A stretch of 40,590 bases of DNA, from positions 1-40,590 of IMG/VR virus record IMGVR_UViG_3300013116_000020. One strand, given 5' to 3'. This document shows positions 1 to 40,590 of the stretch, piece after piece; position 1 is the first letter of the stretch, and each line of letters opens with the position of its first letter. The translations under genes were made by a program, and so were the position numbers. The stretch comes from a virus. The notes under the pieces were generated by a model. It saw only the letters and a program-made list of their open reading frames with translations. It was not told the DNA's origin and searched no databases.

Positions 1-119
1 ATATTCAGCGCAAGTACGGTGCTGACTTTATGGATCAGGCATTGCAGCGGATTGAGCAGTCTGACCCTACTGGATTTAAGGTTCGCAAGCGTTTGGCTGA
101 GATCACCTTAGCTGAGTTG
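1..119. repeat. Terminal direct repeat (circular overlap), left copy
   Basis: Bases 1-119 are identical to 40472-40590. The repeat lies inside one open reading frame that continues in frame across the join, which is what an assembled circular molecule gives. A true phage terminal repeat would rarely sit mid-gene, though it is not excluded. Confidence 0.95.
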
Positions 120-620
120 GACAAGGGTACGCAGCTTTCTGATGAGGAGGTTCGGTTTGCTGAACAGGCTTATCGTCGTTCTGTTGAGGCCCGTGGCGGT
201 TCTGCACTTGGTCAGTCCGGTGCGATTCAGGAGACTTTAGCTCAGTACAACATGGGGCGTCAGCTATTGGGTGAGCGCATGAACATGGCTAGGGCACTAA
301 CTGGTATGCCGCAGACTGCACAACTTGGACAGGTTGCTGGCGCACAAGCTGGTGCTGCTCCGTTCATGGCCCAACAACTACGTCAGGGTATCGGGGTTAA
401 TCCTAATGCTGCTGCTATGGGGGCGCAATTTGCTACCAACGTGTACGGCACACAGTCACAGATTTACCAAGCGCAACTATCTCAGCGCAGCGATCCGTGG
501 GGAATGGTTCTCGGCGGATTAACTAACATTGGTATGACTGCCGCAACCGGAGCGATAGGTGGTGCGATGTCCGGAATGAGTGGTAAAAAAGCAATGAGAG
601 CAGCGTTCTTCGGACAATAA
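1..620 (+). CDS. Internal virion protein, 3' part (gene crosses the map ends)
   Basis: This is the C-terminal part of a 318-residue protein whose start is at 40135. The reading frame is open from the first base and ends with TAA at 618-620. The C-terminal half is rich in Ala, Gly, Gln and Met, with a glycine/alanine segment near the end (GMTAATGAIGGAMSGMSG) that could insert in or lie on a membrane. It is followed 24 bp later by two larger internal-virion-type genes. In podoviruses, such Ala/Gly-rich proteins downstream of the tail tube and nozzle genes are ejected with the DNA. The assignment rests on position and composition, not on a recognised domain. An ATG at 30 is internal and should not be taken as the start. 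Confidence 0.6.
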   Translation, partial: IQRKYGADFMDQALQRIEQSDPTGFKVRKRLAEITLAELDKGTQLSDEEVRFAEQAYRRSVEARGGSALGQSGAIQETLAQYNMGRQLLGERMNMARALTGMPQTAQLGQVAGAQAGAAPFMAQQLRQGIGVNPNAAAMGAQFATNVYGTQSQIYQAQLSQRSDPWGMVLGGLTNIGMTAATGAIGGAMSGMSGKKAMRAAFFGQ

Positions 621-644
621 CTAAACTTAACTAAGGAAAATACT

Positions 645-3221
645 ATGCCTGTTGGATTTCAAACTGGAGTGGACATGACCAATGCTGCGTTGAACCGTAT
701 GCGTTCTGGTGGTGGTGGTAGTAAAATGTCCAAGCGTGAGAAGAAGTTTATGGACGAGCAGATTAAAAATCTTCGTCAGGAAAGGAAGTTTGACAAGAAG
801 GACAGGAAGGAAGCAGCGAGAAAGCGGGAACTACTCGAACCAAATGAGCTTGAGGCATTAGAAAGAGATGAAGCTAGGTCTGCGATAAAGGGGAAAATCC
901 AAGAAAACAGAAAGCAGAAATACCTAAACAAGCAGAAGAAGTTGGAAAATGAGAGGGCTGCAGAAAAGCTCAAAGCAGACCAAGCCGCAGGGGTATTCCG
1001 TGCAGAGGCCGACGAGAAAGCTGAAGGATTTAGGAATAAATTATGGGAGAGTCAGCAGAAAAGAGCCGCAAGAGAAGAATTTCGCGCCCCATACCACGAA
1101 GTACAGCAAGCTCTTGTGAAGGGCCAGCAGGAGATCGACGCGAAGAATGCAGATACAGAAAACAAGAGGGCGATGACGGCCCATCAAAAAGCCCAGACGG
1201 CAACGATAGTAGAAAATAATAAAACGCTTCACGAAAGAAATCAGGCAGACATAGACTACAAGCTTGCACAGACCGAAGAAATCGCTGCCGGTATCGAACA
1301 GACCTTAAGTGAAACCGCCCGAAAAGAACAAGACGCCAAAACCAAAACAGAATCCCTTTCGCTTTTAAATGATGGGCTTGGCGTAGCAACTTGGATGATG
1401 TCTATGGTTCCCCACGCGGGCGATCCCGAAGCAGCTATAGCGGCTATCCGCGAGAATGTTTTATCGCTTCACTCTTCTGCTGCAGCCTTGGGGCCAGAAC
1501 AACTCAAGGTGGTTGAGACCTTCATGTCTAACCTTAAAACGATGGAGACTGATGTTAAAGATAGCATACTCCACAAAGAAAGGCAGAAAATTAAAGGCCG
1601 CGAGGAAGCCATTTCTGTCCAGCTTGAAGCTAAGTCAAAAGCTAATCCTGCATTTCGTAGGCAATATGATAGCTGGACTCCAGAGATGAAGAGAGAGCAT
1701 GACGTTACTGCTTACGTTCGTGAAAAGATAAACGCAACTGGCAATGTCCACATGAATCAGTTAATGAATGACCCTGCCAGAAAAGGTATGTTCATTAAGT
1801 ACAAGCTCCATAATGATCCTAACCAGAGGTGGGCTATGGACGCTAAGGGCAATCAGCTTAAAACGAAGGATGGGCAACTGGTTCCAAATTTAATCATTGA
1901 TGAGGATGCAACCTTTGCCGCCCTGAACGCAACCCTTGCCCAGTATAAGGCTATGGGGCCGCTTCCGAGAAGTAAAACCCAATCCTCCTTAGCAGGGAGG
2001 GAAGAAATTCCCGCAACCTCCAGCCCTGTAGTTCCAGTCGCCGGAGCCGCGTTACCGCCGCCCAAGCCGATCAGGCTAGAAACTGACACCAACACGGTAG
2101 CAACAGAGGGCACTCCGCATCCTTGGGGTGAAACGGCTTGGCAGGATTATCGACTTGCCCAAAATGCGCCATCAACAGCGGCAGAACTTCTTTCCTCGAT
2201 GGAGGGCGGTGCTGGGGAGCATGACCTATGGCTGGCACAGCAGGGTGCGCTTGAGGCATTGAGTTTGGCAGACCAGCAAAGGCTTGCTCAATGGACGAAT
2301 CCATCACTCCCCGCTAACCTACAACCTTCTCCAACCGGAGGCCCACCTGCCCACCAAACAAACCCGCCCACGCACCTATCCCCACCAACGCCAACCATTC
2401 ATATACCGGGCCACCACCAAACAATGCCACCGCCAACCGGCCAACCGCCAACCGGCCAACCGCCCGCTGGACAACCAACGGCCCCAACGGGACAACAACC
2501 GGCCCCTACTCCGGCCCCAACGGCCCCGACCCAAACTCAAAGCCAGCAAGCAATTCCTAAGAGGATGAGTGGTGTAACCATTGCTGGAACGGGCGGGAAT
2601 TCAAGCCGACCCTTTGATGCCACGACAATGCACGCTGCAATAGTTAAACGCGCAGGAGGAAACCAGCCGACGATGGCCGCAGAAGTTATTGAGTTTATGG
2701 GTGAAGTCGGCATAGAAATTGATAAAGGATCAACGGATGAGGCAATCAATGCAGCTAAACTTATGGCTCGCACCAATGTCGAAGGATCATACGGGGCTAA
2801 TCAACTCATGTCTGACAATTTACGACCAATGGACGATGCGACCAAGAAACTGGCACCAAGATTTAAGGGCAGCTTGATAGGATCAATTAGGAAAACCTTG
2901 TTCGGTGATACTGAGTTTGGCGGCAGGGACGTAGATGTTGACAAGCTGGAAAGTGCCCTTAAAGGTAACATTGGCGTCCTTTCAAGGGGGGATAAAAAGG
3001 GATACGGAAAGAGTGCGCTGAAAACTAGGACAGTCACAAACTTATGGGACAAGCCAGCCGAGGATTGGCCGTCAAAAATATACCTTCCAATGGAAAATGG
3101 GGATACTGACGATTCCGACGTAATTCAATGGACGCCCGAAAAAGTTAAAACCTTTAAGCGCAGGGTGGAATCATGGAAGAAGTGGAAAGCCTTCAAGGAT
3201 AAAATCGACAAGATCAAGTAA
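645..3221 (+). CDS. Large coiled-coil/proline-rich internal virion protein
   Basis: An 858-residue protein that starts at ATG 645 after an AAGGAA ribosome binding site. Residues about 25-245 are highly charged and rich in Lys, Glu, Gln and Ala, as in a long coiled coil. Residues about 550-640 are a Pro/Gln/Thr-rich linker with PTGQPP-type repeats, and the C-terminal third is globular and Lys-rich. No enzymatic motif was recognised. It sits between the junction gene and the 2805-residue gene, with a TAATG overlap to the latter, so these are probably made together and packaged as internal virion (ejection) proteins. The long helix would suit a core or trans-envelope conduit, but that is inference. 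Confidence 0.6.
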   Translation: MPVGFQTGVDMTNAALNRMRSGGGGSKMSKREKKFMDEQIKNLRQERKFDKKDRKEAARKRELLEPNELEALERDEARSAIKGKIQENRKQKYLNKQKKLENERAAEKLKADQAAGVFRAEADEKAEGFRNKLWESQQKRAAREEFRAPYHEVQQALVKGQQEIDAKNADTENKRAMTAHQKAQTATIVENNKTLHERNQADIDYKLAQTEEIAAGIEQTLSETARKEQDAKTKTESLSLLNDGLGVATWMMSMVPHAGDPEAAIAAIRENVLSLHSSAAALGPEQLKVVETFMSNLKTMETDVKDSILHKERQKIKGREEAISVQLEAKSKANPAFRRQYDSWTPEMKREHDVTAYVREKINATGNVHMNQLMNDPARKGMFIKYKLHNDPNQRWAMDAKGNQLKTKDGQLVPNLIIDEDATFAALNATLAQYKAMGPLPRSKTQSSLAGREEIPATSSPVVPVAGAALPPPKPIRLETDTNTVATEGTPHPWGETAWQDYRLAQNAPSTAAELLSSMEGGAGEHDLWLAQQGALEALSLADQQRLAQWTNPSLPANLQPSPTGGPPAHQTNPPTHLSPPTPTIHIPGHHQTMPPPTGQPPTGQPPAGQPTAPTGQQPAPTPAPTAPTQTQSQQAIPKRMSGVTIAGTGGNSSRPFDATTMHAAIVKRAGGNQPTMAAEVIEFMGEVGIEIDKGSTDEAINAAKLMARTNVEGSYGANQLMSDNLRPMDDATKKLAPRFKGSLIGSIRKTLFGDTEFGGRDVDVDKLESALKGNIGVLSRGDKKGYGKSALKTRTVTNLWDKPAEDWPSKIYLPMENGDTDDSDVIQWTPEKVKTFKRRVESWKKWKAFKDKIDKIK

Positions 3222-6200
3222 TGAACGGATCATACATATCCAACTATCGCGCTCTCAATCCCTCTGCCACTCAGGGAAAGACAGACCTTGAGATCGCCTT
3301 AGCACTACTTGCCGCTGACCCCACTCTGGCTCTTAGGGTTCCTGAGATTGGAAGGCTAAAGAAGCAAGCCGATGATAGAGAAAGCATACGGTCTGGTGCA
3401 GCCTACGGTCAAAACATTGCAGCGAGTAACATTAACGCTACGGCACAAAAGGCCCAGCAGCAGTTAGGTGAAAGAGGCTGGATTGAGAGGGCGATTACTG
3501 ACCCCACAAAGCGCGGCCTTTTAATGGCGGAACAAGCTGACCTGCTGATGAATGATCTTCAGATCGGCAAAGGTCTTACCCGCGAGAAGGTTAGGAAGCT
3601 AACTGAAATCCGCGACAAGATGGATGCTATTAGGGCTTCCCCAGAGTTCAGAGAGTTCCAAGAGGCTGAAGGATTTAAGGAGGGCTGGTCTGAGTTTTGG
3701 GGATGGTCGGAAACCCCCACTATCATTTCTGAAGTAGTTACCGAATCTATGTCGGCACTGCTTAGTTATGGTGCTGAAAAGATTTTTGGTGGTGCTGCGG
3801 CGGGCGCGGGTACTGGTGCTGCATTAGGTGCGGCTGGTGGCCCCGTTGCTCCCGCTACTGCCACTGCTGGTGCTGTCGCTGGTGCTGGCTACGGTGCTAT
3901 GGCCGGACTCGGACTGACATCTTACGGTCTGGCTGCTTCATCAAAGTATATGCAAGCCCTTGAGGAGACGGTTGGCTCCGAGGTAATGGATAACCCAGAC
4001 CTTCTCTTTGAGGCGATGAAAGACCCAGAGATTCATAAGAAGGCTAATGCTAAGGCAAAGAAGTATGGTGTCCCCATTGCCGCCATTGACACTATCTCGG
4101 CTGGAATGGCTGGTCGCTCTATAGCTTGGGGAAGGAAGCTGTCGAGTTCGGCATACACAAAAGCATCTAAGATTCCCGCCGAAAGCCTACTACAGCAAAC
4201 AGCGAAGCAGGGACTACTCGGCACCGCAAAGGCTGCACCCAAAGCAGTGCCCCTAGGATTCCAAATGGCGATGGGCAGCAGCGGTGAAACACTGGGCCAG
4301 TTGTCCTCTGAAGGTAAGGTTGAGAACTGGAAAGATGTTTTCATTGAGGGCATTGCTGAACTTGGTATGGCCCCATTCGAGATGTCTGCCTCCAAGATAG
4401 GCGAGGCTATGACTCCTGATATGCACAAGGCGTTGAATGATCGCATCAGGATAAAAAGAAAACAGGGAGTAACTTCCGATGAGCAGAAGGAGTCGATTGA
4501 TGGATTTGTCAAGGAGGGCACTCTAACTGCACAGCAAGCTGAAATCTACAAGGATCATGTGGACTCAGTTTACACAGCAGAGTTTGAGGGGAAAACACCA
4601 CCTGAAGAAGAGGGGGCCAAGGGCGGTATGTCCAAGAAGGATGCCGCTGAAATTGTTAATGCGTTTATTCGTGGGGAAATAACAGAGGAAGGGTTTGCTG
4701 TTCGAGCTTCCGAAACTGAGGGGTCTGAGCCAGTAAGAGAAGAGTTCATCGTTGCCCCCCGTAATGTAAGCATTGAGAGGTTTAAAAAGCTAGTAGCAGA
4801 AGATGCTAAGTCTGGCGAAGATAAGGCTGGTGAATACGCGAAGAAGAACAATATAGTAATAAGAGAATTAACTAAGGAAGAGAACAGGCAACTCTCCAAT
4901 GAAGGGCTTAAATTAGAGGCCGTCAGAGAGGGAGGGTACAAGCTGGATACTGATGGCGTTATCGGTACTGAACCTGACCGGCCCAGAAATGTCGGAGATA
5001 AGAGTCCAGAGGAAATTAAGGCTGGGGCAGCAGAGGCCAAAGAAAAGTCGGCCAGCAACCGATCCTTCAGGATATTCTCCCAGCACGGGATAACGGAACC
5101 CAATCCAAGTTTAGAAAGTCTTTTTGGTGAAGGCCGAGACGAGCAGCTTTCTGCGGTAGAAAGTATCATCCAAACTACCGATGATAGCGTGACCAAATCC
5201 GATATGAAGGATGAGGTTGCTGCGCTTGGAGACTTACTGAGTCCGAGGGAGCGGGATTTAAGTCTGGCATTCATTGACAATCAACAGTTTGACACCACTC
5301 CCGATGACCTGCCATTTGCGGAGTGGAGCGCGGCGTCACTTGATGAAACTGGATTCCTTATTCGCAGTCAGGCAGAGGAGGGCGCAGTTCAGCCGGAGGT
5401 TAAGGTCAAAGACCCTGATGCCATTGCTCCTAGCGAAATGACTTGGGAGGAGAACTGGAGGCGCAAGAATAATATCAGTCCTGACGAACCTCTCCCTGAC
5501 TATGCTAAGATTTTGATGGCTCAGGAGAGCAGATGGAGGGCGGACATGGCAGCCCAGCAGGAGGCGGCAACCAAAGCTCGCAAGGCTACCGAGACAATGC
5601 CCAAGAGCGATCTCCCTCTGTTTGGTGGTGCGCTGGATGTTGACCCCAGTGTTCAGTCCGAAAAGCAAAGTGCGTCCAAGTCGATTGACCAAGCCTCTTT
5701 CGATAAAAAGAAGATGGCCGAACTTAGGTCGAGAGAGTCTGAGATTTTCAATAGAATTTATTTCACCCCGCAATCCATTCGCTTGGGCGGCTTGTTTGGT
5801 GATGAGGTTATTCCCGCTGAAGGCAATGTCGGTGTTGAAGTTACTGACGCTGAGAGAAGTGCGCTTAAAAAGGAACTGGTTAGCATTGAGGATCAGATAG
5901 TTTCTCTCGGCGGAAGGATAGACCCAACCGGCACACAGGCATCAGGAGTCCACCCGATATACAACAAGGAAATAACCAATGAACTTACCGTGGAGGACTT
6001 TGGCCTGTTTGCTGTCAAAAACGAAAAACACCACAGAACCGGAGAGAAGATTAGCCGACTAGACATTTGGCGAATGACTGCACTCAGCGCGGCCAGACAT
6101 TACGCCAACATCTTTGAAGCCCCCCCGCTGCAACAACCCATAGAGGACGTTGCTTGGGACGCTTTCACTGTGGCAGTTCAAAAGTTTTACGAAAGAATAC

Positions 6201-9200
6201 AGAACCATAAGGAAAGGGGTCGCCCTGACATAATGGACTTGGGTGCGGTTGGCGATCTATACGGATGGAGCGGAAAGAAAGTAATCTGGAGTAGAATTAA
6301 AGACGCTGCCGATTCTCAGGGAAGTGAACTCCGAAGAATTACACCGCCGCAGGGTAGGCACGACAGGAAGAAGGGCAGGACGATTCAGGGTGAACACACT
6401 AGGATGGGCAGGGATTGGATGGCCCCCAGAACCTTGGGTATTGCTGAGAGGATTTCTGAAGCTGCGGAAGAGATTGCGAATGATTACTTAGAGTCAGTTG
6501 AGCTTGGCGGCGAAAGCCAGATGGTTCCAAAGACCGTTGAGGGTGGCGACCCAGTTCCCATTGTTGGAGTTACCGAGCCAACGGGTTCAACGCTTAGAAC
6601 ACCTGAATCCATAAGATTGGTAGAGGAGGCAAAAGACCAACTAGCCAAGTTCATATCTGATTTTATGGACAGGGTTATGTCCAAGGGGTTCACGCAGAAA
6701 GACGCCCCAGCATGGACAGCAGGAGCATTTGAGCGGGAGGTGTTCGAGACTATCCTACTTCAAGCAACGGCTAACGCAATAAGGGTTCGGAACAGGGCTA
6801 ACCGAAACCTAATCGGAAAGCGCAGGAAGCTGAATAGTGTAAAGGGTAGGGTTCGTAGAATAAGGGCTACACTGGGGCATCTCCACGGAAAGAAGCTGGA
6901 TCGAGTTCTAAGATTCTTCACCCCAGAACTGAAAGCTGTAAGGGATGAAGATGCTTTCGGTGGATGGACAGTAGAGACGATTAGGTTGGTTCAGGAGACT
7001 CTAAGGGAGCAAGGGGTATATCCTGAAGATGCTGATATAAACATAAAAGTACAGCAAAGCGAAGGCGGCAAAGCAACTACAGCAAACCTAAAAGATTTTA
7101 TTGGTGAGTTACGGGCGCAGAACAACATCCTTTCCCAAGAGATTAAGAAACTAGAGAAGCAAATAGCCAAGGCGGAGGCACAGCCAGACTTAGCCACCAG
7201 AGGCTTTAGGCTTCCTGAGTCCAAGGCTGAGGCGGGCGCACCGAGAAGTGTTCCCAAGGCTATTCAGAAACTTCTTAATGATTACAACAAGCAGCGTGAG
7301 GCGATGGAGCTTGCCCCTCTGGAAATGCCTAAGAGGTTTGTCAGTGAGTATATGCTTGGGGACAAGAAGAACAAGAGCAGTGCCCACAACATCATGCTTA
7401 AAAACATGGACGCTGTTCTGAGGGAGATGGAGCTTTGGGGCAAGTGGGACATGGATGAGGTTGCGGCTAACATGGAACTCGTTGATCGCACATTCGCTGA
7501 GGATTCGGTTGAGCAAGTTGGCGATCTACTGGACAATCATCCTCTTACCGCAGAGGGCAGGGGGACTCACACTGTTTCCGAAGCTATTGATAAGGTGCTT
7601 GCCGCCAATCCAAAACTGAAGGGTACTTACAGTGATTCAGTAATTAACTTCACCAAGAGTATCGCGGATAGGCTAGGCATAGGAATACACTTGGCAGAGA
7701 TTAAGCACACTCGCACCAAAGCTGACGGGACTAGCGAGACTAAGTATAGGGCTGCTGTTTATCTTAGCTCAACAGACCAGATTGCAGTGGATCATCGGGC
7801 GGGCGAACTGGGCGGCGATCTGTGGAATGCCGAGGTGCTTCTTAAATCTCTAATCGAGGAGACGATTCACGCAGTAGCGGTAAACGGCATAATGAATGAC
7901 CACGACCTAAGCAAGGAGGCGAAGAGTCTGTACCAAGACGCCAAGGAGGCATGGGAGGGCGAGATGGCTCAGGCCCAGCAAACCATTGATAAGTCTGAGC
8001 TTGGCAGTGGCGATGAAATGATTAACGCTGAAATCGCTAAGAACAAGCTGGACGAATTAAGGAGCTTTAGTTACGCGTTCTCTAATCATTGGGAGTTTCT
8101 AGCTCACGGACTCTATCAGGTTGACCTACAGAAATGGCTTAACAGTCGCGGCAGGAAAGCAGGGATTGCAACGAGTTGGTGGAACAGATTCAAGGATATG
8201 ATAATGCGGGCGTTGGATTCCTTTGGGGAGACGATTGAAGCTGGGTCATATCTGGCCGAAGTTCTCGACATGAATGCCAAGGGGTTAGCCGAGCGGTTGG
8301 ATTGGCAGAAAAGTGCTGATGCTACGAATGCTGATCCTAATACTATTGAAGGCAGATTTACTGAGCCATCCTCGCAGAATTGGAAGGGCAATGACGTTGT
8401 TCTAACACAGTTCAACCTAAAGTATGACACCAATCTGCTTGAGACGATGGACATTGAACATCAAGGGAGAACAATCCATAAGGGCATCAAGGTTCTAAAC
8501 CAAAATCCGGAGTCAGCCAATAAGCCAGCAAAGTCCATCGAGGAGAAATGGGCACCGATTCACAAAGCAAATGAGGATGCTCAAGGCGATAGTATGCTAT
8601 TTGCTGAGGGTGACTTCACACCAGAGACTAGCGGTAAGGAGACACTGGAAGGAATCAAGTCGAAGATTGAAACGCCCGAAGGCAGGGAAGGTGTTATCCG
8701 TTCTGAGATGTCGATGTATGAGAAGTTCAGGGAGAAGTTTATTACCTCCGGTGCTATACTCGATACATTCCAAAGCGCAGTTTTCAAGGCACTTAACATT
8801 GCCGGTAAGACTAGGGTTGCACTTTCTGAATTGTTCGAGCTTCAAGCTGGCAGTCCGGTTAAGGCAGATCATCGCACTAATAACTTCATGCTGCGGATAC
8901 ATGACAAGATCGGCGGCTCATCTAAGAACGAGAGCAACTTCAATGTCTACGCTTTAATCAGGCGCATCGAGGATCGCATAACCCATGATGACGATCCGAA
9001 CTTGGAAGCCAAGATAGATGAACTGATGGCGAACATGGATTCCGAATCAGGTGCATGGACGGGTACGGAGGAGCAGAAACTTGATCTAATAAATCTCATC
9101 ACAAAGTCCAAGGAGGTGGGGGATTTTAAGAAGCTGGCTGATCTTCCCAAGCTGGGCCTTGCGCTTGATGAGTTTGTGAACGAGATTAACGATCCTAACT

Positions 9201-11638
9201 TAATCAGGTTTGTTCGAGACGAGGATGGTGAGATCGTTAGAGCTAATGGAGTTGCTAGAACTGAAGGAGCTTTTGAGGACGCAATCGGCGTTTACCAAGA
9301 GGAGATGGCATCCGGACTGTATGACTTGTATCGTGCTGATATTATCTCAGGAACCTCGTACAATAGAATTAGCAGAAGCTCATCGTTCTATATGCCGTTC
9401 TACGTTGTTAAGTATTTCAACCAAGACCCCAAGGATACATTCGGAGAGTTCATAAGGGGAATCAAGACGGAGGACTTTGGTTTGATCTCTGCCTTGGATG
9501 CCGCACAGTTCAAGCTATACAACACTCAGCTAAGGATTGACCGTAACGCATTCATGCAGGAGCTTGAGCGGTTCCGAACTGACTTCGATCCAGATGAGAC
9601 GTTCATGCGTAAGACCAAGACTCTTGATGAGAGGGTTATGCCGTCGAACATGAAGCCAGTTAAGTGGCACGAAAACGGAAAGAACAGATACCTATGGATT
9701 GACGAGGATGTTGCTGATGTTCTGACTAGGTTTGATCCCGTATCCACCAGCATGACTTATGACGTTATGAAGCGGGCTGGTGACATATTTAAGATGGGTG
9801 CAACCGGCGTTAATGTTTTCTTCCAAGCTGGCAATATGCTCCTACTAGACCCAGTTCGTTTACTCACCACATCCAAGGGAGGGTTGCGGGCTATGGACAA
9901 GGGGCTGAATCCATTTGTTCTAGCCATGCAGTACCTTCGGGCTATAGGTGCTTCCAGTTGGGCCAACCTCGCCCCCAACTCTGTTAAGAATTTAATACGG
10001 CGTGTGCGTCCAGACTTCGGAAGAGATGCTGATGCCCTGTATGATGAGTTCATTAACAGTGGTGCTGCTGGTTCCACCATCGCTGAATACTTGGGCAAGG
10101 CTACCGCAATCAAAGACCCGATCACTAGGTACAACCGCAAGAGCAAACTAAACTGGATGCTTGCCAAGGCTAATCAAGTGGGCAAGGCGATGGAGCAGAC
10201 TGCTAAACTTGTGGGCCTACAACGCATGAAGGTTTTTGAGGGGATTGATGATCTTGCTGACAGGATTGACAGTGCCACGGGGGCCAAGAAGGTTGCGTTG
10301 CAGAATGAAATGAAGGATAGGATGCGGGCCATCTCGGTTGAGATTCGTAACTTTGCTGGTTCACCTGACTTCATGCGTAAAGGTAAGTTCACCGAGAACG
10401 AAGCATTGAACGTGTTGTTCCTGTTCTTTAACGCACGGGTGCAGGGTGTTGAGCGTGACTTGAATAGATTGTCCAAGGTTTTCTCAAGCAACCCTCAAGA
10501 CAGGAAGCTGGGTGCTGGGGTTATGCTGAAGATGACTGCCTTTGCTGCCATGCCGACTGCTATTGCTTGGGCACTTAACCGCAGGGACGAAGATCGTGAA
10601 AGGGATTACGCTGAGGTTAGTGATGAAGAGAAGAAGCGTTACTTTATGATCCCATTGGACAGCTTCTTTGAGCATCCTTATATCGAAGGCAAGATGGTGC
10701 GTGACTATATCCGCATTCCTCGCCGTGAATCATTCGGCCTGTTCTCTTACACAATAGAGAAGGGGCTGGATCATATGTACGATAAAGACCCTGCTGCGGT
10801 TAGCGAGATTCTAACTCACTGGGCTGAGTCCACGTTCCCGATTAACATTCACGGGATACCTGAAGGTGATATTGGCAAGGGTATTGAGAGCATGGCATCC
10901 AACCTTAACCCGATACTCCGTGCCCCAGCCGAACTGATTGGCAATCGAAACTTCTTTAGAAGGAAGCCCATCGTGCCCATTAGTATGCAGCGTTCCGACC
11001 CAAGCGAGCAGTATTACAATACCACTCCGGAAATCTATAAGGGATACGGAATCTCTCCGCTGAAGATTAAGCACACCCTAGAGGCATTGACTGCTGGCGG
11101 AATAACTCAGTTCCTACCGCCGAAGGATGTTGGTGATGGTGGCGTGGGCCGACGGATTGCATCCACACCATTGATCTCCCGTCTGGCTCGCAGCACATTC
11201 TTGGCTGAGGATGAGATCACTGAGATCATGGATGATGCCGACATGATGGATGCCACTGCTAGGGTAATCAGGCGAAGGGCAGTGAGTAAGTTTATGACTG
11301 ACACCCGTGGCTTGAGTATTCAGGACAGGGTTCGGGCTATCCCACCGGCTACGAATAATGATGAGCGTTTAAGAAATGAGGGAATCATCCGAAGGTTGAG
11401 AGAGATTGCTCTCGGGTTGGACGATGATGAAATCAGAATGAAGAACTCCACGGTTAATGTTAGATCATCCGTGATAGTTAGCAGAATACAGGATATGACT
11501 CCTGCTGAAGTTAAGGTCTACCTGACAGACCTCGCAAATAAGAGAATCTTAACAAGGGACGTTGGTCGTGATCTTGCCTTGAAACTCCATGCTCGCGGAG
11601 AAAGTATCCACGATTATCTGCGAGAGCCTGTCAGGTAG
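3221..11638 (+). CDS. Giant polyvalent internal virion protein with degenerate zincin-like motif
   Basis: A 2805-residue protein, 21% of the genome, starting at a TAATG overlap with the preceding gene. Residues about 185-240 are a Gly/Ala-rich, membrane-like stretch. Around residue 1545 the sequence LIEETIHAV resembles a zincin HExxH helix with the first His replaced by Glu (E1546, E1547, H1550). An EFLAHGL motif follows about 75 residues later, as in phage polyvalent-protein metallopeptidase-like domains. Around residues 2180-2230, KMGATGVNVFFQAGN matches the style of the C-terminal domain of phage large polyvalent proteins (LPD38-like, from memory). Such proteins are carried in the virion and ejected with the DNA. 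The position at the end of the structural arm agrees. Other parts are charged, helical and unassigned. Confidence 0.7.
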   Translation: MNGSYISNYRALNPSATQGKTDLEIALALLAADPTLALRVPEIGRLKKQADDRESIRSGAAYGQNIAASNINATAQKAQQQLGERGWIERAITDPTKRGLLMAEQADLLMNDLQIGKGLTREKVRKLTEIRDKMDAIRASPEFREFQEAEGFKEGWSEFWGWSETPTIISEVVTESMSALLSYGAEKIFGGAAAGAGTGAALGAAGGPVAPATATAGAVAGAGYGAMAGLGLTSYGLAASSKYMQALEETVGSEVMDNPDLLFEAMKDPEIHKKANAKAKKYGVPIAAIDTISAGMAGRSIAWGRKLSSSAYTKASKIPAESLLQQTAKQGLLGTAKAAPKAVPLGFQMAMGSSGETLGQLSSEGKVENWKDVFIEGIAELGMAPFEMSASKIGEAMTPDMHKALNDRIRIKRKQGVTSDEQKESIDGFVKEGTLTAQQAEIYKDHVDSVYTAEFEGKTPPEEEGAKGGMSKKDAAEIVNAFIRGEITEEGFAVRASETEGSEPVREEFIVAPRNVSIERFKKLVAEDAKSGEDKAGEYAKKNNIVIRELTKEENRQLSNEGLKLEAVREGGYKLDTDGVIGTEPDRPRNVGDKSPEEIKAGAAEAKEKSASNRSFRIFSQHGITEPNPSLESLFGEGRDEQLSAVESIIQTTDDSVTKSDMKDEVAALGDLLSPRERDLSLAFIDNQQFDTTPDDLPFAEWSAASLDETGFLIRSQAEEGAVQPEVKVKDPDAIAPSEMTWEENWRRKNNISPDEPLPDYAKILMAQESRWRADMAAQQEAATKARKATETMPKSDLPLFGGALDVDPSVQSEKQSASKSIDQASFDKKKMAELRSRESEIFNRIYFTPQSIRLGGLFGDEVIPAEGNVGVEVTDAERSALKKELVSIEDQIVSLGGRIDPTGTQASGVHPIYNKEITNELTVEDFGLFAVKNEKHHRTGEKISRLDIWRMTALSAARHYANIFEAPPLQQPIEDVAWDAFTVAVQKFYERIQNHKERGRPDIMDLGAVGDLYGWSGKKVIWSRIKDAADSQGSELRRITPPQGRHDRKKGRTIQGEHTRMGRDWMAPRTLGIAERISEAAEEIANDYLESVELGGESQMVPKTVEGGDPVPIVGVTEPTGSTLRTPESIRLVEEAKDQLAKFISDFMDRVMSKGFTQKDAPAWTAGAFEREVFETILLQATANAIRVRNRANRNLIGKRRKLNSVKGRVRRIRATLGHLHGKKLDRVLRFFTPELKAVRDEDAFGGWTVETIRLVQETLREQGVYPEDADINIKVQQSEGGKATTANLKDFIGELRAQNNILSQEIKKLEKQIAKAEAQPDLATRGFRLPESKAEAGAPRSVPKAIQKLLNDYNKQREAMELAPLEMPKRFVSEYMLGDKKNKSSAHNIMLKNMDAVLREMELWGKWDMDEVAANMELVDRTFAEDSVEQVGDLLDNHPLTAEGRGTHTVSEAIDKVLAANPKLKGTYSDSVINFTKSIADRLGIGIHLAEIKHTRTKADGTSETKYRAAVYLSSTDQIAVDHRAGELGGDLWNAEVLLKSLIEETIHAVAVNGIMNDHDLSKEAKSLYQDAKEAWEGEMAQAQQTIDKSELGSGDEMINAEIAKNKLDELRSFSYAFSNHWEFLAHGLYQVDLQKWLNSRGRKAGIATSWWNRFKDMIMRALDSFGETIEAGSYLAEVLDMNAKGLAERLDWQKSADATNADPNTIEGRFTEPSSQNWKGNDVVLTQFNLKYDTNLLETMDIEHQGRTIHKGIKVLNQNPESANKPAKSIEEKWAPIHKANEDAQGDSMLFAEGDFTPETSGKETLEGIKSKIETPEGREGVIRSEMSMYEKFREKFITSGAILDTFQSAVFKALNIAGKTRVALSELFELQAGSPVKADHRTNNFMLRIHDKIGGSSKNESNFNVYALIRRIEDRITHDDDPNLEAKIDELMANMDSESGAWTGTEEQKLDLINLITKSKEVGDFKKLADLPKLGLALDEFVNEINDPNLIRFVRDEDGEIVRANGVARTEGAFEDAIGVYQEEMASGLYDLYRADIISGTSYNRISRSSSFYMPFYVVKYFNQDPKDTFGEFIRGIKTEDFGLISALDAAQFKLYNTQLRIDRNAFMQELERFRTDFDPDETFMRKTKTLDERVMPSNMKPVKWHENGKNRYLWIDEDVADVLTRFDPVSTSMTYDVMKRAGDIFKMGATGVNVFFQAGNMLLLDPVRLLTTSKGGLRAMDKGLNPFVLAMQYLRAIGASSWANLAPNSVKNLIRRVRPDFGRDADALYDEFINSGAAGSTIAEYLGKATAIKDPITRYNRKSKLNWMLAKANQVGKAMEQTAKLVGLQRMKVFEGIDDLADRIDSATGAKKVALQNEMKDRMRAISVEIRNFAGSPDFMRKGKFTENEALNVLFLFFNARVQGVERDLNRLSKVFSSNPQDRKLGAGVMLKMTAFAAMPTAIAWALNRRDEDRERDYAEVSDEEKKRYFMIPLDSFFEHPYIEGKMVRDYIRIPRRESFGLFSYTIEKGLDHMYDKDPAAVSEILTHWAESTFPINIHGIPEGDIGKGIESMASNLNPILRAPAELIGNRNFFRRKPIVPISMQRSDPSEQYYNTTPEIYKGYGISPLKIKHTLEALTAGGITQFLPPKDVGDGGVGRRIASTPLISRLARSTFLAEDEITEIMDDADMMDATARVIRRRAVSKFMTDTRGLSIQDRVRAIPPATNNDERLRNEGIIRRLREIALGLDDDEIRMKNSTVNVRSSVIVSRIQDMTPAEVKVYLTDLANKRILTRDVGRDLALKLHARGESIHDYLREPVR

Positions 11639-11642
11639 GTTG

Positions 11643-12422
11643 TTAGGGTTTAGTCGGGTCTAGGTTTTTAATCATCTCCCGAATCTCCTTTATCTTTTTA
11701 GCTAGTGCTTTCTTCTCTTCGGTCTTGTCGTTTGGATGCCACTCTCTGAGTTGAGCTAACTCGTCAGTCAGAGTTTTCTTGTGATGCTCCAAAGCCCACA
11801 GACGTTTCTCGTATGGCTGATTGCTGCCAGTAGCAGACGCCGCACCACCAGTAGACCTCGGCGGGAATATGCCCTGCCAGCCTTTGGCTATGGTTGTCTC
11901 TATAGCAGATATGGCGACTGTCTCGCCGCCCCATTCAGCCATCTCTTTCCACATTCGGGATACGGACATTGACTTCAGCTTCTTGAAGCCACTTAGTCTG
12001 CGATACTTTTCATACTCTTCCCAAGCTATCTTGAACTCAGGTGTATCAAGTTCGGGTGGTACTGTTAGTTCTTCGTACTCATCGTTACGTTTCTCCCAGT
12101 AGTCTACCCGTTTTCTCGCGGCATCTTCGATCTTGGTATTGACCGACTGCCATTTGTCCCAGCCCTTTATTTCACCTCTCTCATCTATCCATCCCACATC
12201 ATTTCTGATGCGTTCAACTATGGCATCGAATCGTTCGGTGTCTGCTGTACCATCCTCCTTGTATATCCCAAGGGAATCAACGACCCCCTCCTTTTCTATT
12301 TTGGATAACTCCTTCATAGCGGGGGAGGTTCGCTTCCAGCAGTCGGATTTGATCCATTCCCATACGGCGCAACTTGCACAGTCACGCTTCTGGAGATAGA
12401 CCATTTCCATATCACCCATCAT
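11643..12422 (-). CDS. Replisome-organiser / replication-like protein
   Basis: The start chosen at 12422 gives 259 residues and overlaps the DnaA-like gene by 11 bp (ATGATGGGTGA). A longer frame reaches ATG 12464, and ATGs at 12410 and 12404 are alternatives. The stretch from about DTPEFKIAWEEYEKYR to AIETTIAKGWQGIF resembles the C-terminal region of many phage replication or replisome-organiser proteins, in which a Trp-rich helical module ends in a GWQG(I/L)F motif. The C-terminus is a Lys/Glu-rich helix. A Cys-rich stretch (CASCAVWEWIKSDCW) lies near the N-terminus. As the last gene of the leftward arm, beside a DnaA-type DNA-binding protein, it may load host helicase (inference). Confidence 0.5.
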   Translation of the reverse strand: MMGDMEMVYLQKRDCASCAVWEWIKSDCWKRTSPAMKELSKIEKEGVVDSLGIYKEDGTADTERFDAIVERIRNDVGWIDERGEIKGWDKWQSVNTKIEDAARKRVDYWEKRNDEYEELTVPPELDTPEFKIAWEEYEKYRRLSGFKKLKSMSVSRMWKEMAEWGGETVAISAIETTIAKGWQGIFPPRSTGGAASATGSNQPYEKRLWALEHHKKTLTDELAQLREWHPNDKTEEKKALAKKIKEIREMIKNLDPTKP

Positions 12423-12840
12423 GTAGACCGAATTCCTGTACCATACTGTCGGGGTCTTTCTCATAGGCTTTATACCTTTCTCTCACTCTTTTGTAGACCT
12501 GCTTGAACCGGCGGAACGCAGACGAATCATCTTCAAGTCGTTCATTGACTCTGGACAATCCGTTATGTATTGCGCCGTGATCTTTTCCGAAGCATCTACC
12601 TAGCCCAACAAGTGTGAACTCATTGGTTTCCATGCAGATATGATACGCTATGAATCTAGCTTCTACTTGTTCCTCGGTGCGGCCTCTGCCGACCACTCTC
12701 GATGGCGGAACTCCGGTAACGTGACTCGCTGCACATACAGCACGGTCAACGATCTCCTGTTCCGACATTGTAGGTTCTCTTGGTGTATTGTCTATGCCGA
12801 ACCGTTTCTCAGCATAACTGACATTAGACTCCTCGCTCAT
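12412..12840 (-). CDS. Stand-alone DnaA domain IV (C-terminal DNA-binding) protein
   Basis: A 142-residue protein. Residues about 26-120 match the layout of bacterial DnaA domain IV: an N-terminal helical lead-in (EIVDRAVCAASHVTGVP), an Arg-rich stretch, a helix (ARFIAYHICMETNEF), then the turn and recognition helix with GKDHGAIHNGLSRV at 85-98. The last corresponds to the DnaA signature around R-D-H-T-T-V. The AAA+ ATPase domain of DnaA is absent, so the protein should bind DnaA-box-like DNA without ATP-driven assembly of its own. It could mark the phage origin, compete with host DnaA, or act as a repressor. A perfect DnaA box occurs at 20399-20407. No strong ribosome binding site precedes the start. 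Confidence 0.8.
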   Translation of the reverse strand: MSEESNVSYAEKRFGIDNTPREPTMSEQEIVDRAVCAASHVTGVPPSRVVGRGRTEEQVEARFIAYHICMETNEFTLVGLGRCFGKDHGAIHNGLSRVNERLEDDSSAFRRFKQVYKRVRERYKAYEKDPDSMVQEFGLHDG

Positions 12841-12842
12841 TT

Positions 12843-13115
12843 TTAGAATGGAGGTTGGTCGTCGTCAGCCGGTTTGGTTTCCGGTTGCCACTTCTCGCGG
12901 ATAGAGAGACTGAAGTATTTGTCTCCTACGTTGAGTCGCTTGCTTTCCTTATCGGCAACCTTTATCCATGCAGCAACTTCAAGTTCTACCTCTTGGTCGC
13001 CAATCTTCACAGTCATTGGGCCATCATAATCAGGCCAATTTGTGTGACTCTCATTGTCCGGTTCCTTACGTTTGTTCTTCATAAGGGAACCATTTCCTAG
13101 TCTCTTCTGAGCCAT
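12843..13115 (-). CDS. Small protein with SSB-like acidic tail
   Basis: A 90-residue protein. It begins with a basic stretch (SLMKNKRKEP) and continues with a short beta-rich core (TVKIGDQEVELEVAAWIKVA, then GDKYFSLSIREKW). It ends in ADDDQPPF, which resembles the conserved SSB C-terminal tip (DDDIPF) that docks replication and repair partners. The basic-NK...WPDY...AWIK...FSLS pattern resembles a small phage protein family found near recombination genes. It lies between the DnaA-domain gene and the nuclease, and overlaps neither. A role as single-stranded-DNA-associated partner or recruiter is inferred. A full-length OB fold is not evident at this size. Confidence 0.55.
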   Translation of the reverse strand: MAQKRLGNGSLMKNKRKEPDNESHTNWPDYDGPMTVKIGDQEVELEVAAWIKVADKESKRLNVGDKYFSLSIREKWQPETKPADDDQPPF

Positions 13116-13116
13116 G

Positions 13117-13953
13117 TTACTTTATCTTTCTCCAGTATCTTACTGGTTTTCCCTGTTTCATTACCGATTCCAACAGGCGGGATAGTTCCTCGTTGGCTTC
13201 GTCCTCACTGATACCTTTGTGTTCAGCGAATTTCTTTCTGAGCTTGGGGAATGACACCGTGCAAGCGTCAACAAACATCTCCGATGGCAGACCTGAGTGT
13301 ATCAGAGCCGCAGTAATATCAGAGATATATTTCTTCCCCTTGCGAGTAGTCTTGTTGTACCCACTGATCTCATCGAAGTCATCACACTTATCCTTTACAG
13401 CCTTTGACCATACATCCATTGCGTCTGCAACCTCTCTGAATTGTCCCATTGTTACTGGGTCAGAGATTGATGCAATGTCAGTGGACTTAATCATGTCTGT
13501 CTTTTCGGACACTGTGATTGCCATTGTGTTAAGGGCAGTACATCTGTTACGAAGATCGCACCAGTTACAATACTGACAGGGCCGAGGGCTACGAGTTTCA
13601 TCATTGATAGTATCTACTATACCGTATGATAATTCCTCAGCTTCTTCCCTGCTGATTGTGTACTGCTTTGTTTTACCTAAAGAAGAGTAAATCAGGTGAA
13701 CCTGTATCTCGTCGATGTTGTCCCTCTGGCATAGTGCTGCCACATAGACTGCCATCTGAGGAAGGTAGTTCCTGATTTCCATTCCTGTTTTCAGATCGAA
13801 GAGGTGTCCCTTACAGTAGGCGTCAAAGGTTCCGAATGTCAGTTCCTTTCCGTCCCTGTGTAGGATGACCTCCTTTTCTGTTTCTATTTTCTTACCGTTA
13901 GCAATTTTACGGACGTACTCCGCAGCCGCCACGATCTCAGGTTCATACTTCAT
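13117..13953 (-). CDS. RecB/Cas4-like PD-(D/E)XK nuclease, C-terminal part
   Basis: A 278-residue protein. GTFDAY (D44), DLKTG (D53, K55) and the following Q66/Y70 form the core of a PD-(D/E)XK active site of the RecB family, with Asp in place of the usual Glu. Four cysteines at C126, C129, C132 and C138 include a C-x2-C-x5-C group typical of the Fe-S cluster of Cas4/AddB-type nucleases. The family's N-terminal His motif and first cysteine are missing here but present in the upstream ORF, which overlaps by 11 bp in a different frame. The ATG at 13953 lies within the end of that ORF and has only a weak ribosome binding site. It may process DNA ends for the Erf recombination system encoded upstream. 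Confidence 0.75.
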   Translation of the reverse strand: MKYEPEIVAAAEYVRKIANGKKIETEKEVILHRDGKELTFGTFDAYCKGHLFDLKTGMEIRNYLPQMAVYVAALCQRDNIDEIQVHLIYSSLGKTKQYTISREEAEELSYGIVDTINDETRSPRPCQYCNWCDLRNRCTALNTMAITVSEKTDMIKSTDIASISDPVTMGQFREVADAMDVWSKAVKDKCDDFDEISGYNKTTRKGKKYISDITAALIHSGLPSEMFVDACTVSFPKLRKKFAEHKGISEDEANEELSRLLESVMKQGKPVRYWRKIK

Positions 13954-14167
13954 GTGAATCCAGTATCTCTTGGAGTTGATCGTGTAGGATTGTACCCCTG
14001 TTAGCAGCCTCGCTCACCTCTCCGTGAGATGGTCTGTAACATGGGCACTCGCTGAAGGCAGGAAAGGAGGAGGGTGGATACCTGTCATGGTGTCTCTTCT
14101 CCTCCTGTTTCGGAGCCTCCTTTTCTTTTGCTTTTTGATATATATTTGTGCTTGTAGTTGGTGCCAT
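13943..14167 (-). CDS. RecB/Cas4-like nuclease, N-terminal fragment
   Basis: The start at 14167 is chosen because AGGAGG lies 5 bases upstream; this gives 74 residues. After a charged leader, YPPSSFPAFSECPC (C41, C43) and EAANRGTILHDQLQ (H62) match the opening motifs of RecB-family nucleases: the first cluster cysteine and the conserved His. The domain then breaks off at SHEV, exactly where the next ORF resumes with EPEIVAAAEYV. The two ORFs therefore look like halves of one Fe-S nuclease separated by a +1 frame change. They could work as two subunits, be joined by frameshifting, or be broken by a mutation or assembly error. Confidence 0.6.
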   Translation of the reverse strand: MAPTTSTNIYQKAKEKEAPKQEEKRHHDRYPPSSFPAFSECPCYRPSHGEVSEAANRGTILHDQLQEILDSHEV

Positions 14168-14276
14168 ATCGCCTCCTATACCATACTCGAAATGCTCGAT
14201 CGAATTCTTCACATTCCTTAGTGGTGGGAACTCGGTCAAACCCACTCTTGTCAGATTCTCCCGAGTCCCCAGCCAT
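14085..14276 (-). CDS. Possible small basic protein overlapping the nuclease start
   Basis: A 63-residue frame that begins 2 bp after the stop of the Erf gene and overlaps the following nuclease fragment by 83 bp in another frame. Its middle (ECEEFDRAFRVWYRRRYG) looks protein-like, and its end is Lys/Gly-rich. There is no ribosome binding site, but it could be translated by coupling. It would fill the only gap in this tightly packed part of the arm. It may equally be a chance frame. Confidence 0.35.
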   Translation of the reverse strand: MAGDSGESDKSGFDRVPTTKECEEFDRAFRVWYRRRYGTNYKHKYISKSKRKGGSETGGEETP

Positions 14277-14278
14277 GG

Positions 14279-14944
14279 TTAGTTGGTTTCGGGTTGGTTG
14301 TTCTGTGCGAACTGCCGCACCTTGCCTAAGAAGTCTGCCGGACGTTTTATAATCTGGCTGGCTACACTATTATCTAAATCCCTAAAGGTCTTACCCTTCT
14401 TGATGAGATCATTGCACAACAGGTAGTCGTTGACTTCCTTTTCGTTCTTACTGCACACACTCTCAAGCCTCTTGCCAAGTTCTTGACTATTGCTTGTGGG
14501 TATGTGCCGTTCTTCTGCTGCCTCACCATCGTCATCGGCGGCTGGGATCATCAGGATACCCTGAATTGCCTGTCGCCGTGCGTAGGTGTGCTCACTTGCC
14601 AGTGCTTGCTGGCTGGATTTCTGTGGCATCAGCGGCCACCAACCTCGCACCCACTCACCTGAATCACCGTGGATCAATCGTGTTACCAGATACATCCTTC
14701 CGTTGATAGGCTTAGTGGTTTGCGTAATAGCCAGACCGAACCCTGCGAGCAGACGGTGGCAAGCCTCAACCGTTTCCGGTAGACCTGCGAACTTGCTCTT
14801 GAAGTGTGGGTTAGTCTGACTCTTGGATGCGAACTTCATTTGCCCTTGGAACTTGCTTAATGCACCTCCCAAGTTGGTAACGTGTTCGCTTGTCTCTGCC
14901 CAATCATCATAGATGGGCGTCTCTACTGTGTTTTCCTCGCTCAT
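14279..14944 (-). CDS. Erf-family single-strand annealing protein
   Basis: The ATG at 14944 forms an ATGA overlap with the upstream nuclease gene; this gives 221 residues. Residues about 15-150 carry the Erf superfamily pattern: LGGALSKFQGQMKFASKS, NPHFKSKFAGLPETVEACH, a hydrophobic LLAGFGLAITQT strand, the WWPLMP segment and the QALASEHTYARRQAIQGI helix. An acidic linker (AADDDGEAAEE) and a small C-terminal domain follow. Erf proteins anneal complementary single strands and promote homologous recombination or circularisation of phage DNA. Neighbouring nuclease, resolvase and SSB-tailed genes make a coherent recombination module. Confidence 0.85.
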   Translation of the reverse strand: MSEENTVETPIYDDWAETSEHVTNLGGALSKFQGQMKFASKSQTNPHFKSKFAGLPETVEACHRLLAGFGLAITQTTKPINGRMYLVTRLIHGDSGEWVRGWWPLMPQKSSQQALASEHTYARRQAIQGILMIPAADDDGEAAEERHIPTSNSQELGKRLESVCSKNEKEVNDYLLCNDLIKKGKTFRDLDNSVASQIIKRPADFLGKVRQFAQNNQPETN

Positions 14945-15288
14945 GTTTTCTCTTTCTCTTTGTCGTCGGGGTTCATTCCCCTCAGAATCTTGAAGAATGT
15001 TGAAGCGTCCATTGTAACGAGCCAAGGGCTACGCGATCTCTTATGCGCGACCACTGCTGGCTTGCCGTTGCAATCATTCTCAGCCTGTTTCATTGCATCG
15101 TGTATGTTCAACTTCTCCACAAATTTTACTTCAAAGTGGTAGGGTAGATTGGTTATTACATCGGGTGCTTCCTGACCACCGGCCATTCTCCCTGCGTTTT
15201 GGCATCCTCGTATTGCTTCGTAACCTTCAGAGCGTAGTACATCCCTCCATAATCTCTCGCCTCTGGCCCCCTTCTGTCGGCTATTCAT
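14941..15288 (-). CDS. PD-(D/E)XK Holliday-junction-resolvase-like nuclease
   Basis: A start at 15288 is chosen over 15303 because AGAGG lies just upstream and it overlaps the preceding stop as ATGAATAG; this gives 115 residues. KGARGERLWRDVLR supplies the N-terminal catalytic Glu helix. APDVI and FEVKF (the D...ExK core) follow. AENDCNGKPAVVAHKRSRSP and WLVTM form the conserved C-terminal part of the small phage resolvase-like family. It probably cleaves branched recombination or replication intermediates before packaging. It is coupled by ATGA to the Erf gene. Confidence 0.75.
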   Translation of the reverse strand: MNSRQKGARGERLWRDVLRSEGYEAIRGCQNAGRMAGGQEAPDVITNLPYHFEVKFVEKLNIHDAMKQAENDCNGKPAVVAHKRSRSPWLVTMDASTFFKILRGMNPDDKEKEKT

Positions 15289-15439
15289 CACTGACCTCTG
15301 CAATGTGGATCAACTCCTCGACAACCTGAGTCTTTGTCTTTGCTGTGGTCTTTGCCAGTTCCTCTAGCCTCTTGATAGTCTCAGGGGCGAGCCTAAAGGT
15401 ACGCATAACTTTACCGTCCTTAGCTTTTTTTGCACTCAT
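15281..15439 (-). CDS. Ribbon-helix-helix DNA-binding protein
   Basis: A 52-residue protein. After a Lys-rich start, VMRTFRLAPETIKRLEELA followed by KTKTQVVEELIHIA is a classic ribbon-helix-helix pattern: a short beta strand and two helices. Such proteins dimerise and bind operators through the strand, often as autoregulators. A ribosome binding site (AGGA) lies 5 bases upstream of the ATG. It overlaps the upstream gene by 20 bp and the downstream nuclease start by 8 bp, so it is translated within the recombination operon. Its target is unknown. It is one of only two clear DNA-binding regulators seen in the genome. Confidence 0.75.
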   Translation of the reverse strand: MSAKKAKDGKVMRTFRLAPETIKRLEELAKTTAKTKTQVVEELIHIAEVSDE

Positions 15440-15623
15440 CGTATTCCTGCCTCCTTGTTATTTGTGTGCGTAAGCGATCCACCTCCAAGGTCAAATCTGA
15501 AACCTTTTTTCTTAGGCGTTCTACTTCTTTAACCCCATCAAGGAACTCCGTGACCTTCTCTGGGTAATCGTAAATGGTTAGCGTGACTTTCGCCCTCTCC
15601 TCTACTGGTGGATTAACTAACAT
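15420..15623 (-). CDS. Small coiled-coil protein, unknown function
   Basis: The start at 15623 is chosen because AGAGGA lies 5 bases upstream; the frame extends to 15665 without better support. It gives 67 residues. A short beta-like N-terminus (RAKVTLTIYDYPEKV) is followed by a Leu-heptad helix (VKEVERLRKKVSDLTLEV) that probably forms a coiled coil. It begins 1 bp after the upstream gene and overlaps the ribbon-helix-helix gene, so it belongs to the same transcript. No known family was recognised. Confidence 0.6.
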   Translation of the reverse strand: MLVNPPVEERAKVTLTIYDYPEKVTEFLDGVKEVERLRKKVSDLTLEVDRLRTQITRRQEYDECKKS

Positions 15624-15624
15624 A

Positions 15625-15834
15625 TTAGTCCTCTCTTTCCGTCTCTGGTTTAAGTGTCTTACCAATGAAAGGATGCCGAGTTACCTTCCGGTAAACATAC
15701 ATCCTCATGTGTTCCTCTACCTCGTCCATGAAAGCGGCTGACACAATGGTGAACTTACCTTTCTTGTACCGTGCGCTGATGTCCAAGGAGTATTCTTTTA
15801 GTGCTGCTCTGTTTACTAGCTTCTTAGATGCCAT
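15625..15834 (-). CDS. Small phage protein, unknown function
   Basis: A 69-residue protein with ribosome binding site AAAGGA 6 bases upstream. It is basic, with a probable beta/turn stretch (KKGKFTIVSAAF) followed by a long helix (MDEVEEHMRMYVYRKVTRHP) and a short conserved-looking tail (FIGKTLKP). This order resembles small phage proteins of unknown function that end in an HPs-GKTL-like motif. A histone-like or nucleic-acid-binding role can be imagined but is not shown. It is the first gene after the 220-bp gap 15835-16054. Confidence 0.6.
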   Translation of the reverse strand: MASKKLVNRAALKEYSLDISARYKKGKFTIVSAAFMDEVEEHMRMYVYRKVTRHPFIGKTLKPETERED

Positions 15835-16054
15835 GATTTTCCTTTCTTAAAGGTGGCGGGGGTAGCAGAGGTCTGAGTAGGTTTATCTCCGGACTTACTA
15901 CTGAGCCGATTTCACATGAAGCGTGTTACTAACGTGGGACAAAACAAGAAAAACCACGTCTCGCTGAGATGGTATCATTAGACCACCGACCACGCATCAA
16001 TCGTCAGCACCCGCCGTTTAATTATCACTTGCGTATTTACAAGTCAATAATTAT
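15835..16054. other. Intergenic spacer with a candidate leftward promoter
   Basis: No credible gene is seen on either strand in this 220-bp gap. It separates the lysozyme-like gene from the recombination operon. It contains a sigma70-like promoter candidate (16021-16047) and a weak ACGTGG/CCACGT inverted pair near 15935-15958. Confidence 0.5.
16021..16047 (-). promoter_or_regulatory. Candidate sigma70-type promoter
   Basis: Read on the minus strand, TTGACT (16047-16042) is followed 15 bp later by GATAAT (16026-16021). The spacing is shorter than the usual 16-18 bp. Its position, just past the lysozyme-like gene and before the operon at 15834 leftward, suits a promoter for the recombination genes. 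Confidence 0.35.
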
Positions 16055-16513
16055 TTATTGGTTTGATTTTCGTAGGTGTGATTCAATCACCATTGCGTTC
16101 CTTATCGTGGACTTGGGGCACTTGGTTATGTCACCCTTGTACTTATCGAAGTACGTCTTGTGCCCTAGGTTCCAGATACACCATAGCTCAGACACCATAG
16201 GCTCTCGCTTCATGCGTCTGATGAAACGGCCTCTGATGATCTCAAGCATATCGTGTGCGTACACCCTAGATACATTCTCTTTCCATGCGAAGTCGTAGGA
16301 ATATGTAAGCAGCTTATGCTTGGCTCGGTATTGGTTCACATCTTTCCACGCGATTGACCAGAATTGCCATTGGCCTCTAGCCATCCCGTTGTCTCCGGTG
16401 ACGTTGCGCCCTCCGGATTCTACCTGTCTTATTGCCTCAACTAGCTCCCAAGATACATTGCTCTGGGCGTTGAGGGAGACACTAAGCAGTGCCAGTAGTA
16501 TTAGTTTCTTCAT
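16055..16513 (-). CDS. Secreted lysozyme-like / transglycosylase endolysin
   Basis: A 152-residue protein. The N-terminus (KKLILLALLSVSLNA) is a signal peptide with likely cleavage after Ala16, so the mature enzyme would act in the periplasm. The lysozyme-like fold is indicated by ELVEAIRQVESGG, with E32 the likely catalytic acid, and GMARGQWQF at 43-51, where soluble transglycosylases have the G-x-x-Q motif. A Trp/Tyr-rich C-terminus follows. The start overlaps the preceding gene by 32 bp. Export by the host Sec pathway would not need a holin to cross the inner membrane. It is the only cell-wall hydrolase recognised. Confidence 0.75.
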   Translation of the reverse strand: MKKLILLALLSVSLNAQSNVSWELVEAIRQVESGGRNVTGDNGMARGQWQFWSIAWKDVNQYRAKHKLLTYSYDFAWKENVSRVYAHDMLEIIRGRFIRRMKREPMVSELWCIWNLGHKTYFDKYKGDITKCPKSTIRNAMVIESHLRKSNQ

Positions 16514-16919
16514 AGTCTATTATTATTTGATCTCTTATTGCTTCGGCTATGTCACTGAACGATCCAGCTTTGGGGCTTGGGGAAGCCTCCGCATAATCGT
16601 CGTTAGCTTTGGACGCACAAATGTCTCGTCCTCCGATGTGTAGCACTATATCCATTCCGGCATCGCGGTTCAGAATGTAATCTTCTCCGGTAGCTCCAGC
16701 CCATTCGCATACCTTTTCTGGAAGGTAAGAGCTTTCACCCTCAAGATGGAGTCCCCCTCCCACATCCGACCACTTCCTGCCGGTGTCTTTTGCGTAGAGA
16801 TCACACAGCACCCCCAAGCAGCAGAACTTTCCGCTTGCAGTTCGTAGTGCCCCGTGTCCCTGTTCGTACTCTCCTGAATCTAGGGCGTCTGCCCATCTTT
16901 TAGCGATTTCTTCTTTCAT
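16482..16919 (-). CDS. Conserved phage protein, unknown function
   Basis: A 145-residue protein that starts in an ATGA overlap with the upstream gene and has a purine-rich AAAAGGAA site. The opening, AKRWADALDSGEYEQGHGAL, followed by GKFCCLGVLCDLY, matches a widespread phage protein of unknown function with this Cys-Cys-Leu-Gly motif. A short C-terminal helix region follows. The family is often encoded among accessory genes of dsDNA phages, with no established activity that I know of. It overlaps the lysozyme-like gene, so the two are probably co-translated. Confidence 0.7.
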   Translation of the reverse strand: MKEEIAKRWADALDSGEYEQGHGALRTASGKFCCLGVLCDLYAKDTGRKWSDVGGGLHLEGESSYLPEKVCEWAGATGEDYILNRDAGMDIVLHIGGRDICASKANDDYAEASPSPKAGSFSDIAEAIRDQIIIDYEETNTTGTA

Positions 16920-17125
16920 TTCCTTTTACCTTTCTTATCACATTTCATTTTCATTGATTGAACATAAAACCATAAGTCAATGATCTCATCTTCAATGTCT
17001 TTAAACATTACCCTCTCATCCAGATTACCAGCGTGTTCTTTCTGACCGGCATCGAACTTTGCCTTGGCCCTGTAATTGAATAGGTCTATTGACTGATCTC
17101 TTATTTGCTCCGGTGTCCTGCTCAT
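16916..17125 (-). CDS. Small MazG-like helical protein (tentative)
   Basis: The start at 17125 is chosen for the GGAGG 9 bases upstream and the ATGA overlap with the preceding gene; this gives 69 residues. The pattern GQKEHAGNLDE followed by IEDEIIDLWFYVQSM resembles short phage proteins related to the all-alpha NTP pyrophosphatase (MazG-like) fold, where E-x-x-D residues bind metal. At this length only half a typical domain is present, so activity is doubtful. It could act as a dimer or have another role. Confidence 0.55.
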   Translation of the reverse strand: MSRTPEQIRDQSIDLFNYRAKAKFDAGQKEHAGNLDERVMFKDIEDEIIDLWFYVQSMKMKCDKKGKRK

Positions 17126-17391
17126 TTTCTTTTCCTCCCTTTCTTTCTCGGCCACTCGGCCTCTATGTGTTTCTCAAGTGTCGCCTTTAATTCAACGGCT
17201 AACTCCTGACTATCAAATGGCCCCCAATCTCTTATGTTCGGAGGGCATTGTCCTTTTAATAACCTTGGCCCCACCCTGTTACCGCTCTCAGTAACAACGT
17301 AGAACACAAGCCAATCTGTTAACTCTCTTCCCATGAACTTCATCGGCTTTTCGACAATGGACAAAGGAAGAACCCAAGTAGTATGTTTCAT
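17122..17391 (-). CDS. Small protein, unknown function
   Basis: The start is placed at ATG 17391 (89 residues). The frame is open to 17472, but that ATG lies only 5 bp past the terminator hairpin at 17478-17511, so it would lack room for a leader. The protein has Trp/aromatic-rich beta segments (DWLVFYVV, RDWGPFDSQELA) and a very basic end (WPRKKGRKRK). It is the first gene of the four-gene run ending in the lysozyme-like gene. No family was recognised. Confidence 0.6.
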   Translation of the reverse strand: MKHTTWVLPLSIVEKPMKFMGRELTDWLVFYVVTESGNRVGPRLLKGQCPPNIRDWGPFDSQELAVELKATLEKHIEAEWPRKKGRKRK

Positions 17392-17477
17392 AACTTTTAA
17401 TTGATGGTTCAAGGTTGTTCCCTCATGCTGTATGGAGACTCCTCGCTGAAGTCTGTTCCTACACGGGGACATGAAAA

Positions 17478-17511
17478 GGGGGACGCACTGCTCTACCTCG
17501 GTGCGTCCCCC
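17478..17511 (-). terminator. Rho-independent terminator after the DUF932 gene
   Basis: A perfect 11-bp stem (GGGGGACGCAC / GTGCGTCCCCC) encloses a 12-base loop. On the minus strand it is followed by TTTT. The plus strand also has a T-run (TATTTTTT), so it may stop transcription both ways. It lies 6 bp beyond the DUF932 stop. Confidence 0.85.
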
Positions 17512-17517
17512 TATTTT

Positions 17518-18594
17518 TTAGTTACTGCTGATTGAGAACTCTTCTGACTTAGTTACGATTAGTTTGTTAACCTCTCGCGGTGTACCCAATCCACGGGTAA
17601 TCTTAGGAGCCTCACAGTACAGCTTCATTGAAGCATCGGAAACCCTCGGAGTCTCGCAGAACTTCTGCAATGTAGAGAATGCTTCCTGTCCCTTCTGAGC
17701 AGTCTTTAGGTAGCCTGTGTCAGAGGTGTGTGTTAGATGCTGGGTAATGCAGTTAAACAGATCGCCAACCTTAGCCTTCAGGCCTTCGGGTGACGGCTTC
17801 TTCCACTGCCTACCTTCTATCTCTACGAATGAGAATCCGTGGTTCCTGTTGGTTTCCCATCCCTGCATTTCCGGTTGCCGATCTGAATCGTAACCGCGCC
17901 ACAGGTAAGGGCGACTCCAGAGGTGGTTGATTTCCTCTCTGTCTTTCTTCATGAAGTTGAGGTTCTTAATTATGTTTAGACCCTCATGCCATGTCACATC
18001 AGTTTCATTTACGTCAGTGAACAGATTGCCATACTGATTCATCCCATCCTCAAAAGCCTCAAGGGACTTGTCGATTCTGGATACAATCATCTGTATGTCT
18101 ATGTTCTTTGTGTGCTTGAACTTGGTTGACATAACACTTCTGTCCATAACCCAGCCATTCATGCAAGCGATACGTTTCAGCGAGGTGTCAGATGGTATTG
18201 CCCATCCTCCATCGTGGCTGGATCGCATACGGAATGTCATTCCAAGCACATCGCCGGTTACATACTCAGTCTTATTGAACATGGGTAGATACCATTCCAT
18301 AGCAACTCTACCGCCCATCTCGCCCGTTGTACCGGACGGAAGGAGGATCGAGTTGAACTGGATTTGCTCCAAGTCTGCTCCACACTTAATGGCCAGTGCA
18401 TTGTCTACCGCATCCTTTATGTCTGGATACTGTACCATGCCGTAGTTTTCGCTGTTGATCCCCAAACAGGTATCCGTTCCCTCTACGTAGATGCCTACGC
18501 GCCGTGGGATTTCATGCCCGTTCGGTGTGTGGATGCTGCGCTTCTCTACCTTGATGTTGTACGCATCAGGGCCATTGGTTTCATTGTCTCTCAT
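17518..18594 (-). CDS. DUF932 (phage/plasmid-like) protein
   Basis: A 358-residue protein with ribosome binding site AAAGGA. The central block, including LGMTFRMRSSHDGGWAIP, SLKRIACMNGWVM and FKHTKNIDIQMI, matches DUF932, a family common on phages and plasmids. It is possibly linked to replication or DNA transactions but has no proven activity that I know of. The N-terminal part (TCLGINSENYGMVQ) is typical of the family's opening domain. A strong terminator follows directly, so its level may be set separately from the downstream operon. Confidence 0.75.
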   Translation of the reverse strand: MRDNETNGPDAYNIKVEKRSIHTPNGHEIPRRVGIYVEGTDTCLGINSENYGMVQYPDIKDAVDNALAIKCGADLEQIQFNSILLPSGTTGEMGGRVAMEWYLPMFNKTEYVTGDVLGMTFRMRSSHDGGWAIPSDTSLKRIACMNGWVMDRSVMSTKFKHTKNIDIQMIVSRIDKSLEAFEDGMNQYGNLFTDVNETDVTWHEGLNIIKNLNFMKKDREEINHLWSRPYLWRGYDSDRQPEMQGWETNRNHGFSFVEIEGRQWKKPSPEGLKAKVGDLFNCITQHLTHTSDTGYLKTAQKGQEAFSTLQKFCETPRVSDASMKLYCEAPKITRGLGTPREVNKLIVTKSEEFSISSN

Positions 18595-18689
18595 TTTTCC
18601 TTTCGAGTAACTAGGTTACTGGCCTAGCAACTGCATACCGCTCACGACTAGCCCTGCAGTATAAACGACTAGCCATGAACGGTGGTGCA

Positions 18690-18707
18690 GTAGCCAAACA
18701 GGGCTAC
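18690..18707 (-). terminator. Short hairpin at the end of the 18704-18973 gene
   Basis: GTAGCC (18690-18695) and GGCTAC (18702-18707) form a 6-bp stem with a 6-base loop that includes the stop codon. No U-run follows on the minus strand, so it may be an mRNA-stabilising or weak terminator hairpin. Confidence 0.35.
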
Positions 18708-18973
18708 CGTTTAACTTTCCAAAGCCTCCACCCGTCGAAATCGGGAAGCCTTCTGGTTGCTAACTTATATTCATGGCCCCTTGAGTGAAGGTATAGCATT
18801 GCCCTGATATTGTGTATGCTGTCCTTTGGGTCATCTATATCTTCGTCCATTAAGACAAAGGAATCTCCGATGCTCATTGACTCAAAGGTTTTAGCTACCT
18901 CGTCTCTGATGGTTCCGGTTAGGTTCTTCTTTCTTTCCCTCGGAACCTTTATTCCACTTTCTATCTTAAACAT
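18704..18973 (-). CDS. Small phage protein, unknown function
   Basis: An 89-residue protein. The layout is a basic N-terminus (GIKVPRERKKN), a GTIRDEVAKTFESMSIGDSF segment, an acidic loop, and a C-terminal strand (RLWKVKR). It resembles small phage proteins with a central 'xxGDSF' strand and a terminal R(V/L)W+ strand, which have no known function. Its leader carries AACCAAAGGAA four bases before the ATG, shared with the next two upstream genes. Confidence 0.6.
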   Translation of the reverse strand: MFKIESGIKVPRERKKNLTGTIRDEVAKTFESMSIGDSFVLMDEDIDDPKDSIHNIRAMLYLHSRGHEYKLATRRLPDFDGWRLWKVKR

Positions 18974-18977
18974 TGTT

Positions 18978-18988
18978 TTCCTTTGGTT
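18978..18988 (-). promoter_or_regulatory. Shared leader AACCAAAGGAA, copy 1
   Basis: The 11-base sequence AACCAAAGGAA lies exactly 4 bases before the ATG at 18973. Identical copies at the same spacing precede ATG 19406 and ATG 19977. It contains the Shine-Dalgarno core AAGGA. Confidence 0.8.
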
Positions 18989-19406
18989 AGTTTTCTAGTT
19001 CCCTTAGCTTTTCTGTCGCTCCCTCGTCTATGAATGCCATAGTCTCGACGCCTCTATCAAAAACCTTAGCAGCCACATCCTTCTTCATGTATATGACCTC
19101 GCCAGTTCTGTAAGCATCTTCGGGATTCATCTTATCCGAATCTTTAAGATCAGATTTCTCGCTGTTCACGCAGACTAAGGCAACGAAGCCGTCATCCAGT
19201 TTCTCCTGAACTTCTGGGCAGAACCCATTGCCTGTTACGTTATGGTTGAATCCGGTCTTTGGGTTGTGCCCCTCAAGATCAATGACAGATTCCCCCGTTT
19301 TCCTGTTATAGCTTTTGGCTAACAGCAGTTGTCCGGTTTCATATTCCCTGCCCGTTACCAGACAGATTCGTTTCTCCATTGCAACGTGTGCATTCTTATT
19401 GTTCAT
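18987..19406 (-). CDS. Phage/plasmid protein with Cys/Gly-rich strands, unknown function
   Basis: A 139-residue protein. The start at 19406 is favoured over an internal ATG (19379) by the fixed leader module. Segments ICLVTGREYETGQLLLAKS, TGNGFCPEVQEKLDDGF, VALVCVNSEKS and RTGEVIYMKKDVA form a recurring order seen in a family of phage and plasmid proteins of unknown function, here with the zinc-type cysteines largely lost. It overlaps the upstream gene by 11 bp. A structural or DNA-related role is not established. Confidence 0.6.
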   Translation of the reverse strand: MNNKNAHVAMEKRICLVTGREYETGQLLLAKSYNRKTGESVIDLEGHNPKTGFNHNVTGNGFCPEVQEKLDDGFVALVCVNSEKSDLKDSDKMNPEDAYRTGEVIYMKKDVAAKVFDRGVETMAFIDEGATEKLRELEN

Positions 19407-19977
19407 TGCTTTCCTTTGGTTGTCTTTTTATTGCTATGTCCATAAGTACGCTAGGCATTGATTGATCTATGTACTTATTGAATTTGTCTGGGTCTACTGC
19501 TACCCAGTGCCTATCTGCCACGATCTCGTCGTATTTATCTGAACTCTTATCCCAGTGCCACTTGCCCTCCCACGCGTATCGCTCATCGAGAGTGTCGAAA
19601 TCAGGCATCACATTTCTTGGCTGCACAAACTTAGCATTAAGCAGCAGCCATACAGCAGTATCCAGCCACGCCCTCTTCGAGAACTTCTCTGGGTCTATTG
19701 TGACCTGTGGTTCTTTAACGCTCCACGGAGCTTCACTGTAGTTCTCACATACCTGCTCTAGGTCTGATAGGCTTTCCATTTTAGTGTTTGCGTTCATGCC
19801 TATCACATTCTCTTTAAGCATATAGCCATTCAGTATGTCGCTAATGCAGAAGGACAAAGAGAATCCAACGTACTTCAGTTTCCAATCGTACATTCCTAGC
19901 ATCTCTTCGTGTTCGCGCCTCGCCATATCAGCGAACTTCCTTCTTCGAGCCGCCCTATCATTTTCTTTTGCTTTCAT
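19396..19977 (-). CDS. Hypothetical protein
   Basis: A 193-residue protein, not recognised. It starts with a charged helix (RAARRRKFADMARREHEEM). Mixed aromatic segments follow (YDWKLKYVGFSL, AWLDTAVWLLLNAKF, ERYAWEGKWHWDKSS), and two DP-[ED/DK]-[K]F-type motifs (IDPEKFSKR, VDPDKFNKY) suggest a repeated unit. It follows a 311-bp leader with a nested hairpin, and is the first of three genes that share the AACCAAAGGAA leader. Its expression is likely to be controlled at that leader. Confidence 0.6.
   Translation of the reverse strand: MKAKENDRAARRRKFADMARREHEEMLGMYDWKLKYVGFSLSFCISDILNGYMLKENVIGMNANTKMESLSDLEQVCENYSEAPWSVKEPQVTIDPEKFSKRAWLDTAVWLLLNAKFVQPRNVMPDFDTLDERYAWEGKWHWDKSSDKYDEIVADRHWVAVDPDKFNKYIDQSMPSVLMDIAIKRQPKESNEQ
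19411..19421 (-). promoter_or_regulatory. Shared leader AACCAAAGGAA, copy 2
   Basis: Second copy of the 11-base leader, again exactly 4 bases before the ATG (19406). It lies inside the 3' end of the upstream gene, so its conservation is not explained by the start alone. Confidence 0.8.
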
Positions 19978-19981
19978 GTTT

Positions 19982-19992
19982 TTCCTTTGGTT
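19982..19992 (-). promoter_or_regulatory. Shared leader AACCAAAGGAA, copy 3
   Basis: Third copy, 4 bases before ATG 19977. Its AAAGGA core is complementary to TCCTTT in the loop of the hairpin at 20012-20073 on the same transcript, so pairing could hide this ribosome binding site. Confidence 0.8.
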
Positions 19993-20011
19993 TGTTGTTT
20001 AGTTTGAAAAT

Positions 20012-20073
20012 CCCCGCCGCCTGATTAGATTGCCAGTTATTTATATGAAAGGAGGTACTGGCTCAGGCGGGGG
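20012..20073 (-). promoter_or_regulatory. Nested hairpin with anti-Shine-Dalgarno loop in the leader of 19396-19977
   Basis: Arms GCCTGA (20019-20024) / TCAGGC (20063-20068) and GCCAGT (20032-20037) / ACTGGC (20057-20062) nest, with outer CCCC/GGGG pairing (20012-20015 with 20069-20073). On the minus strand the apical loop reads ACCTCCTTT, the sequence of the 16S rRNA 3' tail. Its TCCTTT is complementary to AAAGGA in the ribosome binding site at 19982-19992. The minus strand also has ATTTTC after the GC-rich arm, so terminator activity is possible. Confidence 0.55.
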
Positions 20074-20196
20074 TGTAAGATTGTTTAAAGTTTCTAGCTA
20101 ACGAATCCGTCTAACGTAAATGCAAGACCGTTCGCTAACTGTAATTGATTACGTTGTGATAGCTTCACTCGCATTAGTAATCATCAAAGCCCTAAC

Positions 20197-20233
20197 GATT
20201 AGATTCTGACCACTATATATATATAATCTAATC
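20197..20233. repeat. 9-bp inverted repeat around TATATATATAT
   Basis: GATTAGATT (20197-20205) and AATCTAATC (20225-20233) are perfect inverted copies around a 19-bp AT-rich centre. The right arm is also the first part of the NTCTA array. Confidence 0.7.
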
Positions 20234-20270
20234 TATTCTACTCTACTCTATTCTATTCTACTCTATTCTA
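20226..20270. repeat. NTCTA pentamer array, nine units (locus 1)
   Basis: Nine perfect head-to-tail NTCTA units, N being A,A,T,C,C,T,T,C,T, directly after an alternating TA run. It is followed by three TGGAGA boxes. The same order is found at 24377-24438. No protein is encoded here, so codon bias cannot explain it. Confidence 0.95.
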
Positions 20271-20282
20271 TAAAGAGAATAT

Positions 20283-20308
20283 TGGAGATTACTGGAGAAA
20301 ATTGGAGA
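20283..20308. repeat. Three TGGAGA boxes at 10-bp period (locus 1)
   Basis: TGGAGA begins at 20283, 20293 and 20303, exactly one helical turn apart, so proteins bound there would line up on one face of the DNA. The third box extends into the end of the zinc-knuckle gene. Confidence 0.9.
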
Positions 20309-20540
20309 TTGAATTCTGATAGAGGTTTTCCAGACGTTCAACACGGGTTTCTAACTCCCTTCTCAGGGTCACGTTCATCCTAAAATCAGAACGCAGACTG
20401 TGGATAACCTGACGCATAGCCTCTTTATCACCGGCCATCCTGTCTATGGATTGTGCTAGGTAATCCCTGTTCCCCATGCTAGGGCACACAATGGTTTCAT
20501 GATCCTTGCTCTCACATAAATTGCATTTCTTTGCTATCAT
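20289..20540 (-). CDS. CCHC zinc-knuckle coiled-coil protein
   Basis: An 83-residue protein with ribosome binding site AAAGGA. Residues 6-19 (CNLCESKDHETIVC) are C-x2-C-x4-H-x4-C, the spacing of a zinc knuckle that binds single-stranded nucleic acid in retroviral nucleocapsids. The rest is a probable coiled coil (LRRELETRVERLENLYQ) suited to oligomers. Its 3' end carries the third TGGAGA box, and the perfect DnaA box lies within its coding sequence. The phage may thus keep origin-like sites inside a gene for a nucleic-acid-binding protein. Its actual partner is unknown. Confidence 0.65.
   Translation of the reverse strand: MIAKKCNLCESKDHETIVCPSMGNRDYLAQSIDRMAGDKEAMRQVIHSLRSDFRMNVTLRRELETRVERLENLYQNSISNFLQ
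20399..20407. promoter_or_regulatory. Perfect DnaA box
   Basis: TGTGGATAA is the exact complement of the consensus DnaA box TTATCCACA. It lies 92 bp from the TGGAGA boxes and the NTCTA array. The phage encodes a DnaA domain IV protein. A 9-mer like this is expected about 0.6 times by chance in 40 kb, so the context matters more than the match. Confidence 0.6.
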
Positions 20541-20579
20541 CTTGATAAATCCTTTCAGTTAAATTTGGGCATAGAAAAA

Positions 20580-20613
20580 GGGGAGCTACCCATATCTAAA
20601 TGGATAACTCCCC
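20580..20613 (-). terminator. Rho-independent terminator after the 20636-21388 gene
   Basis: On the minus strand GGGGAG (20613-20608) pairs with CTCCCC (20585-20580), with further ATCCAT/ATGGGT-type pairing inside, and TTTTT follows (20579-20575). It lies 22 bp past the stop codon and separates this gene from the zinc-knuckle gene. Confidence 0.85.
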
Positions 20614-20635
20614 ATGTCTCGGCAGTTAGTTACCG

Positions 20636-21388
20636 CTACTCACTATCTGAATCCGCAGATTTTTGCGAACGCTTCCACTCACGATAGAGTGAACGCAACT
20701 CATCTTTTGTCATTTCATCGCCGTCAATAGTGACCGACGTGGATTTAACCTCAGCCGGTTTGACCATCTTAGAGATGAAACTGCCCTTTGTCTGGCGTTG
20801 CATGACGGTACGGAATCCTTGCTTGACCATTTCTTCCACATTTGCAGCACACTGAGGTTCCAGATTCAACATCGAAACACCACGGTGAACAAAGTTGTGG
20901 AGATTGGATTTATCCTTAGCACTCCAACGCTTCTCACCGTTTTTGTTCCAACGCATAACGGGAACCTCCTTCCTCAACTCATAATCATAACGAGTTTCGT
21001 CGGTAGCTTCCTCCTCAGCAACCTTGCCATCCTTATCAGGAGTAACCTTGCGGTGTGCAAGATCAAGATTGGTGAGCATTTTCCTCCACGCTTGTGGCTG
21101 GAATACCGGCGGGGCAGCTATGATTTCAAGCATTTCATCAGTAGGATTTGTGAACGACTTCGGCACATTGACCATTTCACGGCCATCACGCCAGTTCAGA
21201 ATCAGTTCACAAATATCCTTCGGGATAACAGTGTGATCCAACAGGCTTTCGATCTGGTCAACTTCCAATGACATCAGGCTGCCCTCATAAGTGGTGGCAA
21301 TCCATTCGCCATCTTTGTTCCGATCGTCCCTAGTAGACAACTGAGCTTGATTCGCTTTCTCTGCGGTTTCTTTAGTTTTAGTAGGCAT
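20636..21388 (-). CDS. Hypothetical acidic protein
   Basis: A 250-residue protein. The start at 21388 is chosen for a perfect AGGAGGG 4 bases before the ATG; the frame runs to 21451 without support. The middle has a helix-turn pattern (QIESLLDHTVIPKDICELIL), and the C-terminus is Lys/Glu/Ser-rich (ELRSLYREWKRSQKS). No family was recognised. It is the second gene after the divergent region, has its own strong ribosome binding site and is followed by a terminator. This suggests abundant early expression, perhaps as a host-takeover or DNA-associated protein (inference). Confidence 0.65.
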   Translation of the reverse strand: MPTKTKETAEKANQAQLSTRDDRNKDGEWIATTYEGSLMSLEVDQIESLLDHTVIPKDICELILNWRDGREMVNVPKSFTNPTDEMLEIIAAPPVFQPQAWRKMLTNLDLAHRKVTPDKDGKVAEEEATDETRYDYELRKEVPVMRWNKNGEKRWSAKDKSNLHNFVHRGVSMLNLEPQCAANVEEMVKQGFRTVMQRQTKGSFISKMVKPAEVKSTSVTIDGDEMTKDELRSLYREWKRSQKSADSDSE

Positions 21389-21473
21389 TACGCCCTCCTT
21401 TTCTACTGTTGTTACACGCTTCATGCGCGAATGGCCGTTGTGACCATCCAAGTGCCCCCGCAGATCGAGTTAT

Positions 21474-21806
21474 TTATTCACAAACTAGAACGTAGCAATT
21501 CAGGTAATCCCTAAATGCTCCCTTGTTTTCCTTTAGCATTTTCTCGAACGATGCTCCGGTGATTCGGTCAAGGTCACTTTCGACCTGTTCCCTGTAACCA
21601 GCCGGAGCTTTCTTTGCGTGGTTGCAGCAGAACTCGACGGTCGCGGGAATTAGCCCTGTTTTGAACGCATCAAATAACGCGAGCTGTTCCCGTTGCGCCT
21701 GTTCCTGTTTCGCTTGCTTTGCCACCTCAGCTTTGGATTTCTCCTGCACCTTGGTGGCCTGTTGCTCGACTGTGGGGGTTTCAATCTGTAATATTGTTTG
21801 GCTCAT
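21474..21806 (-). CDS. Hypothetical early protein with charged helix
   Basis: A 110-residue protein, first gene leftward of the divergent region, with AAAGG upstream. The N-terminal half is a Gln/Lys/Ala/Glu-rich helix (VEQQATKVQEKSKAEVAKQA). The C-terminal half is compact, with cysteines (EFCCNHAKKAP, CYVLVCE). No family was recognised. Its 3' end contains TTATTCACA (21474-21482), a one-base variant of a DnaA box. Position suggests it is expressed early. Confidence 0.6.
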   Translation of the reverse strand: MSQTILQIETPTVEQQATKVQEKSKAEVAKQAKQEQAQREQLALFDAFKTGLIPATVEFCCNHAKKAPAGYREQVESDLDRITGASFEKMLKENKGAFRDYLNCYVLVCE

Positions 21807-22128
21807 AATGATTTACCTTTCGGGTTATTAGTTATGATCCGCAGGGACACTTGGATGGCCACCGGCGGCATCAAGGCAATGGGTTATGACTTCCCCACAC
21901 CTTGCCGCCCGTGACCGCTCGCCCGTTACGGCAAGCACCTCCTAAGAGGCAATCCGGTTTACAACAATAGTTTTTCACGGAAACCAACGTGCCGCTCGAC
22001 TTCGGAAAGGTTCAGGATCGAACCCATAATGCCGAGAGAATCCCCGCCAGTTTGTTGACCAGCTGGATTCGCGGTTGACAGCCGCTCTCTGTAATAGTAT
22101 GTACGGAGTCAAAAAAAATAACTGAAAA
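21807..22128. other. Divergent promoter region between the two arms
   Basis: There are 322 bp without a credible gene between the leftward and rightward arms. GGCGGCA (21864-21870) can pair with TGCCGCC (21903-21909), while the overlapping CTTGCCG (21901-21907) can pair with CGGCAAG (21929-21935), so two hairpins exclude each other. A rightward promoter candidate lies at 22075-22103. A T-arm-like GGTTCGATCC near 22012-22025 does not form a tRNA. Confidence 0.6.
22075..22103 (+). promoter_or_regulatory. Candidate promoter for the structural arm
   Basis: A perfect TTGACA (22075-22080) is followed after 17 bp by TATGTA (22098-22103). A second GTTGAC lies exactly 21 bp upstream, and CCAGCTGG is between them, possibly an operator. 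The candidate ends 25 bp before the terminase small subunit gene. Confidence 0.45.
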
Positions 22129-22527
22129 ATGCCAAAGATTGCCCAACCAACCAAAATGCCACCGATTCCCGAGGCCTCAACCAACGCCTTAATCGAAGCA
22201 ATCCGCGATGGACTAAGCCTGCCATCCGCCTGCAAATTTACGGAGCTTTCGCTGCCTCAGGTTGAGAAATGGATTCGTATTTACCCCGCACTCAAAATGG
22301 CTGTGGAGAAGGCTGGAGCCGACCATGAGCATCGAATGATCCAATTAGCCGAGAATCACGCCGCCAAGGATGGGAAACTAGCCATAGCCATCCTCGAACG
22401 CCGCCACTCGCAATGGAATAAGACTGAGAAGCAGGAAGTTAAGCAGTCAGCCACCGGCACAGTGTCGCCCGAGCTTCTGAAGGCCCTCACCGCCGCCCCC
22501 GAACGAGTGAAACCCCAGCGAAACTGA
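22129..22527 (+). CDS. terS: Terminase small subunit
   Basis: A 132-residue protein directly before the large subunit. LIEAIRDGLSLPSACKFTEL and SLPQVEKWIRIYPALKMAVEKA give the helix-turn-helix and following helix of phage small terminases, which recognise the packaging site. A central coiled-coil segment (EHRMIQLAENHAAKDGKLAI) would build the ring, and the RRHSQWNKTEKQEV stretch is typical of the family. The C-terminal tail likely contacts TerL. No good ribosome binding site is present; GGAG lies 20 bases away. It is followed by an unusual C-tract spacer. Confidence 0.8.
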   Translation: MPKIAQPTKMPPIPEASTNALIEAIRDGLSLPSACKFTELSLPQVEKWIRIYPALKMAVEKAGADHEHRMIQLAENHAAKDGKLAIAILERRHSQWNKTEKQEVKQSATGTVSPELLKALTAAPERVKPQRN

Positions 22528-22530
22528 CTA

Positions 22531-22573
22531 CCCCCCTCCCCCCAAGTGGCCCCCCTATATAAATATACCCCCC
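22531..22573. repeat. Four C6 tracts between terminase genes (G-quadruplex/i-motif candidate)
   Basis: Exactly six Cs occur at 22531-22536, 22538-22543, 22550-22555 and 22568-22573, separated by 1, 6 and 12 bases, the last being TATATAAATATA. The minus strand thus has four G6 runs able to form a G-quadruplex. The region is non-coding and lies 25 bp before the large subunit start. Confidence 0.9.
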
Positions 22574-22597
22574 TCAAATTATCGGAGTACCAAAAAA

Positions 22598-24094
22598 GTG
22601 CCCCTTAGATTAAAGAAACCCCTGAGAAGTGCGAAAGTTTCGGCCAAAGTGGCTGAGGAAATACGAGGAACCGTCACCAAAAAGGGGGATAAGAAGCTGA
22701 GTAAGGCTGCATTAGTGCAGAGAGCGGCCTATTTGGAGAACTTCCCTGAGATGTTTTTGGGCATGAAGCCGTATGCGTGGCAGAAACGCGTTCTAAGCGA
22801 TCTTAATTTCAAGGAGAGTAAAGTGGCCATGAAGGCTGCAAACGGCTCAGGAAAGACCGCTGTGGTCGCAGCAAGCGCGGTTCTGTGGCACATGATGAGG
22901 TTCCCGCACAGTTTGACGATTACGACTGCTGGGGTATGGCGTCAGGTGGAGGATCAGTTATGGCCCAGCTTGCGTAAGTATGTTTCTAGGTTAGGCGATG
23001 GGTGGCGTGTGACTAGCAGTGAGATTGAGCATCAGAATGGTTCGAGGGCTATTGGGTTTAGTACGAATGATGCTGGTAAGTTTGAGGGTTGGCATAGGCA
23101 GGGGCCGAGCGACAACCTTATGATGATCGTGGATGAGGCCAAGACTGTGCCTGATGCTATTTACGAGGCTATTGCGCGGTGTCAGCCTAGTCGGTTGCTA
23201 GTGATGTCAAGTCCCGGCGGGCCGTCCGGTGCGTTCTACAAAGCCTTTACTAAGGAGGCGAGCTTTTGGGATACGCATAGTGTGACTGCATTTGATTGCC
23301 CGCATATACCGCAGAGTTGGATTGATGAGCAGACGGAGAAGTGGGGTATTGAGCATCCGTTGGTGCGTTCGATGATTTACGGTGAGTTCATGGACTTGGG
23401 TTCTGAGAACCTTGTGATTCCGTTTAACTCTGTGCAGTTCTGTTACAGCAACCCTCCGAGCAAGAAGAGTGGGGGGAAGATAGCCTTTTGCGACTTTGCT
23501 GCTGGTGGGGATGAGAACGTGCTGTGTGTACGGGAGGGCAACGAGGTATTACCCCTTAAATGCTGGAAGGAGCGGAACACTATGGACACGGTGGGGCGGT
23601 TCATTATGGAGTTCCGTAAATATGGGTTGGATGCCTGTAATGTTTACGCTGATGCTGGTGGCCTTGGAATACCGATGTGTGATGCTTTGGCTGAAGCGGG
23701 GTGGACGGTCAATAGGGTTAACAATGGGGCAAGGGCTAACAATGATCGGTACTACGGGAACAGGGGTGCGGAGATGTGGTATGAGTCTGCCCGTATGATT
23801 GAGAAGGGTGAAATACGTTTACCCGAAGATGACCTTTTAGTTGAGCAGCTTACAACGCGATTGGGTAAGACGAACAGCAAGGGTAAGTTAATGCTTGAGA
23901 GCAAGGACGATATGCGATCCAGAGGGGTTAGTTCACCTGACCGTGCCGATGCTTTAGTTGGGTGTCTCGCTTGTGGGGGTATTAACAACCTTGCTGTTCG
24001 CACACCTCGCAAGAGCCTGTTTGATTTGATATGGCCTGAAGAGGACGAAGGGTTCGGTACTCAGTACGGCATTAAGGGAATGGATACGGGGTGA
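22598..24094 (+). CDS. terL: Terminase large subunit
   Basis: A 498-residue protein starting at GTG 22598, with GGAG 10 bases upstream. The ATPase domain has Walker A AANGSGKT (80-87) and Walker B MMIVDEA (D179, E180). The C-terminal nuclease has FCDFAAGGDEN (D299), a conserved YADAGGLGIP block near residue 350 and a final DRADALVG with Asp, as in the RNase H-like phage terminase nuclease. It powers translocation of DNA into the procapsid and cuts it. Its stop overlaps the next gene as GTGA. Confidence 0.95.
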   Translation: MPLRLKKPLRSAKVSAKVAEEIRGTVTKKGDKKLSKAALVQRAAYLENFPEMFLGMKPYAWQKRVLSDLNFKESKVAMKAANGSGKTAVVAASAVLWHMMRFPHSLTITTAGVWRQVEDQLWPSLRKYVSRLGDGWRVTSSEIEHQNGSRAIGFSTNDAGKFEGWHRQGPSDNLMMIVDEAKTVPDAIYEAIARCQPSRLLVMSSPGGPSGAFYKAFTKEASFWDTHSVTAFDCPHIPQSWIDEQTEKWGIEHPLVRSMIYGEFMDLGSENLVIPFNSVQFCYSNPPSKKSGGKIAFCDFAAGGDENVLCVREGNEVLPLKCWKERNTMDTVGRFIMEFRKYGLDACNVYADAGGLGIPMCDALAEAGWTVNRVNNGARANNDRYYGNRGAEMWYESARMIEKGEIRLPEDDLLVEQLTTRLGKTNSKGKLMLESKDDMRSRGVSSPDRADALVGCLACGGINNLAVRTPRKSLFDLIWPEEDEGFGTQYGIKGMDTG

Positions 24095-24369
24095 GCGGTA
24101 AGGTACGCAGCCATAATTTCAGCACCGGAAAGTTCTCTATTTACATTGAGGACATAGAGGGGCTGTGCTGTGACCCCGATGCCCCGCCCGACGATGAGAA
24201 GTCCATCACTATAAGCCCAAGGCTGAAAGGCCGAAGAAGGTTGGAGGTTATCATACATGAATGCCTCCATGCCGAGTACCCCTCGATAAAAGATAACCCT
24301 GAAGAAGAGTGGGTAGACCAAGCTGCCATAAACATCTCAAAGCTCCTTTGGCGAATGGGATATAGATAA
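24091..24369 (+). CDS. Small zincin-like (HExxH) phage protein
   Basis: A 92-residue protein with GTG start overlapping the terminase stop. Its helix LEVIIHECLHAEY carries HExxH (H56-E57-C58-L59-H60), and the ending ISKLLWRMGYR matches small phage proteins with an HE-x-x-H-A helix and an LLWRLGYR end, often near terminase genes. The motif suggests a zinc-dependent peptidase or a structural zinc site; no substrate is known. It is cotranscribed with the terminase, and a second NTCTA array follows directly after its stop. Confidence 0.65.
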   Translation: MSGKVRSHNFSTGKFSIYIEDIEGLCCDPDAPPDDEKSITISPRLKGRRRLEVIIHECLHAEYPSIKDNPEEEWVDQAAINISKLLWRMGYR

Positions 24370-24376
24370 TAATGTA

Positions 24377-24406
24377 ATCTACTCTACTCTACTCTAATCT
24401 AATCTA
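24377..24406. repeat. NTCTA pentamer array, six units (locus 2)
   Basis: Six perfect NTCTA units (N = A,C,C,C,A,A) followed by TTCTC. It shares a 16-base identical stretch (TAATCTAATCTATTCT) with locus 1, in the same orientation on the plus strand although the flanking genes have opposite directions. Confidence 0.9.
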
Positions 24407-24413
24407 TTCTCAC

Positions 24414-24438
24414 CGGAGTATTTTGGAGGAACTTGGAG
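24414..24438. repeat. Three (C/T)GGAG boxes at 10-bp period (locus 2)
   Basis: CGGAG at 24414 and TGGAG at 24424 and 24434 repeat the one-turn spacing of locus 1. It thus copies both the array and the boxes, with a shorter spacer between them. Confidence 0.85.
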
Positions 24439-24502
24439 AAAGATAAATAAGATTGAAACTGTGCGGTTTTGCTAATAGGTATATTGAGGTGCGGGGCGCA
24501 TG

Positions 24503-24567
24503 GTGTGCGGAGAGATTCCGTAACGGCCTTTGTCTCTGGAGGTTCTTGAAACAAAGCTGCCGCACAC
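24503..24567 (+). promoter_or_regulatory. Long inverted pair in the leader of the spanin-like genes
   Basis: GTGTGCGG (24503-24510) is complementary to CCGCACAC (24560-24567), and inner TTTGT/ACAAA pair further. The loop exposes GGAGG (24538-24542). The structure ends 6 bp before the ATG at 24574, which has no nearby ribosome binding site, so it may place or control ribosome access (inference). Confidence 0.45.
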
Positions 24568-24573
24568 TTTGAC

Positions 24574-24735
24574 ATGGGCTGGATAGAAGGAATTTTAAGT
24601 GTGGCTGGTGCGGGGCTTGGGATTTGGCTCTGGTGGCTGAACAACCGTGCTGCTACAAAGAAAGAAATAAAGGAACAGAATGCAGCTAAAGTTCATAGCG
24701 ATACTGCTGACATTATTGACGACGAGTTGCGGTAG
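24574..24735 (+). CDS. Small membrane protein (possible inner spanin or holin)
   Basis: A 53-residue protein. Residues about 4-22 (IEGILSVAGAGLGIWLWWL) are one transmembrane helix, followed by a charged tail (TKKEIKEQNAAKVHSDTAD). The next gene begins inside it in another frame and has a lipoprotein-like signal, the arrangement of overlapping inner and outer spanin genes. At 53 residues it is shorter than known inner spanins, so it could instead be a holin-like or accessory membrane protein. No ribosome binding site is obvious, but a structured leader precedes it. Confidence 0.5.
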   Translation: MGWIEGILSVAGAGLGIWLWWLNNRAATKKEIKEQNAAKVHSDTADIIDDELR

Positions 24736-24907
24736 CCTGAAACCACTGCCCATTACCCGATTGCCAGAGGGTAACGTGAAGAGGTTAATGGAGCTACCTG
24801 AGTTCAGTAACGTCAAGGATTCAAGCCCAGAGGTAAAGCGTTGGGCCAAAGAGGCACTTCACACAGTCAACGATCTGGAATTTAACATAAGGAAAGAAGA
24901 TGAGTAG
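24680..24907 (+). CDS. Lipoprotein (possible outer spanin)
   Basis: A 75-residue protein with AAGGAA just upstream. The N-terminus (MQLKFIAILLTLLTTSCGS) is a signal peptide ending in a lipobox-like TTSC. The mature part (KPLPITRLPEGNVKRLMEL) is short and Pro-containing, followed by a charged helix (SPEVKRWAKEALHTVND). It overlaps the small membrane protein gene by 56 bp and the portal gene by 8 bp. A lipid-anchored outer partner of the upstream protein is the likely role; a structural tail lipoprotein is possible. Confidence 0.55.
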   Translation: MQLKFIAILLTLLTTSCGSLKPLPITRLPEGNVKRLMELPEFSNVKDSSPEVKRWAKEALHTVNDLEFNIRKEDE

Positions 24908-26759
24908 CAGAAGCGAGCTATACGATAAAGTCGTCAGGGACATCAAAGACCGCAACCGCTGGGAACAGCGTCAGTCGCTTTGGTACGAGATGAGGCATTA
25001 CGGACTTCGCAGGAAGAACAAGCCTTGGAACAATGCCAGCGACCTGCACTTCCCACTAGCCGATTCAGTCATCGAAAGGCTGAAGCCGTTTTACTATATG
25101 CAGATTGTCGGTATGGACACCATCGCTTCGTTCGTGCCAATGCGCCAGCAGGACGGTGGGCTGACAGTTACCGCCGAGCGTTGGTTCGACTACCAGATGA
25201 AGGAGCGCACCAACTTCCTCACCGAATCACTCACTTGGATAGACAACTGCCTCATGTCCGGACGCGCAGTGATTAAGGTCTATTGGGACGAGAAGAAGAA
25301 GCGGGCTATGTACGACTCGATTGATCCAATGATGATCGTCGTTCCAGACAAGACTAAGAATCTTCAGGATGCAGAACGAATCGTACATATAATGCAAATG
25401 ACCACAGAAGCGTTCGCCAAGAACCCTATGTACGCTGGTGTGGATATTGACCTAGTGCAGACCAAGAGAGTCGCAATCAATAGCAATGATAGGGAAGATA
25501 AGATTTTCCGCCGAGAAGGATTGAACAACAACTCGGACAAATCCAAGATTATCGTTTGGGAGGTTTACCAGCGAGAAGGTGATAAGATTAAGGTTGAGTC
25601 CTTCTGCCCTGAAATTCCCGAAATGAATCTTCGCCCGCCGATGGAGCTAGACTACAACCACGGGGAGTTTCCATTCGTAGACTTTTCATACGAGGTTAAA
25701 GACAAGGGTTGGTTCTCACCTCGCGGCGTTTGTGAAATCGTTGGGCCATTCGAGGCTTCGCTCTGCAAGATGTGGAACGAGAAGCATGACGCGATGACTC
25801 TGTTCAACCGCCCGATGTTTAAGACGGACAGAGACATTCCCAACAGCAGCAACCTAAGACTTTCCCCAGCCCAAATCCTCCCAGTGGGAATTGCACCAGT
25901 ACCAATGTCCCAGCCACCTATCAGTTGGGACACGGAAATAAATATGACCCGCGTTATTGCCGAGCAGCGTATTGGTATGCCCGACTTCGGAGCGCAGTCA
26001 ATGTACGACAATAAGGGAGATCGGAGAACTGCAACCGAGATAAATGCAATAACCGGACTCATGGCAGAGTCCAACGATTTGCGGGCCAGAGTGTTTAGGC
26101 TTTCCCTAGGGGATGTTTATAGACAGACTTGGGAACTCTACCTGCAATACAACAAGGAAGAGTTGGAGTTTAGATACCGTGAGGACACGGGGCAAATTGA
26201 TCCGGAAGCGTTCTTTGGTGATTACGTTATCGAACCGAAGGGCGGGCCTGACAGTCAGAACCGAGGGCTTAAACTTCAGCAAGCTATGCAAAGGAAGCAG
26301 TTGTTTGCTGGATCGCCTTTCATCAATCAGGCAGAACTTGACCGCTCTATTCTGGAGTTGGATGATCCCAGCCTTGTGCGCCGTATGTTCCTCGATCCTC
26401 AAATGAGGCAGCAACATGAAGCGTTGGAGGAGGCTAATAATATATCAATCATCGAAACCGGCTTCCCAGTGCCGGTCAAAGGCAATGAACAATTTGAGTT
26501 ACGCATCGGTGTCTTGGTGCAGTACCTCGACAATAAGATGGGCGACGGCGAGGAAGTATCTGAGAGGACGCAACAACTAATCGTTCAGCGTATCCAAGAA
26601 CTACTTAGTGCTTACGAGCAGGTCGATCCGCAAGGGGCAAAGTTACTGAGCCAGAGTTTAGCGCAGTCGGCGGCATCACTGATGCAAGACCGTCAGGCAA
26701 TGGCAACAGAAACTCAGGATGGTCAACAAGGAGTACCAGCAGAAGTATTACCAAGCTAA
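24900..26759 (+). CDS. Portal protein
   Basis: A 619-residue protein with the podoviral portal pattern: an N-terminal WEQRQSLWYEMRHYGL region, a conserved ASDLHFPLADSVIERLKP segment, and a central EVYQREGDKIKVESF / PFVDFSYEVKDKGWFSPRG portion. A later DRRTATEINAI stretch matches portal proteins that build the dodecameric ring at the packaging vertex. The C-terminus (QQLIVQRIQELL then a Gln-rich tail) fits the crown helices. It starts 8 bp inside the lipoprotein gene. Its end overlaps the HNH gene by 41 bp. Confidence 0.9.
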   Translation: MSSRSELYDKVVRDIKDRNRWEQRQSLWYEMRHYGLRRKNKPWNNASDLHFPLADSVIERLKPFYYMQIVGMDTIASFVPMRQQDGGLTVTAERWFDYQMKERTNFLTESLTWIDNCLMSGRAVIKVYWDEKKKRAMYDSIDPMMIVVPDKTKNLQDAERIVHIMQMTTEAFAKNPMYAGVDIDLVQTKRVAINSNDREDKIFRREGLNNNSDKSKIIVWEVYQREGDKIKVESFCPEIPEMNLRPPMELDYNHGEFPFVDFSYEVKDKGWFSPRGVCEIVGPFEASLCKMWNEKHDAMTLFNRPMFKTDRDIPNSSNLRLSPAQILPVGIAPVPMSQPPISWDTEINMTRVIAEQRIGMPDFGAQSMYDNKGDRRTATEINAITGLMAESNDLRARVFRLSLGDVYRQTWELYLQYNKEELEFRYREDTGQIDPEAFFGDYVIEPKGGPDSQNRGLKLQQAMQRKQLFAGSPFINQAELDRSILELDDPSLVRRMFLDPQMRQQHEALEEANNISIIETGFPVPVKGNEQFELRIGVLVQYLDNKMGDGEEVSERTQQLIVQRIQELLSAYEQVDPQGAKLLSQSLAQSAASLMQDRQAMATETQDGQQGVPAEVLPS

Positions 26760-27294
26760 CAGAGAAAAGATAATAGAGAGAAGCAAGAAGTATTACTCAG
26801 AGAACAAAGAAAAAATAAGGGAGCAGCAACGGAAATACTACGAAAGGAACAAGGAGCAAATCGCTTTTCAGCGGTCACAGTATTACCTTGCCAATCGGGA
26901 TAAGATAAGGATAAAGCAATCCGAGTATTACAAAACCTACAAAGACATTATCAATACTCGTCGCGTTGCGTACATAAACAAAACTCCCTATGCTAGAATG
27001 ATAAAGAACCTCAGAAGCAGGTTAAGTTCTATCATAAAGAATAAAAGCAGAAAGACAATGGACTTGGTTGGGTGTGACAGAAAGCACCTAGTAGCGCACC
27101 TAGAGGTTCAGTTTGAAAAGGGAATGACATGGGACAACTACGGGGAATGGGCAATAGATCATCACATTCCAATAAGCGCATTTAACTTTGATAATAAGAA
27201 AGAATTGCGAGCCTGTTGGCACTTCAGCAACTTGAAGCCGATGTGGGCTAGTGATAACCTGAGAAAAGGAAATAAGATATGCTTAGAAAGATAA
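26719..27294 (+). CDS. HNH homing-type endonuclease
   Basis: A 191-residue protein. The N-terminal 80 residues are five imperfect 13-14 residue repeats built on YYxxNREKI (KYYQANREKI, KYYSENKEKI, KYYERNKEQI, QYYLANRDKI). The C-terminal domain has WAIDHHIP (145-151), NLKPMW (N171) and ASDN (N180), the HNH catalytic arrangement. It lies between portal and a head gene and overlaps both neighbours, as free-standing homing endonucleases do. The base composition looks more AT-rich than the portal, suggesting later arrival (inference). Confidence 0.8.
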   Translation: MVNKEYQQKYYQANREKIIERSKKYYSENKEKIREQQRKYYERNKEQIAFQRSQYYLANRDKIRIKQSEYYKTYKDIINTRRVAYINKTPYARMIKNLRSRLSSIIKNKSRKTMDLVGCDRKHLVAHLEVQFEKGMTWDNYGEWAIDHHIPISAFNFDNKKELRACWHFSNLKPMWASDNLRKGNKICLER

Positions 27295-27602
27295 GGGCAA
27301 TGCGGGCTTTCGCCAGAGAAGTACAATGGACAGATGAACCGGAATGGAGGCAGGAGGACGCAAAGGCGTTAACCCTGTTCTTTGATACCGAAGCCGGTGG
27401 TAGGCTCAGAAAGATACTACTTAATATGGTAGTTAGAACTAATTCGCAGTGCATCCAGAACAAAAAAGACCTTGAGTTTGAGGCTGGATTTGCTAATGGT
27501 TTTAAAGGTGCTGTTGCTAGTCTTGAAGGGCTTAGTAATACTCACCTATACGGAGATCAGGAAGATGCCGCGCCTGACTACTCCGAGCTAATGCGGCAAT
27601 GA
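27279..27602 (+). CDS. Small head-region protein, unknown function
   Basis: A 107-residue protein with AAAAGGAA upstream of its ATG and a 16-bp overlap with the HNH gene. The N-terminal basic helix (MLRKIRAMRAFAREV) is followed by W-rich WTDEPEWRQEDAKALTLFF, a GRLRKILLNMVV segment and a Gly-containing AGFANGFKGAVASLEGL helix. Position between portal and scaffold, and this domain order, recall small phage head proteins of unknown function. It may be a head assembly or minor capsid protein. Confidence 0.6.
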   Translation: MLRKIRAMRAFAREVQWTDEPEWRQEDAKALTLFFDTEAGGRLRKILLNMVVRTNSQCIQNKKDLEFEAGFANGFKGAVASLEGLSNTHLYGDQEDAAPDYSELMRQ

Positions 27603-27703
27603 CATTTTTAGTTCGAGTGTCGGAACTGGGAATGAATCTGTAGACACATCGCAGGGGGTGAGCAAGTGCGGCACTCTCTGAGAAAATGCACTAAAGAGTA
27701 ACC

Positions 27704-28696
27704 ATGAGCGAAGAAAATGAAGTGTTAACTATTGAGCAGCTACAGAACATGGCTGCTGAACAGGATCAACTGTCGGGCTACGACGAGGGTTCACACCCAG
27801 CGATGCAAGGCCCGCAGGAGACTCAGGCAAGATTAGAGAAGCAGAAGTCTGCAACTGATACCGCTGATTCGGAATCGGTTAAGGCTGACTCTGCCGAAGC
27901 TACTAAGCCAGAGGATAAGGCTCCTGATAAGGGTTCCGATAAGGAGTCCGAAGCAGACCTTGCCAAAGGCCCGCCTGAAGTTGACACCAGTTCTTTGAAA
28001 GCAGGGGAGTCGGATGACAAGATGGAAAAGTCTGAGAAAAGGCTTAACGAGTCTTGGAAGAAGGTAAATTCCCAGAAAGAGGAAAACAGAAAAATTCGGG
28101 AAGAGCTTGAGGATTTAAGGGAACAACTTAATGAAAAAGCTAAACCCGAAAAGTATCTGGACGAGGACGGCAATTCCGCCGACGACTATGAAGCCGCAGC
28201 TAAAAACTTCGAGGCTGAAGGTGAGATGGCATTAGCACAACAAGCTAGGGCACTCGCAGCAGAGGTTGAGGAGAAGGCGAAAGGTGATGCAACCAATCGA
28301 GTTGAGCGCACTTTCAAACGGGAGTGGGCAGATAACTTCGACAGGGCAGCGGAGTCTTACCCTGAGCTATCGGAACCAGAGTCGCCATTTAGGAATGCCG
28401 TGGACAAGATGATCCGCGATAGGCCCGTCCTTGCCACCTATTCTGAGGGAATACTTGATGCCGCTGACTTGGTAGCTATGCAGATTAAAGCCGGACAATC
28501 AACCGAACTCCAAAACCAGATCGCCTCCTTGAAAGAGGAAAACGGTGATCTACGAAATAAACTATCCATTGGTGGCTCCGATCCGGTTGGCTCCACTGCT
28601 GGCCCAGCGTCATTTGATGATATGTCTGCGTCTGAACAATTCGCAGAACTCAAGAGACGGGCAGCAGAAGTTGACGCCTCCCACGGTGGTTACTGA
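27704..28696 (+). CDS. Scaffolding protein
   Basis: A 330-residue, very acidic, low-complexity protein (Glu, Lys, Asp and Ser rich) with a long central coiled coil (WKKVNSQKEENRKIREELED). A C-terminal helix region (IASLKEENGDLRNKL) lies before a compact end (PASFDDMSASEQFAELKRR) that likely contacts the capsid. It comes directly before the major capsid gene, the usual place of the scaffold, which shapes the procapsid and then leaves. No protease gene was seen nearby. Confidence 0.75.
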   Translation: MSEENEVLTIEQLQNMAAEQDQLSGYDEGSHPAMQGPQETQARLEKQKSATDTADSESVKADSAEATKPEDKAPDKGSDKESEADLAKGPPEVDTSSLKAGESDDKMEKSEKRLNESWKKVNSQKEENRKIREELEDLREQLNEKAKPEKYLDEDGNSADDYEAAAKNFEAEGEMALAQQARALAAEVEEKAKGDATNRVERTFKREWADNFDRAAESYPELSEPESPFRNAVDKMIRDRPVLATYSEGILDAADLVAMQIKAGQSTELQNQIASLKEENGDLRNKLSIGGSDPVGSTAGPASFDDMSASEQFAELKRRAAEVDASHGGY

Positions 28697-28718
28697 TGGG
28701 GAAAGTGCATAGACCATT

Positions 28719-29723
28719 ATGGCTACAGTAAAAACTAATAATCCAGCGTCGATTAACAATCAATATCAGACGTACTTCAGCAAGCAACTGCTGGACTACG
28801 CGGTTCAGGCTTTGCGTAAAGCGGAGTTTGGTCAGACGGCCCCGTTGCCGAAAAATGCAGGAGCGCAATCCATCCGGTTCTTCCGGTTCGGTGAGCCGTC
28901 TGCTGCTTCTGTCCAAGACCTTACGGAAGGCTCGGCAATCAGCGAAAGCAACTACCGCGAACTCTCACTTGAGAACGTGGATGCTACGTTGAATCAAATC
29001 GGACAGGTCATCGCGGTGACTGACGTTCTTAACGCTACCAGCCTTTTGAACATCATGTCGCAAGCCGTTAAGACCAACGGTGAAGATGCCGCTCTCAAGT
29101 GCGATACTATCGTGCGTGACGAGTTGGTGAACAATGGTGACTCCGATGAGTCCGATGACCGCACCAAGCGTTATGCTCAAGCCTCAACTACTTGGGCCGA
29201 ACTCGCTGCTGCCTCGAATGCCAATGGCAAAATTACTGCTGTTGACCTTCTTGATAGCGTGACCCAACTCAAGATCAATCGCGCTCCGCAAATCAGCGGG
29301 CATTATGTGATGATCTCCCCGCCCCATGTGACTCGCGACCTGATGAATAACACTGATTGGTTGGAAGCTCACAAGTACAGTGCCGTCCAAGGTCTGTTCA
29401 AGGGTGAGGTGGGTGCGTTCCACGGTGTTAAAGTCATCGAGGATACCAACCCCTACGTTGAGGATGCGAGTGGTGCCAAGGGTACACACGTTACGTCCGG
29501 TGGCGAAATCTACTCGTCCTTCGTGATGGGTGGTAACGCATTCGGTATTCCCGCACTGTCCGGTGAGTCTCCCAAGTCTCCCGCAGTGATGATTACTGAT
29601 ACGCCCGACAAGAGTGACCCGTTGAACCAAACGACCACTATCGGTTGGAAAGCGTACTACTGCGCCAAGGTGCTGAACTCGAACTACTTCACGGTTCTAC
29701 GTTCTCGCACTGAGTATGCGTAA
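28719..29723 (+). CDS. Major capsid protein, N4-gp56 family
   Basis: A 334-residue protein. The block from YFSKQLLDYAVQALRKA to LPKNAGAQSIRFFRFGEP, followed by LTEGSAISESNYREL and the ATLNQIGQVIAVTDVL region, matches the N4-gp56 capsid family (HK97-like fold). A basic N-arm-like start and a C-terminal strand (GWKAYYCAKVLNSNYF) complete the fold. It is followed by a strong terminator, which would allow its messenger to be more abundant than the tail genes. Confidence 0.9.
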   Translation: MATVKTNNPASINNQYQTYFSKQLLDYAVQALRKAEFGQTAPLPKNAGAQSIRFFRFGEPSAASVQDLTEGSAISESNYRELSLENVDATLNQIGQVIAVTDVLNATSLLNIMSQAVKTNGEDAALKCDTIVRDELVNNGDSDESDDRTKRYAQASTTWAELAAASNANGKITAVDLLDSVTQLKINRAPQISGHYVMISPPHVTRDLMNNTDWLEAHKYSAVQGLFKGEVGAFHGVKVIEDTNPYVEDASGAKGTHVTSGGEIYSSFVMGGNAFGIPALSGESPKSPAVMITDTPDKSDPLNQTTTIGWKAYYCAKVLNSNYFTVLRSRTEYA

Positions 29724-29734
29724 GAATAATCAAA

Positions 29735-29774
29735 GGGGTGGGGGAGCGTAACAACTCCCTCGCCCCCATTTATT
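29735..29774 (+). terminator. Terminator after the major capsid gene
   Basis: GGGGTGGGGGAG (29735-29746) pairs with CTCCCTCGCCCC (29755-29766) over 12 bp, including two G-U pairs, with an 8-base loop. The weak ATTTATT that follows ends at the next ATG (29775). It probably reduces rather than abolishes readthrough into the tail genes. Confidence 0.85.
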
Positions 29775-30029
29775 ATGCCGATTTACATTTACGAGAATGA
29801 GTCCGGTGATCGTATAGAAGAGATGAGGCATATCTCCGAGAGGGATAACGCCCCAGCAGGATTCAAAAGAATAGAAGAACCACAACTGATTTCAGTTTCA
29901 GGGGTTGCCTCCAGCCCAACAAACATGAAGGAGGGAGTCCTAAAAGGTTACTACAAGGAAGAGTGTAATGCGGGAAGCCGCTGGAAATCCGACTACAGCA
30001 AATCGCAAATCAAAAAAGTATGGAGTTAA
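29775..30029 (+). CDS. FmdB-like small protein without cysteines
   Basis: An 84-residue protein. Its start (PIYIYENESGDRIEEMRHIS) follows the FmdB zinc-ribbon family layout (MPTYEY...), but the usual cysteines are absent, so no zinc ribbon forms. The remaining part is basic. The ATG lies right after the terminator, with no ribosome binding site, so it may be weakly expressed. Role unknown, possibly in head completion by position. Confidence 0.5.
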   Translation: MPIYIYENESGDRIEEMRHISERDNAPAGFKRIEEPQLISVSGVASSPTNMKEGVLKGYYKEECNAGSRWKSDYSKSQIKKVWS

Positions 30030-30032
30030 TCA

Positions 30033-30377
30033 GTGGCAAGAACCGACATAGCCCGCACAGGCAATATAAAGTCCAACACCACTTGGAGCAGTGAACTACA
30101 AGTAAGTCCAACCGCAACTACTCTGGTAGGATTGTTTGGTTCCTGCAAGGCTTCGAGCGATCAGTACGTTATGATCTTTGATAGCTCGTCATCCGTTAGT
30201 GATGGGACATCCCCATCCATTCATCCATTGTATGTAAGGGGCGGGGACAATTTCCATATTGAGATTCCCGTTCGGGGCATGGACTTCGAGAACGGAGTTT
30301 ATGTAGCACTATCAACAACCAACTCCACTCTTACAAAGGGTAGCAGTGATGTTTGGTTTACAGCTATAACCGTATGA
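30033..30377 (+). CDS. Beta-rich head/tail protein, unknown function
   Basis: A 114-residue protein that starts at GTG 30033 with GGAG 7 bases upstream. It is made of short Ser/Thr-rich strands with little charge ([28 protein letters not shown]), suggesting a beta-sandwich. It ends in an ATGA overlap with the long fibre gene. It may be a head decoration or fibre-base protein, but no family was recognised. Confidence 0.55.
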
Positions 30378-32953
30378 GCCAAAGCATTGTCAAAGTCACG
30401 GGGCCGCAAGGCGAGACAGGGGCTACTGGCCCGAAGGGTGATGATGGCGACATTGGCGCAACTGGCCCGCAAGGCCCGCAAGGAATACAGGGGGCGCAAG
30501 GTGACACTGGTGCAACTGGCCCACAAGGAATACAAGGAGCGCAAGGAGATACGGGAGCGACAGGAGCGCAGGGCATACAGGGAGCGCAGGGCGATACGGG
30601 CGCAACTGGCCCGCAGGGAATACAGGGTGCAACAGGTGCAACTGGCCCAGCGGGTGCAGACGGAAGCGATGGTGCAGACGGCGCAACAGGCCCAGCGGGA
30701 AGTGACGGGGCAGATGGAGCCGCAGGGGCAGACGGCAAGACAGTCTTAAACGGTTCTGGCGCACCAGCTTCAGGGACAGGATCAGTCGGTGACTTTTACA
30801 TCGACACTGCGAACGACAACATTTATGGCCCCAAGGACAGCAGTGGAACCCCGTGGGGTAGCGCGACTAGCTTGGTTGGCCCGGCAGGAGCCACGGGTGC
30901 GGATGGTGCGGACGGTGCGGACGGAGCAGATGGCGCAGACGGAGCGGCTGGTGCGGGTGTCGCTGCCGGTGGTTCCGCAGGTCAAGTTCTCAATAAGGCC
31001 AGCGGAACAGATTATGACACCGCTTGGGTAACTCCAAACTCAGGCACAGTCACCAGCGTTTCCATCACCGGCAGTGACGGCATCGAGGTAGACTCAGGTT
31101 CACCCGTGACATCAAGCGGGACTATTGCGCTGGGAACCAGTTTCACACAGGACGGAACCGGAGCGACAGCACGCACAATAACCAATAAACTAAAAGATGT
31201 CGTTTCCGTAAAAGACTTCGGCGCAACCGGAGACGGCAGCACGGACGATAGCAGCAGTATTCAAGCCGCCATTGACGCAGTGGCTGCGGCGGGCGGGGAA
31301 GTGATTGTTCCTGCGGGAGATTACAAGATCGGCACTACTATCAACCTCGAACGTCGAGTAAAAATATCTGGCGTTGGTCGAACCAGCGCGGGATATGCAC
31401 ATGATGACGACCACGTTGGCGCACGATTCATTACGTCGAGTACCACGATGTTTGACAACTCAAGCCTGTCTCCTGCCGGTAAGGTGCAGCAGGTGACGTT
31501 CCAAGATATTTCGTTTAAGTCCGGAAGCGCAACAGGCGGCGTGCTATTCGATTTTAACGCAGTCACCAGCGGCGTAGTCGAAAATTTGAACTTCATTCGG
31601 TGCAGTCTATCCCAGCTTGATGCCGATAAGCAGATGATAATTGCGCCGAGCGCGGGCGATTTCTTTGATGTTCATTTTAAGGAATGTCGGTTCTATTACG
31701 CTCAGGATTCGACAGTGCCGATGATGAAGTTTTTAGCCAACACGGTGAACAACATCAACTTTGATACATTCACGGTAACGAAGGCAAATAAAAATGACAA
31801 CGGCGGCGATTACTTTATTTACATGGATCGCCAATCGGGTGGGAACGTAGAGAATGTTTCGATTTCCGAAGGAATACTTCAGCAAACAGTAAGCGGGTTT
31901 TCGGACATTCGCGCTGCGAACAACGTGGTCTTTAGAAATTTGGCGGTATATGACGCTACCGTCGATTGCAGCAACCCCATGTTTAACTTCGCTGCATCAA
32001 CGGGCGGAATTCAGCCGGACTCGGTGACGATGCTGAACGTGGAGTCATCGTTCGGCACCACAAGCAATCCCGATGTAAAATACACAACAACGCAGACCAA
32101 CACCTATCTGGTGATGATTAACTGCGCGTTTGATAAAGTGGATTTGGGAAGTGGCCATCGCTTCGCAACCGCTGTTGGGGAAACTCCTGCATCCTCCTCG
32201 AATATCGTCAACGGCCACATCACACAGCTTCGAGGCCAAGACATCCGCCACCTCACTTCGTCGGGCGTAAATGATAATAAAGAGATTGCATTCAACTCAG
32301 CCGGAACGATTGAGATTGATACCACGCTGGATTTAACCGCTTCCAAGTTAAAACTGAACGGTTCAGGCGGCAGCGCGAATCAAGTGCTAACAACGAACGG
32401 AAGCGGGGACGTAAGCTGGGCCGATGTTAGCGGTGGAGGAGGAGGCGGCGGCACAGTCACCAGCGTTGGGATAACTGGTACGGACGGGATCGACGTTGAC
32501 TCAGGTTCGCCTGTCACATCAAACGGCTCAATCACTTTGGGGTTGTCGAACATTCCCGATGCCTCGATTTCATCTGCGTCAACTTGGAACGCCAAAGCGG
32601 CTGGCGACCACGACCACGACTCAAATTACATTCAAAGGTACTCCTCCGAGGGTGGCTCCGGTGACGCCGCAGTTCTGCCAGCGGGAGGGACTTCAGCCAG
32701 ACCGGACACTGAGGCGGCTGGCTACTTTAGGTTCAACACTGATACCACTGAGTTTGAGGGATATGACGGCTCCGCTTGGGGCGCAGTAGGCGGCGGAAAC
32801 ACGACCAGTAGCGGCTTGTGGGAACACGCAAAAACAATCGCATCGAATTACACAATATCAACAGACAACAACGCGATTAGCGCGGGGCCGGTGTCAGTGG
32901 CTAGTGGGGTGTCCGTCACCGTTCCTAGTGGATCAACTTGGGTAGTAGCATGA
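30374..32953 (+). CDS. Collagen-repeat tailspike/fibre with pectate-lyase-like domain
   Basis: The start at 30374 is chosen from the ATGA overlap; this gives 859 residues. Residues about 9-120 are collagen-like G-x-y repeats ([13 protein letters not shown]), with a second short set near 172-192 (GADGADG). After a linker, residues about 273-320 ([17 protein letters not shown] then [18 protein letters not shown]) open a pectate-lyase 3-type right-handed beta-helix, used by tailspikes to bind or cut surface polysaccharide. The C-terminal part repeats a TVTSV-x-ITG-x-DGI module and has Gly/Ser-rich linkers. It is probably a trimeric receptor-binding protein. An antisense frame over the collagen region is a shadow. 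Confidence 0.8.
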
Positions 32954-33597
32954 GTACGATTTATTCCAATAACATTAGGCCGGTGTCGGGAACGACTGAT
33001 GCCATTAGCATTGATTCGTCTAACAGCAGGGTCGGTGTATGGAATACGTCACCCACTCAGGCTCTTGACGTTACTGGAACAGTTAAAGCTACTGCCTTTG
33101 CTGGTGATGGATCGTCGCTCACTGGAATCACCAGCGGCGGCGGCAGCGGAACAATAGCCGGTTGGCAACACGTTCGTGCAGATATTTCCGCAGTGCAAGC
33201 AATGACAACGACTTATGCGGATGCGTTAGGCTCCGACGTATACTACACGCCAGCTAGTGGTGCATCTTATGTGTGCTACCAGTACAACTTTCTTTTTGCT
33301 TCCGCTGCTCACGGCTCTGACGCCCATTTGAGTGGGAAGGTTCTTTTGGACGGAACTGTGGAGACTGAAACCACTCACCATCTGTCTTTTGAAGGCGCAA
33401 CGGGGCACATGATAGTTAATGTCGTACACGTTGTTGATTGCAGTGCCGCGAGTTGGACGGGGGCCAAAACAATTAAGTATCAAGCGAGGGAGTATGACTC
33501 CTCTAATCAGTCACAACTCCACGGCACGGTCTACCATGACGGAGGGTTTACTACTGTGCTACACCGTCCGATTATGATTATTTACTCCGTACTTTAA
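32950..33597 (+). CDS. Fibre protein with globular C-terminal domain
   Basis: The start at 32950 overlaps the tailspike stop (ATGA); this gives 215 residues. The N-terminus (RVGVWNTSPTQALDVTG) followed by KATAFAGDGSSLTGI is the common fibre motif that precedes trimeric tip domains. The rest is a beta-rich domain (YTPASGASYVCYQYNFLFA to HRPIMIIYSVL) that could be a jelly-roll receptor-binding head. It has no S74 chaperone itself; the next gene does. Confidence 0.65.
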   Translation: MSTIYSNNIRPVSGTTDAISIDSSNSRVGVWNTSPTQALDVTGTVKATAFAGDGSSLTGITSGGGSGTIAGWQHVRADISAVQAMTTTYADALGSDVYYTPASGASYVCYQYNFLFASAAHGSDAHLSGKVLLDGTVETETTHHLSFEGATGHMIVNVVHVVDCSAASWTGAKTIKYQAREYDSSNQSQLHGTVYHDGGFTTVLHRPIMIIYSVL

Positions 33598-33604
33598 ACC
33601 AAGC

Positions 33605-34312
33605 ATGAGCACCGTAGCATCATCCAACAGCAACCTGACCATCAACGCCGATGGCAGCGGTAACGATATTAAGTTCCAGAGCAATGCGACTGAAAAGATG
33701 CGGCTAACTTCGGTTGGTCATTTGCTCGTTGGAAAAGAGGCGAGTGCGCTGGCGACGAGGGGTAATGAAATCCGCGACAACGGCTGCATTTTCTCAACTT
33801 GCGATTATACATCCACTAACGATGAGGTCGTGATTCACAATACGATTGCCTCCTCTGGGGGTGCTTACTCCTCAAGCTATCGGATTCAGAACACTGAGAT
33901 GGGTAAAATTGCAGTCTCTAGTTCGGGAGTTGCTTACAACACATCGTCAGATTACCGGCTGAAAGAAAATGTAGTTGCTTTGGATGGCGCACTTGACCGA
34001 TTGGCCCAACTTAAAACGTATCGGTTTAATTTTAAAGCAGACCCAGAGACTACGGTTGATGGCTTCGTGGCACATGAGGTTTCGGATGTGGTTCCAGAGG
34101 CGGTCACAGGAGAGAAGGATGAGATGGAGGTCGTTCAGATGCCGGTGGAGGGGGCCGAGCCAGACGAGTTAGGAGTAGTGGAAACGGAGGACGTAGAACA
34201 GATTAAACCGCAAGGGATTGACCAAGCGAAACTTGTGCCGTTGCTTGTGGCGGCGGTGCAGGAGTTGTCGGCCAAAGTGTCGTCGTTGGAGGAGCAATTA
34301 AATGCCAGTTAA
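33605..34312 (+). CDS. Fibre with S74 intramolecular chaperone
   Basis: A 235-residue protein. The N-terminal half is a short fibre module (ATEKMRLTSVGHLLVG). SDYRLKENV begins at S115, the classic cleavage site of the S74 (endosialidase-type) autoproteolytic chaperone. A VDGFVAHEVSDVVPEAVTG region, GIDQAKLVPLLVAAVQEL and a terminal coiled coil (AKVSSLEEQL) complete the domain. It would help trimer folding of the fibre and then cut itself off. A short insert rich in Glu (MEVVQMPVEGAEPDELG) is within the domain. Confidence 0.85.
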   Translation: MSTVASSNSNLTINADGSGNDIKFQSNATEKMRLTSVGHLLVGKEASALATRGNEIRDNGCIFSTCDYTSTNDEVVIHNTIASSGGAYSSSYRIQNTEMGKIAVSSSGVAYNTSSDYRLKENVVALDGALDRLAQLKTYRFNFKADPETTVDGFVAHEVSDVVPEAVTGEKDEMEVVQMPVEGAEPDELGVVETEDVEQIKPQGIDQAKLVPLLVAAVQELSAKVSSLEEQLNAS

Positions 34313-35525
34313 ATTAAAAACATCGGCGGGAGGTAGCGTATCACTGCAAGGCCACGCCAGCCAGAGCAGCGACACCACGCTGACGTTCCCCAATGGAACC
34401 GGCTCCAACACTCAGGCGTTGACTACGGACGGCAGCGGGAACCTGTCTTGGGAGGCTGCGGGCGGTGGTGGCGTTGGCGAAAGCCTAATTGATAATGGCG
34501 CGATGCAAGTGTATCAGCGGGCGTCCAGTGTCTCCAGCATCGACACCTCATCCGGCGCGGGCGGGGTACATGTTTCGGATCGGTGGTACAGCGTTTTGAA
34601 CTACTGCGGCTACTGGACAATTTCCAACGAAGCGGACGCACCTACCGGATTCAGTCGCAGCCAGAAATACACCTGTACTAGCGCTTTCGGGTCGTTGCCG
34701 TCCAACGCGCAGCTTCGGTTCATGCAGAAATTCGAGGGGCAGGACTTGCAGCACTTGAAATACGGAACCTCGGATGCGGTTTCCCTGACGCTTTCGTTTT
34801 GGGTGAAGTCGAACAAGACCGGGACGTATGTGGTGGATTGGCAGAACACGGACAACTCGCGCATTGCGGCTGGAACCTACTCGGTTTCCTCGTCCGGCAC
34901 TTGGGAGAAAAAGACCATCACCATTTCGGGGGACACGGCCAACGGATTTACGAACGACAACAATCACTCGCTGTATTTAAGCTGGTGGCTGTCTGCGGGC
35001 AGTGATTTTACCGGAGGCACACAGGCTAGTTCTTGGGAGGCGCAAAACAACGCAAACCGCGCTGTCAGCCAAGCGGTGGATTTATCGGACGCGACGAGCA
35101 ACTACTGGCAAGTTACAGGTGTGAAGCTGGAGGTGGGAGCGACCGCGACGGATTACGTCCATAAAAAGTTTTCTGACGAGTTGCAACGGTGTCAGCGGTA
35201 CTATGAAAAGTCCTACAATATGGACACCTATGCTGGGGCATCAACGTATGACGGCATGAGGCAAGCGGGTAACATGGACTCCAACTCAGGAAACTACTCG
35301 CAACGACTATCGGTTGATTACGCTGTCCGCAAGCGGGCCAACCCTACAATCACTTGCTACGATTCCAGTGGCAACTCTGGCAAAGTTAATATGCCCGACA
35401 CCACTACGAACGTGACGCCAACTTTAGTTGTCAATCAAGAATCTACGTTTGCGATTGAAGCGAGCGTTACGGGCACAACTGACCACAGACTTTACACCCA
35501 CTTTGTTTCGGACGCCGAACTATGA
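34302..35525 (+). CDS. Fibre/adhesin with carbohydrate-binding-like module
   Basis: A 407-residue protein with ribosome binding site AGGAG. The start (KTSAGGSVSLQGHASQS) is a fibre-attachment motif seen in other phages. The middle part (SLTLSFWVKSNKTGTYVVDW to SLYLSWWLSAGSDFTGG) is a beta-sandwich module common in phage adhesins. The C-terminal domain (YWQVTGVKLEVGATATD, then QRCQRYYEKSYN) matches the end of many fibre proteins. It is likely to bind host surface sugars. It overlaps both neighbours, so it is translated with the fibre cluster. Confidence 0.7.
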   Translation: MPVKLKTSAGGSVSLQGHASQSSDTTLTFPNGTGSNTQALTTDGSGNLSWEAAGGGGVGESLIDNGAMQVYQRASSVSSIDTSSGAGGVHVSDRWYSVLNYCGYWTISNEADAPTGFSRSQKYTCTSAFGSLPSNAQLRFMQKFEGQDLQHLKYGTSDAVSLTLSFWVKSNKTGTYVVDWQNTDNSRIAAGTYSVSSSGTWEKKTITISGDTANGFTNDNNHSLYLSWWLSAGSDFTGGTQASSWEAQNNANRAVSQAVDLSDATSNYWQVTGVKLEVGATATDYVHKKFSDELQRCQRYYEKSYNMDTYAGASTYDGMRQAGNMDSNSGNYSQRLSVDYAVRKRANPTITCYDSSGNSGKVNMPDTTTNVTPTLVVNQESTFAIEASVTGTTDHRLYTHFVSDAEL

Positions 35526-35695
35526 TCGCCAAAAAAGTAACATCAAACTCGCCCGCCATATCGGACTACATAGAAGTGGAGAAAGACGGCGTGACCTCGT
35601 TTGTCCCAATGGATGAGAAGAATGCAGACTACGCAGAATTGATGAAGTTGGTGGAGGAAGATAAAATAACCATAGAAGAAGTAACGGAGGGATAA
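35522..35695 (+). CDS. Small acidic protein, unknown function
   Basis: A 57-residue protein with ATGA overlap to the fibre gene. A short start (SNSPAISDYIEVEKD) is followed by an acidic helix (YAELMKLVEEDKITIEEV). The overlap and the next ATG 1 bp after its stop place it in the fibre operon. It may be a fibre accessory or assembly factor; no family was recognised. Confidence 0.6.
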   Translation: MIAKKVTSNSPAISDYIEVEKDGVTSFVPMDEKNADYAELMKLVEEDKITIEEVTEG

Positions 35696-35696
35696 T

Positions 35697-35834
35697 ATGC
35701 CAAATGTAAAAGGAAAAAGATTCGATTACAGTAAGAGCGGCAAGGCTGCTGCAAAGAAATATGCCAAAAAAATAGGCGAAAAGATAAGGAAAACCGCCAA
35801 TAATAAGCGGGTAAATTACGGTAAAACAAGTTAG
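35697..35834 (+). CDS. Small very basic protein, unknown function
   Basis: A 45-residue protein with more than one third Lys/Arg (GKAAAKKYAKKIGEKIRK). It may bind DNA or act on membranes. The ribosome binding site lies in the end of the upstream gene (ACGGAGG). It stands just before the holin-like genes, so it could belong to lysis or to virion assembly. Confidence 0.6.
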   Translation: MPNVKGKRFDYSKSGKAAAKKYAKKIGEKIRKTANNKRVNYGKTS

Positions 35835-35850
35835 TCTCTTTGGGGGGATT

Positions 35851-36018
35851 ATGGGATTTGATGACCTAAAGGTTGGCATTGCTTATTTTGGAACGATAGG
35901 CATAACACTGCTTGAGATAGATACTGTTATGCAGGTAATGGTAACAGGGGCATCATTGTTTTATATTATATTAAGGTGCATTAAACTAATCAGAGGAAAA
36001 GAAAATGGAAAAGACTAA
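35851..36018 (+). CDS. Small membrane protein, holin-like
   Basis: A 55-residue protein with a G6 ribosome binding site (GGGGGG) 4 bases before the ATG. It has two hydrophobic segments (VGIAYFGTIGITLLEI and VMQVMVTGASLFYIIL) and a basic C-terminal end (RCIKLIRGKE), as in class II holins. It overlaps the next short membrane gene by 14 bp. The two may be a holin and antiholin, or one the holin and the other an accessory. The endolysin is encoded far away on the other strand. Confidence 0.6.
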   Translation: MGFDDLKVGIAYFGTIGITLLEIDTVMQVMVTGASLFYIILRCIKLIRGKENGKD

Positions 36019-36187
36019 AGACACGGTGTTAAACGGAATCCTTCGTCACGTTCTTACTGCTGGCGGGGGCGCATTAGTAACTCGCGGTGTGGTTACGTCC
36101 GGCGAACTAGAGATGGTTGTCGGTGCTATCATCACTATCGCTGGTGTAATTTGGTCTGCGATGGCCAAGAAAAAGAAGGATGAGTAA
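36005..36187 (+). CDS. Holin-like membrane protein
   Basis: A 60-residue protein with ribosome binding site AGAGGA upstream. Segments LRHVLTAGGGALVTRGVV and EMVVGAIITIAGVIWSAMA are two transmembrane-like helices separated by a charged turn, and KKKKDE is a basic C-terminus. The LTAGGGALV...G...I-S pattern matches small phage holins. It ends in a TAATG overlap with the next adhesin gene. Confidence 0.7.
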   Translation: MEKTKDTVLNGILRHVLTAGGGALVTRGVVTSGELEMVVGAIITIAGVIWSAMAKKKKDE

Positions 36188-37194
36188 TGGCTATCTCAAA
36201 AGGTCACACGTTTACTGCAAATGAAGAAGTAGATCACAGCAAGCTCAACAACCTAGTTGACAATGCTACTATTAGCGATGGAGCCATAACGTCTGGCAAG
36301 ATCGCTGGATCGGCTATAACCTCTGCTAAGATTGCTGCGGGGGCCATCTCCAATACTGCAATCTCTTCTACTGCTGGAATTTCCCTGAGCAAACTTGAGT
36401 CTGCGACTGACGCTAACCCTCGCGTTTTGATTGTAGGCAGCGACTCCAAGCCAGCCTATCAGGATGTATCAGGTGACGCGACGATTGATGCCACTGGTGC
36501 GTTGACCATAGCCAGTGATGCAGTGGAAACTGCAATGGTGGCCGATAGTGCTATCACGGCGTCTAAAATCGCACACAACTCAATTGACTCTGATCGACTC
36601 CAAGCGAACGCGGTGGGGGCCAGCGAGTTAGCCGACGATGCAGTGGATACTGCGGCTGTTGCTGACGGGGCAATTACAAACGCCAAACTTGCATCGAACC
36701 CGACAATCACAACCTTCACCAGCAGCGGCACTTGGACGAAGCCAACAGGGTGCAATCTAGTTCATGTGTTTGTTGCTGCTGGCGGCGGTGGGGAAGTATC
36801 AAAGGGAGGGGCAGATGGTGGTGAAGGTGCTATTTGTGAGGTGTGGCTTGATGTATCCTCAGATACTACGATTTCCGTAACAGTCGGGTCAGGGGGTGCG
36901 GGTGGCGCATACGTTTACTCTGGTGCTTATTCCGGCGGTAACGGAGGCAACTCCTCTTTTGGCAGTAAAATCGTTTGCACGGGCGGTCAGGGTGGTCAAT
37001 ATAATTCCAGCAATGGCAACCAGACGGATGGTGCTGACGGAACTATAACCGCACACACAACGGACTCAGCAAAGAAGTTAGTCTCGTCAGACTTTGCGAC
37101 CTACAACTACGGCAAGGGCGGACAGGGGGGCAACAACGGCTCGGATGGCACTGACGGAAATGACGGTATTGTAATTATTAGAGTTATAGGATAA
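36187..37194 (+). CDS. Fibre/adhesin with glycine-rich tip
   Basis: A 335-residue protein. Residues about 1-180 are repeats of short ITSGKIA / ITSAKIA-type units, a pattern for a beta-structured shaft. Residues about 180-335 start with TFTSSGTWTKPTGCNLVHV and contain many Gly runs (VAAGGGGEVSKGGADGG, GKGGQGGNNGSDG), as in polyglycine adhesin domains that bind host receptors. A short C-terminal strand (GIVIIRVIG) ends it. It lies just after the holin genes and before the tail tube gene. Confidence 0.7.
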   Translation: MAISKGHTFTANEEVDHSKLNNLVDNATISDGAITSGKIAGSAITSAKIAAGAISNTAISSTAGISLSKLESATDANPRVLIVGSDSKPAYQDVSGDATIDATGALTIASDAVETAMVADSAITASKIAHNSIDSDRLQANAVGASELADDAVDTAAVADGAITNAKLASNPTITTFTSSGTWTKPTGCNLVHVFVAAGGGGEVSKGGADGGEGAICEVWLDVSSDTTISVTVGSGGAGGAYVYSGAYSGGNGGNSSFGSKIVCTGGQGGQYNSSNGNQTDGADGTITAHTTDSAKKLVSSDFATYNYGKGGQGGNNGSDGTDGNDGIVIIRVIG

Positions 37195-37196
37195 CC

Positions 37197-37844
37197 ATGA
37201 CAAAGACCGAGATTGCACAGTTCGTAGGGGACAAGCTCCAAAAGACTGACGGGGCGAGCCTTACCATGATGAAGTCCTTTGTGGATCGTCGTTATGAAAT
37301 GATATGGAACTCGGCACTGTGGCGTGAGGCTCTTGGCACTTCCACTTATACGGTAGCCATTGACACCGAGAATGTCACCTTAGATGCCACGGTTGATTTC
37401 CCTGTATCCGCCCGATGGGATGACAAGGAGATTGTGCCTATGGATTACGGTGCTGTTTTCCAGATTGATCCCACATTGTTTAATGACTCTGGTGCGGTGG
37501 TGAACTTTATTGTTCTGCCCAAGACCGCTGCTGGTCAATGCCAGATCAGGTTACTTCGCAAGCCGTCCGAGTCCAAGTCTCTGCTGGTGTTGGGCAAGCT
37601 AAAGATTACAGCACTGAACGATTCTGATTCCCCCAAGATTAACGGCATCGACAATGTGTTAGTGTCAATGGTTGAGGGTGATATGCTTGAGCATACTAGG
37701 CAGTACAACAAGGCGCAGATTAAATTTAATGAGGCTATGAACCAGCTTAACATTTCTAAGGACTTGGAGAAGCATCAGTCGGCCTCAATTACAAGAATCA
37801 TTCCTGAAGTTAGAGATCACTGGAATACTGACAGCTTTATCTAA
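37197..37844 (+). CDS. Tail tube / head-tail adaptor-like protein
   Basis: A 215-residue protein. Position directly before the nozzle protein gene, the size, the helical start (EIAQFVGDKLQKTD) and WREALGTSTYTV, then the beta-rich centre, fit a podoviral tail tubular protein A (gp11-like) or adaptor. A C-terminal helical part (YNKAQIKFNEAMNQL) follows. Identity is by synteny and fold pattern more than by motif. Its stop overlaps the next start (TAATG). Confidence 0.65.
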   Translation: MTKTEIAQFVGDKLQKTDGASLTMMKSFVDRRYEMIWNSALWREALGTSTYTVAIDTENVTLDATVDFPVSARWDDKEIVPMDYGAVFQIDPTLFNDSGAVVNFIVLPKTAAGQCQIRLLRKPSESKSLLVLGKLKITALNDSDSPKINGIDNVLVSMVEGDMLEHTRQYNKAQIKFNEAMNQLNISKDLEKHQSASITRIIPEVRDHWNTDSFI

Positions 37845-39397
37845 TGCCAGTTTATTACAATGATGGGGTTGATGATCCCTTAGCCTTTGACCTTACCGGA
37901 AGTTTTCTGGGTGGTCAGGTCAGCAATGTTCGCTCCAATCTGTTGAAGGGCGAGCAGTTTGCTGAGGCTAAGAACATGGACATCGACAAGTTCGGCTCCA
38001 TCATTACTAGGCGTGGCACTTCAAGAATAGGTTCGGCACTTTCGAGTGCAATTACTGGTCTTGCGTTCTTCGACAAACCTTCTGTTGAGGAACTTCTGGC
38101 CGTCTCGGGTGGTGTTTTATACAAGTCAACAGGCAGCACGTTTTCCACTCTTAGCGGGTACAGCCCTACCAGTGGTAACGATGTGGAGTTCGCTCAGTTA
38201 GTAGACAAGGTTTACATGACTGACAATTCGGGTGACTTACATTCCTACGATGGGAGTACGGTTGCCTCTGTAACATCTCCAGCTACCTACTCAAAGTTCC
38301 TAGTCACTCATACCAACAGGCTGTTTGCAGCTAACACTTCCACTTACGATGATGAAGTTTGTGCAAGTGATTTACTAGACGGTGGGAACTGGGCTTCGGT
38401 TATGAAGTTCCGAGTAGGCGGTGGTGAGGGTGACGCTATTACCGGAATATCTAGCTGGTACAACCACAACCTTTTGGTATTTAAGAACAGGTCGATTCAT
38501 GTTGTTTCAACTGACCCGTCTCAATCTGCTGCCGCCAACTGGAACGTACACCGGATTGACAACAATGTTGGTTGCGAATCTGGGCGAACGATAGCACAGG
38601 CTGGTGCGGATGTGTTCTTCCTAGCTAGAGATGGAGTTAGAACTGTAAGAACCATTTTAAGTGGCGCACAGAACTCAGTGTCCGAGCCTATCTCTCTGGC
38701 GATCAACGATTACATTGAGCGGATCAACTGGCAACACGCTGACAAGGCTTGCGCTAGGTTCTGGAGAAATCGTTACATACTTTCGGTTCCTCTGGATTCA
38801 TCTTCCCATCCTGACTATACGTTTGTATTTAATACTACAACTGGTTCTTGGAGCGGGTACTGGACGGGTTGGACTCCCAGAGTTTACTCCGTGTCCTCCT
38901 TTAACAATTTCCCAAAGCTGGTGTTCGGTGACAATAGCGGGAACGTAGCCACATTCCATGACTATGTATCTGGCTCCAACGAGGGTGTTGCTGACTTTCA
39001 GGATTTTGGCTCTGACTACGAGAGTATGGTTCTGTCTCGCGGCCATGTATTTGGTGATTACCTTTCCCCCAAGCTGGGCGGTCACGTTGAGGTTGAGATT
39101 AACAACGACCCAACTGGTTGCCATTGCGCTGAGGTTTACGCCAGCCTTGATGGTACTTCCGGTTCTAACGATGTGCTTCTGGAGAACAATATCTCAACAA
39201 AGTCAACTGGTGTTACCCTCCCTGTGTATTTACCCTTCACCTTGCCTGACATGGGAACCAACCAGAGAGCATTTAACCTTACCACCAAGGGCGAGTTCTC
39301 CGAGATTCAGTTTAAGATAAAGGCATCCTCTGGCAAACTCCATGTGCGTTCTATTAAGGCCAGCGCGTACATTAACACATTAGCACTTGAAAAATGA
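37844..39397 (+). CDS. Tail nozzle / stabilisation-like beta-propeller protein
   Basis: A 517-residue protein with many repeated Trp/Tyr/Phe-rich strands (WYNHNLLVFKNRSIHV, FVFNTTTGSWSGYW). It resembles the beta-propeller tail proteins of podoviruses (T7 gp12-like nozzle or P22 gp10-like) that close the tail and stabilise the packaged DNA. The first part (GGQVSNVRSNLLKGEQF) and SIITRRGTSRIG are typical of the family's N-terminus. It is followed in an ATGA overlap by a small gene. Confidence 0.7.
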   Translation: MPVYYNDGVDDPLAFDLTGSFLGGQVSNVRSNLLKGEQFAEAKNMDIDKFGSIITRRGTSRIGSALSSAITGLAFFDKPSVEELLAVSGGVLYKSTGSTFSTLSGYSPTSGNDVEFAQLVDKVYMTDNSGDLHSYDGSTVASVTSPATYSKFLVTHTNRLFAANTSTYDDEVCASDLLDGGNWASVMKFRVGGGEGDAITGISSWYNHNLLVFKNRSIHVVSTDPSQSAAANWNVHRIDNNVGCESGRTIAQAGADVFFLARDGVRTVRTILSGAQNSVSEPISLAINDYIERINWQHADKACARFWRNRYILSVPLDSSSHPDYTFVFNTTTGSWSGYWTGWTPRVYSVSSFNNFPKLVFGDNSGNVATFHDYVSGSNEGVADFQDFGSDYESMVLSRGHVFGDYLSPKLGGHVEVEINNDPTGCHCAEVYASLDGTSGSNDVLLENNISTKSTGVTLPVYLPFTLPDMGTNQRAFNLTTKGEFSEIQFKIKASSGKLHVRSIKASAYINTLALEK

Positions 39398-39834
39398 ATG
39401 CTGAACCAGAGCGACATAGAGGATTTGCAATTCGTGATGTTATCTCTTTCAGCAGGAAGTATGACCCCAGAGGGAAATGTTTCGGTGGATGGCCGGACAA
39501 TATCTTGGAAATATACTTCAAGTTCCACCAACAAAATGGAAGTCTCTGTCTCGTCGAAGAGGATGAGGTATTGGTCGGGTTGGGAGTGGGATTCCAATGT
39601 GATGAGGCTGAGTTGGATAGGCACTGGGTTCCCAATAACAGGAGGGGTGACTCTATCTACCTCTCAGACGTCATATGCAAGGACAGACGGGCGTTGGCAA
39701 CTTGCCTCGATGAAGTCGGAAAGAGGTATCCCGATTGGAGGAGTCTTAAAATATTTGCACACAGAAACGGACGGAGAAAACAATTAAAACCAGAGTTACT
39801 AGAGAGAGCGTTATGTTATTGTCTGGCACAGTAA
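39394..39834 (+). CDS. GNAT-like small protein (tentative)
   Basis: A 146-residue protein in an ATGA overlap with the nozzle gene. The order IYFKFHQQNGSLCLVEED, VLVGLGVGFQ, SIYLSDVICKD and CLDEVGKRYPDWRSLKIFAHR, with a basic C-terminal helix, recalls the GNAT acetyltransferase fold, but the canonical acetyl-CoA loop is not clear. It may be a virion or host-modifying protein. The competing Ser-rich frame at 39398-39787 is a shadow, since this frame fits the gene spacing. Confidence 0.5.
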   Translation: MNAEPERHRGFAIRDVISFSRKYDPRGKCFGGWPDNILEIYFKFHQQNGSLCLVEEDEVLVGLGVGFQCDEAELDRHWVPNNRRGDSIYLSDVICKDRRALATCLDEVGKRYPDWRSLKIFAHRNGRRKQLKPELLERALCYCLAQ

Positions 39835-40154
39835 TCAGGGGGAGGGGCTACGATCTAAAGCCTGTCTCCACAGCCAACATTAATCTTAACTCACCTATGG
39901 GGGTTGGGATGTATGTTGCCGAGATTTACTTTGGCGGGCCGAGCAGCACTGACAAGTTAGGAGATGCCTTTATTTTCGTATCTGAACACGCACCTAATAT
40001 TGCAGAAGCCTACATTACTGGGTATAGTGGCGACCTATATGGTCAAACTTTAACTATATCTGATCCGGAAAAACTGGACGAAGGTGATATGAGGTTTCTC
40101 TATGATTCCGCAATGGAAAGTTGGAGACTTAAAAATGTACCAGTATTGTCTTGA
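39813..40154 (+). CDS. Small virion-region protein, unknown function
   Basis: A 113-residue protein. Beta-rich (KPVSTANINLNSPMGVGMYV, YITGYSGDLYGQTLTI) with a C-terminal helix (DEGDMRFLYDSAMESW). It overlaps the gene before it by 22 bp and the one after by 20 bp, so all are probably translated together. By position it is a tail or internal virion accessory protein. No family was recognised. Confidence 0.6.
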   Translation: MLLSGTVIRGRGYDLKPVSTANINLNSPMGVGMYVAEIYFGGPSSTDKLGDAFIFVSEHAPNIAEAYITGYSGDLYGQTLTISDPEKLDEGDMRFLYDSAMESWRLKNVPVLS

Positions 40155-40590
40155 AATAGCTAAACAGATCACTGAAGCCTACGGCAATCGTTGGTGGGCT
40201 GCGCGTGGGGCACTGAACAAGGGGACTCCCCCACCGCCCGTGGTTCCTGATTACTCGAAGTCAACCCGTGAGGCTATCCTCTCTGACATTGAGACTTTAC
40301 CTGCCCGCAAGGCTATTGAGTCTGCTGCTAGGTTTGGCACGGCTGGCAGTGTTACCATAGATGGTCGGGTAGTTGACTTTAACTTTGAGGGTGTTGGCGA
40401 TCTTGACCAGCAGGTAATGGAGCTTGAGGGGCAGCGGCGCAGTGCTGATACTATGGCCCAGACTGCCCTTGATATTCAGCGCAAGTACGGTGCTGACTTT
40501 ATGGATCAGGCATTGCAGCGGATTGAGCAGTCTGACCCTACTGGATTTAAGGTTCGCAAGCGTTTGGCTGAGATCACCTTAGCTGAGTTG
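40135..40590 (+). CDS. Internal virion protein, 5' part (continues at 1-620)
   Basis: The gene starts at ATG 40135, inside the upstream gene's end, and is open to the window's edge. It continues in frame at base 1, giving 318 residues in all. The N-terminus (YCLEIAKQITEAYGNRWW) is followed by a Pro-rich stretch and a helical part (QQVMELEGQRRSADTMAQ). Its position after the tail nozzle genes suits an ejection protein. Confidence 0.6.
   Translation, partial: MYQYCLEIAKQITEAYGNRWWAARGALNKGTPPPPVVPDYSKSTREAILSDIETLPARKAIESAARFGTAGSVTIDGRVVDFNFEGVGDLDQQVMELEGQRRSADTMAQTALDIQRKYGADFMDQALQRIEQSDPTGFKVRKRLAEITLAEL
40472..40590. repeat. Terminal direct repeat (circular overlap), right copy
   Basis: Exact second copy of bases 1-119, giving a unit of 40,471 bp. 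An overlap of 119 bases also equals a k-mer size used by some short-read assemblers, so it is probably a closure artefact of a circular or circularly permuted genome (inference). Confidence 0.95.

Follow-up and report, generated by a model that had tools for sequence, protein, structure and literature searches.

The element, its second copy and their surroundings

The window analysed in this study is the whole 40,590-base IMG/VR record of a marine virus of bacteria. On its plus strand, the element that we term copy A starts with a TATA run, TATATATATATA (20214–20225), which forms the far end of the array; most of the copies described below have an AT-rich start. The run is followed by nine perfect NTCTA pentamers (20226–20270), the proposed unwinding element, and by a row of GAG/TGGAGA boxes phased at 10 bp (20274–20309), the proposed initiator-binding sites. 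The TGGAGA boxes at 20283, 20293 and 20303 are spaced by exactly 10 bp, and a degenerate AGAG at 20274 is in phase with them. An array of this kind is far above chance, with 14 matches to TCTANTCTANTCTA at no more than one mismatch against a mean of 0.13 in shuffled sequences. Two minus-strand ORFs, of 83 and 193 aa, lie on either side of copy A. An initial annotation of this DNA had listed the NTCTA units, the TGGAGA boxes and a DnaA box, and our coordinates for all of them agree with it; however, it described a single element, while two copies are present.

The overlooked copy B (24360–24441, 82 nt) lies 4141 bp from copy A in direct orientation and is 74% identical to it, in register. It has an AT-rich array start (24353–24376), six perfect NTCTA pentamers (24377–24406) and three GGAG boxes phased at 10 bp (24415, 24425 and 24435; 24415–24440), all on the plus strand, and is located just 3′ of a 92-aa ORF that follows terL and ahead of the small ORFs preceding the portal gene. 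The interval between A and B contains a 271-aa gene, a 110-aa gene, a divergent intergenic region, and terS and terL (22129–24094, plus strand).

Several further features were seen in this neighbourhood. The 271-aa protein (20636–21451, minus strand) has an LxHRK motif and no Pfam, PHROG or fold match; it is kept in the close group of relatives and in the related genome G064, and ORFs resembling it adjoin arrays in two other viral loci (L041 and L060). A strong terminator-like hairpin on the minus strand (20580–20613; 14 pairs, TTTTT tail) follows the 271-aa gene and immediately precedes the 83-aa ORF and copy A. The 110-aa gene, which adjoins the divergent intergenic region, is flanked by a 27-nt imperfect inverted repeat (85%; 21440–21466 and 21836–21862). 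Past copy B, two small overlapping ORFs (24574–24907), one resembling a short membrane protein and the other a lipoprotein, are conserved in the close group, G064 and G076, and are possible lysis genes.

Relatives with a TerL that is 79–85% identical include contigs of 38.6–40.4 kb, the ends of which fall at differing points of a common gene order. The genome is therefore circular or circularly permuted, and the window is probably near-complete. The closest named phages by terminase are Akkermansia phages (38% identity), which makes a verrucomicrobial host plausible.

Conservation, register and duplex stability

The full pattern, three TCTA followed by two TGGAG boxes 10 bp apart, was found in ten viral contigs, all ten of which encode relatives of the terminase. 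Genomes that cover the whole region have two copies, 4–5 kb apart, which flank terS–terL in every lineage examined and are in direct orientation in the close group, G064 and G076, and inverted in G023, G024 and G038. In an alignment of 24 copies, T and TA recur every 5 bp (T.TA) and are nearly invariant over most of the array. Arrays are 6 to 10 units long, with their length changing only by 5-bp steps, and 73 of the 83 units are perfect in A copies and 53 of 78 in B copies. The first box is found 3, 8 or 13 bases past the array and is followed by one box per 10 bp, exceptions being many B copies, in which the last step is 9, and the A copy of G050, in which the boxes are degenerate. As the array changes in 5-bp steps and the boxes begin at +3, +8 or +13, the phase between array and boxes is constant modulo 5. 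Deeper relatives have other period-5 arrays (AAACC, TTTTG, GGTNN), which we rejected as forms of the same element, being without boxes and resembling leader or simple repeats. A GGTNN pentamer tract of about 240 bp in G022 (L156:4470–4710), a deeper relative with a gene for a DnaA domain IV protein, could be a different origin-like array.

Duplex stability was calculated as nearest-neighbour free energy in 60-bp windows. The least stable such window of the contig starts at 20214, in copy A, and the second least stable at 24353, in copy B. The same order, A first and B second, was obtained for G001, G002, G003, G005, G008, G064 and G076, giving eight genomes with the window, although these rankings are not independent because the genomes are related to one another. 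By these ranks, the proposed unwinding element beside the boxes is of low stability, as in bipartite origins. In G004, the top six unstable windows include A only, and the elements of G023, G024 and G038 rank lower in the list.

Promoters are AT-rich too, and the element might instead be an operator or enhancer pair, in which a regulator would coat the phased boxes of A and B and control the leftward early and rightward late gene clusters, perhaps by looping of the intervening 4–5 kb. In its favour, two long gene clusters begin at A and B, which have the divergent intergenic region between them; AT-rich DNA with helically phased boxes would suit operators as well, and TATAAT-like starts are present. 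However, a search for sigma-70-like promoters gave no match in A or B and none above chance in the region, and neither the −35/−10 hexamers nor the fixed orientation to a gene that would mark a sigma-70 promoter with its operator was found; relative to transcription, B is not oriented alike in all lineages, being inverted in G023, G024 and G038. Moreover, a 5-bp array that is the least stable stretch of the genome is not expected of an operator, and the 83- and 193-aa ORFs next to A turn over among relatives while the element stays. We therefore consider this explanation unlikely.

A reading of the element as RNA was also rejected: there is no Rfam match in the window, and for the stretch downstream of B, folding is not better than for shuffled sequences (z −0.38). 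GC skew, which the initial annotation had put forward as a check on where replication starts, follows gene strand.

Similar arrays in other viruses

Scanning for five NTCTA units in tandem yielded 91 stretches, many of which are simple repeats. Of 48 array-bearing records from this five-unit scan, only three had DnaA_C, and all three have GGAG boxes. Several unrelated viruses have NTCTA arrays with other boxes (TGTCAC, GTATAC, CGGTAC, GCATTGC, GGCGTC, CGACTATAAGA and GGTTGCGG), mostly in 11-bp phase. Among 53 distinct viral loci, 14 have 10/11-bp phasing (p<0.02) located 3′ of the TCTA strand (two of these being leftover pentamers) and 2 have it 5′; control lags on the 3′ side gave 11 loci at 8/9 bp and 5 at 12/13 bp, which are partly other simple repeats. 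As judged by eye, the box side abuts genes that match PHROG families of replication initiation or DnaD-like helicase loader proteins in L018, L027 and L064, and ORFs resembling helicase/primase or SSB are found on the side opposite the boxes in L018 and L064. Several viruses with phased boxes, L040 and L042 among them and perhaps also L031, have no replication gene nearby. In L015, L020, L025, L036 and related loci, an NTCTA array followed by phased TGTCAC boxes lies beside a DNA methyltransferase-like gene. No named phage with relatives of these other arrays was found. Bacterial counterparts were rejected as well: the pattern of three TCTA and three GGAG had no match in the genome collection, and a scan for five TCTA units gave at least 120 matches, of which those inspected were mainly simple repeats without phased boxes.

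One of these loci bears on packaging. The TGTCAC-type array of L020 lies, by eye, between TerS-like and TerL-like genes, and this keeps alive the proposal that A and B are pac sites, where a TerS ring would wrap the 10-bp-phased boxes and TerL would cut nearby. Both copies are close to terS, flanking terS–terL in the lineages examined, and the circularly permuted contig breaks of the relatives would fit headful packaging. An argument that TerS is non-homologous and hence not the binder was dropped, as a distant TerS has an HTH of the same type in the same place. On the other hand, two sites 4–5 kb apart, either direct or inverted, would be odd for directional packaging, the arrays of L018, L027 and L064 are found in replication modules instead, and strong duplex instability is not a requirement of pac. 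A packaging role thus seems quite improbable to us. Although partition sites resemble helically phased tandem boxes, we give hardly any weight to a centromere-like or nucleoid-type site for a small phage DNA-binding protein, or to another architectural role, as the gene content is of lytic type and no ParA/ParM/TubZ-type gene was found among the window proteins scanned (all but some of the small ORFs).

Candidate initiators and a model of two bipartite origins

The phage encodes two proteins that may act at such sites. The first is a 142-aa protein (12412–12840, minus strand) corresponding to DnaA domain IV, the DNA-binding domain, without the AAA+ domain, and is the candidate box-binding initiator. 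The domain had been recognized in the initial annotation, and its assignment is upheld by a Pfam match slightly under the curated cut-off (E=7e-7) and by a match of the family profile to PDB DnaA chains (E=1.9e-13). The second, a 273-aa replisome-organiser or O-like protein (11643–12464, minus strand), the gene start of which overlaps the gene for the first, is a candidate helicase recruiter. It matches PHROG O-like initiators weakly (E=6e-5), and among the nearest BFVD viral models to its predicted fold are phage replication proteins, a replisome organiser and Lin1244/Lin1753-like proteins, with E values of about 6e-5 to 6e-2 and modest TM-scores; no match to the fold was found in the PDB. 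Both genes are conserved in carriers of the element where the region is covered, including G024. Since deeper relatives retain the DnaA domain IV gene without the element, the link between this protein and the boxes is suggestive. Consistent with the earlier statement that the phage has no recognizable polymerase, a scan of the window proteins (again all but some of the small ORFs) detected neither a replicative polymerase nor a helicase. Genes for recombination proteins, namely an ERF annealing protein and an exonuclease, are encoded. A 2805-aa protein (3221–11638) has an LPD38 large-polyvalent-protein domain.

The perfect DnaA box, TGTGGATAA (20399–20407, plus strand), which had been regarded as an origin component, cannot be upheld as belonging to the element. 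The relatives do not keep it, and its frequency is at chance level: exact TTATNCACA occurs twice in 40.6 kb against about 1.2 expected by arithmetic, and with up to one mismatch there are 21 matches against 30 in shuffled sequences. The box is thus probably incidental. We also rejected the GGAG boxes as degenerate DnaA boxes, for while 7/9 matches exist, shuffled sequences equal the observed score 6–80% of the time. The element has neither the DnaA boxes of a DnaA-dependent (oriC-like) origin nor, as had been noted previously, the 3-base repeats and polarity of the DnaA-trio; the period is 5 and the TAG strand has the opposite polarity.

We consider it fairly probable that this dsDNA phage has two bipartite origins, A and B, each made up of initiator boxes and an unwinding element, in a layout like that of SPP1 oriL/oriR. 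Bipartite origins consist of initiator repeats and an adjoining DNA unwinding element, and plasmid iterons are usually helically phased (PMC5043065). The replicon-specific direct repeats of both A and B are phased at 10 bp, and a phage-encoded initiator and organiser are suggested by likeness in sequence and fold, weakly so for the organiser. Without the DnaA box, the origin-like reading of the initial annotation thus gains from the conserved fixed register, the instability, the DnaA domain IV and organiser-like proteins and the adjacency of replication genes in other viruses. We count against it the flanking of terS–terL, the position of the L020 array between TerS-like and TerL genes, the viruses with phased boxes but no replication gene nearby, the phasing at a control lag in 11 of the 53 loci, the chance-level likeness of the boxes to DnaA boxes, the deeper relatives with DnaA domain IV but no element, and the location of A and B, at some 8 and 12 kb from the initiator genes instead of in or beside them, as the arrays of L018, L027 and L064 are. 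Such proximity is not strictly defining, because SPP1 oriR is also far from gene 38.

In SPP1, gp38 binds two bipartite origins, of which oriR is located in the late region, and the late stage of replication depends on recombination (PMC6316719, PMC3485210). As in SPP1, there are two elements of direct repeats and AT-rich DNA per genome, together with recombination genes of the concatemer-making kind; the SPP1 origins, however, are 12–13 kb apart with oriL within the initiator gene (PMC6316719, PMC3485210), whereas the elements described here are 4–5 kb apart, flank terminase genes and come with a pentamer array and a DnaA domain IV protein. Like lambda ori, in which initiator repeats adjoin an AT-rich region, this phage has an initiator candidate that is O-like, if weakly by PHROG, in its 273-aa protein; unlike the 19-bp iterons within lambda O, its boxes are short, 10-bp-phased and distant from the initiator genes (PMC5043065). 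In ori2 of Vibrio cholerae chromosome 2, RctB binds (G/A)ATCA repeats (PMC10797057, PMC10316083). Pentamers are found in the unwinding element of ori2 and in the one proposed here, and those of ori2 are reportedly bound single-stranded by a non-AAA+, replicon-specific initiator (PMC10797057, PMC10316083); the pentamer and initiator family are different here, and single-strand binding is part of our model only. Short repeats beside initiator boxes are also found in the DnaA-trio/TnnT region of Bacillus oriC (PMC10201434, PMC10316083), although the period here is 5 and not the 3 bases of the trio (PMC10316083), the TAG strand has opposite polarity and no AAA+ DnaA is encoded. DnaD binds pairs of TnnT on single strands (PMC10201434). 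NTCTA gives TAnT, a TnnT, at every pentamer junction, each 5 nt on the T-rich strand, so that from its sequence the proposed unwinding region would have at least two 5′-TnnT-3′ on one strand, as in a DnaD recognition element. E. coli oriC has the same order of T-rich strand and then boxes, as confirmed from sequence.

According to our origin model, a phage initiator, most likely the DnaA domain IV protein acting together with the organiser-like protein of the overlapping gene, would bind the GGAG boxes in a row along one face of the helix and strain the neighbouring (NTCTA)n array. The array would then melt, and the exposed T-rich strand, with its TAnT per 5 nt, could be held by the organiser or the initiator while the host helicase and replisome are loaded; reading of this strand by the organiser is a model prompted by the TAnT spacing. 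We infer binding, melting and the start of replication at both A and B. Copy A, with more perfect pentamers and the lowest stability, would be the main origin. Copy B, which heads the late genes, would serve either as another origin or, in line with a proposal made for SPP1 oriR, as a fork barrier. The recombination proteins (ERF and exonuclease) would convert circles to concatemers for packaging. More tentatively, and with some doubt on our part, (NTCTA)n may represent an undescribed modular phage unwinding element, a 5-base array common to unrelated phages and combined in fixed register with phased boxes specific to each replicon, its pentamers being read single-stranded in 5-nt steps by organiser-type proteins; in this phage it would be duplicated as two origins, at which a DnaA domain IV devoid of AAA+ would act.

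To our knowledge, few phage origins have been mapped, and sequence rules for melting are known for a handful of replicons. If the model is correct, NTCTA pentamers in fixed 5/10-bp phase with boxes specific to the replicon would provide a short, searchable origin signature for uncultured phages, and would allow a test of whether stepwise single-strand recognition is found outside DnaA-trios, TnnT and RctB repeats. It would then also be instructive that a phage initiator can consist of the DNA-binding domain of DnaA without the ATPase.
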